From Hyphomonadaceae bacterium (GTDB taxonomy: Bacteria > Pseudomonadota > Alphaproteobacteria > Caulobacterales > Hyphomonadaceae), in NCBI GenBank assembly GCA_947478925.1, contig CANJXY010000002.1, positions 1-64,000 of the forward strand: 64,000 bases of DNA, read 5' to 3'. Below the pieces are notes generated by a model. It saw only the letters and a list, made by a program, of their open reading frames with translations. It did not search any database and was not told where the DNA came from. Every line of letters begins with the position of its first letter. The first letter of the stretch is position 1. Shown here piece after piece: positions 1 to 64,000 of this stretch. Position numbers and translations under genes: made by a program.

Positions 1-127
1 GACTGATCGAACAATGGCGGATCCCAGGGACGCCATCTCGTTCGCAAGCACCAATAAGGCAGTCCACAGTCTTGCCGAGATTGAGGACGGCTTGAGCCTC
101 GGCCGCGGATAGGTAGCGCCGGCCCAT
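1..127 (-). CDS. Unidentified protein, N-terminal part (runs off the left edge)
   Basis: An open frame on the minus strand begins with an ATG at 127-125 that overlaps the TGA stop of thiS (ATGA arrangement). It stays open to base 1, giving 42 residues that begin [20 protein letters not shown]. The tight overlap suggests translational coupling with thiS. It does not look like the ThiG start that often follows thiS. I do not recognise the family and infer no function beyond a possible link to thiamine synthesis by context. Confidence 0.5.
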   Translation of the reverse strand, partial: MGRRYLSAAEAQAVLNLGKTVDCLIGACERDGVPGIRHCSIS

Positions 128-327
128 CAGCCGCCTCCAACAAACTGCACGATTTCGATCCGGTCGCCTTCGGCCAAGGCCGTGGTTGCATACAACGACT
201 TGGGCACGATTTCCCGGTTGCGTTCCACGGCCACGCCCTTCAGCGGCAGGCCCAACTGTTCGAGGAGCAACGCCACCGTGGATATTTCGGGCGCGGAAGT
301 CGCCTCGCCGTTGAGAAAGAGGTTCAT
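127..327 (-). CDS. thiS: Sulfur carrier protein ThiS
   Basis: This 66-residue ubiquitin-like protein begins [12 protein letters not shown] and ends in a run of glycines (FVGGG). ThiS is adenylated by ThiF and thiocarboxylated at its C-terminal Gly-Gly, then donates sulfur to ThiG when the thiazole half of thiamine is made in the cytoplasm. The family size (about 65 residues), the N-terminal MxxxxNG motif and the hydrophobic-then-Gly-Gly end all fit. The tail has three glycines rather than two, which could need trimming or may be tolerated. It overlaps the next, unidentified gene by the ATGA bases. A thiO-type glycine oxidase lies in the same window at 19.5 kb but is not linked to it. Confidence 0.88.
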
Positions 328-476
328 TTAACCAACTCGGGCAACCAGCTCAGATAGCCAACTCAGGCATTTGATCTCTCTCGGGATTCGCCTATTCATT
401 CGCCTGCGCGGCCCCATTCTTTCGCTGCGCGGCGCGGGGCTTTGGCCCCCGCATCGGGTTCCGGTAAGGGTCTTCC

Positions 477-926
477 ATGAGCTTGACCATCTACCTCCTG
501 AACGGCCCCAACCTCAACCTGCTGGGTGAGCGGGAACCCGCCATCTATGGCAAGGGAACGCTGGCCGACCTGGAAAAACTGTCGCAGGTTGCGGCGGCGG
601 AGGCCGGGGCAAATCTCGTTTTTCGTCAATCCAATCACGAAGGCGAGCTTGTGGACTGGATTCAGGAAGCCCGTAGACAGGCGGGCGGCCTGATCATAAA
701 CGCGGGCGGCTATACCCACACCTCGGTCGCGATTCACGACGCGCTCAAGGTGTTGACCATTCCTGTCGTGGAAGTTCATCTCAGCAATCCCGGGGTTCGG
801 GAAGAATTCAGGCACAAGAGCCTGGTGTCTCCAGCAGCTTCCGGCGTGATCGCCGGTTTTGGCCCCCTGGGCTATCGACTTGCCATCGAGGCGGTCGCAG
901 CCCTGTCCGAACAGAAGAGAGTTTGA
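477..926 (+). CDS. aroQ: 3-dehydroquinate dehydratase, type II
   Basis: AroQ is the dodecameric cytoplasmic enzyme that dehydrates 3-dehydroquinate to 3-dehydroshikimate, step three of the shikimate pathway. The 149-residue length is typical. The signature [17 protein letters not shown] carries the catalytic Arg19 and Tyr24, the NAGGYTHTS loop binds substrate, and VEVHLSNP carries His101. All fall at the usual family numbers. It starts an aroQ-accB-accC run on the plus strand. The gap to the accB ATG is only 5 bases, so the genes are probably one transcript, an order common in alphaproteobacteria. Confidence 0.97.
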
Positions 927-931
927 CGATC

Positions 932-1426
932 ATGGCCGACAAGCCTCCCGAGAAGACCGGCAGGTTCGATACCGGACTCATCCGCGAGCTCGCGGCGATC
1001 CTCCGGGAAGCGGACCTTGGCGAGATCGAGATCGAACAGGGCGGCCTGCGCATCAAGGTCGTAAAGCCCGAAGCCAAGGCGGTTCACATGGCGCAAGCCT
1101 ATGCGCCAGCTCCGGCGGCTGCTGTGCCGAGCGCTGCGCCTGCTGCTACCGCAGCACCGGTCGGGGTCGGCAAGGCTGCGCTGCGTGACCATCCGGGCGC
1201 GGTGAAGTCGCCGATGGTCGGCACGGTCTATCTGCAGGCTGAAGAAGGCGCGCCGAAATTCGTCAAGGTCGGCGACACGGTGAACGCAGGCGCGACGCTG
1301 TTGCTGATCGAAGCGATGAAAACGTTCAACCCGGTCACGGCGCCGAAGGGCGGCAAGGTCATCCAGATCCTGGCGGAGAACCAGCAGCCGGTCGAATTCG
1401 GCGAACCTCTCGTCATCATCGAATAG
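932..1426 (+). CDS. accB: Biotin carboxyl carrier protein of acetyl-CoA carboxylase
   Basis: AccB (164 residues) carries the biotin that AccC carboxylates and AccAD uses to make malonyl-CoA for fatty-acid synthesis. The N-terminal part is helical, followed by a flexible Ala/Pro linker (about residues 55-85, [19 protein letters not shown]), then the biotinyl domain with the biotinylation motif EAMK near residue 130 and the partner turn [11 protein letters not shown] at the end. An in-frame TTG at 923 overlaps the aroQ stop. I chose the ATG at 932 because AGAAGAGAG lies about 11 bases upstream of it and is too close to the TTG. Confidence 0.95.
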
Positions 1427-1436
1427 CGGCGCCGCT

Positions 1437-2780
<1,344 letters not shown>

Positions 2781-2874
2781 GAGGTTGTCGAGCCCGCGTT
2801 TCGGACTGGCGCCTTGAAACTCCGGCAACAACGCGCAACGATCTTGAACTATTCGCCCTTCAGGAACGCCTCGC

Positions 2875-3522
2875 GTGAGCCGCGTTTTCGGCCCCATAGA
2901 ACTGCTCGACTGCTATCGGCGCGGCGTCTTTCCGATGGCGGATGCGCGCGATGATCCGCGGCTGTTCCTGGTCGATCCGGACTTGCGCGGCGTGCTACCG
3001 CTGGATCGGTTTCACTTATCGAGAAGCCTGCGTAAAACGATCCGGCGCGATCCGTTCGAAATGCGGATCAATACGTCGTTCTCGCGCGTCATGGAGCTGT
3101 GCGCGGAGTCTGCGCCGGATAGGCCCAACACGTGGATCAACTCTCCGATCCTGAACCTCTACAGCGCGCTGCATCGTATGGGCCATGCGCACAGCGTCGA
3201 GGCGTGGCTGGAAGGAGAGCTGGTCGGCGGACTTTATGGGGTCAGCCTCAAGGCGGCGTTCTTCGGCGAGAGCATGTTCTCGCGCGTGACCGATGCGTCG
3301 AAGGTCGCGCTGGCGCATCTGGTGGCGCGGCTAAGGGTGGGCGGGTACCGGCTGCTCGATACGCAATTCGTGACAGGCCATTTGGAGACGTTTGGCGTCG
3401 AGGAAGTGCCGCGCGAGGACTTCCACGGGCGGCTGAATACCGCCCTGCTGTCAGACGCAACGTTCGGAACGCAAACCTATTGCGGGGCAGATGTGGTGCA
3501 GCTGATCACCCAGACGTCGTAG
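2875..3522 (+). CDS. aat: Leucyl/phenylalanyl-tRNA--protein transferase
   Basis: Aat attaches Leu or Phe from charged tRNA to proteins with N-terminal Arg or Lys, marking them for ClpS/ClpAP degradation (N-end rule). The 215-residue protein begins at a GTG and shows the family signatures YRRGVFPMAD, RGVLPLDRFHLSRSL, ESMFSRVTDASKVAL and DTQFVTGHLETFG. The order accC-aat is common in alphaproteobacteria. Its 3' end overlaps the convergent DUF2155 gene by 46 bases, so the two transcripts must read through each other. Confidence 0.95.
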   Translation: MSRVFGPIELLDCYRRGVFPMADARDDPRLFLVDPDLRGVLPLDRFHLSRSLRKTIRRDPFEMRINTSFSRVMELCAESAPDRPNTWINSPILNLYSALHRMGHAHSVEAWLEGELVGGLYGVSLKAAFFGESMFSRVTDASKVALAHLVARLRVGGYRLLDTQFVTGHLETFGVEEVPREDFHGRLNTALLSDATFGTQTYCGADVVQLITQTS

Positions 3523-3995
3523 GTCGGATGCTCAAGGGCGTTAAGGCCCGGCGAGGACGCGTACATCCAGCCCGAGAACAGCAGGCCATCGGGCCCGATC
3601 GGCTCCGGCCCGCGATGCATGGGCGTGTTGGCGACCTGCTTGGGCGCCTGCTGCCCCTCTTTCGGAACCGCGTGGATTTCGAGGAAAGCGGCGGACTCCG
3701 GCGCGTCCTGCGGGCTCGACTGGTAGCAGGCGCGAACAGTGACCTTGATGCGGCCATGCGCAACCGTCTGCCCAACCTTGGCCGTGATGTCGTTCGAGTT
3801 TCCGGTAATCTTGTCGAGGGCGCGAAGCTTAGCGCCGGAGGCGGCCTGCAGGTGGGCAGCCGGCGCGTCCTGAACCTGCGGCAGCGGTTGAGGCGGCTGA
3901 AGTGGTTCCTGGGCCATCACGCCGGTCGTCAGGACGCCAGCTGTGAGGGCGGCGGCCGATGCGGCGACAATGGCAAGTCGGGCAAGCAATCTCAT
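3477..3995 (-). CDS. DUF2155 domain periplasmic protein
   Basis: This 172-residue protein has a signal peptide (MRLLARLAIVAASAAALTAG, probable cleavage after VMAQ), a Pro/Gln-rich linker and the DUF2155 core, recognised by ITAKVGQTVAHGRIKVTVRACY, PESAAFLEI and FSGWMYASSPGLNALEHPTYDVWVISC. The core holds a Cys near the start and another near the end, which might form a disulfide. Its role is not known. The gene starts inside the mlaD stop (ATGA) and is third in NDUFA12-mlaD-DUF2155, a conserved alphaproteobacterial group, so an envelope role is plausible. Confidence 0.85.
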   Translation of the reverse strand: MRLLARLAIVAASAAALTAGVLTTGVMAQEPLQPPQPLPQVQDAPAAHLQAASGAKLRALDKITGNSNDITAKVGQTVAHGRIKVTVRACYQSSPQDAPESAAFLEIHAVPKEGQQAPKQVANTPMHRGPEPIGPDGLLFSGWMYASSPGLNALEHPTYDVWVISCTTSAPQ

Positions 3996-4492
3996 AGGGG
4001 AGCCTCTTCCGCTTTCGCGTTGGCCCCTTGATCGCCTCCGCCGGTCGCATTGCCAACAGCTTCAAGCAGCAGGCTCATGATATCGACGGTTCCACGCGTG
4101 TAGTCGAATACACCTGTTCCGTCCTTTGGCAGGTTCTCGTCCGGATCGCCGCCGGCCAGCACGTAGATGTAGCTGCCGCCGAGCAGGCTGTCGGACTGGA
4201 TCTGCGCGGTGGAATCGACCGGGAGGCTGATGTCCTTGCGGACATTCATCTTCACGATCGCCTTCATCGACTTGGGGTCGACGTCAACCGACGTGACCGC
4301 ACCAACCTTTACGCCCGCGATGCGAACATCGGTGCCCGGACCCACGCCGTCGGCGCGACCGAACTTGCCCATCAGGACATAATTGTCGCCGGTCGATGCA
4401 CCGGACTGCTGGGACAGCGAGAACAAGAGGAAGAAACCCGCCACGACGATGACGACTAGGCCGACCAAGGTTTCGAACAGCGACTCACGCAT
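3992..4492 (-). CDS. mlaD: Outer-membrane lipid asymmetry maintenance protein MlaD (MCE domain)
   Basis: This 166-residue protein has one N-terminal membrane helix (ETLVGLVVIVVAGFFLLFSL) followed by an MCE/MlaD domain (DGVGPGTDVRIAGVKVGAV, IQSDSLLGGSYIYV). MlaD forms the periplasmic hexameric ring of the MlaFEDB phospholipid transporter. The frame is open 41 residues further upstream, but the ATG at 4492 overlaps the stop of the preceding gene as ATGA and gives the standard start MRESLFETLVG. The other Mla genes are not in this window. Confidence 0.92.
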   Translation of the reverse strand: MRESLFETLVGLVVIVVAGFFLLFSLSQQSGASTGDNYVLMGKFGRADGVGPGTDVRIAGVKVGAVTSVDVDPKSMKAIVKMNVRKDISLPVDSTAQIQSDSLLGGSYIYVLAGGDPDENLPKDGTGVFDYTRGTVDIMSLLLEAVGNATGGGDQGANAKAEEAPL

Positions 4493-4878
4493 CAGGGCTT
4501 CCAGGATTCGTAATCGCCAGTGCTCTTCGCGCGCTCGCCCCCTTCGGCAAGCGAGCCCTTTGGACGATAGGCGTCGAGGGTGCCCGTAAGGTTCGGCTTG
4601 TGATCGATCTCCCACGTGCGGCGCAAAAGCGGTTCAACAGTGGGGGGCTTATCGAAGGTGTGATGCAGCCAGCCATGCCATTCGGCCGGCACTTTCGTGG
4701 GCTCGGCATAGCCATTGTAGATCACATAGCGGCGCTTACGGCCCTCGAGGCTCGGGCGGCGCTCCTCGTAGTATTTGTTGCCGGTGTTGTCCGTGCCGAC
4801 ATAGCCAGCGCGGCGACCGATGTCGAAGCGCGCGCCAATGGTGGCTCCGTTCCACCAGGTGAAGATCGACTTCAGCAT
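4492..4878 (-). CDS. NADH:ubiquinone oxidoreductase subunit NDUFA12 family
   Basis: This 128-residue homologue of the mitochondrial complex I accessory subunit B17.2/NDUFA12 is found in alphaproteobacteria and mitochondria. Diagnostic stretches are FTWWNGATIGARFDIGRR, VGTDNTGNKYYEER, RRYVIYNGYAEPTKVPAEWH and GWLHHTFDKPP. It sits on the peripheral arm near the ubiquinone site in known structures. It leads the minus-strand trio with mlaD and DUF2155 through ATGA overlaps, and about 200 bases separate it from the divergent gene at 5083. Confidence 0.94.
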   Translation of the reverse strand: MLKSIFTWWNGATIGARFDIGRRAGYVGTDNTGNKYYEERRPSLEGRKRRYVIYNGYAEPTKVPAEWHGWLHHTFDKPPTVEPLLRRTWEIDHKPNLTGTLDAYRPKGSLAEGGERAKSTGDYESWKP

Positions 4879-5082
4879 CTCGGCTCCGCTGCGAATTCAG
4901 ATAGATAGGCACGATTGGCGAGGCGCGAATATGGCGCCCGCGAAGAAACGGGTCCAGCAGCGCGAATGCCATGGCTGATGCGACAAATTCCTGTGTGCAG
5001 GCAAGGCCGAAGCACCCCATCATATGGGTGATTCGCGTCCGGCGCCCCAATCTTGGGACGCTGACACGCGGGAGGTTAAGTG

Positions 5083-7497
5083 ATGGCTGAATCCCGGACC
5101 AAGTCTTCGACGCGGCATCTGGCCCGGGTCCTCGAAACCGGGGCGGCCTTGCTGGAGCATGGCGACGCGGAAGCGGCCCCGGCCCGGATGGTCAATGCAC
5201 ACCTGACCGCTATCCGGACACTGGGCGGGGAGAGCGAGGCTGCCGAGGCCGTTTGCGAGGCGATCCGTACGCGGCGGATCACACCGATTGCGCCCGCCAG
5301 CCTGATCGAAGCCATCGTGCCCACACGGATCGAAAGCGGGCAACTCCTGGCGGCCATTGCCGACGCAACGGCTGTGGCGTCGGCCCGCGCGGTTGCGACG
5401 CAGGCGTTCGTAGCCGTGGCCGATGCGCTGGAAGCGCTGACCATCGAGACAGACGATCAGGGACGGCCGACGACGTCCGCGCTGATCGATGCTTTCCGGG
5501 CCGGAGCGGATGCGGAGCTGGTCGAGATTGCCTTGTGCACGCCGGGCGGTCCTCGCGCCGCTGCGATCACGCTGCGCCGCCAGGCGACGGGCGCGCGCGA
5601 GCCAGGCCGGCAAGCCTATGTCATTCCCGGCTGGAGCGGGCTTGAAGCAGGCGATGTCGCGACCGCGATGGAACGGGTCAGCCGCACGCGGCTTGCGGTT
5701 CGCATTGGTATCGGTGCGGAAGCTGGCGATCCTGCCGCGCCGACGGCAGCGATCAACGCGGCGCGCTATGCGGCGACCGGCGATTTCGGGCTGCTGGCGG
5801 CGGACCTTTCGGCTTTGTCGAGCTTCATTCCGGCCTGCACGGTTCACATTGCGGGGCTCGCGGCTGCAGTCATGTCGCAAGGCATTGCATTCGACAGCGA
5901 AGACGGGATCGCGGCGGCGGTGAAGATATGTGGCATTGCGAAGGACGCCATCGGAGCGGTCACGATCGACCCCGCCTCTGCGGCGGCCATCTTCTGGCTC
6001 TCCGCAGAAAGCAGCGGAGCGGATCCGGTCGACCTGTTGTTGGCGAGCGAGGACGAGCAGACGCCGGAATTGTCATCGTGCGTTTCCTCCGCGCTGTCCA
6101 CGGCGGCGAGCAAGACCGAGGCGGACGATGTGCGCCTGCGCATTCTGGGTGCGCGCACACTGGACCAGATCGATGGGCTGGAGCGTCACAGACTTGAATC
6201 GCGTGGCATGACGGATGATGCGATGGACCGCGTGGAACAGGCCCTGAAAGAAGGCCTGAGCCTTGCAGCGGCGTTCTCACGCTGGGTTGTCGGCGATGAA
6301 GTCATCCGAAAGAAGCTGGGGCTTAATCCGGAAGCCTACGACACGGATGGGGAAAGCCTATTGCGTGCGCTCGGCATTTCGACGCGCGAGATCGACGAGG
6401 CGCGTGTCGCGGTGCAGGGTCGCCGGCGGCCGGTGTCGAACCCGAAATCTCCGCTGGCGCGTATTCTCGCCCGCTCGGACGGTCTGACGCCGGAAGCACG
6501 CGTGCGCATGGCGAAGGCGGTGGCGCCACTGCTGTCGCGCCAGCCGGTCATCACCATCGCCAACGGCGAGCAGTCGGATACCTCGCGCATGACGGTTCAT
6601 GCCTCTGTCCGCGCTGCAATGGGCGCAGGCCTGGGTGTCCGGATCGAGGCGGGGCGTCCTGCCGTCGACACCGAGTTGCAGCAGCGCATCTCCGAAGCAA
6701 AACGCCGAGCGCGGGCGCCGCTCGCCGCCGAGACACAGGCGCCGACCTTCGAGCGCCAGCCGCAACCGGCGCCCACGGCCCCTCTCTACGCACAGACACA
6801 TGCCGAAGAGTATATCGCCGAGCGTCGCCGCCTGCCGGATCGACGCAAGGGCTACATCCAGAAGGCAACCGTCGGCGGCCACAAGGTCTACCTGCATACC
6901 GGCGAGTTCGACGATGGCGAGTTAGGCGAGATCTTCATCGACATGCACAAGGAAGGCGCCGCCTTCCGGTCGCTGATGAACAACTTCGCCATCGCGATCT
7001 CGATCGGCCTGCAATACGGAGTGCCGCTCGAAGAATATGTCGACGCCTTCGTCTTCACCCGGTTTGAACCGGCCGGAGAAGTCACCGGCAATGATCACAT
7101 CCGCAAGGCGACCTCGATCCTGGACTACATCTTCCGCGAGCTAGCAGTGTCCTACCTTGGCCGTGACGACCTAGCGGAGGTTGAGAACCTCAGCCATGAC
7201 GGGTTGGGAAGCGGCGCGAATGAAGGTGAGGAGCCGACTGTGCCGGCGCCGCCAGTGCGCCCCGAACAGCTCATCTCCAAAGGCTTCAGCCGTGGCGTTA
7301 TGCCTGACAACATCGTTCCGTTTACGGCCAGGCGAGTGGCGGAAAGGCTGGAGGATGCAGATGGACCTTCTGTAACCCCGCAGCGCGGACCGGACTATCT
7401 GTCCGACGCCTGCCCGACCTGCGGACACTTCACGCTGCGCCCGGATGACGGCATTGCGGTGTGTGAAGCGTGCGGCGCGACGGTGCAGACCGCCTAG
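5083..7497 (+). CDS. Class II ribonucleotide reductase (NrdJ)-like protein with degenerate catalytic core and intact TSCPD C-terminus
   Basis: An 804-residue protein. The ATG at 5083 is chosen over a GTG at 5080 because GGAGG at 5071-5075 lies 7 bases upstream. Residues about 585-700 (from [20 protein letters not shown] through [16 protein letters not shown] to [18 protein letters not shown]) read as a near-consensus NrdJ C-terminal TSCPD domain. Residues 775-800 ([10 protein letters not shown]...VCEACG) match the NrdJ terminal zinc-ribbon cysteines, but the last Cys pair seen in NrdJ (CGSTTGC-type end) is replaced by CGATVQTA. Upstream, [17 protein letters not shown] (about 398-414) and [20 protein letters not shown] (about 475-494) line up by eye with the NrdJ segments FxxWTLGEE...LG and IRMMAAAQPFISGAISKTIN. 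I find no NPCSE-type thiyl-radical Cys motif. It is probably a pseudoenzyme or regulatory paralogue. It is transcribed alone, divergent from NDUFA12. Confidence 0.75.
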
Positions 7498-7792
7498 GCA
7501 ATTTCTGCCGGGCCTGATTTCTGGAATCTTTTTGATATCCGGAATCAAATTTCGCAGATGCGGCATCAATGCTGCTTGTGCCGCATTGGCGGAGCAGGTA
7601 GCAGCCGCGCGCTCAGTCCGGGACGTTTGGAATTCAGTAACCTGCCTGAGCGATTCTTACCGCCTCGACATCCAACGAACGCCTTTCGCGCAAGATACGG
7701 CCTGCAATCTGCCTCGATTGAACTCTTTCTTCTGGGCTGCGTTGGTTAGCGACGCCCGCGGGTTATCCGGTAAACTCTGGAATGGGACTTGA
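7498..7792. other. Intergenic region, 295 bp, lower GC
   Basis: No convincing gene. It opens with a 14-base near-direct repeat: TGATTTCTGGAATC at 7515-7528 and TGATATCCGGAATC at 7533-7546 (12 of 14 identical, 18-base period), just after the NrdJ-like gene. The remainder presumably holds the promoter of the pentapeptide gene, but I could not fix a -35/-10 pair. Confidence 0.4.
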
Positions 7793-7858
7793 ATGGTTCA
7801 GCGCATCGTCATCGCAGTCGTGGCCATCGGCCTGATGAGCTTATCAGTTCTGGTTTAA
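7793..7858 (+). repeat. Diverged, stop-terminated copy of the downstream signal-peptide leader
   Basis: A 21-codon ORF (MVQRIVIAVVAIGLMSLS..., TAA at 7856-7858) lies directly against the ATG of the next gene. It resembles that gene's first 22 codons (MYLRILIAVAAIGAMSLTAL...): by hand count about 43 of 66 bases and 13 of 21 residues match. It therefore looks like a tandem duplication of the leader in which the upstream copy acquired a stop. It might be a leader peptide or a relic. Confidence 0.6.
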
Positions 7859-8383
7859 ATGTATCTTCGAATACTGATCGCGGTCGCGGCCATCGGCGCC
7901 ATGAGTCTCACGGCTCTGGCGCAGACGTCCGAAGAGAACGACGTCACACGCAAGGCCACAGCCGAGCGGCTCGTGATGGGCGAAAAGGCCTGTTATCGCT
8001 GCGATCTCTTTCAGGTCGACCTCTCCTATCAGGATCTCGATGGCCGTGACCTCTCTGGCGCCCGATTGCGCCAGGCTGATCTCAGCCTGTCCACATTCGA
8101 TCACGCGAAGTTCGCCGGCGCCAACATGTCGATCGTGAACGGGTTCGGCATGCGGGCCGAAGGCTCGGACTTCACGGGTGTCGATTTTCAGGATGCCGTG
8201 CTGGTCGGCGGCTGGTATGGCGGGTCGAAATTCGACAACGCCAAATTCAACAACGCCAACCTCTCCGGCTCGGATCTCTCGACCGCAAGCGGTCTGACGC
8301 AAATCCAGCTCAACACAGCCTGCGGCGATGGCGAGACGAAGCTGCCGAAGGGCCTCGTTCTCGCGCCTTGCAAGGCCAACTAG
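7859..8383 (+). CDS. Secreted pentapeptide-repeat protein
   Basis: This 174-residue protein has an N-terminal signal peptide (LRILIAVAAIGAMSLTALAQ, likely cleavage after ALA) and a right-handed quadrilateral beta-helix of pentapeptide repeats (A/C-D/N-L-X-X pattern: DLSYQDLDGRDLSGARLRQADLS and FDNAKFNNANLSGSDLSTA). CYRCDL near the mature N-terminus and the late CGDGE and LAPCKAN supply cysteines that could close a disulfide. Function is unknown. Periplasmic location is inferred from the leader. The ATG abuts the stop of the duplicated leader upstream. Confidence 0.82.
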   Translation: MYLRILIAVAAIGAMSLTALAQTSEENDVTRKATAERLVMGEKACYRCDLFQVDLSYQDLDGRDLSGARLRQADLSLSTFDHAKFAGANMSIVNGFGMRAEGSDFTGVDFQDAVLVGGWYGGSKFDNAKFNNANLSGSDLSTASGLTQIQLNTACGDGETKLPKGLVLAPCKAN

Positions 8384-8390
8384 CGCGACA

Positions 8391-8921
8391 CTAGGTCGGC
8401 GACGGGTCCGTTGGCTTTAAGCCCTCCAGCACCGTCTGGAAGCACGAGCACTTTGCAAGATCTGCGCAGGCGAGCGCTTCGAGCCTTTCAATCAGGCCGG
8501 CGGTCAGGATTTCCTGCTGCGGCTTGTCGAGGATCAGCGCCGCCAGCTTGACGGCGCGCGCCTGCGCGTGGGTCAAGCGGATCGTCGTCTTGAACGGCAC
8601 GCCGAGGCTACTGAGGTTGAGCTGTGTGTGCGCGCGGTTGGGCACCCAGCCCGTTCCCTCATTGTCGGATGGGTAGACCGCCTTGCCCAGGGGCCAGGTC
8701 TTCGCCACCTCGTTGAGCTGAACCTTCATCTTCGCAATGTCGAGCTCGCCTTCTGGTTCAGGCGGCATGACGGCGCGAGTATTCGACGGCAACGGGACCG
8801 GCGCGGGAACGACGGGAGGCTGCCACGGCTTGTGCCCGAAGCTTGGCTCCTTCGACGGCTGGGCTTCGCCCTTGCGAGCGAGCATTCCAGCATTCAGTGA
8901 TGCGAACTGAGGAACTGACAT
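8391..8921 (-). CDS. Hypothetical protein paired with an orphan ParA
   Basis: A 176-residue protein starting MSVPQFASLNAGMLARKGEA, 10 bases after the parA-like stop on the same strand. The N-terminal half is low-complexity and Pro/Lys-rich (about residues 1-60, including KPWQPPVVPAPVPLPSNTRA). The C-terminal half is a compact domain containing TTIRLTHAQARAVKLAALIL and a Cys-containing tail (ACADLAKCSCFQ). TTIRLTHAQ...AALILDKPQQEILTAGL suggests a short beta-strand followed by helices, as in ribbon-helix-helix DNA-binding proteins. I do not recognise it. A start inside parA is possible, but the chosen one gives normal spacing. Confidence 0.72.
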   Translation of the reverse strand: MSVPQFASLNAGMLARKGEAQPSKEPSFGHKPWQPPVVPAPVPLPSNTRAVMPPEPEGELDIAKMKVQLNEVAKTWPLGKAVYPSDNEGTGWVPNRAHTQLNLSSLGVPFKTTIRLTHAQARAVKLAALILDKPQQEILTAGLIERLEALACADLAKCSCFQTVLEGLKPTDPSPT

Positions 8922-8931
8922 GGCGCTGACC

Positions 8932-9924
8932 TCAGTGCGTTGGCCGGCGGCCGAAGCTGCGCGGCTGGCGGCGATCAACCTGGCCAGCCGGCGGACCCCG
9001 ATCGGATTTACGGCGGTCGAGCTGGGTGACGCGATCAGGCGGCGGGGCCGTCATCACCCCTCCCGGTGCGCGCTGGATTTGAGGCGCAGCAATGCGCGGG
9101 GCCGGCGCACGGCGATCGACATTCGAGGCGTTGGCGACGGCAGCGCTGGCCCAGGCCGGGAGTTCGTTCTCCCAATCTTCCTCGTCCTCTGACATCGCGG
9201 CGGCTGAAAGGCCTGGCGTTTCGGGGGTGAGAACCGCCGTCGAGAAATCGGCGCGCGGCTTCTGGGCCCAGCGTGCGTCTGTTCCGCCATGGAGTTTTGC
9301 GAGACGGCCACGCAGGAAGAGCCAGAGCGCGGAGACTTCCTGCGCCGAACGGCTTTCCGGCATGATGTCGCCAACTGTGCGACCGTCGATCATTGAGGCG
9401 GCGAAGTCGACGCGGTGGTGAAGCGTGACGGGAGCAACAACGCCATGCTGTGACAGGGCGACGGCGGTTTCAGACGTGATGCGTGCGCGCGCGGTAGCGG
9501 AGTTCACCACGAAGACCAACGGCTTGTTGAGGGTGTCTGCAATATCGACAGTGGGACCGACAGCGCGCAGATCGTGTGGGCTGGGGCGGGTCGGCACAAC
9601 TACGAGATCAGCGCGCTGGACGACGTGGGCGATGGTCTGGGTGACGGCAGGTGGCGTATCGATCACGATCAGGCGGAAGCCGATGGACTTCAGGTGGTCG
9701 AGACAAGAATCGAGTTCCTCAAGCGAGGCCTGGGCAAAAGCTGGCGTCGAGGCGGTGCGGGCGTTCCACCATTTCGCTAGCGAGCCTTGCGGGTCGGTAT
9801 CGATCAGGGCGACCGGGCCATCGCCTGCACGTTCTGCTTCTACCGCGATGTGACCGGAGAGCGTCGTCTTGCCGGACCCACCCTTCTGCGAGGCAAACAC
9901 AAGAACCCGAACGCCATCAGTCAT
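8932..9924 (-). CDS. ParA/MinD-superfamily ATPase (orphan)
   Basis: A 330-residue protein with the deviant Walker A motif KGGSGKTT (about residues 13-20), the Walker A' segment LIDTDPQGSLAKWW and Walker B LIVIDTPP. ParA ATPases dimerise on ATP and position DNA or protein cargo by nonspecific DNA binding. No parB or centromere-like gene is adjacent; the partner is the small hypothetical protein at 8391, as in orphan ParA systems that place other cargo. About 80 C-terminal residues beyond the fold are acidic (SEDEEDWENELPAW) and then Arg/Pro-rich (DRRKSDRGPPAGQVDRRQPR), a likely disordered tail. I chose the ATG at 9924, with GGAG upstream, over 9966. Confidence 0.85.
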   Translation of the reverse strand: MTDGVRVLVFASQKGGSGKTTLSGHIAVEAERAGDGPVALIDTDPQGSLAKWWNARTASTPAFAQASLEELDSCLDHLKSIGFRLIVIDTPPAVTQTIAHVVQRADLVVVPTRPSPHDLRAVGPTVDIADTLNKPLVFVVNSATARARITSETAVALSQHGVVAPVTLHHRVDFAASMIDGRTVGDIMPESRSAQEVSALWLFLRGRLAKLHGGTDARWAQKPRADFSTAVLTPETPGLSAAAMSEDEEDWENELPAWASAAVANASNVDRRAPAPRIAAPQIQRAPGGVMTAPPPDRVTQLDRRKSDRGPPAGQVDRRQPRSFGRRPTH

Positions 9925-10249
9925 CCGCCAGCTCCAGCCTGTATCCCTTCCGGTCGCGTGACGCACGGCTCAGGACAGGTTGAGGGTCGCCACGCCGCTT
10001 TGACGCAGACTTAGGTTGATGCGGTGATTTTGGTGTCCGTCGTTAACAGGCGTGAATGTTAATCGGGGTGCGGCAACACACTGCGAATGCTGCTGTGATA
10101 GCTGGGCTTGCAATGGTTTACGGCATGGCTTGCGCGATTGTTAGCGCGCGAAAAGACGTTCAACGAAATAATGAAGCAGGCGCAAAAACAGAACGCCCGG
10201 CCGTTGCGGGCCGGGCGTCTGGATTTTGGGTCAGTGAACTAAAGAGAGA
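9925..10249. other. Intergenic region, 325 bp, between parA-like and HU genes
   Basis: No supported gene. It contains the 5' region of the parA-like gene (minus strand, near 9925-10080, with an AT-richer patch around 10050) and, at its right end, the HU terminator. Short ORFs here lack a ribosome-binding site and family resemblance. Confidence 0.5.
10181..10217 (-). terminator. Rho-independent terminator of the HU gene
   Basis: A perfect 9-bp stem, CGCCCGGCC at 10194-10202 and GGCCGGGCG at 10209-10217, with a 6-base loop. On the minus strand it is followed by TTCTGTTTTT, which fits intrinsic termination about 30 bases after the HU stop. Confidence 0.85.
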
Positions 10250-10564
10250 CTAGATCGACTCTTTGAGTTCTTTAGCGGCGCGGAAAGCGACCTTTTTGGA
10301 AGCCTTGATCTGCACCGGCTCGCCCGTCGCCGGATTGCGGCCCATGCGGGCAGCGCGCTTGCGCACAACGAGGACGCCGAGACCGACGAGGCGGATCCGG
10401 TCACCTTTTTTGAGTTGCTTGGTGATCAGCGCGACGAGGTCGTTCAAGATGGCTTCCGACTGCTTTTTCGGAATCTCGTGGTTTTCAGCGAGCGTTGCAG
10501 CGAGGTGCTTCAGGCTGACGGTGTTCTGCTTGGCTTTCGCAGCAGCTTTGGATGCAGTGGCCAT
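10250..10564 (-). CDS. HU-family DNA-binding protein
   Basis: A 104-residue histone-like protein. An Ala/Lys-rich N-terminal tail (MATASKAAAKAKQ) precedes the HU fold. The DNA-embracing arm carries GLGVLVVRKRAARMGRNPATGEPVQIKASKKVAFRAAKELKE, with the typical RxGRNPxTGE signature. HU bends and compacts DNA. The ATG at 10564 matches the usual start; 20 upstream codons are open. Its leader contains a GC-rich stem (see 10593-10622) and it ends at a strong terminator, so it is monocistronic. Confidence 0.94.
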   Translation of the reverse strand: MATASKAAAKAKQNTVSLKHLAATLAENHEIPKKQSEAILNDLVALITKQLKKGDRIRLVGLGVLVVRKRAARMGRNPATGEPVQIKASKKVAFRAAKELKESI

Positions 10565-10592
10565 TGTCTTATCGACTCCCTTGGCAAGAACC

Positions 10593-10622
10593 GCCCCCTG
10601 CATACACGTAAATACAGGGGGC
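10593..10622 (-). promoter_or_regulatory. Inverted repeat upstream of the HU start
   Basis: GCCCCCTG at 10593-10600 and CAGGGGGC at 10615-10622 form a perfect 8-bp inverted repeat with a 14-base spacer, about 30 bases upstream of the HU ATG. It could be an mRNA leader hairpin or an operator. No known regulator motif was recognised. Confidence 0.45.
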
Positions 10623-10738
10623 AAAAGCGTATAAACCCCGATTTACAAGGGAAAACGTGAATTTTCACAGCAAAAAGCCTGTAAAATCGCGCTTTTTGGG
10701 GCTGGACAGCCTGAGTGAGGACCGAAAAGGCCCGTTTT

Positions 10739-12754
10739 TCAGGGAATCAGAGCCATCTGAGTCGCGGGCCTGAGCAAGGGCCTGCGGTGGGACCAACGCA
10801 CCCAGTAAGGTGTCTCCACACGCTCAGCATAGTGAGCGTCGAGCCAGCCGGAATAAAGCGAGCGCAGACGGATCGCAGTATCCGGTTCGACGAAGAGTTT
10901 CGGCGACATGACGTGATCCGCGTCAGCGAATAGCGCTTCGGGTTTCGGGAATGTCTTGCCGTCGATCGTGCGGCCATCGTCGAACGTGATCCAGTAGCCC
11001 TCCGCCGCCCGCGTGCCCGTGAGGAAAGCGAGCGGGCTAGCGAAATCGAGATCTACCACGGTTTCGTTCGCCTTCATCAGCGGCTGGAGGTCGGCCATCG
11101 CCGCCATCAATGACGCCATGTATTCGCCGGAACGCAGATACTGTCGGCGGCCAAACACGGCAGCATTGCGGAAGGCCTGAACCTTGGTGTCCTCGTCGCT
11201 TGCCGCCTCGATACGGGCAAGGATGCTCTCACGCTCCTGCGCGAAAACGTTCTTCATGGCGGGGATGACCGCCCATGCGGGCTCGGGACGCGCTTCCTCG
11301 CGACGCGCCACGGTGGTCTGGCCGAGGAGACCTGCACTGCGATCCATCACGTAGGTGGCGGCCGGAAGGGCGAGGCTGAATGCCGCGATCAATCGGAGGG
11401 CCCGGCTCTCATCGTCGCGCAGACGCCAGATGGCGTAGGCGGAGGCGACGAGCATGGTCGGAAGGCCGGACGTCTGGGCGTTCTGGTTGATGATGAACAG
11501 GGTGCCGCCAAAGATCATCCCCGTGACCCATAGGTCAGTCGGCCTAAGGCGGCCGAGCAAGGCCATAGCGAGCATAGGCGCCAGAGCGACGAGTAGCTCG
11601 AGCATGTTGTCCTTGATAAGGCTTGCAAGATCGGCGAAGCGCAGCCCCGAGACGCGACCCACGGCGAGGATATCGGCGACATAAGCGATGAGATTGCCGG
11701 TCAGCAGACCGATCAGCGCGATGCCAGCAGCTGCACCACCAGCGCCAAACATCAGCGTGCGCCACGGCTTGGCGCCTAGATACGCGTAGAGCACCGCTGC
11801 GCCAGCAGCGATGGCGAAGTAGGAGATCTTTAGCCAGAAAAGGAAGACGAGGAGGAGCCCGAGGGTGATGATCTCAGCAAGCGGAGTTCCGTCTTCGTCG
11901 CGGCGGGGGGTAAGAAAGGCGAAGACTGCGATAAGGGCGCCCCAGCCCCAGCGGTTGTAGAACATCGCGTTGGCGAAGTTGTCGTTGACTGCGACCAGTT
12001 CGCCGGCTTCGAGCGTAACGCTGCGGGGGGCGTCATAGCCCTCCAGCATGCTCGGCACGACGATGAGGAAAACCGCGGCCACTAGCAGGGCGGTAACGGC
12101 CCCCCCGTGGCGCGCGGCACAGGCCTGGGCGCAGGCCAGACACAGCAACAAGGCCACAAAGGCTGACGCCAGCTCGATCGCGCCGGCATAGCCGCCGACA
12201 AGCTTGGCAGCGAGCCAGGGCAGATAGAGCATTGCTGCGCCGAGCGCGGTGGGGAAATCGATCGACGGGCGCTGGCCCTGTTCGATCCGCTGCATGGCAT
12301 CGAAGAAGATGAATGTGTCGTGCATCATCAGCGAAACGGCCGTGACCGGCGTCCAGACGAAGGCGACATAGCCGATGGCGAAAGCGCCCGCGTAGGCCGC
12401 AGCGACGCCGAAGCGGGCGTTGAAGGTTCGCGCGTAGACCGGCGCAGCGTTGAGGACACGGACATGCGCCAGCGTCAGCAGCAGGATCAACCCGGCAAGC
12501 GCCCCCCACTGCACCATGCCCGCAGTACGCGCGAGCCCGGCGCCATCGACGCGCTGTCCAATCCAGCCAGCCAGCCCGGAGACGTCGCCATGGTGAGCAG
12601 CCAGGACTGCTGGGCGCAGGACAAAAGCCAGCACCAGCCAGAACAGCGCAATCCAGATGAGATGATCCGTCGCCAGTCTGGCCGCTAGCGGGGCTCCAAG
12701 ATTGGACGGGCGCGGAGGCGGCGTTTCGCCTGCGGCATCGCTTGGGTCTGCCAT
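10739..12754 (-). CDS. Large polytopic membrane protein, possible glycosyltransferase-C-like
   Basis: A 671-residue protein with a Pro-rich cytoplasmic N-terminus, then about 11 hydrophobic helices between residues 30 and 480 (for example LIWIALFWLVLAFVLRPAVL, ALAGLILLLTLAHVRVL, ALVGLLTGN-type segments), and a soluble C-terminal domain of about 190 residues (EESILARIEAASDEDTKVQA onward) that is probably periplasmic. The early motif MMHDTFIFFDAMQRIEQGQRP, after the third helix or so, recalls the acidic loop of GT-C membrane glycosyltransferases, but this is inference. No specific family was recognised and the gene stands alone. Confidence 0.7.
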   Translation of the reverse strand: MADPSDAAGETPPPRPSNLGAPLAARLATDHLIWIALFWLVLAFVLRPAVLAAHHGDVSGLAGWIGQRVDGAGLARTAGMVQWGALAGLILLLTLAHVRVLNAAPVYARTFNARFGVAAAYAGAFAIGYVAFVWTPVTAVSLMMHDTFIFFDAMQRIEQGQRPSIDFPTALGAAMLYLPWLAAKLVGGYAGAIELASAFVALLLCLACAQACAARHGGAVTALLVAAVFLIVVPSMLEGYDAPRSVTLEAGELVAVNDNFANAMFYNRWGWGALIAVFAFLTPRRDEDGTPLAEIITLGLLLVFLFWLKISYFAIAAGAAVLYAYLGAKPWRTLMFGAGGAAAGIALIGLLTGNLIAYVADILAVGRVSGLRFADLASLIKDNMLELLVALAPMLAMALLGRLRPTDLWVTGMIFGGTLFIINQNAQTSGLPTMLVASAYAIWRLRDDESRALRLIAAFSLALPAATYVMDRSAGLLGQTTVARREEARPEPAWAVIPAMKNVFAQERESILARIEAASDEDTKVQAFRNAAVFGRRQYLRSGEYMASLMAAMADLQPLMKANETVVDLDFASPLAFLTGTRAAEGYWITFDDGRTIDGKTFPKPEALFADADHVMSPKLFVEPDTAIRLRSLYSGWLDAHYAERVETPYWVRWSHRRPLLRPATQMALIP

Positions 12755-12888
12755 GCTGGGGCCCCCGGCCTCGAATTCCAGCGATCTGGCCTGCCCGTGG
12801 TTAATACATTGCTGAACGGGTTCTCAGGAAAGAGCTGGTCGGCATGCCGGGCCTTGTGAATCGGTGCGGGGCAGCTGACATTAAGGGT

Positions 12889-13350
12889 ATGGCCCATGCG
12901 CACCTTGCCTGCTCTCCTCACGACCTTCCCGTCAGCCTCCTTGAGGCGGAATCGCTCTGCGAACAGCGCGGTGGACGCCTGACCCCTTTGCGGAAGAAGG
13001 TTTTGCAGCTGTTGCTGGAGTCCGAGGGGCCATCCAAGGCCTACGACCTTCTGGAACATCTGGGCGAGGATGGTGCGGCCAAGCCGCCCTCGGTCTATCG
13101 CTCGCTGGATTTCCTGCTGGAGATGGGTCTGGCGCATAAGATCGAGAGCCTGAATGCGTATGTCGCCTGCGGTCACTGGAAGCACGGTCACGCGGCGGTG
13201 TTCCTGATATGCGACAAGTGCGGGATTGCGGGTGAACTGCACGCGAACGACAGCGTGAAGAAGTTGACGCAGGAAGTTGAAGGCGTGAACTTCAAGATGC
13301 GTAGCGCCGTTATCGAGATCCGCGGGCTCTGCGAGAAGTGCGCAGCGTAA
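12889..13350 (+). CDS. zur: Fur-family transcriptional regulator, Zur-like
   Basis: A 153-residue Fur-superfamily protein: winged helix (LTPLRKKVLQLLLESEGPSKAYDLLEHL, PPSVYRSLDFLLEMGLAHKIESLNAYVAC), then a dimerisation domain with two structural-zinc CxxC pairs (CDKCG and CEKC near the end) and the Zur-type GHWKHGHAAVFLICDKCG. Zur represses zinc-uptake genes when zinc is plentiful. The frame opens at 12844; I chose 12889 because the short His-containing start fits the family, but the ribosome-binding site does not decide it. It is followed by DUF5990 one base after the stop and by a thioesterase. No zinc transporter is adjacent. Confidence 0.85.
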   Translation: MAHAHLACSPHDLPVSLLEAESLCEQRGGRLTPLRKKVLQLLLESEGPSKAYDLLEHLGEDGAAKPPSVYRSLDFLLEMGLAHKIESLNAYVACGHWKHGHAAVFLICDKCGIAGELHANDSVKKLTQEVEGVNFKMRSAVIEIRGLCEKCAA

Positions 13351-13351
13351 G

Positions 13352-13783
13352 ATGACCAATGCGCGGGACAGCAATGTCATGCTGCGCCTCTGCGTGATCG
13401 ATCCGCCGAAGGGCGTGATGCACAGCCTGCAGGGCAAGGACGGCGCAGCGGTCGATGCGCGCATGTCAGTGGGGACGACGTTGGTGTTCGAGATTCCAGC
13501 AAGGCTGGAGGCAGGCAATGTTGCCTGGCGCTTTCTCGGCGAGTTCGTACGCACGGAAGGCAAGACCCGGCGCTTCGTCTATGTCGCGACGGGTCAGCAG
13601 GCCGGACAGCATGTGGAGGGCGGTCGCCGCGCGAAGGTTGACCTGCCCGAACCGACTCCCGCCATGATCAGAGCGTCCGGTGCGGGCAGACTTGTGCTCG
13701 AGGCGAGCTATGCGGGGACCGACGCCAAGGGCGGGGCGATCTGCGCGACGGTGAAGGTGGACTGGAAAATCGTGACACTATGA
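13352..13783 (+). CDS. DUF5990 family protein
   Basis: A 143-residue soluble protein starting one base after the zur stop. The pattern LRLCVIDPPKGVMHSLQ, GTTLVFEIPARLEA, FLGEFVRTEGKTRRFVYVATGQQAG and KVDLPEPT looks like the DUF5990 family, a beta-rich fold of unknown function. Its end overlaps the next ATG by four bases (ATGA), so zur, this gene and the thioesterase are likely one transcript. No catalytic motif is evident. Confidence 0.7.
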   Translation: MTNARDSNVMLRLCVIDPPKGVMHSLQGKDGAAVDARMSVGTTLVFEIPARLEAGNVAWRFLGEFVRTEGKTRRFVYVATGQQAGQHVEGGRRAKVDLPEPTPAMIRASGAGRLVLEASYAGTDAKGGAICATVKVDWKIVTL

Positions 13784-14709
13784 TCGAGCTCTATCGTGGC
13801 AGCATCAATACGTGGGAATGCGATGAGATGGGGCACATGAATGTGCGCTTCTACATCGCGAAGATGATGGAGGGCCTGGCGGAGCTGGGCCATGCCGTGG
13901 GACTTGGGCACGCCTTCCGCACGCGCGCGCAATCGACGCTGCGGCCACGCGACCAGCATGTCCGCTTCATCAAGGAAGCTCACGCGGGCGCGCCGTTCAC
14001 GATGACGGGGTGCGTTCTCGAGGTGAGGGATACGTCGGTGCTGGTCTACCAACAGATCACGCACCAGGGCGATGAGCCATGCGCATCGTTCCGCACATGG
14101 GTCGATCATGTCGACGTGGATTCGGGTGCTCCGTTCGGGTGGACAAGCGAGACGCGAAAACGTCTGGAAGCGCTGAAGGATGAACCGCCAGCGGCAACAG
14201 CACCGCGATCGGTGGACATGGGAATCGCCGTGCGTCCATCGGCGACGATGGCGGATGCCGACGCGATAAAGGCGCCGGTGATCGGGCGTGGTGTGGTCCT
14301 GCCGCAGCAGCTCGACGTCACCGGCGTGATGATGCCGGAGTTCTTCATCGGACGTGTGTCGGATTCAATCGGCCACTTGCTGCGGCCATGGCGCGAGAGG
14401 GTCGCCGCGGGAGCGGCAACGCGGGGCGAAACGCTGCGGATGGGCGGGGCGGTGCTGGAGTACCGGATTGTCTATCGGCGCTGGCCGCGCGTGGGAGACC
14501 GGTTCGTGATCCGGTCTAGCAGCGGCTTCCAGAAGGAGAAGACGCATTCATTCGTGCACTGGATCATCGATCCTGACACGGGTCTGGCGTGGTGCACGAG
14601 TGAGGCAGTGGCCGTGTCGCTAAACCTCGACACGCGCAAGATCGTTCCGAGTTCGCCAGAGCTGATGACGTTGCTGGCCGAAGTGGCGCCTACGGGGCTG
14701 TCGGTCTGA
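13780..14709 (+). CDS. Acyl-CoA/ACP thioesterase-like protein, double hotdog
   Basis: A 309-residue protein with two hotdog domains. The first carries the 4HBT-like signature WECDEMGHMNVRFYIAKMME (Asp/Glu-GHMN) with RPRDQHVRFIKEAHAG and VLVYQQITHQGD. The second spans about 180-300 (MMPEFFIGRVSDSIGHLL, VLEYRIVYRRWPRVGDRFVIR). Such proteins hydrolyse acyl thioesters in the cytoplasm. The exact substrate cannot be read. It is last in the zur-DUF5990 run and begins at an ATGA overlap. Confidence 0.78.
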   Translation: MIELYRGSINTWECDEMGHMNVRFYIAKMMEGLAELGHAVGLGHAFRTRAQSTLRPRDQHVRFIKEAHAGAPFTMTGCVLEVRDTSVLVYQQITHQGDEPCASFRTWVDHVDVDSGAPFGWTSETRKRLEALKDEPPAATAPRSVDMGIAVRPSATMADADAIKAPVIGRGVVLPQQLDVTGVMMPEFFIGRVSDSIGHLLRPWRERVAAGAATRGETLRMGGAVLEYRIVYRRWPRVGDRFVIRSSSGFQKEKTHSFVHWIIDPDTGLAWCTSEAVAVSLNLDTRKIVPSSPELMTLLAEVAPTGLSV

Positions 14710-14712
14710 GCC

Positions 14713-14802
14713 TTACTGCCGCGGCGGCTTGCGCGAATTGAACAGGCGCAGCGCAACTGCGGCGACGACCGCGGCTATCACGAGATAGATGATCCACTTC
14801 AA
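14713..14802 (-). CDS. Small single-pass membrane protein (29 residues, TTG start)
   Basis: On the minus strand GGGGG (14810-14814) stands 7 bases before a TTG that opens a 29-codon frame: LKWIIYLVIAAVVAAVALRL, then FNSRKPPRQ and TAA. The peptide is one hydrophobic helix with a positively charged end, a classic small membrane protein layout. It fills the gap between two larger genes and its stop lies 3 bases from the convergent thioesterase stop. Function unknown. Support is the ribosome-binding site plus helix pattern only. Confidence 0.5.
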   Translation of the reverse strand: MKWIIYLVIAAVVAAVALRLFNSRKPPRQ

Positions 14803-14911
14803 GGATTGGCCCCCTGCGGCCCGAGGACCTGTGAGGACATTAGAGTGACAATTGAGAGTCGTGAAGTGTGACGCGTTGTACGGCGGGGGTTCTTCGGCCG
14901 CGTGATCCCGG

Positions 14912-15424
14912 TTAGCACGGGCTGACGGGCCAGCCCTTTGCCTCGAACTCTTTCGCGGCGGCCGTCTTGGCCGCTTTCACGAACTTCTCGAGGACAGCGA
15001 GATCGATATCGGCGAGCTTGTTGACGTAGATGCAGCCCCCGTCCCGCTTCGTTTTCCCGAGCTTATCATAAAGTACCTGCGCCTCGAGCGTGCGCGTGCC
15101 CAGATACAGGGTGATCGCCGCCTTGCGAGGGGAAAAGCCGACCAGACAGGCATCGCCCTGGCGGCCGGATTCGTACGTGTACGCGTAGCGGCCAAAGCCG
15201 ATGATGGTGGGGCCCCACATCTGCGCCTTCCAGCCGGTGGCCTTTTCGAAGATCTTTACCAGGGATGCCGCTTCAGTGCTTCGGCTGAGATTTTCGAGCC
15301 CGGCGATGAAATCCGCGACCGATACCTTTGTCGCGACCGTCTTGTTCGCTGATTTGGCTGGCTTCTTCGCCGCGACCTTTTTTGCGATCGCCTTGTTGGC
15401 CGGCGTCATGCGCTTCGAGGCCAT
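14912..15424 (-). CDS. DUF1801 domain protein with a basic N-terminal tail
   Basis: A 170-residue protein. The first about 32 residues are Lys/Ala-rich (NKAIAKKVAAKKPAKSANK), followed by a DUF1801 (YdhG-like) domain: SLVKIFEKATGWKAQMWGPTIIGFGRYAYTYESG, FSPRKAAITLYLG, KRDGGCIYVNKLADIDLAVLEKFVKAA. The function of DUF1801 proteins is not settled. The tail suggests nucleic-acid contact (inference). It diverges from the small gene at 15551 across about 125 bases. Confidence 0.85.
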   Translation of the reverse strand: MASKRMTPANKAIAKKVAAKKPAKSANKTVATKVSVADFIAGLENLSRSTEAASLVKIFEKATGWKAQMWGPTIIGFGRYAYTYESGRQGDACLVGFSPRKAAITLYLGTRTLEAQVLYDKLGKTKRDGGCIYVNKLADIDLAVLEKFVKAAKTAAAKEFEAKGWPVSPC

Positions 15425-15550
15425 CGTGTTCTCCCCTTGATGGGAACCACCTTAGACCAGTGCGTCGCACCAATTGTAGTAGTTTTCCGTCGTTAAGCGC
15501 CGTTAGGCGAATCCGGGCAGACTGACCGGCGAATCATTCATGAGGCTTCC

Positions 15551-15838
15551 ATGACCGCCCCTATCGGCTCCAAGGCCAACCCGTCGAAATACGACGCTTA
15601 CCCGAACCTAGCGGAAGATGAGCCCTACTTCGTCATCCGGGCGCATGACCTGCTGTCGAGCGCGCTGGTCGAGCTGCACGCGTATATCGGCGCGGGCCAG
15701 GCGGGCGCGGCCCATAACAAGCTGGCCGAGATCATGGCGCTGACCTCGCAGAAAGCCCCCCGCCCGTCGGACTCGCCGAAGTATCGCGAGACGTTTGCGA
15801 TCTCGGCGGCGATGGAAAAATGGCGGAACGCACAGTAG
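15551..15838 (+). CDS. Small conserved-looking hypothetical protein
   Basis: A 95-residue soluble protein: KYDAYPNLAEDEPYFVIRAHDLLSSALVELHAYIGAGQAGAAHNKLAEIMALTSQK. The segment DEPYFVIRAHDLLSSALVELHA resembles small proteins in alphaproteobacteria that start with an EPVFxLRAxD-type strand, but I cannot name a family. It ends 13 bases from the convergent SDR gene. Function unknown. Confidence 0.65.
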   Translation: MTAPIGSKANPSKYDAYPNLAEDEPYFVIRAHDLLSSALVELHAYIGAGQAGAAHNKLAEIMALTSQKAPRPSDSPKYRETFAISAAMEKWRNAQ

Positions 15839-15851
15839 GGACGCGAGACGA

Positions 15852-16625
15852 CTAGGTCGATCCAACCGTCATGCCGCCGTCGACGACCATCTCCTCCCCC
15901 GTCATATAGCTGCTTTCGTCGCTGGCGAGGAAGAGCACCGCGTTGGCGATGTCAGCTGGCATGCCCTTGCGACGGAGCGGGACGCGGAGCGCGGACATGG
16001 CGTCCAGGTCGAACGGTTCGTTCGCGCCGGGTACGACCTGCCCCCAGATCGGCGTTTCAATGAGGCCGGGGTGGATCGAGTTGCAGCGGATCCCATCCTG
16101 CATCACGGCGCATTCAATGGCGACGGATTTGGTGAAAAGACGCACGGCGCCCTTCGAGGTGCAGTAGGCGGAGAGATTGGCTGCGCCGCGCAGACCGGCG
16201 ACGGACGAGATGTTGACGATGGAGCCGCCACGATTTTTACGCATCAGCGGCAGTGATGTCTTCACGCCGAGAAAGACGCCGTCGACGTTCACGGCCATCT
16301 GGTGTCGCCACTGCTCGAGCGTGAGTTCGTGGATCAGGCCGGCGACGGCGATGCCCGCATTGTTGACCAGAATATCGAGCCGGCCTTCTGTTTTCGCGAT
16401 GCCGGCGACGATGGACGTCCATTCGCCTTCGCTGGAGACATCGTGCGCCACGAAGCGCGCCTTGCCGCCTGACTTGCGGATGCCGGCGGCGACATCTTCA
16501 CCCATCGCCTGAACATCGGTGAGAATGACGCTGGCGCCCTCGCGCGCGAGCACCTCTGCCGAGGCGCGGCCGATGCCACTCGCAGCGCCCGTGACCAGCG
16601 CAACCTTGCCCGCAACACGACCCAT
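15852..16625 (-). CDS. Short-chain dehydrogenase/reductase
   Basis: A 257-residue classical SDR. It shows the cofactor motif TGAASGIG (about 12-19), the NNAG stabilising motif, the catalytic Ser in NISSVAG and the YCTSK (YxxxK) pair, and ends with YMTGEEMVVDGGMT. The Asp at the end of beta-2 (ILTDVQ) predicts NAD(H) preference. The 3-alpha/20-beta hydroxysteroid dehydrogenase-like pattern says little about the substrate. It lies 12 bases downstream of a second SDR, so they are probably co-transcribed. Confidence 0.9.
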   Translation of the reverse strand: MGRVAGKVALVTGAASGIGRASAEVLAREGASVILTDVQAMGEDVAAGIRKSGGKARFVAHDVSSEGEWTSIVAGIAKTEGRLDILVNNAGIAVAGLIHELTLEQWRHQMAVNVDGVFLGVKTSLPLMRKNRGGSIVNISSVAGLRGAANLSAYCTSKGAVRLFTKSVAIECAVMQDGIRCNSIHPGLIETPIWGQVVPGANEPFDLDAMSALRVPLRRKGMPADIANAVLFLASDESSYMTGEEMVVDGGMTVGST

Positions 16626-16637
16626 TTTTTTCTCTCC

Positions 16638-17372
16638 CTAGCCTCTTCCGATGAAAGGCATGTTTGTCGCCATAACGGTCATGAACTGGACGTTGGAAGC
16701 AAGGGGCAGCTGCGCCATCATCAGCACAGCTTTCGCAACATCATCGACATTCATGGTTGGTTCGGGCGCTATCGTTCCGTTGGCCTGCGGCACACCCCTA
16801 GTCATTGGCGCCGCCATTTCGGTGAGCGCGTTGCCGATGTCGATTTGGCCGCAGGCAATCGAAAATGGGCGGCCATCGAGTGACAGGGATTTGGTGAGAC
16901 CGGTGATCGCGTGCTTCGTCACCGTATAGGGCATCGAACCGGGTCGCGGCGAATGCGCAGAGATCGATCCGTTGTTGATGATGCGACCGCCTTGCGGGCT
17001 TTGCGCTCTCATGTAGGCGAAGGCGGCGCGGGCGCAGAGGACCGCGCCGGTGAGGTTGACGTCGAGGACGGCGTGCCAGTCGCCCAGCGGCATCTCGTCG
17101 ATGGTTCGCGGGTGCGAGCCGCGGCCGGCATTGTTGAACAGCGCGTCGAGGCGGCCGAACTGCGCGACGGCCGACGCGAAGATGGCGTCGACCTGATCCG
17201 GCTTCGTGACGTCTCCTGGCAGGACGAGGCCGCCACGAGCGAGCCGAGCGGTTTCCTCAAGCGCATCCTGCCGGCGGCCAACAAGCGCGACGTTCCAGCC
17301 AGCAGCGACAAAAGCCGCAGAGGTCGCGCGGCCAATGCCGCTGCCTGCGCCGGTGATGAGAATTGAATTCAT
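16638..17372 (-). CDS. Short-chain dehydrogenase/reductase
   Basis: A 244-residue SDR with TGAGSGIG at residues 7-14, NNAGRGSH, and YTVTK as the catalytic Tyr-Lys pair after [17 protein letters not shown]. Basic residues after beta-2 (VGRRQDAL) predict NADP(H). The C-terminus ([23 protein letters not shown]) is typical of cytoplasmic YdfG-like SDRs. It is the first gene of the SDR pair and diverges from the GST gene at 17450. Confidence 0.9.
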
Positions 17373-17449
17373 GGGTTACGTCCCGCTCGCGATGAACTAA
17401 CATTTCCCGATGGATCATCGGGCGCAAGTCCCGAGCATAGGAGACGCTG

Positions 17450-18076
17450 ATGCTTGTCGTGCACCATCTGAACGAGTCGCGCTCGCAGCGCATCCTGTGG
17501 CTGCTGGAAGAGTTGGGCACGCCTTACGAGATTGCGCAGCACCAGCGCGATGCGAAGACGCGCCTGGCGCCGCCCGAACTGAAGGCGATCCATCCGCTCG
17601 GCAAATCGCCGGTGATTACCGACAATGGCTTTCCGGTGCACGAGACAGGCGCGATCATCGACTATGTGATCCGGCGCCATGGCGGCGGAAAGCTCCAGCC
17701 CGATCCAGCCTCGCAAGATTACGACGTGTACGTGCAATGGCTGCACTATGCCGAAGGCTCCGCGATGCTCCCGCACATGCTGAACATGTATGTCGGGCGG
17801 CTGGGCGAGGCGGGCGCGCCGCTGCAGCCGCGCATCGAGAGCGAGATCGCGAACCATGATAGCTATGCGGACGCGCACCTGAAGGGACGGGAGTTCTTCG
17901 TCGGCGATAGCCTGACCGGCGCGGACATCAATATGAGCTTCGTGGCGGAAGTCGCGCGGGCGCAGAAGAAGCTGGAGGCGTATCCGAACTTCAACGCGTG
18001 GCTGGATCGCATGCACGCGCGTCCGGCGTGGCAACGTGCGCTTGAAAAGGGCGGAGCCTACGCGCTGGGGCGGTAA
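17450..18076 (+). CDS. gst: Glutathione S-transferase family protein
   Basis: A 208-residue soluble GST. The N-terminal thioredoxin-like domain has the catalytic region NESRSQRILWLLEELGTPYE, the cis-Pro loop GKSPVITDNG and the glutathione-contact motif ETGAIIDYV. The all-helical C-terminal domain ends with GDSLTGADINMSFVAE (N-capping box) and PNFNAWLDRMHARPAWQRA. The class cannot be fixed by eye. Neighbours are oxidoreductases, consistent with a detoxification role. Confidence 0.92.
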   Translation: MLVVHHLNESRSQRILWLLEELGTPYEIAQHQRDAKTRLAPPELKAIHPLGKSPVITDNGFPVHETGAIIDYVIRRHGGGKLQPDPASQDYDVYVQWLHYAEGSAMLPHMLNMYVGRLGEAGAPLQPRIESEIANHDSYADAHLKGREFFVGDSLTGADINMSFVAEVARAQKKLEAYPNFNAWLDRMHARPAWQRALEKGGAYALGR

Positions 18077-18111
18077 GATAGCCTGATTGCATCGACCTAT
18101 GTGACCCCGAG

Positions 18112-18253
18112 CCCTCGTGGTTCGACGGGCCCGCCCTGCGGGCGCTGCTCACCATGAGGGCTCTCCTCACCTTCGCTGGTGTTGGCATACGCTGGCGTTG
18201 GCGTAGACCTCAGGGTGAGCAGGCCCAAAGGGCCGCCCGTCGAACCATGAGGG
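18112..18253. repeat. Large imperfect palindromic intergenic element
   Basis: The left arm (18112-18160, CCCTCGTGGTTCGACGGGC onward) and right arm (18210-18253, ending GTCGAACCATGAGGG) are inverted copies of each other over about 45-50 bases, with a spacer that itself carries small GCTGGTGTTGG / GCTGGCGTTGG repeats. The element fills the gap between the convergent GST and acyl-CoA dehydrogenase genes. Its look matches repetitive palindromes (TTCGACgggc ... CTCACCcTGAGG) scattered in alphaproteobacterial genomes. It may also end transcription on both strands. Confidence 0.75.
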
Positions 18254-18276
18254 CGATAGGGATCTGAGCCTAAGCC

Positions 18277-19443
18277 CTAGTAGCTCTTCGGCAGACCTAG
18301 TACACGCTCGCTGATGTAGTTCAGGATCATCTCGCGGCTTACGGGCGCGATGCGGGCGATCATGGCTTCGCGCATGTAGCGTTCCACGTCGTACTCTTTC
18401 GCATAGCCCATGCCGCCATGGGCAAGCACGGAGGCTTCGCAGGCGTTGAAACCGTATTCGGCGCCGAGGTATTTTGCGGCGTTGGCTTCGGCGCCGCACT
18501 CAAGGCCCTGATCGTAGAGACGCGCGGCCTTGTAGGCGAGCAGTTCTGCGGCCGAGAGTTCGGCCCAGCACTTGGCGAGCGGATGGGCGACGCCCTGGTT
18601 CTGGCCGATCGGGCGGCCGAACACGACGCGCTCTTTCGCGTAGGTGGTCGCACGCTCCAGTGCGCAGAAGCCGAGGCCGATGGCTTCGGCGGCGAACAGC
18701 ACGCGCTCGGGGTTGAGGCCTTGAAGCAGGTATTTGAAACCCTGCCCTTCCTCGCCGATTAGCGACTCCTTCGGGATCTCGATGTTGTCGAAGTACAGCA
18801 TGTTGCACTCGACAGCCTTGCGGCCCATTTTGGGGATCGGCTTCGCGTCGACGCCCTTCATGTCCATGTAGAACAGCGACAGACCCATATAAGGCTTGGC
18901 GACCTTGTCCTGCGGCGTCGTGCGCGCGATCAGGATGATCTTGTCGGCGCGCTGGGCGCCCGTCGTCCAGATCTTGCGACCGTTGATGACGTAGCCCGTG
19001 TTCGTGCGCTCGGCGCGCGTCTGCAGGCTGGACGTATCGAGGCCAGAGTTTGGCTCGGTGACGCCGAAGCACATCTTCTGTTCGCCGGAGATGATCTTGG
19101 GTAGATATTCCTGCTTCTGTTCCGACGTGCCGAACTTCTCGATTGGCTTTGCGCCAAAGATGTTGAGGTGGATGGACGAGCATCCTGTGAAGCCGGCGCC
19201 GGAGCGCGCGACGGTCTGCATCATGATGGAGGCTTCCATCAGCCCCATGCCCGAGCCACCCACGTCCTCCGGCATGGCGATGCCTAGCCATCCGCCCTCT
19301 GCCATCGCGCGGGTGAATTCTTCCGGCCAGTCACCGGTATCATCGCACTTGCGCCAGTACTCAGCCGGGAACTGTGCGCAGACCTTGGCGACCGCATCGC
19401 GGATTGCTTCCTGGTCTTCGGTCATGGGGGCGATGTTGTGCAT
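18277..19443 (-). CDS. Acyl-CoA dehydrogenase
   Basis: A 388-residue flavoenzyme that introduces a trans-2 double bond into acyl-CoA and passes electrons to ETF. N-terminal helical domain (LGIAMPEDVGGSGMGLMEASIMM), middle beta domain with FGVTEPNSGLDTSSLQTRA and INGRKIWTTGAQ, and C-terminal four-helix domain with ATTYAKERVVFGRPIGQNQ and AHGGMGYAKEYDVERYMREA. Chain-length preference cannot be read. It stands alone; the upstream thiO gene is in the same direction with a 38-base gap. Confidence 0.94.
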   Translation of the reverse strand: MHNIAPMTEDQEAIRDAVAKVCAQFPAEYWRKCDDTGDWPEEFTRAMAEGGWLGIAMPEDVGGSGMGLMEASIMMQTVARSGAGFTGCSSIHLNIFGAKPIEKFGTSEQKQEYLPKIISGEQKMCFGVTEPNSGLDTSSLQTRAERTNTGYVINGRKIWTTGAQRADKIILIARTTPQDKVAKPYMGLSLFYMDMKGVDAKPIPKMGRKAVECNMLYFDNIEIPKESLIGEEGQGFKYLLQGLNPERVLFAAEAIGLGFCALERATTYAKERVVFGRPIGQNQGVAHPLAKCWAELSAAELLAYKAARLYDQGLECGAEANAAKYLGAEYGFNACEASVLAHGGMGYAKEYDVERYMREAMIARIAPVSREMILNYISERVLGLPKSY

Positions 19444-19481
19444 GTAACTCTCCCGGAACCCTGGCAGTCTGCTTGGGCGGT

Positions 19482-20675
19482 CTAACTATCGAGACCCGCG
19501 CCGGAGGGCGAGTGCGGCACCTCGCCTCCGTTGTCAAACCTGCGCGGGTCGAACGCGACGGCCATCGGGCTCACTTTCCCGTCAATGATCTGGTCAGCGA
19601 TGATTTCGGCTGTCGCCGGAGCCAGCAAGACCCCATTGCGGTAGTGGCCAAGGGCGGCAACGACACCCGGAATGGCAGTCTCGCCGATCAGAGGCGCGTC
19701 GTCGGGGGTGGTGGGGCGAACTCCGGCCCAGGCAGAAACTTCCGGAGCATCCGCGAGGACGCCGACCAGTTCTGCGGCTTTGGCGCGCAGGCGCGCGATG
19801 GCGTCTCGGTCGACCGCGGCGTCAGCGCGGCCACGCTCAACGGTAGCGCCGATAAGGGTCCAGCGCGATTTGGGGGCGATGTAGACGTCTCGGGTATGGA
19901 TCACGTGGCGCGGTCCGCCGGAGACGGTCGCAAGCGCTAGCATCTGGCCTTTGACCGGGATCGGCTCGGGCAAGCCGCTCTGCAGCGGCGCGCCGCGCGG
20001 GCCAACGAAGCCGGGGACAGTGTGTGCGCCGGTCGCGAGGACGACGCGGTCGAAGCGCTCGCCATCGGGCATCAGGAATTGCTGACCGCCGACAATGCGT
20101 TCAACATGGCGGCCGAACTTCAAGGCAACTCCCGACCGCGAGAGAGCCGCACCGAAGCGTTGCAGCACAAGGGCGGGATCGACCTGCTGATCATCCGGCA
20201 GGAGCAGCCCACCGCGCGCCTGTCCGGTGAAGCCGGGTTCGAGCCGGGTGAGCTGGGCTGCGGTGAGGCGGCTGACCGGCAGGCCGCGCGCCTGGCAAGC
20301 AGCGGCGAGACTTTCCAGCCATTCGGTTTCGGCTGCGGTACGCGCAACGACAAGCGCGCCCTCGCGTGAGAATTCGACAGAGCCGCCGCCGAGACGTTCG
20401 ACCCGCGCAGCGAGGTCTGGCCAGAGCATACCGGAATGTCGGGCGAGCGCGGCAAGCGACCGCTGCTCATCTTCCGCCGCCCACTCGAAGGCAGCCCCCA
20501 GCATGCCAGCAGCGCGGATGGTAACCCCCGCCCCGAGTTCGAGGCCACGATCGTAGACCGCGACCTCGACGCCGCGCGTCCGCAGCTCCAGCGCGATGCT
20601 GAGCCCGATGATACCAGCGCCGACCACGGCCACGCGCAGCGGCGTGGCTTTCCGGGTGGAATTGTGTGCTGCCAT
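19482..20675 (-). CDS. thiO: FAD-dependent glycine oxidase ThiO-like
   Basis: A 397-residue DAO-family flavoprotein. RVAVVGAGIIGLSIALELRTRGVEVAVYD is the FAD Rossmann motif, AAGMLGAAFEW is typical of ThiO, and the C-terminal VSAWAGVRPTTPDDAPLIG plus GHYRNGVLLAPATAEIIADQI matches the family. ThiO oxidises glycine to the imine used by ThiG for the thiazole ring. I chose the ATG at 20675 (26 upstream codons are open). ThiS lies 19 kb away. A structured inverted repeat sits in the leader. No TPP-riboswitch consensus was seen there. Confidence 0.85.
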   Translation of the reverse strand: MAAHNSTRKATPLRVAVVGAGIIGLSIALELRTRGVEVAVYDRGLELGAGVTIRAAGMLGAAFEWAAEDEQRSLAALARHSGMLWPDLAARVERLGGGSVEFSREGALVVARTAAETEWLESLAAACQARGLPVSRLTAAQLTRLEPGFTGQARGGLLLPDDQQVDPALVLQRFGAALSRSGVALKFGRHVERIVGGQQFLMPDGERFDRVVLATGAHTVPGFVGPRGAPLQSGLPEPIPVKGQMLALATVSGGPRHVIHTRDVYIAPKSRWTLIGATVERGRADAAVDRDAIARLRAKAAELVGVLADAPEVSAWAGVRPTTPDDAPLIGETAIPGVVAALGHYRNGVLLAPATAEIIADQIIDGKVSPMAVAFDPRRFDNGGEVPHSPSGAGLDS

Positions 20676-20692
20676 GGGGCCTCTATATCGTC

Positions 20693-20749
20693 GCAGTGGC
20701 GAAGGGCCAGCGGGTTTGTTTACCCACACGGCCCTTCTGGCTGCACTGC
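20693..20749. repeat. Interrupted inverted repeat in the thiO leader
   Basis: Nested arms GCAGTG/CACTGC (20693-20698, 20744-20749), GAAGGGCC/GGCCCTTC (20701-20708, 20730-20737) and GGGT/ACCC (20712-20715, 20722-20725) form a long stem-loop just upstream of the thiO ATG. It could be a regulatory leader or an intergenic repeat. Confidence 0.5.
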
Positions 20750-20842
20750 ACAAGGAACCCTTGAAAAATCCTCACTGAAGGCGAACCGGGGCTAGCCAGC
20801 CGGAGTGCCGGACCGAGGCAGACTGACCCCGCGCGAGGGAGA

Positions 20843-21121
20843 TCAGGCGTTGGTGGCGGCGATTTCGGACGGGCGGGCGCGTTGGCGTTCGGCGCGCCAG
20901 AAAACGAGAAAGCGAGCGGCGTGGTCGCGCTCCTGGAAAACCAATTTCCGGCGCATTTCACCACCGGCGAATTCGGACTTCATCATGATATCGGGCGCAT
21001 CGCCAGATTCGGCGGAAAGCCCTGATTCTGCGGCCCATTTCGCGAATGCATCGAGCGCCTTCATGAGGCCAGACGGGTCGCGGCTTTCTTCAGCGCCGAT
21101 AAGGACAACGACTTCCGACAT
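20843..21121 (-). CDS. Small hypothetical protein
   Basis: A 92-residue soluble protein: MSEVVVLIGAEESRDPSGLM, then LDAFAKWAAESGL, IMMKSEFAGGEMRRKLVFQERDHAARFLVFWRAERQRA. The alternation of a short strand, a helix and a basic strand (MRRKLVFQERDHAARFL) is ordered-looking and the codon usage matches neighbours, so I think it is real. I do not recognise the family. It is upstream of and co-oriented with thiO (about 170-base gap). Confidence 0.6.
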   Translation of the reverse strand: MSEVVVLIGAEESRDPSGLMKALDAFAKWAAESGLSAESGDAPDIMMKSEFAGGEMRRKLVFQERDHAARFLVFWRAERQRARPSEIAATNA

Positions 21122-21401
21122 TACCACCCCCCGGACACTGACGCCGGTTCATTGCGAACTGCGTCCCAGGCACAACCACCAACCAGCGTGAAACGCGAGT
21201 TCCCGTTCTGGCAGTTCATTACGCAAGCACCGCGCCACTTCAGGGGTGACCGCCGTCTCGCTGCAACGCAACATAACTGGAGAACTAACGCTGCGTCGCG
21301 GAGATTCAACCTCCCGGAGGCGCAATAGCGCCGGTTGGGTGAAAACAGGCGATTTCACCTGAGGGGTGCTGGATGCGCCAACGTCTGTGGGACGGGGCGA
21401 C
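21122..21401. other. Intergenic region, 280 bp
   Basis: It lies between two minus-strand genes. A 41-codon minus-strand frame (21149-21274, MLRCSETAVTPEVARCLRNE...) has no convincing ribosome-binding site and is not called. Nothing else is supported. Confidence 0.35.
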
Positions 21402-22436
21402 TCAGCCCGAAATGCGCTTGCGGGCCATTTCGTCGGCGACCCGGTTGGTTGCGCGGCCTTCGGATTTTGCCCGGTCGAGCACGTCGCCAAGTGTCAGAAC
21501 GAGACGCTGGACCTTTGCCTCGACCCAGGCTGGGTCGTACGCGCCAGAGATCTCGGCCGCGACGTTGATGATGCCGCCGCCGTTGATGACGTAGTCAGGC
21601 GCGTACAGTACGCCCTGCTCGTGCAGGCGGTCGCCCATGTCCGGCGTTGCGAGCTGGTTGTTGGCGCCGCCTGCGACGACCTTGACGCGCAGGCGCGACA
21701 GCGTGTCGGGATTCAAGATTGCGCCAAGCGCGTTGGGCGAGAAGATGTCGGCCTCGACATCGTAGATTGCGTTGGGCGCGACGATCCTGGCGCCGGTGGC
21801 CCTGGCGACAGCTTCCAGCGCTTCTGCGTTCACGTCAGTGATGGTGAGCTTCGCCCCTGCGTTGGCGAGATGGCCGCAGAGAAAGCCACCGACATGACCG
21901 ACGCCCTGCACGGCGATGTGGCGGCCGTTGAGATCGTCGGTGCCGAAAGCGCGAAGAGCCGCAGCCTTGAGGCCGAGAAACACGCCCTTCGCGGTTACCG
22001 GAGATGGGTCGCCGCTGGCGGCCCTGCCGGTCGAAAGGCCGGAAACGTATTTTGTTTCCTCGGCCGCAAAAGCCATATCCTGAACGGAGACGCCAACATC
22101 TTCGGCTGACCAGTATGCTCCGTTGAGCGATTCGATCGCACGACCAAGCGCGCGGAACAGGTCCGGCGTCTTGTCGGTTTTCGAATTGCCCCAGATCACC
22201 GACTTGCCGCCACCCAGCGGCAGATCCGCCATCGCATTCTTGTAGCTCATGCCCTCGGAGAGACGCAGCGCATCGACGAAGGCATCGTCAGCTGTCGCAT
22301 AATTCCACATGCGGCATCCGCCCGCCGCGGGACCACGCACGGTCGAGTGGATCGCGATGATCGCACGAAGGCCCGTCTTCGCATCGAAGACATGATGGAC
22401 GCTCTCGTGGCCTGCAAAGGCCGTCTTGTCGAACAT
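21402..22436 (-). CDS. Glu/Leu/Phe/Val dehydrogenase (leucine-dehydrogenase type)
   Basis: A 344-residue octameric-type amino-acid dehydrogenase that deaminates branched-chain or aromatic amino acids with NAD. Substrate domain: AIIAIHSTVRGPAAGGCRMWNY, SYKNAMADLPLGGGKSVIWG (catalytic Lys in LGGGKS). Cofactor domain: GRHIAVQGVGHVGGFLCGHL and VVAGGANNQLATPDMGDRLHEQGVLYAPDYVINGGG. Start fixed at ATG 22436 (MFDKTAFAGHESVHHVFD), the family start; an open extension of 76 codons upstream is spurious. It diverges from the MDR gene. Confidence 0.92.
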   Translation of the reverse strand: MFDKTAFAGHESVHHVFDAKTGLRAIIAIHSTVRGPAAGGCRMWNYATADDAFVDALRLSEGMSYKNAMADLPLGGGKSVIWGNSKTDKTPDLFRALGRAIESLNGAYWSAEDVGVSVQDMAFAAEETKYVSGLSTGRAASGDPSPVTAKGVFLGLKAAALRAFGTDDLNGRHIAVQGVGHVGGFLCGHLANAGAKLTITDVNAEALEAVARATGARIVAPNAIYDVEADIFSPNALGAILNPDTLSRLRVKVVAGGANNQLATPDMGDRLHEQGVLYAPDYVINGGGIINVAAEISGAYDPAWVEAKVQRLVLTLGDVLDRAKSEGRATNRVADEMARKRISG

Positions 22437-22681
22437 GGGGCAGCTCCGGGGCGCAGAGGACGCGCGCGTTGGCGGGCGTATAGCCCCAAGACCCGAGCGC
22501 GTGAACCGTAGCCAGTAGCATGAATTTGCGTATCCCAGGCTGTTCATGGGCCATCCTGCAAGGATCGACCTTCGGGCGTGGCCGTCGCGTAACTGGAACC
22601 TCGATCTCGTATCGGACGCGTCTCGCTTGCTCTCTCGCCGCTCTCGACCCATTGGTAGACGCAAAACGAGGAAACACTCTG

Positions 22682-23686
22682 ATGAAGGCCATGCGTCTCA
22701 AAAAGCCCGGCGGGCTGGACAATATTTTTGCCGGCGAGGCCAGCGCAGGTGCGCCGGGGCCAGGCGAGATCACCGTGCGACTACACGCTTCCTCCCTGAA
22801 CTTTCACGACTACCTCGTCGTGAAAGGCATGATCCCCGTCGAGGAAAACCGCATCCCCATGTCGGACGGCGCGGGCGTTGTGACTGCGGTGGGCGCGGGC
22901 GTCACGCAGTTCGCGGCAGGCGATCATGTCGTCTCCACATTCTTCCCAGACTGGCATGGCGGGGAAGCAAATGTTGAGCTCCTCGGCGCCGTCCCTGGTG
23001 ACCGTGCCGACGGCTATGCGCGTCAAAGCGTAACGGCGCCAGCGACGTCGTTTACGAAATCTCCCAACGGCTATTCACACGCTGAAGCGGCGACGCTCAC
23101 CTGTGCGGGCCTGACGGCGTGGCGTGCGCTCGTCGTTGTCGGAAATATCAAGGCAGGCGACGTGGTGCTGACGCAAGGCACGGGCGGGGTCTCGATCTTT
23201 GCACTGCAGTTCGCGAAGGCGGCGGGCGCGACTGTGATCTCCACGACATCGAACGCGGACAAGGCGGCGCGCCTGAAGGCGCTGGGCGCCGATCATGTGA
23301 TCAATTACAAGGACGACGTCGAGTGGGGCCGCACGGCCAAAAAACTCACCGGCGGGCGCGGTGTCGATCACGTTGTGGAAATCGGCGGCGCAGGCACGAT
23401 CGAACAGTCTATGCGCGCGAGCCGGATCGGCGGACACATCTCCCTGATCGGCGTGCTCGCCGGCTACGCCGGGCCCATCAACACGGCCTTGCTGATGAGC
23501 ATGCAGATCCGTCTCATCGGCATCACTGTCGGGGCGCGGCAGCATCAGCATGACATGATCCGCGCCATTGATGCCAACGGTATCAAGCCGGTACTCGATC
23601 AGTCATTCCCGCTGGACGGGCTCGCTGACGCATTCCGCCGACAGGAATCCGGCCAGCACTTTGGCAAGATCGTCGTGGAGTGGTGA
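22682..23686 (+). CDS. Zinc-type alcohol dehydrogenase-like MDR family oxidoreductase
   Basis: A 334-residue medium-chain reductase. GroES-like domain (SSLNFHDYLVVKGMIP, PMSDGAGVVTAVGAGV, FAAGDHVVSTFFPDW) and Rossmann domain (VVLTQGTGGVSIFALQFAKAAGATVISTTSNADKAARLKALGADHVINYK). The catalytic zinc Cys/His set is absent, so it is quinone-oxidoreductase-like. NADPH use is likely. Start ATG 22682 (MKAMRLKKPG) has GAGGAAA just upstream; 54 upstream codons are open but implausible. Confidence 0.9.
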   Translation: MKAMRLKKPGGLDNIFAGEASAGAPGPGEITVRLHASSLNFHDYLVVKGMIPVEENRIPMSDGAGVVTAVGAGVTQFAAGDHVVSTFFPDWHGGEANVELLGAVPGDRADGYARQSVTAPATSFTKSPNGYSHAEAATLTCAGLTAWRALVVVGNIKAGDVVLTQGTGGVSIFALQFAKAAGATVISTTSNADKAARLKALGADHVINYKDDVEWGRTAKKLTGGRGVDHVVEIGGAGTIEQSMRASRIGGHISLIGVLAGYAGPINTALLMSMQIRLIGITVGARQHQHDMIRAIDANGIKPVLDQSFPLDGLADAFRRQESGQHFGKIVVEW

Positions 23687-23718
23687 CACGCTGCAGTTGA
23701 ACGGGCCAGGCGCCCGTC

Positions 23719-24798
23719 TCATGCCTTGTCGAACAAGGCGTCAGCGGCGCCAGCATCGTCGGGGCGCACGACCATGTCGAGCGACACGCCCAGCGGCGCG
23801 TTCTGTTCGGTCTTGTCCGCCACCCAGAGATTGATCTCGAGTGCGCCGCCCTCGATGGCGCGTGTGCGGGCGCGCCAGCTCTGGGCTTCCCATGCGAGTT
23901 CTTGCAGGAAGAGCGCCCCTTCGCGGCCGGTCATGCCGGAGGTTGCAGCGCGTTCAAGCACGTTGGTGAGGTTGGCGTAGCCCTGCCTTGCGGCGGCGAG
24001 CACGAGATCGCTGGCGGGCACGCGACGGACGGACTTGAAGCCGGCCAGCGTCAGCAGTTCCTCGATCTCGTCATTGGTGGAGAGCTGTGGCTCAGCCCAC
24101 GCCGACGCGAAGGCTTGCGGCGGTGTCTTCTTGGTGCGGCGCGTGGTGTCGAGAAAAACCCAGCGGCCCCTGGCGTCGAGCGCACGGAACACGCGGCCGA
24201 CGAGGCCAGCCTTGTGATCCGCATAAGCGAAGGCTTCCACGCTAACGATGGCGGGCATGCTGCCCTCTTCGAAGCCGCGCGGGCGATCAACCTCGCCGAG
24301 TGTAACGATGGCGGTGGGTACGAGTTCGGTTATGCGGGAGATGCAGGCGCGACGCCATTCGGTCGAGCGAGGCTTGCGATCGGACAGCGCCACGAACGCG
24401 TTGAGCAGGGCGCCGTCGCCACCAATGAAGCCGATGTCGCCTGGGCGGTCTGTAAGTTCGAGTGTTGCGTCGATGATGCGCGTGTCGAGCGCGAACGAGC
24501 CAGGCGCGAGGCGGCCTTCGCCCCATAGTGTTTCGAGCGCGCGAATGCGGACGGCGCCGCCATCGAGATCTTCGGCGGCAGCCGCGGCTTGAACGGGCTT
24601 GGGCGCGGGTGGGACTTCGACGGGTTTTTCGGCCGGTTTCTCTTCGGCCTTCGCCTTGCCCTTGGCAGGCGCGCTGGCCGCGTCGGTGGCGGGTTCGCCT
24701 TCGGTCTCGGCAGGGGGCGTGTAGTCGCGGCCATTCCACCAGGCGCCGAAGCGCCCGCCGATGTCCCCGCCCGCCATCTTCTTCATTTGCGCAAGCAT
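23719..24798 (-). CDS. Hypothetical protein with a methyltransferase-like domain
   Basis: A 359-residue protein. Residues about 30-75 are an Ala/Pro/Lys linker (EGEPATDAASAPAKGKAKAEE). The rest resembles a class I methyltransferase fold seen by pattern only: RPGDIGFIGGDGALLNAFVA (a glycine-rich motif I-like loop), GLVGRVFRALDARGRWVFLDTTRR (strand-4/helix-D-like) and LLTLAGFKSVRRVPASD (a typical strand 6-7 region). The usual acidic E/DxGxG motif is altered to IGFIGGDG, so SAM binding is doubtful. Function not known. Convergent with the MDR gene. Confidence 0.65.
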   Translation of the reverse strand: MLAQMKKMAGGDIGGRFGAWWNGRDYTPPAETEGEPATDAASAPAKGKAKAEEKPAEKPVEVPPAPKPVQAAAAAEDLDGGAVRIRALETLWGEGRLAPGSFALDTRIIDATLELTDRPGDIGFIGGDGALLNAFVALSDRKPRSTEWRRACISRITELVPTAIVTLGEVDRPRGFEEGSMPAIVSVEAFAYADHKAGLVGRVFRALDARGRWVFLDTTRRTKKTPPQAFASAWAEPQLSTNDEIEELLTLAGFKSVRRVPASDLVLAAARQGYANLTNVLERAATSGMTGREGALFLQELAWEAQSWRARTRAIEGGALEINLWVADKTEQNAPLGVSLDMVVRPDDAGAADALFDKA

Positions 24799-24887
24799 GC
24801 CGCGCAGGGCCCCTCAAGAACGCCATTCCAATGCCGGTACTGTAGCGAACGTTGGTTAATATTCGGGTGGCGCTGAGCGGTTGAATT

Positions 24888-26021
24888 TCAAGGTTTTTCG
24901 GCGTGCCGGGCGAGCCATGGCAGGGGGGGCGAACGGGATGGCAGGGGTGATTCCGGCTGGCGGACGAAAGCCAGGATATCGCTCCAGACGGTCTCGGCCT
25001 GAAGGTCGTTCATCAGCATATGATAGCCCTTGGCGTACCAGGCCGTGCGCACATGGGGGCTCATCCTGAGGGTGGCGTGTTTCACGCTGTCCTCCGGGAT
25101 GACCTGGTCCTTGGCCCCCCGAAGCAGCAGGGTCGGGATGCTGTCCGGCAGGTCGGCGATCTTCTGGTCGGCCTCGTCCATGATCGAGACGACGCCGTAG
25201 ACGCTGTCGATCCGGTTGGTCTTCTGGACCAGCGGATCGAACCACATTTCGTTTAGTTTGCGGTTGTTGTCGGTCGCGACGATGTGGACCCCCTCGGGCG
25301 GCACGACAATCCAGTCGGGGCGGACGTGGGAGCTGACCCACAGGCTTGCGCTGTAGTACCAGGGCAGTGCGCTCCAGCCCCAGAGGCCGGGGCCGGACAG
25401 GACGAGTGCGTCGGCCTTCGGTGCGCCGGGGTCGGCAAAGGCTGTGATGGCAACGGCCGCGCCCATGCTTTCACCCACGACGGCAATGCGGGCCTTGGGG
25501 TGGGCTCGGCGGGCGGCCTCGACTGCGGCGTCGAGGTCCTTCCGCATCACATCGGGACGTGGCCATAGCATCCAGCCGGGCGAACGGCCGAAGCCGCGCT
25601 GGTCATAGGCATAGACGGTCGCACCATGGGCAGACCACCACGCGCCAGCGGCGTTGAAGGCGCCGGCATAGTCGTTCATGCCGTGGACAGCGATGATCAC
25701 CGCGTCGGGTTCGGTGCTGTAGATATCGGATGCGGCGGCGCAGGCCGACGCAACGGTGCTGATGTTGAGACCTGCGCCGTTGTCGCACGGACCGGCGCCG
25801 GTGGCCGGTGGGCGAGCGGGATAGATGTTGAGGCCAAGGCGGGCGCCGTCAAATGACGTGAACCAGTTGTCCGAAAAGCCCGGCTCGAGCGGGGTGACAG
25901 GCGTCAGGGCGGCCTGCTGGAGCGGGGCACAAGCGGACAAGGCGAGCACGGCAAGCGCCAACGCCCAAGTCATCGGTCTCCACCTGTTCAAGTCACGTTG
26001 CATAAATCCGCTCGTCGCCAT
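24888..26021 (-). CDS. Lipoprotein alpha/beta hydrolase (lysophospholipase / monoglyceride-lipase-like)
   Basis: A 377-residue protein with a lipoprotein signal (LALAVLALSAC, lipobox LSAC near residue 31) and a serine-hydrolase domain: IIAVHGMNDYAGAFNAAGAWWS (oxyanion HGMNDY), AYDQRGFGRSPG, the nucleophile elbow VVGESMGAAVAI, LLLRGAKDQVIPEDS (acidic residue) and KGYHMLMND (catalytic His). It is probably anchored in the envelope and acts on acylglycerols or lysolipids (family-level inference). Pro/Ser-rich tail. It diverges from pirin across 65 bases. Confidence 0.88.
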   Translation of the reverse strand: MATSGFMQRDLNRWRPMTWALALAVLALSACAPLQQAALTPVTPLEPGFSDNWFTSFDGARLGLNIYPARPPATGAGPCDNGAGLNISTVASACAAASDIYSTEPDAVIIAVHGMNDYAGAFNAAGAWWSAHGATVYAYDQRGFGRSPGWMLWPRPDVMRKDLDAAVEAARRAHPKARIAVVGESMGAAVAITAFADPGAPKADALVLSGPGLWGWSALPWYYSASLWVSSHVRPDWIVVPPEGVHIVATDNNRKLNEMWFDPLVQKTNRIDSVYGVVSIMDEADQKIADLPDSIPTLLLRGAKDQVIPEDSVKHATLRMSPHVRTAWYAKGYHMLMNDLQAETVWSDILAFVRQPESPLPSRSPPLPWLARHAEKP

Positions 26022-26086
26022 GCCTACAGTTTCCCAACCCTGCAGACGTCGTCCATACTCTTCTGCAGAAGCGGGAAAGGAAAGCG

Positions 26087-27022
26087 ATGTCCGACGCTGT
26101 GGAACTCCTTATCGAGCCGCGAGTACGCGACCTGGGCGGGTTCAACGTGCGCCGGCTCTTGCCCTTCGCAACGCGCCGGAATATCGGCCCGTTCGTGTTT
26201 TTCGATCATCTCGGGCCTGCCGACATGCCGCCCGGCAAGGGCATCGACGTGCGCTCGCACCCGCATATCGGTCTCGCAACTGTGACCTGGCTGTTCGAGG
26301 GCGCTCTGGAACATCGCGACAGCCTTGGCACGATCAAGACGATCCGGCCCGGCGCGGTGAACTGGATGACGGCCGGCCGGGGCATCGTGCATTCCGAGCG
26401 GACGCCGCATGAAGAGCGCGAGGCGGGGCACAGGATCGAGGCGATCCAGACGTGGGTGGCGCTGCCGCAAGCGCATGCAGAGCAGGAACCGAGATTCGAG
26501 CATTACTCTGCCGAGGCACTGCCGCTGCTCGACCTGGGCGGCGCGACAGGCGTGCTGATCTCTGGGGCCGCTTACGGACGTACCTCGCCGGTAACGTTTC
26601 CAAGCGGAATCTGCCTGCTGGTGCTGACGGCGGAGCGCGCCACGGCGATCGCAGCGCCAGAGGCCGAGGAGCTTTGCCTCTATGTTGTCGAGGGCTCGGC
26701 TGAAGTCGATGGGCAGATTGTTGGCGAAGCGATGATGGCAATCCTGGCGCCAGGGCGGCCGTGCGTGGTGAAGCTGAAAGCGGGAACGCGCGTGATTTTC
26801 GCGGGCGGCGATGCGCTGGATGGGCCGCGCTTTCTCGACTGGAATTTCGTGGCGTCGTCGAAGGAGCGGCTGGAGAAGGCGTCCGCTGACTGGCGCGCGT
26901 CGATCGCAGGGGGATTTGACGGGACGTGGTTCGCGCAGCCTCCGCACGAAACCGCATGGATCCCCCTGCCAGGCGATCCGCAGCCGCCGGGCATGGACCA
27001 CAATCCGGAAGATGATCACTGA
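26087..27022 (+). CDS. Pirin family protein
   Basis: A 311-residue bicupin. The N-terminal cupin has the pirin metal signature: FVFFDHLGPADMPPG, DVRSHPHIGLATVTWLFEGALEHRDSLG and MTAGRGIVHSERTP (metal His/Glu set). The C-terminal cupin is around LCLYVVEGSAEVDGQIV. Bacterial pirins often have quercetinase-like or redox-sensing activity. The substrate here is unknown. AGCGGGAAAGGAAAG precedes the ATG. It is followed by an inverted repeat that may end transcription before padR. Confidence 0.92.
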   Translation: MSDAVELLIEPRVRDLGGFNVRRLLPFATRRNIGPFVFFDHLGPADMPPGKGIDVRSHPHIGLATVTWLFEGALEHRDSLGTIKTIRPGAVNWMTAGRGIVHSERTPHEEREAGHRIEAIQTWVALPQAHAEQEPRFEHYSAEALPLLDLGGATGVLISGAAYGRTSPVTFPSGICLLVLTAERATAIAAPEAEELCLYVVEGSAEVDGQIVGEAMMAILAPGRPCVVKLKAGTRVIFAGGDALDGPRFLDWNFVASSKERLEKASADWRASIAGGFDGTWFAQPPHETAWIPLPGDPQPPGMDHNPEDDH

Positions 27023-27043
27023 TCGGTCGCAGCGGGGCTCAAC

Positions 27044-27079
27044 AAATGAAGACCCGACCGAAAGGCTGCGTCTTCATTT
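27044..27079 (+). terminator. Inverted repeat after pirin, possible terminator
   Basis: AAATGAAGAC at 27044-27053 and GTCTTCATTT at 27070-27079 are perfect inverted copies (10 bp) with a 16-base loop, 22 bases after the pirin stop. A competing pair, CGGTCG (27024-27029) with CGACCG (27055-27060), overlaps it. No long T-run follows, so termination is uncertain. Confidence 0.4.
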
Positions 27080-27137
27080 CTTGTGTCCCCCGAATTCTCC
27101 AAAACACACGCCCGTTTCTTGAAATCGACTGTATTTA

Positions 27138-27166
27138 GATATATCTCTTTTTTCGATATATCGAAA
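27138..27166 (+). promoter_or_regulatory. PadR operator candidate
   Basis: Two GATATATC octamers (27138-27145 and 27155-27162) lie 17 bases apart. The second sits inside a perfect 16-base palindrome TTTCGATATATCGAAA (27151-27166). The site ends 11 bases before the padR ATG, which fits autorepression by the PadR dimer. Confidence 0.7.
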
Positions 27167-27177
27167 TGGAGACAACG

Positions 27178-27765
27178 ATGCACGGTATCGGACGTCATGG
27201 AGGCCAGCACGGCAGGCATTTCGAGCGGTTTGCTCGCAAGATGCGTGGGCTGGAGGAAGGTCTGGGTCGCGGCCGGGACCGTCACATGGGCGGTGGCAGG
27301 CACATGCTGGGGCGGTTTTTTGCCCATGGGGACCTGCGGCTGGTGATCCTCAATATGATCGCCGAGAAGCCGCGTCACGGCTATGAGCTGATCAAGGAAA
27401 TCGAGGACTCGGTTGCCGGCGCCTACACGCCGAGCCCGGGCGTAATCTACCCTACCCTCACCCTGCTGGAAGAACTCGGCTATGTCGTCGCCGAAGCCGA
27501 TGGCGCCAAGAAGCTGTACGCGATCACAGACGAAGGCCGCGCCTTCCTGACCGCCAATCAGGCGACGGTCGACGCGCTGCGCGAGCGCATGGCGGAAGCC
27601 AGCCACACGCATGGCCGCGGACGCGCCGTCAGCATCATGCGGGCGATGGAAAATCTGAAGATGGCGCTGCGCCTGCGAGCGGCGAGCGGCAACCTCAATG
27701 AGGAAACGATCGAAGCCGCGGCTGCGATCATCGATGAAGCCGCGAAAAAAGTGGAGAGGCTGTGA
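27178..27765 (+). CDS. PadR-family transcriptional regulator
   Basis: A 195-residue regulator. After a His/Gly/Arg-rich N-terminus (HGIGRHGGQHGRHFERFARK) comes the PadR winged helix: DLRLVILNMIAEKPRHGYELIKEIED and PSPGVIYPTLTLLEELGYVVAEADGAKKLYAITDEG, then a C-terminal dimerisation helix set. I start at ATG 27178 because GGAG lies 6 bases upstream; ATG 27166 falls inside the operator palindrome. The stop overlaps a downstream ATG by one base (TGATG), suggesting coupling with the DUF2218 gene. The His-rich N-terminus might bind metal. Confidence 0.92.
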   Translation: MHGIGRHGGQHGRHFERFARKMRGLEEGLGRGRDRHMGGGRHMLGRFFAHGDLRLVILNMIAEKPRHGYELIKEIEDSVAGAYTPSPGVIYPTLTLLEELGYVVAEADGAKKLYAITDEGRAFLTANQATVDALRERMAEASHTHGRGRAVSIMRAMENLKMALRLRAASGNLNEETIEAAAAIIDEAAKKVERL

Positions 27766-27783
27766 TGGTCGCTAGGCAAACCC

Positions 27784-28089
27784 GTGCCATGGCCGCCATG
27801 CAATCGCACGCGCCTTGCGACTTCGCCTGACAAGGCGCGGACCTACATGATTCAGATGTGCAAGCACTTCGGACACACGGTCGAGGCGACGTTCGACGAT
27901 ACGCATGCTCGCATCGCGCTCGGCGAGCGTGTTTGCGAACTGGAAGTCAGCGCTCCGGATTTGTTGCGCATCAGCCTAACAGCGGACAGAGAGGCCAGTC
28001 TGCATGCTGTGGAAGAAGTCGTGGATCGACACCTGCGCCCGTTTGCGTTCAAGGAGGAGCTGACCATCCAGTGGGCGGAAAGCGCCTGA
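27784..28089 (+). CDS. DUF2218 domain protein, possibly frameshifted at its 5' end
   Basis: The frame encodes a DUF2218 domain (ARTYMIQMCKHFGHTVEATF, RIALGERVCELEVSAPDLLRISL, VEEVVDRHLRPFAFKEELTIQW). This frame can only start at a GTG (27784) without a good ribosome-binding site, or at an internal ATG (27847) that would cut into the domain. The coupled ATG at 27765, overlapping the padR stop, reads a different frame (…MAAMQSHAP…) and stops at 27828-27830. Adding two bases at CACGCGCC (27818 region) would join SHA to RLATSP, the usual DUF2218 start. DUF2218 genes are often next to padR. Function is unknown; metal-linked roles are only suspected. Confidence 0.75.
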   Translation: MPWPPCNRTRLATSPDKARTYMIQMCKHFGHTVEATFDDTHARIALGERVCELEVSAPDLLRISLTADREASLHAVEEVVDRHLRPFAFKEELTIQWAESA

Positions 28090-28090
28090 T

Positions 28091-28618
28091 CTAGCTGTGG
28101 TCGCGAGGCCCTGAATGCGGAGCCGTTTCCAGGACTGCGACCAGCAAGGCGAGCGCCGCCTCTGCAAACAGCCACATGTTGGTGACGCGATCGTCGAGGC
28201 CGGTTTCGAGCGTACGGACGATGCTAACCGGGCCGGAGACGGCCATGCAGGTGTGGCCTGACGCGTCGCCATAGGGATTGCCGCCGGGACCAGCAGCGCC
28301 CGTTTCAGATAATCCCCACGTGACCCCGCTGCCATGCCGCTCGCGAATGGTGGCGGCGAGAAGTTCGGCATAGGGCTCGGAGCTGGAGCGGATGCCTTTT
28401 GCGCGCATGTCGTCGATGGAGATTCCCGCGAGGCCGCGGATCGAGCGCACCGAATAGGTGATGGCGCCGCCTGCGAAGTAGGCTGAAGCGCCGGGCACGG
28501 CGAGCAGGCTGGCTGAAATCAATCCGCCTGCGGAGGTTTCCCCGACCGCGATACGCTCGCCGCGTTGCTTGAGCAGCGCGCCAGCGCGTTCGCCCATGGC
28601 ATAGATGTCTTGCTTCAT
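28091..28618 (-). CDS. CinA C-terminal-domain protein (nicotinamide-nucleotide amidase-like)
   Basis: A 175-residue stand-alone CinA/PncC domain. GERIAVGETSAGGLISASLLAVPGAS carries the conserved ETSxGG with catalytic Ser, and GLSETGAAGPGGNPYGDASGHTCMAVSG matches the TGxAGPxG motif. PncC enzymes deamidate NMN to NaMN for NAD recycling. The usual length is about 160 residues. The end is only one base from the convergent DUF2218 stop, so the transcripts overlap. Confidence 0.9.
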   Translation of the reverse strand: MKQDIYAMGERAGALLKQRGERIAVGETSAGGLISASLLAVPGASAYFAGGAITYSVRSIRGLAGISIDDMRAKGIRSSSEPYAELLAATIRERHGSGVTWGLSETGAAGPGGNPYGDASGHTCMAVSGPVSIVRTLETGLDDRVTNMWLFAEAALALLVAVLETAPHSGPRDHS

Positions 28619-28731
28619 GGCGTTGGCTCCCGTTGTGCTGAAGGCTTGCCTGCCGGAAACAAGCCGCGCAAGCCGCCCCTTGCCGCTTGAGTTTTGCGGG
28701 ATAATGTCCCCCGCAATTCAGGGAGTAGCGA

Positions 28732-30420
28732 ATGAGACTTCTAACATTGTCAGCCGTTGGGCTGCTGGCTGCCGCACTGGGCGCGTGCAGCGGTGAAAAA
28801 GCGCCCGAACCGGTTGCGGCGGCAAGCCCGACCACCGCTGACATTACGCCGGCCGACCTCGCCTATCGTGTGAAGGAGCTCGCCGACGACAAGTATGAGG
28901 GGCGCGGCCCCGGCACGCCTTCGGGCGAAGCAGCGGCGGACTGGATCGCGGCTGAGATGAAACGCATCGGCCTCGCGCCGGGCAATCCGGACGGCACCTA
29001 CTTCCAGACCGTGAAAATGGTCGCGCAGACCGTTGACCCGACCAGGTCGTCGCTGTCGATCAGCGGCCCAGGCGGCAAGACATTCGACCTGAAGTACGGA
29101 CCGGAGACCGTCTATGCCACCAAGGACCAGAAGGACACGACGGTGTCGTTCGCCGACAGCGACCTCGTGTTCGTCGGCTATGGCGTGGTCGCACCGGAAG
29201 CCAAGTGGAACGACTATGCGGGCGTCGATGTGAAGGGCAAGACGGTCGTGATGTTCGTCAACGACCCCGGCTTCATCACCAACGACGACACGCTCTTCAA
29301 CGGCAAGGCCATGACGTATTACGGCCGCTGGACCTACAAGTTCGAGGAAGCGGCGCGTCAGGGCGCGGCGGCTGCACTGCTGATCCACGAGGACAAGCCG
29401 GCAGCCTATGGCTGGAACGTAGTTGAAGGGTCGTGGAGCGGCGAACAGGCCGACCTGGTGCGGGCGGATGCGGGCGCATCGCGCGCGAAGCTTGAAGGCT
29501 GGATCCAGCTCAAGAACGCAACTGAGCTATTCAAGGCGGCCGGGCTCGACATCGACAAGATGCGCGCAGCGGCGAACAAGCCCGGCTTCAAGGCCGTGGC
29601 GATGAAAGGCCTCAAGGCGAAAGCGACGATCACACAATCGATCACACCGAAGGACTCGCGCAATGTGGTCGGGACGATCAAGGGCACGGACGCGCCGGAC
29701 GAGCACCTGCTGCTGATGGCCCATTGGGATCACCTCGGCAAAGGCGTGAGCGACGATCCGAAAGCCGACGTCATCAACAATGGCGCAGTCGACAATGCGA
29801 CGGGCGTGTCCGCCATTCTCGATATCGCGGAGAAGATGGCAGCCGGGCCGAAGCCGAAACGGTCTGTGACGTTTCTCGCGGTGACGCTGGAAGAGTCGGG
29901 CCTGCTGGGGTCGGACTATTTCTCGGAGAATCCGCTGATCCCGCTGAAGAACATTGTGGGCGGGATCAACATCGACGCGCTGCAGCCCTCGGGCCCAGCG
30001 AAGGACATCATCGTGATCGGCTTCGGCGCCTCGCAGATGGAGGACATGCTGAACGCTGTGCTGACCGAGAAAGGCCGAACGATCAGCCCGGATGCGCATC
30101 CGGAGAACGGCTATTTCTACCGTTCGGACCACATCAGCCTCGCCAAGAAAGGCGTGCCGATGCTCTACATCGACAGCGGCGAAGACCTGGTGGCAGGCGG
30201 CAAGGACGCCGGCGAAGCCATCGCCAAGGAATACACCGAGCACGCCTATCACAGCCCGGCTGACGAGTTCTCCGACAAGTGGAATCTCGATGGCATGGCC
30301 CAGGACGTGAACGTTGATTACGAAGTGATCAATCGCTTCGCCAACTCGGCGGACTGGCCGAACTGGTATGAGAAGAACGAGTTCAAGGCGATCCGTGACG
30401 CGTCACGGGCCGCGAAGTAG
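28732..30420 (+). CDS. M28-family zinc metallopeptidase, lipoprotein
   Basis: A 562-residue exported peptidase. It has a lipoprotein signal (LTLSAVGLLAAALGAC, lipobox LGAC), a PA-like insert (residues about 130-240, WNDYAGVDVKGKTVVMFVND, ARQGAAAALLIHED) and an M28 catalytic domain with the zinc ligands in LMAHWDHLG, GAVDNATG, TLEESGLLGSDYF, NIDAL and AYHSPADEF. Likely an aminopeptidase acting in the envelope on peptides. A terminator follows. Confidence 0.93.
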   Translation: MRLLTLSAVGLLAAALGACSGEKAPEPVAAASPTTADITPADLAYRVKELADDKYEGRGPGTPSGEAAADWIAAEMKRIGLAPGNPDGTYFQTVKMVAQTVDPTRSSLSISGPGGKTFDLKYGPETVYATKDQKDTTVSFADSDLVFVGYGVVAPEAKWNDYAGVDVKGKTVVMFVNDPGFITNDDTLFNGKAMTYYGRWTYKFEEAARQGAAAALLIHEDKPAAYGWNVVEGSWSGEQADLVRADAGASRAKLEGWIQLKNATELFKAAGLDIDKMRAAANKPGFKAVAMKGLKAKATITQSITPKDSRNVVGTIKGTDAPDEHLLLMAHWDHLGKGVSDDPKADVINNGAVDNATGVSAILDIAEKMAAGPKPKRSVTFLAVTLEESGLLGSDYFSENPLIPLKNIVGGINIDALQPSGPAKDIIVIGFGASQMEDMLNAVLTEKGRTISPDAHPENGYFYRSDHISLAKKGVPMLYIDSGEDLVAGGKDAGEAIAKEYTEHAYHSPADEFSDKWNLDGMAQDVNVDYEVINRFANSADWPNWYEKNEFKAIRDASRAAK

Positions 30421-30428
30421 ATGATCCA

Positions 30429-30456
30429 GGGCGGGGCTGCGAGGTCCCGCCCTTTT
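30429..30456 (+). terminator. Terminator after the M28 peptidase gene
   Basis: GGGCGGG at 30429-30435 pairs with CCCGCCC at 30446-30452 and is followed by TTTT, 9 bases after the stop codon. Confidence 0.75.
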
Positions 30457-30474
30457 GATGTCTGGAGATGAGCG

Positions 30475-30810
30475 ATGGCGCTGGACCGCACGAAACTTCA
30501 CAAGGGCTTCACCTCTTACCTCAACAACGCCGAGCAGGCCTCTGGCAAGAAGTATGACGACTTCGCGCTTGCGCTGTCTAAGTCAGGCCTCAAAAGCCAT
30601 GGCGATTTGCGTGCGCACATCATGGATACGTTCGGCGTGGGCCATGGACATGCCAATGCCGTAGTTCACATCTGGCGGGAGTTTGACGGCGGTGACGCGC
30701 TGATCGGCTCTGCGTCAGCGAAGACTGCAAAGCCTGCGAAGAAGGCAGCCAAGGCGCCCGTGAAGAAAGCCGCGAAGGCCGCAAAGAAAGCGCCACCGAA
30801 AAAGAAGTGA
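30475..30810 (+). CDS. DUF4287 domain protein with a Lys/Ala-rich C-terminal tail
   Basis: A 111-residue protein. The DUF4287 domain (FTSYLNNAEQASGKKYDDFA, KSHGDLRAHIMDTFGVGHGHANAVVHIW) covers residues 1-70. Residues 78-111 are a histone-H1-like tail of KKAAKAPVKK repeats ending in KKK. The tail implies nucleic-acid binding (inference). DUF4287 has no settled function. GGAGATGAGCG precedes the ATG. It is convergent with the GNAT gene. Confidence 0.87.
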   Translation: MALDRTKLHKGFTSYLNNAEQASGKKYDDFALALSKSGLKSHGDLRAHIMDTFGVGHGHANAVVHIWREFDGGDALIGSASAKTAKPAKKAAKAPVKKAAKAAKKAPPKKK

Positions 30811-30826
30811 TGCCTGGATCGCCGAT

Positions 30827-31294
30827 CTACAGCTTGCGCATCATGAACACGCTGAACGGGTCGAGCTTGTAATCGGCGAACGGGCCGCAGACTTCAAATC
30901 CGGCGCTCTCGTAGAGCTTGATTGCGGGCGTGAATGCATCCGTCGAGCCGGTTTCGAGCCAGAGATTGGTGATGCCAGCACGCTTCGCTTCGGCGACGAT
31001 GTGCTCGAGCATCGCCCTGCCCGCCCCCGTTCCCAGGAAGGCGTCGGCGACGCGCATCGATTTGATCTCGCCGTTGGTTGCGTCGAGCTGCTTCAGGGCG
31101 CCGATGCAGACGATCCTGTCAGCGGACCAGCCCGACCAGAAGGTGACGCCCGGCTGGCGCAGCTTGTCGAGATCGAGCGCGTGAACGCTGCAGGCGGGCG
31201 AATTGGCGTGCATGCCGGCCAGATGCATCCGTACCAGCGCCTGTGTTGGCTCGCCGGAGAGATCGTCGATGCGAAAGACCGGCGCGATCGCCAT
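30827..31294 (-). CDS. GNAT-family N-acetyltransferase
   Basis: A 155-residue acetyltransferase. The acetyl-CoA signature is MRVADAFLGTGAGRAMLEHI (Q/RxxGxG/A type, here GTGAGR), followed by NLWLETGSTDAFTPAIKLYESAGFEVCGPFADYK. The pattern LYExxGFxxCGPFxxY matches the PhnO/YafP-like group. Substrate unknown. It lies 2 bases downstream of argS on the same strand, so they share a transcript. Confidence 0.9.
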   Translation of the reverse strand: MAIAPVFRIDDLSGEPTQALVRMHLAGMHANSPACSVHALDLDKLRQPGVTFWSGWSADRIVCIGALKQLDATNGEIKSMRVADAFLGTGAGRAMLEHIVAEAKRAGITNLWLETGSTDAFTPAIKLYESAGFEVCGPFADYKLDPFSVFMMRKL

Positions 31295-31296
31295 AC

Positions 31297-33069
31297 CTAC
31301 ATCCGCTCCGGCGTATCGATGCCGATGAGGCCGAGGCCGAGTTCGAGCTGCTTCAGCGTCGCTATGGCGAGGGCAAAGCGGGATGCGCGTTTGGCGAGGT
31401 CAGTTTCAGCCATGATCTGGGCGACCGCGTAGAAGCTCGAGAAAGCCTGCGCCACCGTGTAGATGTGATCGCACAGGATATGCGGCATGCGCTTGTCATA
31501 CGTGCCGCGGAGCGCTTCGTTGAAGCCGTCGAGCGCAAGAACGAGCGCCCGCTCGGCGTCCAGTTCCACATTGATCGGGCCCGGCTTCACGCCTGCGGCC
31601 TCGGCGCGGCGGGCGAGCGATTTGATGCGGACGGCGGCGTAGAGGAGGTAGGGGCCGGTCTTGCCTTCGAAGGAGACGAAGCGGTCGAGGTCGAAGATGT
31701 AGTTGGTCAGGCGGCCGTTGGAGAGATCAGAGAACTTGATCGCAGCAACAGCGACCTTGTGGGCGATGTCCCGCTGCTCGGCTTCCGAGACGTCGCCGCC
31801 GAGTTCGGCCTCCTTCATGCGCGCAGTCGCGGTCGCATCCGCCTGTGCGATGAATTCGTGCAGCTTGAGGATGCCGCCGTCGCGGGTCTTGAAGGGCTTG
31901 CCATCCGGGCCGTTCACCGTGCCGAAGCCGAGGTGCTCGAGGTCCTTCTCCGGCATCAGGCCAGCACGGTCGCTGGCGCGGAACACCTGTTCGAAGTGCA
32001 GCGCCTGCCGCTGGTCGACGACGTACAGGACTAGCTGCGGATCGATGCTCTGCTTGCGGTCGATGATCGTTCCGAGGTCGGACGTATGATAGCCGATCGC
32101 GCCATCCCGGTTGACCAGGATGATCGGCGGCATTTCCTTCTTGTCGGTCTCGCGCGCGACGCGGACGATCCACGCGCCGGCGTCGAACTCTGCGATACTA
32201 CGGGCCTTGAGATCTTCCACGAGGGCCGGAACGAAAGGTTCGGCGTCGCTCTCGCCCTTCCACAAGTTGAAACGCACGCCGAGGCTGGCGCATTCGCGCT
32301 CGAGGCCAACACGGGTGACGTCGCAGAAATGGCGCCACAGGGCGCGATAACCAGGGCGGCCAGATTGTAGTTCCTGCGTCGCCTTGCGGTCTTCGTCGCG
32401 GCGCGCTTCGTCGGCCTTCGACTTGGCGGAGGCCTGCGGATAGAGACGGCCGAGATCGTCCATCGTGACCGGGCTGATCTCGGGGTATGGGCCGGTGTTG
32501 CTGGCGTCGAAGTATGGCAGGCCCGGCTGTTCCAGCTTCACTTCGTTGATCAGCTGACCCATCTGCAGGCCCCAGTCGCCGAGGTGGACGTCGCTGGTGA
32601 CAGTGTCGCCCATGAAACAAAACAGGCGTTGCAGGCTGTCGCCGATGACGGTCGAGCGTAGGTGGCCGATGTGCATTTCCTTGGCGACGTTCCAGCCGCC
32701 GAAGTCGATCACCACGCGGCGCGGTGTTTCCGTCGTGCGCGCGCCGGAGCGCGGATCGGCGGCGATCTGTTCGGCGCGTTGCGAGAGGGCCTCTGCCGAG
32801 AGCTTCACGTTGATGAAGCCGGGGCCAGCCACGTCCGTTGTGGCAACGAGCGGCGAAGATTTCAGCGCTTCGACGATGGCGGTGGCGATCTCGCGCGGGT
32901 TCTTGCCGAGCTTCTTGGCGGCAGCCATGGCGCCGTTGCACTGGAAGTCGGCGAGGTCCGGGCGGTCCGAGCGACGCATGGCGCCGAGTGCGGGATCGAG
33001 GCCGAGCGCGGCGAAGGCAGCGCCCGCGGCTTCCGACAGCTGGTCGGCAAGATCTGTTGATTTGGTCAT
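31297..33069 (-). CDS. argS: Arginyl-tRNA synthetase
   Basis: A 590-residue class I aminoacyl-tRNA synthetase. The N-terminal Add-1 domain recognises tRNA. The HIGH-like motif is in AKEMHIGHLRSTVIGD, followed by VHLGDWGLQMGQLI. VYVVDQRQALHFEQVF and the KMSK-replacement loop FKTRDGGILKLHEFI follow. The C-terminal anticodon-binding helical bundle ends the protein. All are standard. ArgS charges tRNA-Arg in the cytoplasm. It follows a lipoprotein gene by 35 bases and precedes GNAT. Confidence 0.97.
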   Translation of the reverse strand: MTKSTDLADQLSEAAGAAFAALGLDPALGAMRRSDRPDLADFQCNGAMAAAKKLGKNPREIATAIVEALKSSPLVATTDVAGPGFINVKLSAEALSQRAEQIAADPRSGARTTETPRRVVIDFGGWNVAKEMHIGHLRSTVIGDSLQRLFCFMGDTVTSDVHLGDWGLQMGQLINEVKLEQPGLPYFDASNTGPYPEISPVTMDDLGRLYPQASAKSKADEARRDEDRKATQELQSGRPGYRALWRHFCDVTRVGLERECASLGVRFNLWKGESDAEPFVPALVEDLKARSIAEFDAGAWIVRVARETDKKEMPPIILVNRDGAIGYHTSDLGTIIDRKQSIDPQLVLYVVDQRQALHFEQVFRASDRAGLMPEKDLEHLGFGTVNGPDGKPFKTRDGGILKLHEFIAQADATATARMKEAELGGDVSEAEQRDIAHKVAVAAIKFSDLSNGRLTNYIFDLDRFVSFEGKTGPYLLYAAVRIKSLARRAEAAGVKPGPINVELDAERALVLALDGFNEALRGTYDKRMPHILCDHIYTVAQAFSSFYAVAQIMAETDLAKRASRFALAIATLKQLELGLGLIGIDTPERM

Positions 33070-33104
33070 AGATAGATCCGAGGGCTTCCGGGAGCCCCGC
33101 CGGA

Positions 33105-33695
33105 CTACTTCGGCTGAGCGGGCTTCGCAACGTTGATCGTAAAGCGGGTGCCGGACCGGTTGTAGGCAAGCTGTTCCGGCGTCAGGTCGAAGCCCACGAA
33201 GACCTCGAAATTAGAGCCAGAAACGGTGTCGTTGGCGCGCGGAATCACGATGCCCGGAATGGTTTCGGTGTGACGGACGACGTCCTTGCCTGCGGGCCAG
33301 GCGACGGCAATGTCGAACTTCTGCTTGGCCAGCACGCTCTTGTCCCGGCGCGTGACGGTTATGTACACCGGATAGGTGCGGCTGGACGTCGTCGCCTTCG
33401 GGCCCTGGCCGAATGCGAAATCGACTTCGACTTCCATGGTGATAGGATTGTTGCCGACATAGCGGCAATAACCGCGAACCCCTTCAACTGCACCGGTGAA
33501 CACCACGTTCTCGTGCTTCTCGGCGCCGTTGATCTCGACCAGGCGGCTGGTGTCGTAGAGGGCGGCCGCAACCGGGCACGGGCCGACGTTTGGCTTGTCG
33601 TCGAGGCTCTCGGCAACCGACCCGCATGCCGACAGCAGTGTGGCCGACAGCAACATGGCCGAAAGACCCAGACAGGCGGGGGCAAAACGCTTCAC
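33105..33695 (-). CDS. Putative outer-membrane or periplasmic lipoprotein
   Basis: A 196-residue protein with lipoprotein signal (KRFAPACLGLSAMLLSATLL, lipobox LSAC), then a beta-rich domain (ENVVFTGAVEGVRGYCRYV, ITMEVEVDFAFGQGP, YPVYITVTRRDKSVLAKQKFDIAVAWPAGKD). I start at GTG 33695, which has AGGA 7 bases upstream; the frame is open to 33806. The family resembles alphaproteobacterial lipoproteins upstream of argS, but I know of no assigned function. Possibly involved in envelope assembly. Confidence 0.72.
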   Translation of the reverse strand: MKRFAPACLGLSAMLLSATLLSACGSVAESLDDKPNVGPCPVAAALYDTSRLVEINGAEKHENVVFTGAVEGVRGYCRYVGNNPITMEVEVDFAFGQGPKATTSSRTYPVYITVTRRDKSVLAKQKFDIAVAWPAGKDVVRHTETIPGIVIPRANDTVSGSNFEVFVGFDLTPEQLAYNRSGTRFTINVAKPAQPK

Positions 33696-33914
33696 TGGCA
33701 CATCCTGACGCAGGGCCGGCCCGGGATTCGCCGGGCATCGACATTGAGTATCCTTCGCGGTGATAGCCCTGAACCGAGGGTGGGCGCAACGCCGGTAACT
33801 GCCCAAGAAATGCCGCTTTTCGGAGGCGACGGCCGGGAACAGTGAATAGGCAATGGCGAGGTGGCCGGAATGCGACTATTCCGTTTTCTCAACTTACCCT
33901 GGCCCCTGCAAAGT

Positions 33915-34862
33915 ATGTCGAAACCGCCTCTGCTCATCCTCCTTGCCGCACCCCGAGGCTTCTGCGCCGGCGTCGACCGCGCGATCCAGATCGTGGAACA
34001 GGCGCTGTCGAAATGGGGCGCGCCCGTCTATGTGCGGCATGAGATCGTGCACAACGCTCATGTGGTGAAACGCCTTGAAGCGATGGGCGCGATCTTCGTT
34101 GAAGAGTTGACCGAGTGTCCGGATGAGCGGCCTGTGGTGTTCTCCGCCCACGGGGTGCCGAAGGAGGTGCCAGCTGAGGCGTCGCGGCGGCAGATGACGT
34201 ATGTCGACGCGACCTGCCCCCTCGTCTCCAAGGTTCACGCCGAAGCGCAGCGCCATGCGCGCAACGGGCTGCACACACTGTTGATCGGGCACGAGGGCCA
34301 CCCGGAAGTCGTCGGCACGATGGGGCAGATCGCGCCAGGTTCGATGACACTGATTGAGACCGTCGAGGATGCGGAGACTTTCCTGACCGCCGATCCCCAG
34401 CGCCTCGCCTATGTCACGCAGACGACGCTGAGCGTGGACGATACCAAGGACATCGTTGCGGCGCTGCGCCGGCGTTTCCCGCATCTGAACGAGCCGCGCA
34501 AGGACGACATCTGCTATGCGACCACAAACCGCCAGGAAGCTGTGAAGGCAATCGCAGAACAGGCGCAACTGGTTCTGGTCATCGGTGCGGCGAACTCGTC
34601 CAATTCGGTACGGCTGAAGGAAGTAGCTGAACGTTCGGGCGCGAAAGCCGCCTACCTGATCGCGTCAGCGGATGATATCGACTGGGCGTGGTTTAGCGGT
34701 GTGACGACGCTGGGCCTGACTGCGGGCGCATCAGCGCCCGAAACGCTCGTGCAGGGTGTGATCGCCGCCTGCCGCGCCCGGTTCGAGGTTTCAGTGCAGG
34801 AAGTCGTCACCGCGCAGGAAGATGTGGTCTTCCGCGTGCCGCGTGTGCTGGAAGGCGCTTAA
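33915..34862 (+). CDS. ispH: 4-hydroxy-3-methylbut-2-enyl diphosphate reductase
   Basis: A 315-residue iron-sulfur enzyme that makes IPP and DMAPP in the last step of the MEP isoprenoid route. The three cluster cysteines are in [28 protein letters not shown] and [14 protein letters not shown]. Substrate residues include the HEGHPEV and FSAHGVP motifs and [17 protein letters not shown] chose ATG 33915 ([17 protein letters not shown]) as the family start. An upstream ATG at 33870 has a better ribosome-binding site (AGGTGG) and would add 15 hydrophobic residues. Confidence 0.95.
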
Positions 34863-34962
34863 CCTCCATTGAATGCTGGCAAGCAGGCTCTGGCATTACC
34901 CGCCACGGCCGCTAGAGTTCGCGCCACGCCACTCATCCACGAAGCGGCGACGGGAGAACGCA

Positions 34963-35874
34963 ATGGACATAGCGCTGGTTTGCGAGGGACTCCAATTTCC
35001 AGAAGGGCCGATCGCCATGGCGGACGGCTCTGTCATCCTGACAGAAATTCAGGGCAAGACCCTCACCCGCGTAACGCCTGACGGAAAGCGCGAGACAATC
35101 GCCGATCTGGGTGGCGGCCCCAACGGCGCAGCAATCGGGCCGGACGGCGCTGTCTACATCACCAACAATGGCGGCTCCTTCGCGTATCACGAGGTCAACG
35201 GCATCAACATTCCGGGCGCCACACCTGCGGGTTACACCGGCGGCTCGATCCAGCGCGTCGATCTCAAGACGGGCGCCGTGACGACGCTGTACACCGAGGT
35301 CGGCGGCAAGCGTCTTGAAGGGCCCAACGACCTTGTCTTCGACAAGCATGGCGGCATGTGGTTCACAGAGCATGGCACAACAACACCGACGGGCCGCAAC
35401 TATGGCGGCCTTTGCTATGCTGCGCCCGACGGGTCGAAGATCACGCGCCTGCGCGAAGGCCTTATCTCGCCGAATGGCGTCGGCCTGTCTCCCGACGAAA
35501 AGACCGTCTATGCGGCGGACACTTACCTAGGCCGCCTCTGGGCGTTCGATGTCGCGAGCCCTGGCGGACTGGCCGAACCGCCGCCGTTCCAGCCCGGCCG
35601 TGTTGTCTGCAACCTACCGGGATACCAGCTGCTCGACAGCCTCGCGGTCGAAGCTGGCGGCAAGGTGTGCGTCGCGACCATCATCAACGGCGGCGTCACC
35701 GCTTTCGATCCTAATGGGTCAACCGAGCATTTCCCGTTCCCGGATCTTCTCTGCACCAACATTGTCTTTGGCGGCGCCGACATGCGCGATGCCTGGGTCA
35801 CGGCGTCGGGAACGGGCAAGCTCTACAAATGCCGCTGGCCGCGTCCCGGCCTGAAGCTCAACTTCAACGCCTGA
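34963..35874 (+). CDS. SMP-30/gluconolactonase-family protein
   Basis: A 303-residue six-bladed beta-propeller: QFPEGPIAMADGSVILTEIQ, GPNGAAIGPDGAVYITNNGG, LEGPNDLVFDKHGGMWFTEHG, SPNGVGLSPDEKTVYAADTYLGRLWAFD. Glu, Asn and Asp in FPEGP, GPND and VYAADT match the divalent-metal ligands of lactonases of this family. The likely reaction is sugar-lactone hydrolysis (family inference). Start ATG 34963 follows GGGAGA; it sits between ispH and a sulfatase. Confidence 0.9.
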   Translation: MDIALVCEGLQFPEGPIAMADGSVILTEIQGKTLTRVTPDGKRETIADLGGGPNGAAIGPDGAVYITNNGGSFAYHEVNGINIPGATPAGYTGGSIQRVDLKTGAVTTLYTEVGGKRLEGPNDLVFDKHGGMWFTEHGTTTPTGRNYGGLCYAAPDGSKITRLREGLISPNGVGLSPDEKTVYAADTYLGRLWAFDVASPGGLAEPPPFQPGRVVCNLPGYQLLDSLAVEAGGKVCVATIINGGVTAFDPNGSTEHFPFPDLLCTNIVFGGADMRDAWVTASGTGKLYKCRWPRPGLKLNFNA

Positions 35875-35883
35875 AGATCCATC

Positions 35884-37218
35884 ATGAACCGTCGCCAGTT
35901 CCTGCTTGCCTCCGTCGCCACGGCCGCCCTTGCCGCCTGCGCCTCCCAACCCGCTGCCGGCGGACCGGCGCGCAAGCCGAATGTGATCGTCATCCTGTGC
36001 GACGATCTCGGCTATGGCGACCTCGGCGCCTTCGGCAACGGCATGATCCGGACGCCAAATATCGACCGTATGGCCGCACAGGGCGCAAAGCTCACGACGT
36101 TCTATGCGTCTGCTAACGTGTGCACGCCCTCGCGGGCCGGACTGATGACGGGGCGCTATCCAATCCGCACGGGTCTGGCCCGTGATGTGATCCGGCAGAC
36201 CGACACGAATGGCCTGCCGCTGTCCGAGATCACCATTGCGGAGGCGCTGAAGCCTGACTATGCGACGGCGCTCGTCGGCAAATGGCACCTCGGACACGTC
36301 GCGCCATTCTGGCCGCCGACGCAGCATGGCTTCGACCTGTTCTTCGGGCTGCCCTACAGCCACGACATGCAGCCGCTACATCTTTACGATGCCGAACCCG
36401 GCGTTGAGATCACGCAGGAAGAGCCGGAGATGGACCGGCTGACCGAGCGATTTTTTGCGCGCGGTTTCAAGTTCATCGACGCCAACAAAGATCGCCCCTT
36501 CTTCCTGATGCTGACGTTGACGGCGCCACACGTGACGCTTGACCCGCATCCCGATTTTGCAGGGCACAGCGCTGCCGCCGAGTATGGCGACGTGGTGGAA
36601 GAGATCGATGCGAATGTCGGCAAGCTGATGCATCAGCTAAAGACACTGGGCATCGACAACGACACGCTGGTGATCCTCACCTCGGACAATGGTCCATGGT
36701 GGGAAGGTTCATCCGGCGGACTGCGCGATCGCAAGGGTGGCGCGGGATGGGAGGGTGGCTATCGCGTGCCGTTCGTCGCACGGCAACCGGGGCGCATTCC
36801 GGCGGGCCTTGTGAACGACTCGATCGCGATGAACATCGACCTGCTGCCCACCATCGTGCGCTGGACAGGCGGCACGGTTCCGGACGTCGAGCTGGATGGC
36901 GCCGACATCGCCTCGCTGCTGACCATTCCGCGCGCGCCCTCACCCCATGACGAACTGGTGCTGTTCATCAACGAGGATGTCGCCGCGGTGCGAACGCAGC
37001 GCTGGAAGTATGTCGTGCGGAGTTTCTATCGCGCGTATGAGGGGGTTCTCGACGCTCCTGGACGCAATGACTGGGCCTTGCTCGTGGACATAGAGAAGGA
37101 TCCGGCGGAGTCGTACGACGTCTCCTCGCTGCACCCAGACGCACTGGCCGACATGGCGGCGCGCGTGGCGAAGGCCCGGGCGACATTCACGCCGCTGGCG
37201 ACACCGAAGACCCGTTGA
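35884..37218 (+). CDS. Sulfatase, exported
   Basis: A 444-residue sulfatase. Signal MNRRQFLLASVATAALAAC has a twin Arg and a lipobox (LAAC), so it is probably Tat-exported and lipidated. The active-site motif CTPSR (Cys80, modified to formylglycine by a maturase) is followed by GLMTGRYPIRTG. Metal ligands are in VILCDDLGYGDLG and LTSDNGPWWEG. It cleaves sulfate esters or sulfamates. Substrate unknown. Ten bases separate it from the SMP-30 gene, suggesting joint use in sulfated-sugar catabolism, though no sulfatase-maturing enzyme is in the window. Confidence 0.92.
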   Translation: MNRRQFLLASVATAALAACASQPAAGGPARKPNVIVILCDDLGYGDLGAFGNGMIRTPNIDRMAAQGAKLTTFYASANVCTPSRAGLMTGRYPIRTGLARDVIRQTDTNGLPLSEITIAEALKPDYATALVGKWHLGHVAPFWPPTQHGFDLFFGLPYSHDMQPLHLYDAEPGVEITQEEPEMDRLTERFFARGFKFIDANKDRPFFLMLTLTAPHVTLDPHPDFAGHSAAAEYGDVVEEIDANVGKLMHQLKTLGIDNDTLVILTSDNGPWWEGSSGGLRDRKGGAGWEGGYRVPFVARQPGRIPAGLVNDSIAMNIDLLPTIVRWTGGTVPDVELDGADIASLLTIPRAPSPHDELVLFINEDVAAVRTQRWKYVVRSFYRAYEGVLDAPGRNDWALLVDIEKDPAESYDVSSLHPDALADMAARVAKARATFTPLATPKTR

Positions 37219-37265
37219 ATCACGCACCGCTTGCCTCCGGCGGCCTCTCCCCCTAACCAGCCTGC

Positions 37266-38225
37266 ATGGCCGTCTATACCGACATTGATGACACGACACT
37301 GACGACGCTGCTGGAGGCGTATGATCTCGGTCCTCCGCTGGCGTTCAAGGGCATTGCCGAAGGCGTCCAGAACTCGAACTTCCTGCTCGAGACGCCGAAG
37401 GGCCGCTATATCCTTACCGTGTTCGAGGAACGCACGCAGAAGGAACATCTGCCCTTCTTCATGGGCATGATGGGACACCTTGCGTCAAAGGGCTTTCCCG
37501 CACCGCTTCCCGTGCCGGCGAAGGACGGGAGCCCGCTTCGCATCGTGCACGGCAAACCGGTGGTGATCTGCACGTTTCTGCAGGGGATGAGCCCGCGCCG
37601 GCCCGACATTGATCAATGCCGCGCGCTGGGCCAGGGGCTGGGGCGTTTCCATGTGGCGCTGGGCGACTTCCGGATGCGACGTCCGAACGACCTGTCGATC
37701 TCGGCCTGGCCGAAGCTATGGGAAGGACGAGGCAGCGAGGCCGACGCCCTGTCACCGGGACTGGCATCGCAGATAGACGGCGACATCGATTTCCTGAAAG
37801 CAAACTGGCCGAAGACGCTGCCCGGCGGCGCCATCCATGCCGACCTGTTTCCGGACAATACCTTCTTCCTGGATGGCAAACTCTCGGGCGTGATCGACTT
37901 CTATTTCGCTTGCTCGGATTTCCTCGCCTACGATCTTGCTGTCTGCCTCAACGCGTGGGCGTTCGAGCGGCGCGGTGAGTTCAACCTCACCAAGGGCCGC
38001 GCCCTGATCGCGAGCTATGAGACCGTGCGCAGGCTGGAGCCGCGCGAGCGCGCGGCGCTGCCGATCCTGTGTCGGGGCGCCGCGATGCGGTTCTTTCTGA
38101 CGCGCCTTGTCGATCTGGCCGCAACGCCGGAGGATGCGCTGGTGAAGCCGCACAATCCCCTCGACTACGCCGAACGCCTCGGCTTCCACCGGCAGGCAAA
38201 ATCGCCGGAGGACTATGGGGCTTGA
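37266..38225 (+). CDS. thrB: Homoserine kinase (aminoglycoside-phosphotransferase fold)
   Basis: A 319-residue ThrB of the alphaproteobacterial/Pseudomonas type, unrelated to the GHMP ThrB. GIAEGVQNSNFLLETPKGRYILTVFE is the nucleotide loop, GGAIHADLFPDNTFFLDGK the Brenner catalytic loop, and VIDFYFACSDFLAYDLAVCLNAW the DFG-like Asp region. It phosphorylates homoserine for threonine synthesis. In many alphaproteobacteria thrB follows ispH directly and precedes rnhA; here two genes intervene. Confidence 0.93.
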   Translation: MAVYTDIDDTTLTTLLEAYDLGPPLAFKGIAEGVQNSNFLLETPKGRYILTVFEERTQKEHLPFFMGMMGHLASKGFPAPLPVPAKDGSPLRIVHGKPVVICTFLQGMSPRRPDIDQCRALGQGLGRFHVALGDFRMRRPNDLSISAWPKLWEGRGSEADALSPGLASQIDGDIDFLKANWPKTLPGGAIHADLFPDNTFFLDGKLSGVIDFYFACSDFLAYDLAVCLNAWAFERRGEFNLTKGRALIASYETVRRLEPRERAALPILCRGAAMRFFLTRLVDLAATPEDALVKPHNPLDYAERLGFHRQAKSPEDYGA

Positions 38226-38240
38226 GTGAGGAGGCTGCCA

Positions 38241-38441
38241 TTGAGCGGCGGATTTACTGGCATGCAGATGCTTGCTTCTATCGGTCCCGGCCGCGCCGGT
38301 ATTTTTGGCTGGTATGTCGTCACGGGCGCTTGCGCAGGCGTCATCGCGGGTCTCGTCTTCTGGCTTGTCCGACACCCGGATCGTGAAGTGCTCAGCGCGC
38401 CACTGAGACCATGGTGGCGACGCCGACGGCGGCAGCGATGA
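38241..38441 (+). CDS. Small membrane protein, TTG start
   Basis: A 66-residue frame starting with a TTG at 38241, with a strong GAGGAGG (38228-38234) 6 bases upstream, just after the thrB stop. The product (SGGFTGMQMLASIGPGRAG, then IFGWYVVTGACAGVIAGLVFWLV and a basic Arg tail) has one membrane helix with positive C-terminal flank. The 3' end overlaps the convergent gene by 50 bases. Function unknown. The ribosome-binding site is the main support. Confidence 0.55.
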   Translation: MSGGFTGMQMLASIGPGRAGIFGWYVVTGACAGVIAGLVFWLVRHPDREVLSAPLRPWWRRRRRQR

Positions 38442-38988
38442 CTAGCATCACAACCCACATGGGAATGAAGCGCTGTGCCGCTTGTTCGGGCCGCGCTAAG
38501 ACCGTCTCGCCGCGCAAACGCACGGGGCCCTCCGGTTCATAGTCCGTCATCGTGCGGCGTTCGCCCAGACCAATCGCGTCGAACTCGTCATCGGCTTCTG
38601 CGCGGGTGACGCCTATGCGACGGAGGGCCTGATTGATCGGGCCGCTTCCCTTCGCCGTTTGAGGCGCTACGACCTCGTGGGCTTCAACAAAGGCTATTGC
38701 GGCCTGTCCTCCCGTTCCACCGAAGTAATCAGTCTCGACATAGGCAAGGCCGCCGCCTTGCGCCGTGGCTTCGGCGAGCGCCTCCGACAGGCCGAGGGGC
38801 GAGGCGCCGAGCCCTGAGGGACGGATGGCGCCGGGATACTTCGCCTCGATAGCGACGTAGAGCACTTCATCAACAGGGATTGCCTGCCAGCTGCCACGCA
38901 GATCAACGGCGCGGGCAGCGGGCCACTGCATCAGGAAGGCCGTGATCGCCGAGCCTTTGCCGATGATGAGGTGAACGCTGTGTCCCAT
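38392..38988 (-). CDS. Hypothetical protein with a C-terminal membrane anchor
   Basis: A 198-residue protein: a soluble N-terminal domain with repeated short strands (HSVHLIIGKGSAITAFLMQW, VLYVAIEAKYPGAIRPSGLG, GGLAYVETDYFGGTGGQAAIAF) and one C-terminal helix FIPMWVVMLVIAAAVGVATMV. The fold probably faces the cytoplasm with a tail anchor. YVETDYFGGTGGQAA contains a glycine-rich turn. No family recognised. Divergent from rnhA. Confidence 0.7.
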   Translation of the reverse strand: MGHSVHLIIGKGSAITAFLMQWPAARAVDLRGSWQAIPVDEVLYVAIEAKYPGAIRPSGLGASPLGLSEALAEATAQGGGLAYVETDYFGGTGGQAAIAFVEAHEVVAPQTAKGSGPINQALRRIGVTRAEADDEFDAIGLGERRTMTDYEPEGPVRLRGETVLARPEQAAQRFIPMWVVMLVIAAAVGVATMVSVAR

Positions 38989-39044
38989 GACGATACGTTA
39001 GCACGAGTCTTGACGCGCCAAGCGAACCCGCAGACGTCAGCGGC

Positions 39045-39491
39045 ATGAGCGATGTGATCGAGATCTGGACTGACGGCGCATGTTCCGGGAACCCGGGGCC
39101 GGGCGGCTGGGGCGTGCTGATGCGGGCCGACGGCGTCGAGTCCGAACTACATGGGGGGGAGCCGGGCACCACCAACAACCGCATGGAACTCATGGCGGCA
39201 ATCGCGGCGCTGGAGTCGCATCCGGCGGGTGCGAAGATCATCCTGCATACGGACTCAACCTATGTGAAAGACGGGTTGACCAAATGGATCATCAACTGGA
39301 AGCGCAATGGCTGGAAGAACGCGTCCAAGGAGCCGGTGAAGAACAAGGACCTGTGGGTTCGCCTGGAAGCCGCCGCGGCTTCTCACAAGGTAGACTGGCG
39401 CTGGGTGAAAGGTCACTCCGGCCACAAGGAGAATGACCGGGCGGACGCGCTCGCCCGCCTCGGTTGCGATGAGAACAAAGGCCGGCGTTAG
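39045..39491 (+). CDS. rnhA: Ribonuclease HI
   Basis: A 148-residue RNase H. Catalytic Asp/Glu/Asp/Asp are visible in [38 protein letters not shown] and NDRADALAR. It removes RNA from RNA-DNA hybrids. The basic handle ([21 protein letters not shown]) is the typical substrate-binding loop. Its stop overlaps the end of the convergent membrane-protein gene by 4 bases. It belongs to the ispH-thrB-rnhA grouping common in alphaproteobacteria. Confidence 0.97.
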
Positions 39492-40258
39492 CCGCCGAAC
39501 GACGCGATCCAGCCAGCCACACCCTTCCAGGCGTCGGACCCGCCGATGATCGGCACGGTCAGCTGGAATGCGAGCACGGCGCCTCCCGCGATCAGGTAGA
39601 CCGGATGCGGTTTGCCGCGCGTGCGCCAATCATTGATGATAGCCGCGACGATCAGGAGGTCAGCGACGATGCCCGGCGGGATCGTCAGGGGTAGCGGCGG
39701 CGGCAGGGCGACCCCGCCCGGCGGCGTGGGCGGCGCGAGGGCGACCTGGAACCAGCGGGCAATCGGCGCCTGAAGCAGGCTTATCGTGCCAACGAGAAGC
39801 AGGCGCTTGTGCACCTCCGGCTTTCTGACGTTGACGATGGCCAGGACGAACATTGCCGCGAACAGCAGGATGCCGCCGATCTGGACCCAGCTGAACTCAA
39901 GAGCTTCATCGCGATGTCCAGCGGCGCTCAACATGGCGACACGCGACACGACGGTTGCGAAGACAGCAAAGACCATGGCGGTGGCCCACGAGACACCCAG
40001 CAGGCCCCAGCTGCGGTGAGCAAGCGTGCGGCCGGATGCGATCAACCAGGTCTGGGCTGCGAACAGCAGGGTCCAGCCGAAGAAGATCATGCCGTGAATA
40101 TGGACGATGGGCGGTGCGGCGAACTGCCCCTGCATCAACGGCATGAAGTAGGTCGGCATGAAGCCAAGAACCGCCACGGCAACGCAGGTTGCTGCCATCC
40201 ATGCATAGAACCAGCGCGTCGGGACTTTCGCCGCGCGGCCGATTGCAGCTTCCGTCAT
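39488..40258 (-). CDS. Polytopic membrane protein, DUF2306-like
   Basis: A 256-residue protein with about seven helices ([77 protein letters not shown] and others). [22 protein letters not shown] and [12 protein letters not shown] place conserved His residues inside helices, as in heme- or quinone-linked membrane families. I call it DUF2306-like with reserve. ATG 40258 is chosen because GGGGAAGAAG is 8 bases upstream. Function unknown. Confidence 0.7.
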
Positions 40259-40416
40259 GACATCTTCTTCCCCGTTCAAAGTGCGTCACTGTCCCACGAA
40301 TCCGGGCTTGTTAGAAGCGCCAACCTCGAAATGGGAGTCGAGACCGCGGCTTCGTATCTCGCTTTTGTGTTGCGACGCAGGCTGTTATGACTATGTGCCT
40401 GGATGCCGGGGCACGC

Positions 40417-41259
40417 ATGAACGTCGAACTTGCTGAAGAACGCATTCTGCTTCTGCCGGACAAGCTGGGCGCGCCGCAGGCGGAGGCTCGTTCCGCGGCC
40501 AAGCGGACGGAAGCTTTCGGCGCTTTCGCCCGGCTGGGCGGCTTGCTCCAGAAGCCCAAAGACGAAGATTTCGAAGTCATCTACCGCGAGCTACGGCTGC
40601 AGCCCTTCTGGCGGATCAGCGCATCGACCACTTATGTCTATGAGCGCGTGAAGCAGCACAAGGTGAAGGTTGGCGCCGAGGTGCAGTCGGTGACGCTCGG
40701 CGCGCAGAACTTCCCGGTCGTTCATCGCGAGGCGACCGTGCCAGTGACGGAGTGTTGCCGCGAATCGAGCCAGAAAGACTGGCTGTTCGACGGCATCACG
40801 AAGAAGTACGACAGCACCCTGAAAACCTATGCCGGCATCGAGACGGCGACGGTCACGGCCGAAGAGCTCAATGAACAGGCCAAGGCCGGCGCGGTCGTGG
40901 TACCGCCAGAGGCGCGGGCATCGATGCTGACGCGCGAAGTGATTTCGCGCTCCATCCGAAAGATCGAGGCGGACCGGATCATCGAGGAGACGATGCGGGT
41001 AGACGCCATCGATCTCGTTTATCGCCCCGTCTACGCCATGCGGTATCGCTGGCAGCAGAAGGAAGCCGTCGTCGAAGTCGATGCCGTGACGGGCGAGACC
41101 CGCGTAGGGGGTACAACCTTTGAAGGCTATGTCGGCAAGCTGGTCGACCGCGACTTCCTGCTCGATGCGGGTGTCGAGGCGGCGAACATGTTCATTCCCG
41201 GCGTGAACCTCGCCAAGATCATCGTGACCAAAGGCATGCAGAAGCTGGCAAAGTCCTAG
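40417..41259 (+). CDS. Hypothetical protein, 280 residues
   Basis: A soluble protein starting at ATG 40417 (MNVELAEERILLLPDKLGAP). The pattern FEVIYRELRLQPFWRISAST, VYERVKQHKVKVGAEVQSVTLG, VDAIDLVYRPVYAMRYRWQQKEAVVEVDAVTGETRVGG looks like an ordered alpha/beta domain. VVEVDAVTGETRVG recalls the PepSY-like repeat. A C-terminal hydrophobic stretch (AGVEAANMFIPGVNLAKIIV) may be amphipathic. No family named with confidence; its 3' end approaches nfeD convergently. Confidence 0.65.
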   Translation: MNVELAEERILLLPDKLGAPQAEARSAAKRTEAFGAFARLGGLLQKPKDEDFEVIYRELRLQPFWRISASTTYVYERVKQHKVKVGAEVQSVTLGAQNFPVVHREATVPVTECCRESSQKDWLFDGITKKYDSTLKTYAGIETATVTAEELNEQAKAGAVVVPPEARASMLTREVISRSIRKIEADRIIEETMRVDAIDLVYRPVYAMRYRWQQKEAVVEVDAVTGETRVGGTTFEGYVGKLVDRDFLLDAGVEAANMFIPGVNLAKIIVTKGMQKLAKS

Positions 41260-41269
41260 GGGCCGGGTC

Positions 41270-41749
41270 CTAGGCGCTGATCGGTCGGACAGTAAGTATG
41301 CCGCCTTCGGATCCGGTCACCACGATGGCATCGCCAATCGTAATGCTCGCGGCATCGGCCAGAGCCGCCAGCCACATGGTATCGCCGACCTTCACCTTGC
41401 CACGCCTGTCGACGAAGGCGGTTGCCGCCTCGCCGTGCTGGCCCACCATGTTGGCCAAACGGTCATTGAGATGGGGATGCGAGGTCTGCTTGCGGCGAAC
41501 CCCTTTGAACAGTGTTCGCCCACAGATAACGAAGATGATCGCCGCCACGCCAAAGAACACCATCTGCCCTTGCCAACCGCCGACAGGCAACGGCACGAGC
41601 AAGGCAAACAGAGCGGTAAGGAATGCGCCGACGGAGACCCACAGCAGATCGAATGTTCCCACAGCGACCTCGATCGCGAGCAGGATGATGCCCAAGCCGA
41701 GCCAGTGCCAGACAGTGAGTCCATCCAGGAAACCTACGATCGCCTCCAT
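41270..41749 (-). CDS. NfeD-family membrane protein
   Basis: A 159-residue protein: three helices (HWLGLGIILLAIEVAVGTFDLLWVSVGAFLTALFALLV and QMVFFGVAAIIFVICGRTLF) and a C-terminal OB-fold domain (LANMVGQHGEAATAFVDRRGKVKVGDTMW, GDAIVVTGSEGGILTVRPI). NfeD-type proteins pair with SPFH (stomatin-like) proteins; here the stop of the SPFH gene is 2 bases from the NfeD start, so they form an operon. Likely a membrane microdomain or quality-control complex. Confidence 0.9.
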   Translation of the reverse strand: MEAIVGFLDGLTVWHWLGLGIILLAIEVAVGTFDLLWVSVGAFLTALFALLVPLPVGGWQGQMVFFGVAAIIFVICGRTLFKGVRRKQTSHPHLNDRLANMVGQHGEAATAFVDRRGKVKVGDTMWLAALADAASITIGDAIVVTGSEGGILTVRPISA

Positions 41750-41751
41750 CG

Positions 41752-42735
41752 CTATCCTCGCGTGACGAACGGGCTACCGCCGGTGGGCGGCGTAATGCCT
41801 GCGTTGTTTGCCCGCACATTATCGGTCAGCGCTTTCACGCCTTCGATCGCGCCAACAAGACCAGCAAAGTCGGCGGGAACAATGACCGTGCGTTGCTGCG
41901 GCGAACTCGCGAGCTTGGCGAAGGCTTCGACGTATTTCAGGCCAAGGAAGTAATTGATCGCGTTGACGTCGCCCTTGGCGATGGCTTGCGAGACGACCTC
42001 GGTGGCCTTGGCTTCCGCTTCGGCAGCACGCTCACGCGCCTCGGCATCGCGGAAAGCGGCCTCGCGACGACCCTCTGCTTCTAGGATCTGCGACTGCTTC
42101 AGACCTTCGGCCTTGAGAATGGCGGACGCGCGATCGCCTTCGGCTTCGAGAATCTGCGCGCGCTTCAGACGTTCCGCCTTCATCTGCCGCGCCATCGCTT
42201 CGGTGATGTCGGCCGGCGGCGTCAGGTCCTTGATCTCGATCCGCGTGACCTTCACACCCCACGGATGCGTCGCTGCATCGATCACCTTCAGCAGACGCGC
42301 ATTGATGTCGTCACGGTTTGACAGAACCTGGTCGAGGTCCATCGAGCCGACGACGGTACGGATGTTGGTCATCGACAGGTTGGTAATCGCGCGGATGAGG
42401 TCGTTCACCTCGTAAGCCGCCGGCACCGCGTCAACGATCTGGGTAAAGACAACGGCGTCACAGGAAACTTGCGCATTGTCCTTGGTGATGACTTCCTGCT
42501 GCGGGATGTCGAGCACGGTCTCCATCATGTTCAGCTTATGGCCGATGCGGTCCACGAACGGCATGATGAAGGCGAGGCCAGGCGACAGCGTGCGCGTGTA
42601 CCGCCCGAACTGTTCGACCGTGAACATATAGCCTTGTGGCACCACTTTTACGGCGCTGAAGATCAGCAGCACGCCAAGGATGACAAGTCCGACCGGGATG
42701 ATCGCCCACACGTTCTGGTTGAAGTCGAAATCCAT
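41752..42735 (-). CDS. qmcA: SPFH/Band 7 (stomatin-like) membrane protein
   Basis: A 327-residue protein with an N-terminal membrane helix (VWAIIPVGLVILGVLLIFS), the SPFH domain (VVPQGYMFTVEQFGRYTRTLSPGLAFIMPFVDRIGHKLNMME through IRAITNLSMTNIRTVVGSMDLDQVLSNRDDINARLL) and a coiled-coil of Glu/Ala repeats (RAQILEAEGDRASAILKAEGLKQSQILEAEGRREAAFRDAE). It oligomerises into cage-like rings in membranes. ATG 42735 with AGGAG 8 bases upstream. It leads the operon with nfeD. Confidence 0.93.
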   Translation of the reverse strand: MDFDFNQNVWAIIPVGLVILGVLLIFSAVKVVPQGYMFTVEQFGRYTRTLSPGLAFIMPFVDRIGHKLNMMETVLDIPQQEVITKDNAQVSCDAVVFTQIVDAVPAAYEVNDLIRAITNLSMTNIRTVVGSMDLDQVLSNRDDINARLLKVIDAATHPWGVKVTRIEIKDLTPPADITEAMARQMKAERLKRAQILEAEGDRASAILKAEGLKQSQILEAEGRREAAFRDAEARERAAEAEAKATEVVSQAIAKGDVNAINYFLGLKYVEAFAKLASSPQQRTVIVPADFAGLVGAIEGVKALTDNVRANNAGITPPTGGSPFVTRG

Positions 42736-42805
42736 CCCACCCACTCCTCTGGCGTCACGCCAGGCAATAATGGGGAAAGATGGGGGACAATACCACCGGA
42801 ATCAA

Positions 42806-42828
42806 TGCGGGGCCCAAAAGGCCCCGCA
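42806..42828 (-). terminator. Inverted repeat after the peroxiredoxin gene
   Basis: TGCGGGGCC at 42806-42814 and GGCCCCGCA at 42820-42828 form a perfect 9-bp stem with a 5-base loop, about 28 bases after the peroxiredoxin stop. The T-run on the minus strand is poor (TTGATTCC), so the hairpin call is firmer than the termination call. Confidence 0.55.
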
Positions 42829-42855
42829 CCGGATTATTGCAGTTGCGTGAAAGGA

Positions 42856-43338
42856 CTACAGCTGGCCGAGCATGTAGTCGGCTGCGCTAACCTTGAACTC
42901 GCCCGGGGCCTCTACGTTCAACTGCTTCACTACGCCATCCTCGACAACCATCGAGTAACGCTGCGAGCGCGAACCCATGCCGAAACCCGAGCCGTCCATC
43001 ACCAGGCCAACAGCCTTGGCGAAGGCGCCATTGCCGTCCGCCAGCATGATCACGTCGTCGCCGACCTGCTGGTCCTTGCCCCAGGCGTTCATGACGAACA
43101 CGTCGTTTACCGACACGCACGCAATTGCGTTGACGCCCTTGGCGCGCATCTCCGCTGCGGCTTCCTTGTAACCCGGCAGGTGGCGCGCCGAGCAGGTCGG
43201 CGTGAAGGCTCCCGGCACAGCGAACAGAGCGAGCTTCTTGCCTGACGTGAGATCAGCCACCGTCATGTCGGCCGGCTTGCCTTCCTTCATCACCTTGAAG
43301 GTTGCTTCCGGCAGCTTGTCGCCCACCTTGATTGTCAT
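42856..43338 (-). CDS. Peroxiredoxin (Prx5-type)
   Basis: A 160-residue thiol peroxidase. KLALFAVPGAFTPTCSARHLPGY gives the peroxidatic Cys with its PxxxT/SxxC setting. The later MADGNGAFAKAVGLVMDGSGFGMGSRSQRYSMVVEDG matches the Prx5 type that reduces hydroperoxides with glutathione/glutaredoxin or thioredoxin. No second Cys pair is obvious apart from AIACVSV. ATG 43338 follows GGAGGAGA. Divergent from the YqgE gene. Confidence 0.93.
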   Translation of the reverse strand: MTIKVGDKLPEATFKVMKEGKPADMTVADLTSGKKLALFAVPGAFTPTCSARHLPGYKEAAAEMRAKGVNAIACVSVNDVFVMNAWGKDQQVGDDVIMLADGNGAFAKAVGLVMDGSGFGMGSRSQRYSMVVEDGVVKQLNVEAPGEFKVSAADYMLGQL

Positions 43339-43490
43339 GCGGCAGTCTCCTCCGAAGGGAATGGAACAGGAGGGGATGTAGTGGATTTCAGGGCCGAAGG
43401 CGAATCCGTTCATGTCCGAACCGATACCCGCTTGCCTTGCGACCTCCGAAAGCCCAGCATAACGGCTTGGCCCGATCAGGAGAGATCACA

Positions 43491-44054
43491 CTGCTGGAAG
43501 GCTCCCTCGCCGGAAAACTTCTGATCGCGGCGCCCGCGATCGAAGACGCGCGGTTCAGCCGTGCGGTCATCCTGATCTGCACCCACAACAACGATCACGC
43601 GATGGGCATCGTCCTCAACAAGGCGAGTGACGATGAGAACCTGCCCGACCTGCTCGACCAACTCGGTGTCGACGGTCACGAGGCGCCAGAGGATGCCCAC
43701 ATCCTGATCGGCGGCCCGGTCAGCCGCGAGCGCGGGTTCGTGCTTCACTCGGAAGACTATGACAGTGACGGCGCGACGCTGAGCATTTGTGAGGGGGTCT
43801 GCCTGACGGCAACCCGCGACGTGCTGCACGCAATGACATCGGATTCGCCGCCGGAGCGGTTCGTGCTGGCGCTGGGCTATTCAGGCTGGGGCGCGGGACA
43901 GCTGGAGCAGGAATTGATGGACAATGTCTGGCTGGTCGGCGAGCCGGACGTGGCGCTGGTCTACGACCCGTCGCTGGACACCAAATGGAGCCGCGCTCTC
44001 GCCCGGATCGGTGTCTCGCCGGACCGCCTCCAGATTTCGGGCGGAAAAGCCTGA
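43491..44054 (+). CDS. YqgE/AlgH family (UPF0301) protein, apparent CTG start
   Basis: A 187-residue protein of the family with E. coli YqgE: GSLAGKLLIAAPAIEDARFSRAVILICTHNNDHAMGIVLNKA, IGGPVSRERGFVLHS, LALGYSGWGAGQLEQEL. No ATG, GTG or TTG lies at a sensible place, but AGGAGAG (43478-43484) is exactly 6 bases before a CTG (43491) that gives the standard length (E. coli YqgE is 187 residues). A TTG at 43467 is the fallback. Function of the family is not settled. It precedes gatC. Confidence 0.82.
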   Translation: MLEGSLAGKLLIAAPAIEDARFSRAVILICTHNNDHAMGIVLNKASDDENLPDLLDQLGVDGHEAPEDAHILIGGPVSRERGFVLHSEDYDSDGATLSICEGVCLTATRDVLHAMTSDSPPERFVLALGYSGWGAGQLEQELMDNVWLVGEPDVALVYDPSLDTKWSRALARIGVSPDRLQISGGKA

Positions 44055-44148
44055 TTTCACCTTCGCTGCACGACACCACGCGTCCAGAGCTTGAGTTGGC
44101 AGGCGAGGCCGTCTAGGGCAGGCTCTTGAAAAGTCCGAGGACCCATTC

Positions 44149-44436
44149 GTGAGCGTCGACAAGAAAACCGTCAGCAAAGTCGCGCGCCTGGCGCGTATTG
44201 CCGTTCCCGAGGACCGGCTGGAGCCCATGGCAACGGAGTTGAACACCATCCTCGCCTGGATCGAGCAGCTCAATGAGGTCGATGTCGAAGGCGTCGAGCC
44301 GATGACGACGCCGGTGGCCATGGAGTTGCCCATGCGCGATGACGTGGTGACGGACGGCAACATCCGCGACCAGGTCCTGTCCAACGCGCCCCGCACCGAA
44401 GACGGGTTTTTCGTGGTGCCGAAGGTGGTGGAATAG
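44149..44436 (+). CDS. gatC: Aspartyl/glutamyl-tRNA amidotransferase subunit C
   Basis: A 95-residue small subunit starting at GTG (GAGGA 8 bases upstream). [42 protein letters not shown] and [26 protein letters not shown]-type ending match GatC. It stabilises GatA in the GatCAB complex that converts Glu-tRNA-Gln (and Asp-tRNA-Asn) to the amide forms. Its stop TAG touches the next ATG. GatB is outside the window. Confidence 0.95.
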
Positions 44437-45051
44437 ATGTCTACGGCGGCGCCCAACACAGCTGACGATCCGCGCTGGCTGGAATTCAACCGCGCCGGCT
44501 TCGAATGCTCGTGCGGCCAACGCCATGTCGGCTTGTTTCCGATCAACATGCTCGTTCCGGTCGGCTGGACCGGCGGACGCGACTATGCGCCGGATGATGC
44601 GCTGGACCTGACAGGCAATTTTCTGTCCGAAAATTTCTGCGTCTGGCAGGGCCAGTACTACGCGATGCGCATGCGCCTGCCGCTCCAGATCCAGGGCGCA
44701 GCGCCGGCTGCCTTCATGTATACAGTCTGGGCAGGCGTCTCGCGGGCGGACATGGAAACCTACGTCGCCGCGCGCAAGGACGGGGCGCTGTGCAACACCA
44801 CGCAGTTCTCGGCGCGTCTGGTGAACCGCATTGCCGGATATCCGGAGACGTCCAACCTGTTGGGCATCGCATTCCAGCAGGAAGATGGCGGACCACCGCT
44901 TCTCCTGCTCGCTGGTCCGCAACCGGGGGCGAATCCGGGCCATCCGCTGATTGGTGAAGAGCGCAACGGCATCGGTCTCGACCGCGCACTGGAGCTATTC
45001 GCGGCCTATGGTCACGATATGCAGACCAATCCCTCTACGAGATCGCACTGA
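44437..45051 (+). CDS. DUF2199 domain protein
   Basis: A 204-residue protein with the DUF2199 pattern: FECSCGQRHVGLF (zinc-like CxC..H), LSENFCVWQGQYYAMRMRLPLQIQGA, TVWAGVSRADMETYV. The Cys cluster FECSCGQRH suggests metal binding. Family function unknown. It begins directly at the base after the gatC stop, and its stop abuts the next ATG, so it is in the gat transcript. It is an unusual insertion between gatC and gatA. Confidence 0.82.
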   Translation: MSTAAPNTADDPRWLEFNRAGFECSCGQRHVGLFPINMLVPVGWTGGRDYAPDDALDLTGNFLSENFCVWQGQYYAMRMRLPLQIQGAAPAAFMYTVWAGVSRADMETYVAARKDGALCNTTQFSARLVNRIAGYPETSNLLGIAFQQEDGGPPLLLLAGPQPGANPGHPLIGEERNGIGLDRALELFAAYGHDMQTNPSTRSH

Positions 45052-45552
45052 ATGCTTGCGGAGCGCGCACCTCTCACGTCGGACGTGACAGTCGCCGAGG
45101 AAGACCCTCTTTCCGCAGACGCCATCGCTTTGTCCGACGCCATGTCAGAGATCGTGAATCGCATCTATCCTGAGGATGCCAAGAACGGGATCATTCCAAC
45201 TACGAGCGAAGAACTGGCGCGCCATGGGGTGCTCGTCATTGCGCGTGTGAATAGCAAGGCGGCGGCGTGCGGCGCACTGATGGCGCATGCGCCGGTCGAT
45301 GGCCTCGGTGCGCTCGAAGTGAAACGCATGCTGGTTCTGCCGGCGTATCGTGGGCGCGGGCTTTCACGGCTGGTGCTGAACAGTCTCGAACGGATTGCGC
45401 GTCAGCGCCACACGCAGAAACTTGTCCTCATGTGCGGACCGCGACAACCCGAAGCGTTGCGACTCTACGAGACCAACGGCTTCGACCGTCGCAACGCCTA
45501 CGGCAAACACACAGAACACCCACTAAGCATTTTCTTCGAGAAGACCCTCTAG
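45052..45552 (+). CDS. GNAT-family N-acetyltransferase
   Basis: A 166-residue acetyltransferase: VKRMLVLPAYRGRGLSRLVLNSLERIARQRHTQKLVLMCG contains the RGRGLS acetyl-CoA loop, and EALRLYETNGFDRRNAYGKHTEHPLSIFFEKTL is the conserved end. The substrate is unknown. The stop TAG touches the gatA ATG. It lies inside the gatC-gatA operon together with DUF2199. Confidence 0.9.
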   Translation: MLAERAPLTSDVTVAEEDPLSADAIALSDAMSEIVNRIYPEDAKNGIIPTTSEELARHGVLVIARVNSKAAACGALMAHAPVDGLGALEVKRMLVLPAYRGRGLSRLVLNSLERIARQRHTQKLVLMCGPRQPEALRLYETNGFDRRNAYGKHTEHPLSIFFEKTL

Positions 45553-47031
45553 ATGACCAACCTCACCCAGCTTTCCCTCTCCGACGCGGTCGATGGACTG
45601 AAGGCGAAGAAATTCTCGTCGCAGGAAATCACGCAGGCGTTCCTGAGCAGCATCAATGCATCGAACGCGACGCTGAACGCCTATGTCGTCGTGACGCCGG
45701 ACAAAGCGCTCGACATGGCGAAGGCGTCCGATGCCAAGCTGGCAAAAGGTCAGGGTGGCAAACTCGAAGGCGCCCCGCTTGGCATCAAGGACCTGTTCTG
45801 CACTAAAGGCGTTCGGACTACAGCATGCTCCAACATCCTCGGCGAGTTCACGCCGACCTATGAAAGCACCGTGACGCAGAACCTTTGGGATCAGGGCTCT
45901 GTGATGCTGGGCAAGCTCAACATGGATGAGTTCGCGATGGGCTCGTCGAACGAGACGTCGCGCTTCGGCCCGCCGACCAATCCGTGGCGCCGCGAGAGAT
46001 CGGATGTGAAGCTGACCGCGGGTGGTTCGTCGGGTGGTTCGGCGACGGCTGTTGCGGCTGATCTCTGCCTCGCCGCGACGGCGTCGGACACGGGCGGCTC
46101 GATCCGCCAGCCGGCGGCGTTCACCGGTATTGTCGGTATCAAGCCAACCTACGGCCGCGCCAGCCGCTATGGCATGGTGGCGTTCGCCTCGTCGCTCGAT
46201 CAGGCGGGACCGCTGGCGAAGACGGTGAAAGACGCCGCCCTTATGCTCGAAGTCATGTGCTCGGGCGACATGAAGGACTCGACCAGCCTGCACCTGCCCG
46301 TGCCGCAATGGACGAAATCGGTCGGCGCATCGGTCAAGGGCATGAAGATCGGGGTACCAAAGGAGTATCGCGTCGATGGCATGCCGGAGGAAATCGAGAA
46401 GCTCTGGCAACAGGGCATCGCGTGGATGAAGGCGGCCGGCGCAGAGATCGTCGACGTCTCGCTGCCGCATACGAAGTATGCGCTGCCTGCCTACTACATC
46501 GTCGCGCCTGCTGAAGCTTCGTCTAACCTCGCCCGCTATGACGGAATTCGCTATGGCGCGCGTCAGTCGGGCGACGGCTCGCTCACATCGACCTACGAAA
46601 CGACACGCGCGAAGGGCTTTGGAGCAGAGGTTCAGCGCCGCCTGCTGATCGGCACCTACGTGCTGAGCGCCGGGTATTACGACGCATACTACCTTCGCGC
46701 GCAGAAAGTGCGGACGCGGATCCTGCAGGACTTCGAGGAAGCGTTCAAACACTGTGACGCGCTGCTGACGCCCGCAACGCCGAGCGCAGCGTTCGGCTAT
46801 GGCGAAAAGGGCGATGATCCGGTCGCGATGTACCTCAACGACATTTTCACCGTCACCGCCAACCTGGCTGGCCTGCCCGCGCTTGCCCTTCCGGCTGGGC
46901 TGGACGGACAGGGCCTGCCGCTCGGCTTGCAAGTGATCGGCAAAGCGCTGGACGAAGCATCCTGCTTCAAGGTCGCCGCCGCCATAGAAGACGCCGCCGG
47001 ATTCAAGGCCAGACCGGACAAATGGTGGTAG
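45553..47031 (+). CDS. gatA: Aspartyl/glutamyl-tRNA amidotransferase subunit A
   Basis: A 492-residue amidase-signature enzyme. [19 protein letters not shown] carries the catalytic Lys, and [49 protein letters not shown] carries the Ser-cisSer-Lys triad in the Gly/Ser-rich region. GatA releases ammonia from glutamine for the GatB kinase/transferase. Its last bases overlap the next small gene by 10 bases. Confidence 0.97.
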
Positions 47032-47252
47032 ACACCCCGCCTCCACGCAGGCCTGCCGCGATGGCGCTGACCGGCGCTATTCCGGCGCTTGCGTTGTCGG
47101 CTGGACTTCTGTCGCTGGAGCCAACCAGCGCGCTCCGCCAGGAATACTGGCCGTGGTTGCCGCTGGTCGTGCTGGCAATCGGGATGGGATCGAGCGCGGT
47201 GTTCTGGCTGATTCTGGCGCCGCGTCGGGGCAGGCATGATCGCGATTCCTGA
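47022..47252 (+). CDS. Small membrane protein overlapping gatA
   Basis: A 76-residue protein starting at ATG 47022 and overlapping the gatA stop by 10 bases. Two hydrophobic helices ([19 protein letters not shown] and [23 protein letters not shown]) are separated by a polar loop ([12 protein letters not shown]) and end in a basic tail (RRGRHDRDS). It is likely translationally coupled. Function unknown. Confidence 0.6.
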
Positions 47253-47338
47253 CGAAGCTCCGGGAGTCTCGGTGCTTTGAGGCCAGCTAATCAAACCGTC
47301 GCGTTGACCTGACCGTTCCTGCGCTGTTTCTGCGTAAC

Positions 47339-48139
47339 ATGATCCGCTTTGACGACTCCATCCATCTGACCGCAGCAGGCGACACCACCTGGACCGGGGA
47401 GGTCGACCCGAATTATCGTGGGTTCGGCAGCCAGTTCGGCGGGTGGACCGGCGCCGCCCTGCTCAAGGGTGCGATGGTCGAACCCGAGGCAAACGGCGAT
47501 CCGCTGTCGTTAAGCGTGCTATTCACCGACGCGATCGGCGAGGGTCCGTTCCAGATTTCGACCCGCCTGCTCCGCTCCGGTGCGCGGTTGCAATTCTGGC
47601 GATCAGAGTTGAGCCAGAACGGAAAGGTCTGTGCACATGCGCAGGCGACATTCGGCGTCCGGCGGGAGACGACGCGGTTCACCGATGCAGTGATGCCAAA
47701 TCCGCTCCCTCCAGAAACACCCGGACTTGGCGAGTTCGTGCCGCCGTCGGGCTTTGGTGCGATGTTTCAGTCACGTTGGACAACGCCGGGTCCGCTCGAT
47801 CCGGATCTTGATCCAACCAAGCCGGCGAGTTCATTGGTGTGGATGCGGGACCGGCCAGGGCGACCGCTCGACATACTGATGCTTGCCGCACTGGCGGACC
47901 TCGCACCGCCGCGCGTGATGTGGAAACGGAAGCGCCCGACGATGTCGTCGACGGTTTCGATGACGACGCACTTTCATGCAACGCCCGCAGAGATCGCGGC
48001 CGTCGGCAACCGCTTCATCCTGAGCGAGGTTCACTGCCGGCGTTGCGAGGGCGGATACTTCGATCACGAGTTGAAGCTGTGGTCGCCCGATGGCGCGCTG
48101 CTCGCGACCAGCGAACAGGTGGCAGCGTTCAGGGATTAA
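47339..48139 (+). CDS. Acyl-CoA thioesterase, double-hotdog (TesB-like)
   Basis: A 266-residue protein with two hotdog modules: residues 1-130 (FGSQFGGWTGAALLKGAM, SVLFTDAIGEGPFQISTRLLRSGARLQFWRSELSQNGKVCAHAQATFG) and residues about 140-260 (PASSLVWMRDRPGRPLDILMLAALADLAPP, TMSSTVSMTTHFHATP, RFILSEVHCRRCEGGYFDHELKLWSPDG). The layout (helix-containing GGWTG, then late SMTTHFHA) is that of TesB/ACOT8-type acyl-CoA thioesterases. The substrate is not readable. Confidence 0.82.
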   Translation: MIRFDDSIHLTAAGDTTWTGEVDPNYRGFGSQFGGWTGAALLKGAMVEPEANGDPLSLSVLFTDAIGEGPFQISTRLLRSGARLQFWRSELSQNGKVCAHAQATFGVRRETTRFTDAVMPNPLPPETPGLGEFVPPSGFGAMFQSRWTTPGPLDPDLDPTKPASSLVWMRDRPGRPLDILMLAALADLAPPRVMWKRKRPTMSSTVSMTTHFHATPAEIAAVGNRFILSEVHCRRCEGGYFDHELKLWSPDGALLATSEQVAAFRD

Positions 48140-48145
48140 CGCGGC

Positions 48146-48694
48146 CTACTTGCCCAGCAGGCCTTCGAATGGGCGCTTGCCGTCTGGCGGCGTATAGCCG
48201 TTGAAGTTGACGGCGCTGGCCTGACGGATGGCTTCATCTTCTGAGAGGCCCTTATACTTCACGAGGTAGGCCGCCCACATCTGGCTCGCGCGCCAGCCGA
48301 CAGTGCAGTGAAGCAGGACGTCGCCTTTCGAGGCCGCGATCGCATCGGCAACCTTGGTGACAGCGGCCGGCGTATAGGGCGTGTCGGGACCACCGAGCGG
48401 CACGTGGACATAGGTGAGCCCGAGCTCTTTCGCGAGGGCAGCCTCGTCGAACGGGACGGCCTTGCGGTTATCCATCTCCTGCTGCGTGCGCAGGGAGATG
48501 ACGGTGGTGACCCCCTTGGCGGCAAGGTCGCGCAGCGCCTGCTCGCTGGGCTGGCCGGCGATGTAAGCGGGGCCGGCGTCAGCGATCACGGCCTGGAACC
48601 CGGGGGTGGTCAGCTTCTCCGGAAACTTGACGGCGTCCTGCGCAAACGCGGGCGCGGCGAATGCAAGGGCGGCGGCGAGAAGAACGAAGCGCAT
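48146..48694 (-). CDS. Periplasmic dual-specificity-phosphatase-like protein (DUF442/beta-lactamase-hydrolase-like)
   Basis: A 182-residue protein. Signal peptide MRFVLLAAALAFAAPAFAQ is followed by a phosphatase fold with the Cys-based active-site loop HCTVGWRAS (Cys130 by my count, Arg in the loop). LRDLAAKGVTTVISLRTQQEMD fits the usual strand-helix before it. Proteins of this type include the Blh domain. Physiological substrate unknown. It ends 7 bases from the thioesterase stop and diverges from ruvX. Confidence 0.85.
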   Translation of the reverse strand: MRFVLLAAALAFAAPAFAQDAVKFPEKLTTPGFQAVIADAGPAYIAGQPSEQALRDLAAKGVTTVISLRTQQEMDNRKAVPFDEAALAKELGLTYVHVPLGGPDTPYTPAAVTKVADAIAASKGDVLLHCTVGWRASQMWAAYLVKYKGLSEDEAIRQASAVNFNGYTPPDGKRPFEGLLGK

Positions 48695-48819
48695 GGGCGT
48701 CTCCTGACGGTGTTGCGCGGACTAGGGATCAGGCCGACCGGGTTGGCAAGATGGGCTGTGCACACGGGTGCGCGAGCGAAACGCATGACAGTCGCAGGGA
48801 TTTTCGCTACGCCAGCATC

Positions 48820-49275
48820 ATGCTGGTTGCAACGCTACAGGACCTTCCCCCGCGCGGCGCGTTGCTCGGGCTCGACCCAGGGGCGAAGACGATTGGCGTG
48901 GCGGCCTGCGACCCCAGCCGAATCATTGCGAGCCCGCTCGAGGTGATCCAGCGGGGCAAGAAGCTGGCTCCGTCACTCGACCGGCTGTTCGCGCTTTACG
49001 ATGCGCGGCAATGCGTCGGGCTCGTGATGGGGCTGCCCGTCAATATGGATGGTTCAGATGGGCCGCGTGTGCAGTCGGCGAGGTCGCTGGCGCATAACAT
49101 TATCGGGCGGCGCGATGTGCCGGTGGCGTTCTGGGACGAGCGGCTATCGACGGCCGGGGCTGAGCGAGCGCTGCTGGACGCGGATGTCAATCGTGCAAAG
49201 CGGGACGAAGTGATCGATATGATAGCCGCGGGGTGGATCCTGCAGGGGGCAATTGACCGTCTGGCCTACCGCTGA
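48820..49275 (+). CDS. ruvX: Holliday junction resolvase-like RuvX/YqgF
   Basis: A 151-residue RNase H-fold protein: GALLGLDPGAKTIGVAACDPSRIIASPLEVI (first catalytic Asp), CVGLVMGLPVNMDGSDGPRVQSARSLAHNI, VAFWDERLSTAGAERALLDADVNRAKRDEVIDMIAAGWILQGAID (Glu and last Asp). YqgF is essential in E. coli and takes part in 16S rRNA 5' maturation. Start ATG 48820 (MLVATLQDLPPRGALLG); an upstream open frame is spurious. YqgE lies 5 kb away in this window. Confidence 0.92.
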   Translation: MLVATLQDLPPRGALLGLDPGAKTIGVAACDPSRIIASPLEVIQRGKKLAPSLDRLFALYDARQCVGLVMGLPVNMDGSDGPRVQSARSLAHNIIGRRDVPVAFWDERLSTAGAERALLDADVNRAKRDEVIDMIAAGWILQGAIDRLAYR

Positions 49276-49390
49276 AGTCGCCATGCGATGGTGAGCGCGC
49301 CAACCACGGCGCCGCAACGAAGCATGCAGCTCCTTCTCCAGGGGAACACCGCACGACTCCTGCGCGTTGCTCCGCCAGAGGTGACACCAC

Positions 49391-49870
49391 ATGGCTGTAA
49401 TTCGTAATGAAGCGCGCCCGGCAGAACTGACCGAAAAACGAATCGTCGAAGTGACGCAGGACGGAAAGATCGTCAGTTCCGAACCCTTGGGCGCCTTTGT
49501 TCAAACAGCGGCGCCCCAGCCCACAGTTCAGGTGACACGCGAAAAACGAGGATCGGGAGCGATGATGCTGCTGTCTCTCGTGCTCGTACTGGCGATCGCT
49601 GGACTTGGCTTCTACATTTATCAGACACGGGACGACACAGCAGCCAAACAGGCGGCGGAGTCGCAGCTGCAGCAACAGCGCTCTGTTGCAGAGCAGAAAC
49701 TGCAGCAACTGGGACAAGCTGCCGACAATCTGAGCGATCAGGTGCGCGATACGCAGAAGGATCTCGGCATTCCAGCGTCACCCTCCCCGACGTCTGTCAA
49801 ACCTACCCCAGCGACGACGGCGCCTGTCCAACCTGCGGCGCCGACGCAACCGCAAACCTCGCCACGGTAG
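49391..49870 (+). CDS. Single-pass membrane protein with coiled coil and Pro/Thr-rich tail
   Basis: A 159-residue protein: a cytoplasmic N-terminus (about 55 residues), one helix (MMLLSLVLVLAIAGLGFYIY), then a Gln/Ala-rich coiled coil (KQAAESQLQQQRSVAEQKLQQLGQAADNLSDQVRDTQK) and a Pro/Thr/Ala tail. The tail resembles periplasmic spacer segments. Function unknown. A terminator with a GAAA loop follows. Confidence 0.72.
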   Translation: MAVIRNEARPAELTEKRIVEVTQDGKIVSSEPLGAFVQTAAPQPTVQVTREKRGSGAMMLLSLVLVLAIAGLGFYIYQTRDDTAAKQAAESQLQQQRSVAEQKLQQLGQAADNLSDQVRDTQKDLGIPASPSPTSVKPTPATTAPVQPAAPTQPQTSPR

Positions 49871-49891
49871 ACTTAACCACTGCTCTACGAA

Positions 49892-49917
49892 CGCCCTGCC
49901 GAAAGGCGGGGCGTTTC
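49892..49917 (+). terminator. Probable terminator with a GAAA loop
   Basis: CGCCCTGCC (49892-49900), GAAA loop, GGCGGGGCG (49905-49913): nine pairs with one T-G wobble, then TTTCGGCATTT. It lies 22 bases after the membrane protein stop and before pyrB. Confidence 0.6.
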
Positions 49918-50001
49918 GGCATTTGGGGAACGGCGAAGCCGAAGCGCGCTTGCCCTTCGGCGACTCCCTCGCTATGACCCCCAAAATCGCGAGACAGCAG
50001 C

Positions 50002-50979
50002 ATGGCGGACTACGCCTTTCCCCATCGACACCTCCTGGGTATCGAGGGCCTGAACCGGCTCGACATCGAGACATTGCTGGAATTGGGCGACAGGTATGTC
50101 GAGCTCAACCGGAGCCGCGTGAAGCACGCGGATGTTCTGGCAGGGCGGACGCTGGTCAACCTGTTCTTCGAGAACTCCACTCGGACGCAGGGATCGTTCG
50201 AAATCGCTGGGCGCAGGCTCGGCGCGGACGTCGTGACGATGCCGATCGCAACTTCGTCCGTGAAGAAGGGCGAGACGCTGATCGACACGGCAATGACGCT
50301 GAATGCCATGCGACCAGACCTGCTGGTGATCCGACATGGATCCTCGGGCGCGGTGAAGCTGCTCTCGCGCAAAGTGGATGGCGCGGTGATCAATGCAGGC
50401 GATGGAACACACGAGCACCCGACGCAGGCCTTACTCGATGCGCTGACCATCCGCCGCCGCGTAGGCGACATTGGTGGGATGCGGATCGCGATCTGCGGCG
50501 ACATTCTCCATAGCCGTGTCGCGCGCTCGAACGTAGCGTGTCTGAACGTGCTTGGCGCAGAGGTTCGCCTGATTGCGCCGCGTACGTTGACGCCTCCGGG
50601 CGCCGCCGACTGGGGGGCAGAAGTGTTCACCGACATGCGCAAGGGCCTCGCTGGCTGCGACGTGGTGATGATGCTTCGCCTGCAGCAGGAGCGGATGGAT
50701 GGCGCGTACCTGCCCTCCGCCCGCGAGTTCTTCCATTTCTGGGGGCTCGACGAAGAGAAGTTGAGCAATGCCAAGCCGAATGCGTACGTGATGCATCCGG
50801 GGCCGATGAACCGTGGCGTCGAGATCGAGAGCGGCATCGCCGATCACAAGACGCGATCGCTGATCACCGAACAGGTGGAGATGGGCGTCGCCGTGCGGAT
50901 GGCGGTGCTGGAAACGCTGGTGAAGAACGCGCCGGAATTCGGGGCTCAAATCGCGAACAAGGCCGGAGCGAAGACATGA
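50002..50979 (+). CDS. pyrB: Aspartate carbamoyltransferase catalytic subunit
   Basis: A 325-residue enzyme making carbamoyl-aspartate from carbamoyl phosphate and aspartate (pyrimidine step two). It carries the carbamoyl-phosphate loop [20 protein letters not shown] (STRT motif), [25 protein letters not shown] and [12 protein letters not shown]. No regulatory subunit PyrI is present. It overlaps the next gene by ATGA, typical of PyrB with an attached dihydroorotase-like partner. Confidence 0.96.
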
Positions 50980-52262
50980 CCGGTCGCACAGTCATCTATA
51001 ACGCACGCGTCATCGATCCAGCCTCGGGTCTGGACAACAAAGGCGGCGTGGTGATCGAGTCCGGCGTGATTGCCGACGTGGGCGCCGGCGTCACCAAGGC
51101 GACGGCGGGCGACCTGAAGATCGACGCCAAAGGCAGGGTTCTGGCGCCTGGTCTCATTGATCTGCGCGTCAAGACAGGCGAGCCCGGGGCTGAGAACAAG
51201 GAGACCCTGGCGACGGCGGGAGATGCGGCGGCGGCGGGCGGCGTCACAACATTCGTGGTGATGCCCGACACCGATCCGGTGATCGACTCGGTGGCGTTGG
51301 TCGACTTCATCCAGCAGCGCGGCGAGAGCGTCGCCAAAGTGAAAGTGCTTCCTTCGGGCGGGCTGACGGTCAGCCTCAATGGCCTGAAGATGTCGGAGAT
51401 CGGCCTCATCCAGGAAGCCGGCGCGGTGTTTTTCTCCAACGGTGACAGACCCGTGGAGGATGCAGGCGTGCTGCGTCGGGCAATGACCTATGCGGCGAGC
51501 TTCGATGCCCTGGTTGCGTCGCGGCCGGATACGCCGGCGCTGTCGAACAACACGGTGATGAATGCCGGCGCGTTCGCCGCACGTCTTGGATTGAGGGGCA
51601 CGCCGCCGGAAGCGGAGTGGATTGCACTCGAACGCGACCTGATGCTCGCCGAGACGACGGGCGTCCGCCTGCTGGTCGACTGCATTTCGACTGGCCGTTC
51701 GCTTGGCGCGATTGAACGTGCGCGCAGAGAGGGCGTGAAGGTGTCTTGCTCGGTGGCGGCATACTCGCTGTTCTTCAACGAGCTCGATGTCGGGGACTAT
51801 CTCACCTACTGCAAGGTTCAGCCCCCCTTCCGGAAGGAAGACGACAGACAGGCGCTGATCGATGGCCTCAAGCGCGGAGCGATCGATGCCGTTGTGTCAG
51901 CGCACGATCCGCAGCCGACTGAGGATAAGCGACTGCCGATCGCCGATGCGGCCTTCGGCGCGGTGGGGCTCGAGACGCTGTTGCCGGCGCTGCTGAGCCT
52001 CGCCATCCGCGAAGAGATCCCGCTGACGACTGCGCTGAAGCCCGTGACGTCTGGCCCGGCCGACCTGCTCGGGCTGCCGCAAGGACGCCTCGCAAAGGGC
52101 GCGCCGGCCGACCTGGTGTTGTTCGATGCCGCGGCGCCATGGGCGTGCGATCGCGATGATCTGTCTTCGCGCTCCAAGAACTCGCCGTTCGACGGACGGA
52201 AGCTCGAGGGCCGAGTCTTGCGAACGTGGGTGAATGGCGCAACCGTGTTCGAACGGGGCTAG
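50976..52262 (+). CDS. Dihydroorotase homologue, probably inactive (PyrC')
   Basis: A 428-residue amidohydrolase-fold protein beginning inside the pyrB stop. In active class I dihydroorotases the first metal motif reads DxHVHLREPG; here it is [12 protein letters not shown], so both HxH histidines are lost. The later His/His segment is [14 protein letters not shown] and also lacks the histidines. The SDHAPH region reads [11 protein letters not shown]. All point to loss of the two zinc sites. Such PyrC' (PyrX) proteins in Pseudomonas and other bacteria are structural partners of PyrB that lack activity; the same role is inferred. A separate active PyrC must then be encoded outside this window. 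Confidence 0.9.
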
Positions 52263-52273
52263 GGACTTAAAGC

Positions 52274-52984
52274 ATGACGCTACCACAGACGGTTGAGCTT
52301 GCGCTCTCCATCGGGTTTGCCGTGATCGGCTACCTGCTAGGCTCCATTCCGTTCGGCCTGGTGCTGACAAAAATGGCAGGCCTTGGGGACATCCGCTCCA
52401 TCGGCTCGGGCAATATCGGCGCGACGAACGTGCTGCGCACCGGGCGCAAGGATCTCGCACTGGCGACATTGCTCCTTGACGCGGGCAAGGCGGGAGCGGC
52501 CTTCTTCATCGGCTGGGGCGTGGCGCAGCATCTCATCCAGAATTACATACCCTTAGGTCTCCGGGTCGACCTGTGGAGCACGCCCTACACCGTTGGGTTG
52601 TGCGCAGGGGCGGCCGCCTTCATTGGTCACTGCTATCCGGTGTGGTTGAAGTTCAAGGGCGGCAAGGGCGTGGCGACCTATGTCGGCCTCCTGTTTGCCG
52701 CGATGTGGCAGGTCGGGCTGGCGTTTGGCGCGATCTGGCTGCTGACGGCTGCGCTCTTCCGTATGTCGTCATGTGCCGCACTGGTGGCGACGCTGGTTAC
52801 GCCGTTGATTGCTTACTTCATCGTGCCGTACAGCAACGCATGGATCGTAACGGCTGCTTTGGCCGTGCTGATCTATTGGCGCCATCGCGCCAACATACAG
52901 CGCATCCTCGTCGGGACCGAACCCAAGATCGGATCCAAAAAGAAGGATGCCGCGCCGCCTGATGCCGAAAACGGCGCCGCATGA
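52274..52984 (+). CDS. plsY: Glycerol-3-phosphate acyltransferase PlsY
   Basis: A 236-residue membrane enzyme (about seven helices) that uses acyl-phosphate to acylate glycerol-3-phosphate, the first step of phospholipid synthesis. Signature loops: [70 protein letters not shown] (GGKGVAT). The C-terminal tail ([21 protein letters not shown]) extends beyond the usual length. A decayed dprA remnant follows, then topA. Confidence 0.95.
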
Positions 52985-53291
52985 AGCGGCGCGCGCTTGC
53001 AGGGGGAGAGCGAGCAAACTGGTTGAGGCTGTCGCCAACGCGGGACCTTCCCAGCGCAACCGCATAATCTCTGACTTGTCGCTAGCGACCATCATTGTGG
53101 AGACGGCGGAGGCGCCGGGCGAGCTGTCGCGCGCTCGGCGCGAGGCGCTTTAGCCCAAGCCGATGCGGATCGACGAGATCGTCGGCGCGATGGATCCGCA
53201 GCACCGACGGGTGCTCGCAGCGCAGGCCGAACTGGAACTGGCCGGGGAAGCGGTAACGCATGTGGAGAGCACGACGTCGTGGGCGGTTTGA
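52985..53291 (+). pseudogene. dprA: Remnant of dprA (DNA-processing protein A)
   Basis: In one reading frame after plsY there is PSQRNRIISDLSLATIIVET (53040-53100 area), then AEAPGELSRARREAL and an in-frame TAG (53151-53153), then PKPMRIDEIVGAMDPQHRRV...[13 protein letters not shown] and a TGA (53289-53291). The first matches the DprA FPxRNRIISGLSLATVVVEAAxxSGSLITAR segment; the second matches the DprA C-terminal winged helix (DEIIxxx...LLELELAGR). The Rossmann core and most of the protein are missing, so it is a deleted pseudogene in the ancestral plsY-dprA-topA position. No functional DprA can come from it. Confidence 0.8.
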
Positions 53292-53349
53292 CCGCCAGAG
53301 CTGGATTTCCAGCTGCTTCGACGCCCCGTCTTCACATCCTGCAAATTAT

Positions 53350-53366
53350 CTCCCCCTACGGGGGAG
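53350..53366. repeat. CTCCCCC-GGGGGAG inverted repeat
   Basis: A 7-bp stem, CTCCCCC at 53350-53356 and GGGGGAG at 53360-53366, with a 3-base loop, lies between the dprA remnant and topA. Short hairpins of this sequence are common in intergenic repeats of this group. No T-run follows. Confidence 0.35.
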
Positions 53367-53463
53367 GCGCGGGCGTCACCTTTCCGCGAATTGACATTCC
53401 AGGTCGCCGCCCCCAACTTCCGGCCGCAACCTCCCCACAAGTCACCTGAATCTATGAGGAAAA

Positions 53464-56178
53464 ATGCAGGTCGTCGTCGTAGAGTCGCCTGGTAAGGTCA
53501 AGTCCATCAACAAGTATCTGGGCCCCGGGTACAAGGTGATGGCGTCGTACGGCCACATCCGGGACCTGCCCTCGAAGGACGGTTCGGTGAGGCCGGACGA
53601 AGACTTTGCGATGCTCTGGGACATCGACGGGAAGTCCGCCAAACACGTCAAGGAAATCGCCGACGCGGTGAAGGAGGCCGACGGCCTTATTCTCGCAACC
53701 GACCCTGATCGCGAGGGCGAGGCGATCTCGTGGCACGTGCTCGAGGCGCTGACCCAACGCAAGGTGCTGAAGGGTAAGACCGTTCAGCGTGTCACGTTCA
53801 ATGCCATCACCAAGAAGGCGGTGACCGAGGCGATCGAGAACCCGCGCCAGATCGACCAGCAGCTTGTGGATGCCTATCTCGCCCGCCGCGCGCTCGACTA
53901 TCTCGTGGGCTTTTCCCTCTCGCCCGTGTTGTGGCGCAAGCTGCCTGGCACGCGCTCGGCCGGCCGCGTCCAGTCCGTGGCGCTGCGCATCATCGTGGAC
54001 CGCGAGATCGAGATCGAACGGTTCATCAGTCAGGAATACTGGGACGTTGCCGCAAAACTCGCAGTGAACGGCTCCGAGTTCGAAGCGCGCCTGACCGAGC
54101 TCGACGGACAGAAACTGACGAAATTCTCGTTGCCGAATGCAGAGACCGCCGCCCGCGCGCTCGCGGCCGTGAAGACCGGCAGCTACAAGGTCGCCTCGGT
54201 CGAAGCCAAGCCGCACCGCCGCAATCCGCCGCCGCCCTTCACCACGTCGACGATCCAGCAGGAAGCTGCACGCAAGCTCGGCTTCTCGGCCAGCCGCACG
54301 ATGCAGGTGGCGCAGCGCCTCTATGAAGGCATCTCGATCGACGGTGAGACGGTCGGCCTGATCACCTACATGCGTACCGACGGCGTCCAGATGGCGGAAG
54401 AAGCCTATGCCGCGGCGCGCAGCGCCATTGGCCGCAACTATGGCAAGGAATACCTGCCCGACGGCCCGCGCCGCTACACGTCCAAAGCCAAGAACGCGCA
54501 GGAAGCCCACGAAGCCGTGCGTCCCACCGATTTCAACCGTCGCCCAGGCGACGTGTCGATGGAGCCGGACATGGCGCGGCTTTACGAACTCGTGTGGAAG
54601 CGCGCCGTCGCATCACAGATGGAAGCCGCTCTCATCGAGCGCACGACTGTCGAAATGCCGTCCAACGATGGCCGCGCCGTGCTTCGCGCCACGGGTCAGG
54701 TGATCAAGTTCGACGGCTTCCTGAAGCTGTATCAGGAAGGCAAGGACGAGAGCGACGACGAGGATGGCGGCCGCCTGCCGCCGATCAGCCAGGGCGACAC
54801 GCCGAAACTGGTCGAAGCCACCCACACGCAACACTTCACCGAACCGCCGCCGCGCTATTCGGAGGCCTCGCTGGTGAAGCGCCTGGAGGAGCTCGGCATC
54901 GGCCGCCCTTCAACTTACGCCTCTACGCTGTCAACGCTGATCGACCGCGATTACGTGAAGCTCGAACAGAAGCGCTTCATTCCCGAGGACAAGGGCCGCC
55001 TGGTCACTATCTTCCTCGAGAAGTTCTTCGCGCGCTATGTCGAATACGATTTCACGGCGGCGCTTGAAGAGAAGCTCGACCTCGTTTCGGACGGCAAAGT
55101 AGCGTGGAAGGATTTCCTCCGCGATTTCTGGACAGACTTCTCGGCCGCAATCGGCGCTACCGCAGAGCTGCGCGTCACCAACGTGATCGATGCGATCAAC
55201 GATGTGCTGGGGCCTTATCTCTTCCCGCCGCGCAACGATGCGGAAGGCAACGCCGTCGATCCGCGCGTGTGCCCGACATGCGGCACAGGCCAGCTGTCGC
55301 TGAAGCTCGGCAAGTTCGGCGCGTTCGTCGGCTGCTCCAACTATCCCGAGTGCCGCTTCACCCGCCCCTTCGGCGGGGACAAGCAGGGCAACGGCGACAT
55401 CCCGCCGGACGGCAAGGTGCTCGGCGCCAACCCGGACGGCATTCCCGTCCTGCTGAAGAACGGCCGTTTCGGCGCCTACGTGCAGCTCGGCCCGGACCCG
55501 ATCGAGAAGGGCGAGAAGCCGCGGCGTTCGTCCATTCCCAACGGATGGTCGGTGCCAGATCTCGACCTTGAACAGGGCCTCAAGCTGCTGTCGCTACCGC
55601 GCGAAGTGGGCAAGCACCCCGAAGACGGCGAGCCAATCATCGCCAATCTCGGGCGCTATGGCCCCTACGTGCAGCACATCAAGACCTACGCGAACGTGCC
55701 GGATGTGAACGAACTTTTCGAGATCGGGCTCAACCGCGCAGTCACCCTCATTGCCGAGAAACGCGCCGGAAAAGGTGCTGGCCGTGGACGCGGCCAAGCC
55801 GCCCCGCCGCTACGGGAAATGGGAAATCATACGGATGGAGAGCCGATACGCCTTCTTTCCGGCAGATTCGGTCCCTATCTGAAGCATGGGATGATCAACG
55901 CGAACATCCCGCGCGGCGCAGACCCGGCAACGATTACGCTTGAACAGGCGATCGAGCTGGTCGACACCCGCGCAGCCGCCGCACCTTCCACAAAATCGAA
56001 GGGCAGGAAGCCCGCAAAGAAGGCCGCGGCCAAGGCGCCAGCCCCCAAAAAGGCAACTGGGAAGGCTGTCGCCAAATCCACTGGAGAAACGAAATCAACG
56101 ACCACGAAGAAAGCCTCCGCCAAGAAGGCGCCGGCAAAATCAAAACCCGCCAAGAAGGCGACAAAAGAGAAGGCATGA
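53464..56178 (+). CDS. topA: DNA topoisomerase I
   Basis: A 904-residue type IA topoisomerase that relaxes negative supercoils. TOPRIM domain (VVVESPGKVKSINKYLG, DPDREGEAISWHV), catalytic Tyr302 in GLITYMRTDGV, one 4-Cys zinc ribbon (CPTCGTGQLSLKLGKFGAFVGC, about 602-640), two or three further FGxYVQ/Toprim_Crpt-type repeats, then a Lys/Ala-rich tail (KSKGRKPAKKAAAKAPAPKK onward, about 845-904) that probably holds DNA. GAGGAAAA precedes the ATG. Its stop is overlapped by rnr (ATGA). Confidence 0.97.
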   Translation: MQVVVVESPGKVKSINKYLGPGYKVMASYGHIRDLPSKDGSVRPDEDFAMLWDIDGKSAKHVKEIADAVKEADGLILATDPDREGEAISWHVLEALTQRKVLKGKTVQRVTFNAITKKAVTEAIENPRQIDQQLVDAYLARRALDYLVGFSLSPVLWRKLPGTRSAGRVQSVALRIIVDREIEIERFISQEYWDVAAKLAVNGSEFEARLTELDGQKLTKFSLPNAETAARALAAVKTGSYKVASVEAKPHRRNPPPPFTTSTIQQEAARKLGFSASRTMQVAQRLYEGISIDGETVGLITYMRTDGVQMAEEAYAAARSAIGRNYGKEYLPDGPRRYTSKAKNAQEAHEAVRPTDFNRRPGDVSMEPDMARLYELVWKRAVASQMEAALIERTTVEMPSNDGRAVLRATGQVIKFDGFLKLYQEGKDESDDEDGGRLPPISQGDTPKLVEATHTQHFTEPPPRYSEASLVKRLEELGIGRPSTYASTLSTLIDRDYVKLEQKRFIPEDKGRLVTIFLEKFFARYVEYDFTAALEEKLDLVSDGKVAWKDFLRDFWTDFSAAIGATAELRVTNVIDAINDVLGPYLFPPRNDAEGNAVDPRVCPTCGTGQLSLKLGKFGAFVGCSNYPECRFTRPFGGDKQGNGDIPPDGKVLGANPDGIPVLLKNGRFGAYVQLGPDPIEKGEKPRRSSIPNGWSVPDLDLEQGLKLLSLPREVGKHPEDGEPIIANLGRYGPYVQHIKTYANVPDVNELFEIGLNRAVTLIAEKRAGKGAGRGRGQAAPPLREMGNHTDGEPIRLLSGRFGPYLKHGMINANIPRGADPATITLEQAIELVDTRAAAAPSTKSKGRKPAKKAAAKAPAPKKATGKAVAKSTGETKSTTTKKASAKKAPAKSKPAKKATKEKA

Positions 56179-58526
56179 GCCGACCACCCCGCCCCCCTCG
56201 CGCTCCCGCGACAGGGGGCCCGCCTACCCGCGAGATGGTCCTCGGCTATCTCGAGAAGAATCCGCACCACGGTGCTAAGCGTGATATTGCGCGCGGTCTT
56301 GATGTTGCGGTTGAGCACAAGCCCGAGCTGCGCCGTATACTGAACGAACTTGAAGCAGATGGCGCGCTGGTGCGCACGGCCAAGCGGGAATTCTCGCCAG
56401 CCGAACAGCCGCCCCCCACGGGCATCGTGCGCTTCGAGCGTATCGACCGCGATGGCGAACTGATTGGCCGCACCATGGGCAAAGACGGTCCTTTCGGACC
56501 GGACATCATGTTCACCGGTCCCTCAGGCGCAAACCACCGCAAGGGCGGCATTCCGCTGGCGCTCGGCGTCGGCGAGCGCGCCCTCTGCAAGATCGAAAAG
56601 GGCCGGGACGGCATCTGGCGCGCACGCGCGATCCGGAAGGTCGACGCGACGCCTGAAACCTCGTTGATCGGCGTCTATCGTGCGAACCGCCATGGCGGCA
56701 CGGTCGAGCCGACCTCGCGCAAGGAAAAGAGCGAGTTCATCGTCGAGCGGTCGGATGCAAAAAATGCCGCCGATGGCGATCTCGTACGCATCCAGGCGCG
56801 GCCTGCCCGCGGCTACGGCCCGCGCCGTGCGAGCGTCATCGAGATCCTCGGCCGGCTAGATGATCCCCGCGCGGCATCCATAATCGCGATGCACACACAT
56901 GGCGTGCCAGATGAATTCCCTGAGGCTGTCGTAAACGAAGCCAACAAGGCCAAGCCGGCTCAGTCGCCGCGTGAAGACCTCACCAGCATTCCGCTAATCA
57001 CCATCGACCCCGAAGACGCACGCGATCACGATGATGCCGTCTATGCCGAATCTGATGGTCATGGCGGTTGGCGCGTGATCGTCGCCATCGCCGACGTGTC
57101 GGCCTATGTCCGTGTAGGCACAGCGCTCGATCGTGAAGCCTACAAGCGCGGTAACTCGACTTACTTCCCGGATCGCGTGTCGCCGATGCTGCCGGAACAC
57201 CTGTCGGCGGACCTCTGCTCGCTGAAGGAAGGCGAGCTGCGCGAAACATTTGCGGTGGAGATCTTCTTCAGCGCGGGCGGCCACAAGACGAAGCATCGCT
57301 TCATCCGCGGCAGGATGCGGTCGGCGGCGAAGCTATCCTACGCTCAGGCGCAGAACGCCATCGATGGCAAAACGGACGACAAAACCGGGCCACTTCTGGA
57401 GTCCGTGTTGAAGCCGTTGTGGGCCGCTTACCACACCGTCTCGAAGGCGCGTAATTTACGTGCGCCTCTGGATCTCGACCTGCCTGAACGCCGGGTGCGC
57501 ATCGGACCTGACGGCAAGATCGCCTCGATCAGCCTGCGCGAACGTTTCGACGCTCACCGCCTGATCGAGGAGTTCATGATTCAGGCGAACGTCTGCGCGG
57601 CCGAGACACTAGAGTCGAAGCGTACGCCGCTGGTCTATCGCGTGCACGAGGAGCCGAGCGAAGAGAAGATCAACAACTTGTCCAACTTCCTGCCAACGAT
57701 CGGCCTCAAATGGACACGCGGCGAAAAGATCACCGGCTCACGCTTCAACAAGCTGCTGGCCGATGCGCGTTCATCCGAGAACGAGCACCTCGTCAACGAA
57801 ATGGTTCTGCGCACACAGGCGCAGGCCCGCTATGCACATGAGAACCTTGGACACTTCGGGCTCAACCTTCTTAAATATGCACATTTCACCTCGCCTATCC
57901 GCCGCTACTCTGATCTCATTGTTCACCGCGCACTGATCCGCGCACTGGACCTCGGTCCCGATGGCATGAGCGATCAGGATGCGGTGCGACTCGAAGAAAT
58001 GGCGGAGCACGTCACGATGACGGAGCGGCGCTCGATGGCGGCCGAGCGCGAGGCGACGGATCGCTATCTCGCTATCTACATGGCCGACCGTGTCGGCGCG
58101 ATCTTCGACGCGCGCATCGCCGGCGTCACCCGCGCGGGACTGTTCGTGCGCGTTGCCGAAAATGGCGCCGACGGCTTCATTCCGGCATCTCGCCTGAGTG
58201 AGGAATACTGGGTCCACGATGACACCAGCTCCGCACTTGTTGCCCAGCGTTCCGGCCAGCGTTACGAGATGGGCATGAACGTGCAGGTGAAACTGATGGA
58301 GGCAACGCCTGTCACCGGCGGCTTGCTGTTCTCCATGCAGTCGCCCCCGCGTCCACGCCGGACGGACCTCAAAGCGCCACGCCGCGAAGACGACCGTCGT
58401 GGAAGCCCTGCGCGCAAACGGCCGCTTGATGGCAGCGGTCGGCCGCCTAACATTCGGCATTCGACCAAGCCGGGCGGCGGCGGAAAACCGAGCTACGGTA
58501 AGAACGCGAAGCGGAAGGGCAGATGA
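56175..58526 (+). CDS. rnr: Ribonuclease R
   Basis: A 783-residue 3'-5' exoribonuclease that degrades structured RNA. Winged-helix and cold-shock domains (to about 250), RNB catalytic domain with the acidic motif ITIDPEDARDHDDAVYAE (metal-binding Asp cluster), the TSPIRRYSDLIVHR signature (about 577-590), then an S1 domain and a basic tail (DRRGSPARKRPLDGSG...). It starts in the topA stop and overlaps the NUDIX gene (ATGA), so topA-rnr-NUDIX is one transcript. RNase R also helps mature rRNA and tmRNA. Confidence 0.96.
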   Translation: MSRPPRPPRAPATGGPPTREMVLGYLEKNPHHGAKRDIARGLDVAVEHKPELRRILNELEADGALVRTAKREFSPAEQPPPTGIVRFERIDRDGELIGRTMGKDGPFGPDIMFTGPSGANHRKGGIPLALGVGERALCKIEKGRDGIWRARAIRKVDATPETSLIGVYRANRHGGTVEPTSRKEKSEFIVERSDAKNAADGDLVRIQARPARGYGPRRASVIEILGRLDDPRAASIIAMHTHGVPDEFPEAVVNEANKAKPAQSPREDLTSIPLITIDPEDARDHDDAVYAESDGHGGWRVIVAIADVSAYVRVGTALDREAYKRGNSTYFPDRVSPMLPEHLSADLCSLKEGELRETFAVEIFFSAGGHKTKHRFIRGRMRSAAKLSYAQAQNAIDGKTDDKTGPLLESVLKPLWAAYHTVSKARNLRAPLDLDLPERRVRIGPDGKIASISLRERFDAHRLIEEFMIQANVCAAETLESKRTPLVYRVHEEPSEEKINNLSNFLPTIGLKWTRGEKITGSRFNKLLADARSSENEHLVNEMVLRTQAQARYAHENLGHFGLNLLKYAHFTSPIRRYSDLIVHRALIRALDLGPDGMSDQDAVRLEEMAEHVTMTERRSMAAEREATDRYLAIYMADRVGAIFDARIAGVTRAGLFVRVAENGADGFIPASRLSEEYWVHDDTSSALVAQRSGQRYEMGMNVQVKLMEATPVTGGLLFSMQSPPRPRRTDLKAPRREDDRRGSPARKRPLDGSGRPPNIRHSTKPGGGGKPSYGKNAKRKGR

Positions 58527-59305
58527 GCAAACCGTTCGACCCCGATGATGATCCGGCGCAAGTCGCAGCGGCCAAGGCTGCGGCGAAGGCTGGCGCGCTT
58601 GGTGAGGACGATCTACTGCGCGAAGACCCCGTCAACCTGGTTGTTGACCCGGCCGTGCCGCGTGATGCGGCAACGTTGATCCTCTATCGGATCGAGCCCG
58701 ATGGTCCGCGCATCCTGATGGGCTGCCGGTCCGAGGGGCACGATTTCATGCCCAATAAATACGTTTTCCCCGGCGGACGCGTCGATGACGAAGACACCGG
58801 CATCCCGATCGCGAGCGACCTTCCTGAAGATTGTGCTCGCCGCATCGGTCTTGGCGCTCGGCGACCAGCGCGTGAATTCGCGCTCACTGCCGTGCGCGAG
58901 ATGTTCGAAGAGACAGGCCTCGTAGTCGGCGAACGCGGCGCCGTCACAAGCGATGCTTCGCCCAGCTGGCGCAGCTATTTCGAGCAGGGCGCAACGCCCA
59001 GCCTGCGCCACTTCCAGTTCCTTGGGCGCGCCATCACCCCGCCAATGCGCCACAAGCGATTCGACGCACGCTTCTTCATTGCCAACGCCGGCGAGGCGCT
59101 GATCGACGACCGCGCGCCTGCGGACAGCCGCGAACTCGCTGACCTGCGCTGGTTCACGCTGGCGGAGGTAGCAGATCTCGATCTACCAAACGTCACGCGC
59201 TTCGTGATTTCGGAGATCGAAGTTAAGCTTGCGGGCAATGAGCAGGCGGACCCGTTCTACCTTTACTGGACGCAGAGCGGTCACGTACGGGAGCGCATCA
59301 GCTAG
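58523..59305 (+). CDS. NUDIX hydrolase
   Basis: A 260-residue NUDIX protein. PNKYVFPGGRVDDEDTG opens the domain and AREFALTAVREMFEETGLVVGE is the NUDIX box (AxREfxEEtGl) that binds the metals. An N-terminal 45-residue extension and the strand FQFLGRAITPPMRHKRFDARFFIA are seen. It resembles the NUDT19/RppH-like group; substrate not identifiable. It overlaps rnr by ATGA. Confidence 0.9.
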   Translation: MSKPFDPDDDPAQVAAAKAAAKAGALGEDDLLREDPVNLVVDPAVPRDAATLILYRIEPDGPRILMGCRSEGHDFMPNKYVFPGGRVDDEDTGIPIASDLPEDCARRIGLGARRPAREFALTAVREMFEETGLVVGERGAVTSDASPSWRSYFEQGATPSLRHFQFLGRAITPPMRHKRFDARFFIANAGEALIDDRAPADSRELADLRWFTLAEVADLDLPNVTRFVISEIEVKLAGNEQADPFYLYWTQSGHVRERIS

Positions 59306-59314
59306 ATTTACAAC

Positions 59315-59851
59315 CTACACCGCTGCCAGAAACATTGCTTCCTCATAGTCGCCACCGAAATCAACGCGCATTATTTCGGCAAACGGAATTTCGCGGAGAA
59401 AGTTCTCCCACTGCCCATCACGTGTGATGTGGCAGAAATCCACGGTCTCCGGGTTCATGGCGATGACCTTGCCGATGAAGCATTCGTAGCGGATCTCGTC
59501 GGAGGGCACGTGCAAAGTGATGATGGGAAACGCCTTTGCCGAACTCTCGACGATCGACTGCAGCGAACCGAGATCCACCGGCGCCTGCGTGGCGCGGACA
59601 GCGCCGCGCGCCTCCAGCGCGCGCTCCAGACAACCGGTGTGGGGTTCGGGGTCGACGCTGGTGACGTCGGCGTAGCGCATGCAGGCCATACCGTCGAACC
59701 GCGCGCTGGCCGTCACCAGTTCAAGCACGAACCAGGATCGCCCGGTCGCCACAACGTAGCCGGCATTGCCCTCCTCATCAAAGGCAGCGCGCACCACGTG
59801 CACGAGGCGACAGGCCGTCTTTGCCGCCCGTATGTCCTTTGCGAGCGCCAT
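59315..59851 (-). CDS. Hypothetical protein, 178 residues
   Basis: A soluble protein with MALAKDIRAAKTACRLVHVVRA, NAGYVVATGRSWFVLELVTASARFDGMACMRYADVTSV, ITLHVPSDEIRYECFIGKVIAMNPETVDFCHITRDGQWE and IPFAEIMRVDFGGDYEEAMFLA. The pattern of alternating strands and the acidic C-terminus resemble small Sm-like or Tudor-like domains, which is speculation. I do not recognise the family. It is convergent with the NUDIX gene. Confidence 0.72.
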   Translation of the reverse strand: MALAKDIRAAKTACRLVHVVRAAFDEEGNAGYVVATGRSWFVLELVTASARFDGMACMRYADVTSVDPEPHTGCLERALEARGAVRATQAPVDLGSLQSIVESSAKAFPIITLHVPSDEIRYECFIGKVIAMNPETVDFCHITRDGQWENFLREIPFAEIMRVDFGGDYEEAMFLAAV

Positions 59852-60084
59852 AACCCCTCCGACAAGTCCAGCTGAAGCGTTAGACAGTCCCGGGCGCGAT
59901 CACCACCCCGGCCCGCAGCCATCGGCAGGTTCCGTCTGCTTACCCCCCTGCCAGCTTGGCCTCATCGAAGAAAAATTGATGTTTTACAGAAACTTAGAAT
60001 CGCCGCCCATCGTCCGGCTTGACTCGAACGCCTAGCGACTGTCTAAGCACGCTTCCGATTTTCAAGACCAGTCCGAGACCGACC

Positions 60085-60252
60085 ATGGCAAAATCCGCAA
60101 CCATCAAGATTCGCCTGAATTCGTCGGCGGATACGGGCTTCTTCTATGTCACGAAGAAGAACCCCCGCACCCAGACCGAAAAGCTCGTGCTGAAGAAGTA
60201 CGATCCCGTCGTGCGCAAGCATGTTGAGTTCAAAGAAGGCAAGATCAAATAG
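60085..60252 (+). CDS. rpmG: 50S ribosomal protein L33
   Basis: A 55-residue L33: [20 protein letters not shown], then [20 protein letters not shown] and [15 protein letters not shown]. It is the Cys-free form (no CxxC zinc pairs), so zinc-independent. An upstream frame to 60019 is spurious. A strong bidirectional terminator follows. L33 lies near the E site of the large subunit. Confidence 0.96.
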
Positions 60253-60320
60253 GCTTTCCGGCCACATCTGCCGTCGCAGGTCAGACCGCTGGTAAGACCG
60301 CACTGTAGACCCAAGAATCG

Positions 60321-60350
60321 AAAGGCCCGGAGCGATGCTCCGGGCCTTTT
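60321..60350. terminator. Bidirectional terminator between rpmG and the PQQ dehydrogenase gene
   Basis: GGCCCGGAGC (60324-60333), GAT loop, GGTCCGGGCC-type partner GCTCCGGGCC (60337-60346): ten perfect pairs, flanked by AAA and TTTT, extending the stem to 13 pairs. It serves rpmG on the plus strand and the convergent gene ending at 60361 on the minus strand. Confidence 0.85.
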
Positions 60351-60360
60351 GCTTTGGGTC

Positions 60361-63138
60361 CTATTTCGTGCCGTCGGGCAAAGCGAAGGCGATGACGTAG
60401 CCGCCCTTCGGATCAGGATCGTTCTCCTCGCCGGCCGACGGACGCGGGTAGCGCCAGCTGGGTGTCGGCAGGGTAATCACGACGTACTGTTTGCCGTTCT
60501 TGCCGACATAGCTCATCGGCGTGGCGTGAGCGCTGCCCGGCAGGTCGAACGACCATTTGACCTCGCCCGTGCGCTCGTCGAACGCGCGTATGGTGGAGTC
60601 CATCGCGCCGGCATGGAAGATCAGGCCGCCACGCGTCGTCATATTGCCGGCCTGCAGCGGCGTGCCGACCATGAACGGCAGGCCCGTGGCGATGCCGAAC
60701 GGGCCCGACTCCTTCATCGACCCTAGCGGACGCTTCCAGAGCAACTTGTTGGTGTTGAGGTCGATGACGCCGAGCTGGCCGTATGGCGGCTCGAAGCACG
60801 GCAGGTTGGTGCTGAGCAGCTGGTGGTCCGCATCCTGGATAAATGGAAGCGGCAGACGCCAGTCGGACATGAACGGCGCCGTGTCACCGCGATAGAGCAC
60901 GCGCTTCTGATCGAAGCGCTTGTTGTGCTCGATCGTCTCGGGGCTTGGCGTACGCACAGGAGCCGGCGGGCCGGCGTCATGTTCGTCCTTGGGCTTGGCG
61001 CGTTCGGCGCGGGCCTTCTGTTCGGCGTCGCGATCCTCGAGGCTGCGCAGCACAATGCGGTTTCCCATCAGCATGGGTGCACCGATCAACAGGCCATTGT
61101 CGGCATCGACCGAGACGGAGCCCCAGTTAAAGCCGCCGGCATTGCCAGGATACTGGAAGGAACCGCCCCACGTATCCCGCGCTTGGCCATAGCCGCCGCC
61201 GCCCGGCATGGGCGGGGTGAAGTGCCCTTCATAGCGCATCTTCTTGAACTCGATGCGGCAGTGAAGCTGGTCCAGCGGGGTCATGCCCCACATGTCCTTC
61301 TCGACGCGGTCCTCGCGGAAGTTCGGCAACGGCGACATCGGTTGCGTCGCTGTAACTTTCTCGCCCTCGGCCGGGTTCTGCGGCACGGGCACTTCCGGAA
61401 TTTCGTAGATCGGAACGCCAGTGCGACGGTCGAGCAGAAAGATCTCGCCGCGCTTGGTAGCCTGCGCTACGGCCGGGATCAGCTCGCCTTCTCCATTCTT
61501 GCGGATATCGACCAGTACGGGCTGCGAGGGGACGTCATAATCCCAGATATCGCGGTGAACCGTCTGATAGACCCAGCGCCGTTCGCCCGTGGCAGCATCG
61601 ATGGCGACGATGGAGCTGGCGTTTTCTTCAGCTTCCTTGGTGCGAAGTTCGCCGTCGAAATAGTCGGGCGAGGAGTTGCCGGTCGGGGCGTACACCAGGT
61701 TCAGCACGGGATCATACGCGGTGTTCGACCAGACGTTCGGGGTCCCACGCGTGTATTCGCCACCTTCGTCGGGAAGGCCGTGATAGCCGGCATTGCCCAT
61801 GTCCCACGCCCACGCGAACTGGCCAGTAACGACGTCGTAGGCGCGCAGGACGCCGGACGGGTTGCCGATCTGCTGGTTGTCGGTCACCCAGCCGCCGACC
61901 ACGATCTTGTCACCCGCCACCAGGGGCGTCGACGTCACCATGAAGTTGCCGAGTGGCGAATAGCCGAGGCCCGAGACGAGGTTAACTGCGCCGCTGAAGC
62001 CGAAGCTCTCGCAGGGGCGGCCCGTCAAGGCGTCGACCGCCAGCAGGCGCGCATCCACGGTGCCCGCGACGATGCGCTTGGCGCATTCGCCAGTATAGGT
62101 CGCCGGCGCCTCGTAATAGCCGAGGCCGCGGCAGGTGCGAGCGAAGGTGGAGGCCTTGTTGATGCCGCCGGGTACGTTCGTCTGCGTCTCATGACGCCAG
62201 ACCTCCTTGCCCGTATCAGCATCGACTGCGATCAGCGTCGAGCCGGCCGTGCAGATATAGACCATTCCATTGGCCATCTGCGGCGTCTGTTTGAAGTCAT
62301 AGCCGACGCCAGTGCGGAATTCCCACGCCTTCTCCAGTTTACCGACATTTCCGGTATTGATCTGGTCGATCTGAGCGAAGCGCTGTCCGCCCGGCACGCC
62401 GCCGTAATTGCGCCAGTCGGTGACAGCCGGGCCTGTCGCAGCCGCATTCTTTGTGCCCTCGACGACCGGATAGGTCTGGAATGCGCCGACCACGAGCAGC
62501 AAAGCCGCCGCCGCCGTTGCGATCCCCACGAAGAGACCGCCAGCGTTGACTGGCGTCTCGGCCGTCTTGCCCATTGCCGCGCGATGCCACGGCGACAGGA
62601 ACCAAAGGCCGACAACCGCCCACGCCGCGAGACGCGGCAACAGGGCGATGAAATCCAGACCCGCTTCAAGGATCGACACTGCGACCCAGAAAGCCAGGAT
62701 GCCGGCATAGATCAGCGCGCCGAGCGGCTTGCCGCTGAACAGGAAGAAGGCCGAGGCCAGCAGTGCGATACCCGACAGCGCGTAGGCAAACGAGCCGCCC
62801 AGCATCAGCAGCTGTGCGCCATACCAGAGCAGATAGACGCCCACTATGGCGAGGAAGGTCGAGAAGGCGGTATTGAGCCCTTTCACCAGCCCCCCCGGCT
62901 TGTCCGACAGCGTGTCGCGGACAGCGAAGAAGGCGCAGGCGCCGAAGGCCGCCGCCGTGAGGAAGTAGAACATCGCCGCGGTGAACATCGCAGGGTTCAC
63001 CAGCGTCACCGGGTTCGGATCAAACGGGCTTGGCGATGGCGCAGGCGGGGTCAGCTGGACCACACCTCCCCACAAAGCAATCAGCGCCACGATGCCGTAA
63101 ACGACCGCAAACGCCCAACGGGCGACACGCGAAGCCAT
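60361..63138 (-). CDS. Membrane-bound PQQ-dependent dehydrogenase (glucose/quinate type)
   Basis: A 925-residue quinoprotein of the mGDH/quinate-shikimate dehydrogenase family. Five helices (residues about 8-215: FAVVYGIVALIALWGGVV, FYFLTAAAFGACAFFA, FLAIVGVYLLWYGAQLLML and others) anchor it, then an eight-bladed PQQ beta-propeller in the periplasm follows (RNYGGVPGGQRFAQIDQINTGN, DIWDYDVPSQPVLVD, GLPFMVGTPLQAGNMTTRGGL, GKQYVVI). It oxidises sugars or polyols and reduces ubiquinone. A charged insert (about 690-740, DRDAEQKARAERAKPKDEHD) is unusual. The family is about 800 residues, so this is longer. PQQ genes are not in the window. Confidence 0.93.
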   Translation of the reverse strand: MASRVARWAFAVVYGIVALIALWGGVVQLTPPAPSPSPFDPNPVTLVNPAMFTAAMFYFLTAAAFGACAFFAVRDTLSDKPGGLVKGLNTAFSTFLAIVGVYLLWYGAQLLMLGGSFAYALSGIALLASAFFLFSGKPLGALIYAGILAFWVAVSILEAGLDFIALLPRLAAWAVVGLWFLSPWHRAAMGKTAETPVNAGGLFVGIATAAAALLLVVGAFQTYPVVEGTKNAAATGPAVTDWRNYGGVPGGQRFAQIDQINTGNVGKLEKAWEFRTGVGYDFKQTPQMANGMVYICTAGSTLIAVDADTGKEVWRHETQTNVPGGINKASTFARTCRGLGYYEAPATYTGECAKRIVAGTVDARLLAVDALTGRPCESFGFSGAVNLVSGLGYSPLGNFMVTSTPLVAGDKIVVGGWVTDNQQIGNPSGVLRAYDVVTGQFAWAWDMGNAGYHGLPDEGGEYTRGTPNVWSNTAYDPVLNLVYAPTGNSSPDYFDGELRTKEAEENASSIVAIDAATGERRWVYQTVHRDIWDYDVPSQPVLVDIRKNGEGELIPAVAQATKRGEIFLLDRRTGVPIYEIPEVPVPQNPAEGEKVTATQPMSPLPNFREDRVEKDMWGMTPLDQLHCRIEFKKMRYEGHFTPPMPGGGGYGQARDTWGGSFQYPGNAGGFNWGSVSVDADNGLLIGAPMLMGNRIVLRSLEDRDAEQKARAERAKPKDEHDAGPPAPVRTPSPETIEHNKRFDQKRVLYRGDTAPFMSDWRLPLPFIQDADHQLLSTNLPCFEPPYGQLGVIDLNTNKLLWKRPLGSMKESGPFGIATGLPFMVGTPLQAGNMTTRGGLIFHAGAMDSTIRAFDERTGEVKWSFDLPGSAHATPMSYVGKNGKQYVVITLPTPSWRYPRPSAGEENDPDPKGGYVIAFALPDGTK

Positions 63139-63342
63139 ACTATCCTCCCTCGTGGTCGTTTTTGTCCGCGCCCAAACCCCGCGCGACCCGACCTTTGCGC
63201 CAGCCTAGCGTTTCTGGAGGCGAAATGGAAAGGCGCCAGGAGAGGCGGCAAATCGGGAGTATCGCTAGGGAAACGCACACAATGGCGTGCGATCGAGATT
63301 GCGCGGCCGCGTCAAAGACCGACACAGCACGCCTTACGCGGT

Positions 63343-64000
63343 TCAGGCGAACGGACGCATCGGCTCCGCCTTGTGCTCGGCATAGACGGTCGAATCATCC
63401 GCCTCGACCAGTCGCACCTCATAACCCCAGAGATCGGCGAGGTGCTGGAGCACGCGGTCGGCGTCCTTCTCTTCAAGCGTCACGCCGTCCAACACGTTGT
63501 GGCGCAGCTCCAGCCGGCGGTCGCCTGCCAGGTCAACGTCAACGATCTGGATATCCGGATCGCGCCGCGCGACGTCGTAGTGCCGCGACAACGCCCGCCG
63601 GACCTCGCGATAACCGCGCTCGTCGTGGATGGCGGAAACCTCCATCTCGTCGACGCTGTGGTCGTCGGTGATTTGGAACAGGCCGAACTTCCGGATCAGG
63701 TGGGGCGACAGGTATTGCGAGACGATGCTTTCGTCCCGGAAGTTTGCCCACACTTCGCGCAGCGTGCCATAGGGATCGCGATTGCCGGCGATGTCGGGGA
63801 ACCACGAACGGTCCTCGTCTGTCGGCGTCAGCGAGATACGCTCGATGTCCTGCATCATCGCGAAGCCGAGCGCGTAGGGATTGATGCCCGAATAGCGGCG
63901 ATCATCGAACTCGGGCTGCAACACAACGCTGGTGTGCGAGTGTAGGAATTCGAGGTACGAGCCATCATTGATAAGCCCCTTCTCGTGAAGGCGCGTCATG
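63343..64000 (-). CDS. SpoVR family protein, 3' part (runs off the right edge)
   Basis: The last about 219 residues of a SpoVR protein. FLHSHTSVVLQPEFDDRRYSGINPYALGFAMMQDIERI is the diagnostic stretch; later LREVWANFRDESIVSQYLSPHLIRKFGLFQITDD and EVSAIHDERGYREVRRALSRHYD match the family. In enterobacteria and others these genes follow the prkA-yeaH cluster, and the genes probably lie upstream beyond 64000. The ATG in the visible part is internal to the family, so the start is outside the window. It is 204 bases from the divergent-facing start of the PQQ dehydrogenase gene. Confidence 0.92.
   Translation of the reverse strand, partial: MTRLHEKGLINDGSYLEFLHSHTSVVLQPEFDDRRYSGINPYALGFAMMQDIERISLTPTDEDRSWFPDIAGNRDPYGTLREVWANFRDESIVSQYLSPHLIRKFGLFQITDDHSVDEMEVSAIHDERGYREVRRALSRHYDVARRDPDIQIVDVDLAGDRRLELRHNVLDGVTLEEKDADRVLQHLADLWGYEVRLVEADDSTVYAEHKAEPMRPFA

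Follow-up and report, generated by a model that had tools for sequence, protein, structure and literature searches.

The window analysed here is a 64,000-nucleotide stretch of Hyphomonadaceae DNA. In it, a padR-family regulator gene ends on a start codon that should lead into a DUF2218 gene, yet the reading frame opened by this codon stops before the domain is reached. The locus thus raises the question of what placed the coupled start out of the domain frame, and from which codon the domain would now be translated.

Reading frames at the locus

The padR gene (27166–27765, plus strand; PF03551, Pfam PadR E = 3.9e-19) ends in TGA at 27763–27765, and the A of this stop is also the first base of an ATG at 27765–27767, forming a TGATG overlap. 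From this putatively ancestral coupled start, the frame now gives a 21-codon dead-end ORF (27765–27830, plus strand), MVARQTRAMAAMQSHAPCDFA, which terminates at TGA 27828–27830. The DUF2218 domain is found in the frame of GTG 27784 (27784–28089, plus strand), which is padR's own frame and lies one on from that of ATG 27765; GTG 27784 is the sole start codon upstream of the domain in it. The translation of this frame belongs to PF09981 (E = 2.1e-23, 82.9 bits against a gathering cut-off of 29.1) and covers profile positions 7–87 of 88. The initial annotation had described the shared base, the stop at 27830 and a domain one frame on; its coordinates were correct on re-reading, and the PF09981 match agrees with the third point. 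We searched the same assembly for a second copy of the padR–DUF2218 locus and found none, so the locus is single. Within padR itself, the first 55 codons (27166–27330) are rich in His, Gly and Arg and score as non-coding by codon usage; the padR N-termini of congeners are similarly His-rich.

padR–DUF2218 pairs in relatives

Homologues were found by an alignment-based scan of genome contigs, a single-protein scan having given no matches. DUF2218 is present in 7 of the 15 genomes of the genus and in 51 of 398 of the order. DUF2218 genes adjacent to padR, often with a stop–start overlap, occur widely across Caulobacterales (about 49 loci; relatives L073–L179), and this conserved linkage suggests that DUF2218 may be a co-regulated partner. 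To our knowledge, DUF2218 has no established function. One member of the family lies in a lanthanophore cluster, and a role for this member in regulation or transport was suggested (PMC11317620). A literature search for papers naming both padR and DUF2218 as a pair returned none.

The window has the same gene order, strand and TGATG overlap as its congeners, whose named records are Hyphomonadaceae metagenome assemblies. Congeners L002, L003, L004 and L006 all start DUF2218 at an ATG that forms TGATG with the padR stop and opens the domain frame. In the survey of padR-linked loci (about 49, with a few genomes entered twice), the ATG was in the domain frame in all ten TGATG-coupled pairs other than the window, whereas the window alone has it out of frame. 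This supports the proposal that the coupled start lost its frame through an indel.

A split leader motif and an inverted repeat

The initial annotation had predicted a SHAR leader in homologues. When we checked, SHAR(V/L)xT was present at or just past the start in 12 Caulobacterales homologues, mostly as M(Q/E)SHAR, and congener leaders were looser, e.g., HSVARVAT. In the window this motif is split: MQSHA (27798–27812, plus strand), matching the (Q/E)SHA of relatives L163–L166 and L169–L177, is read in the ATG 27765 frame and directly abuts RLAT (RLATSPDKARTYM) in the domain frame. Because the two halves abut, and because the joined motif is the conserved start of 12 homologues, comparison of the sequences confirms the frame displacement as real and as more than chance would give.

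The difference is not confined to this join. Alignment of homologues showed that two codons, Ser-Pro (27822–27827, plus strand), are absent from them and stand in the window between the T of the motif and DKAR. The distance from the AxVxT-type motif to the [LIVMA]xKH[FW] anchor is 14 residues in 73 of 102 homologues and 16 in the window, and from the SHA codon to DK there are 16 nt in the window versus 12 in relatives, a net gain of 4 nt. The earlier proposal that the SHA/RL join lacks two bases was thus right about where the motif is broken but did not account for the extra Ser-Pro codons. We also tried to place a single 4-nt insertion by hand, and no placement keeps both R and T of ARxxT; with this excluded, the history must involve a minimum of two indels, or a single compound event, e.g., −2 and +6. 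Protein identity to the nearest homologue is only about 57%, and divergence of the leader DNA prevents its alignment, which leaves the path ambiguous.

Both differences are confined to about 20 nt and are covered by a perfect inverted repeat of 9 bp, CGCGCCTTG-13 nt-CAAGGCGCG (27809–27839, plus strand; arms 27809–27817 and 27831–27839). Of the 103 homologues compared over this region, the window has the longest repeat, the other 102 reaching at most 7 bp; among mononucleotide shuffles, 3 of 1000 reached 9 bp. The predicted RNA fold of 27798–27860 has an energy of −20.6 kcal/mol (z −2.18). The conserved KAR lies in the right arm, so the altered arm is the left one. Template switching at quasipalindromes during replication, established in E. 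coli, brings imperfect repeats closer to perfection and yields clustered indels (PMC7202029). The window shares this pattern: its indels are clustered at an inverted repeat that is perfect, and homologues have shorter ones. A replication error or template switch provoked by the hairpin is thus a plausible cause of the indel. The initial annotation had suggested a 2-base slippage in a GCGCGC run; an indel is indeed indicated, but plain slippage appears too simple, and since the Ser-Pro codons are inserted and the 9-bp inverted repeat is perfect, a hairpin or template switch fits as well or better.

Start signals and the DUF2218 body

To compare the two candidate starts, we calculated duplex energies for their Shine-Dalgarno regions. 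ATG 27765 is preceded by the Shine-Dalgarno-like GGAGAGGCT in the padR tail (27752–27760, plus strand) at −6.4 kcal/mol, against a null median of −3.2 and a best 5% of −7.9, while GTG 27784, at −3.0 kcal/mol against the same median, is no better than random. Expression of DUF2218 would therefore be expected to be lower, and also uncoupled from padR. Codons 27784–27816 resemble out-of-frame sequence (log-odds −0.28 per codon), which counts, like the weak Shine-Dalgarno of the GTG and the low codon-usage scores of the body, against a real indel with translation from the GTG; over the 16-codon leader, codon usage cannot choose between the three frames (−0.075, −0.183 and −0.150 per codon).

The body of the gene is without stops and keeps all 28 residues that are invariant in the genus alignment. 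Its dN/dS is about 0.22 against L002, a measure blind to very recent loss, and neither further lesions nor lost purifying selection was found. Its GC3 is 0.72, versus 0.81–0.89 in relatives. The codon usage of 27817–28086 is weak (percentile 2.3 among pieces of long genes from its own genome) and also scores low beside that of its homologues. Compared with the rest of PF09981, the window protein has its N-terminal motif broken by the frame change and the two extra codons, and the usual leader would become MPWPPCNRT if GTG 27784 is used. An AF2 model of the GTG-start protein has a mean pLDDT of 84, with strand 1 at residues 6–13, and its closest solved fold is 2jpi (Foldseek E = 1.3e-7, TM 0.75/0.78), the NMR structure of the DUF2218 protein PA4090 of Pseudomonas aeruginosa. 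A sequence-profile match to 2jpi (E = 3.2e-18) agrees with the shared family and fold. The modelling suggests that a protein begun at GTG 27784 could fold.

Origin of the frame break

Taken together, an ordinary local mutation is the most likely explanation of the DUF2218 start, an assembly error is less likely, and we found no sign of programmed recoding. We put at about an even chance the reading in which a real, one-off indel in this uncultured lineage moved the coupled ATG out of frame and GTG 27784 serves the intact domain. In this account, a small indel event near codon 17, at the hairpin-forming inverted repeat, would have displaced the ancestral start and left the domain frame whole. 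Translation would then begin 19 nt past the coupled ATG, at GTG 27784, so that the protein would open with MPWPPCNRT- rather than the usual leader, and the yield from this weak start would probably be lower. The frame break relative to homologues, the intact conserved domain and the inverted repeat are observed directly; that the organism truly carries the change, that it arose through the inverted repeat and that the GTG is in use are inferences from a single assembly.

The source is a draft assembly in 344 contigs, its named congeners are known from metagenome assemblies, the site is rich in GC and hairpins, and the leader appears non-coding in the domain frame, all of which would suit an error of sequencing or assembly, or an artefact of building a consensus from mixed strains, hiding a gene that is in frame in the organism. 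We regard this as rather unlikely. A codon-model frame-switch scan of 464 kb of the assembly, including 400 kb from other contigs, found 2 candidates, a rate of 0.43 per 100 kb; the two relatives used as controls had 0.25 and 0.31. Neither stood as a frameshift on reading, where both look like ordinary adjacent genes. With no convincing frameshift in 464 kb, at or below the control rates, the assembly is not frameshift-prone, although the scan is blind to 16-codon leader cases like this one and speaks to general assembly quality only. A random read error would also leave the adjacent Ser-Pro codons unexplained. An incipient pseudogene, which recently lost its start and no longer makes DUF2218 in useful amounts, seems less probable still. 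The stop-free body, its conserved residues and its dN/dS speak against it, the last with its blindness to very recent loss, while the best ribosome-binding site serves the dead-end ORF and the body has weak codon usage and low GC3. The gene is also dispensable, as many genomes are without it (8 of 15 in the genus, 347 of 398 in the order).

The strong Shine-Dalgarno of ATG 27765 and the stable hairpin could be read as parts of a programmed +1 (or −2) recoding site joining the coupled ATG to the domain frame, as the initial annotation had entertained. This idea gained no support and is highly improbable: the frame break is conserved in none of the ten TGATG-coupled relatives, which are all in frame and need no recoding, and a conserved slippery site could not be demonstrated. 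The hairpin holds the first neighbours of the frame-0 stop and does not occupy the position of a recoding spacer; a one-off lesion is the simpler account. Equally remote is a frame break fixed in the lineage, with DUF2218 made through recoding or a hairpin-controlled switch between ATG 27765 and GTG 27784 that would free its dosage from padR translation.

Significance

The finding has little import beyond annotation, where automated gene callers will pick GTG 27784 and so mask the lesion. If the indel is real and fixed, the locus would offer a natural example of how a gene can leave translational coupling by way of a hairpin-provoked indel.
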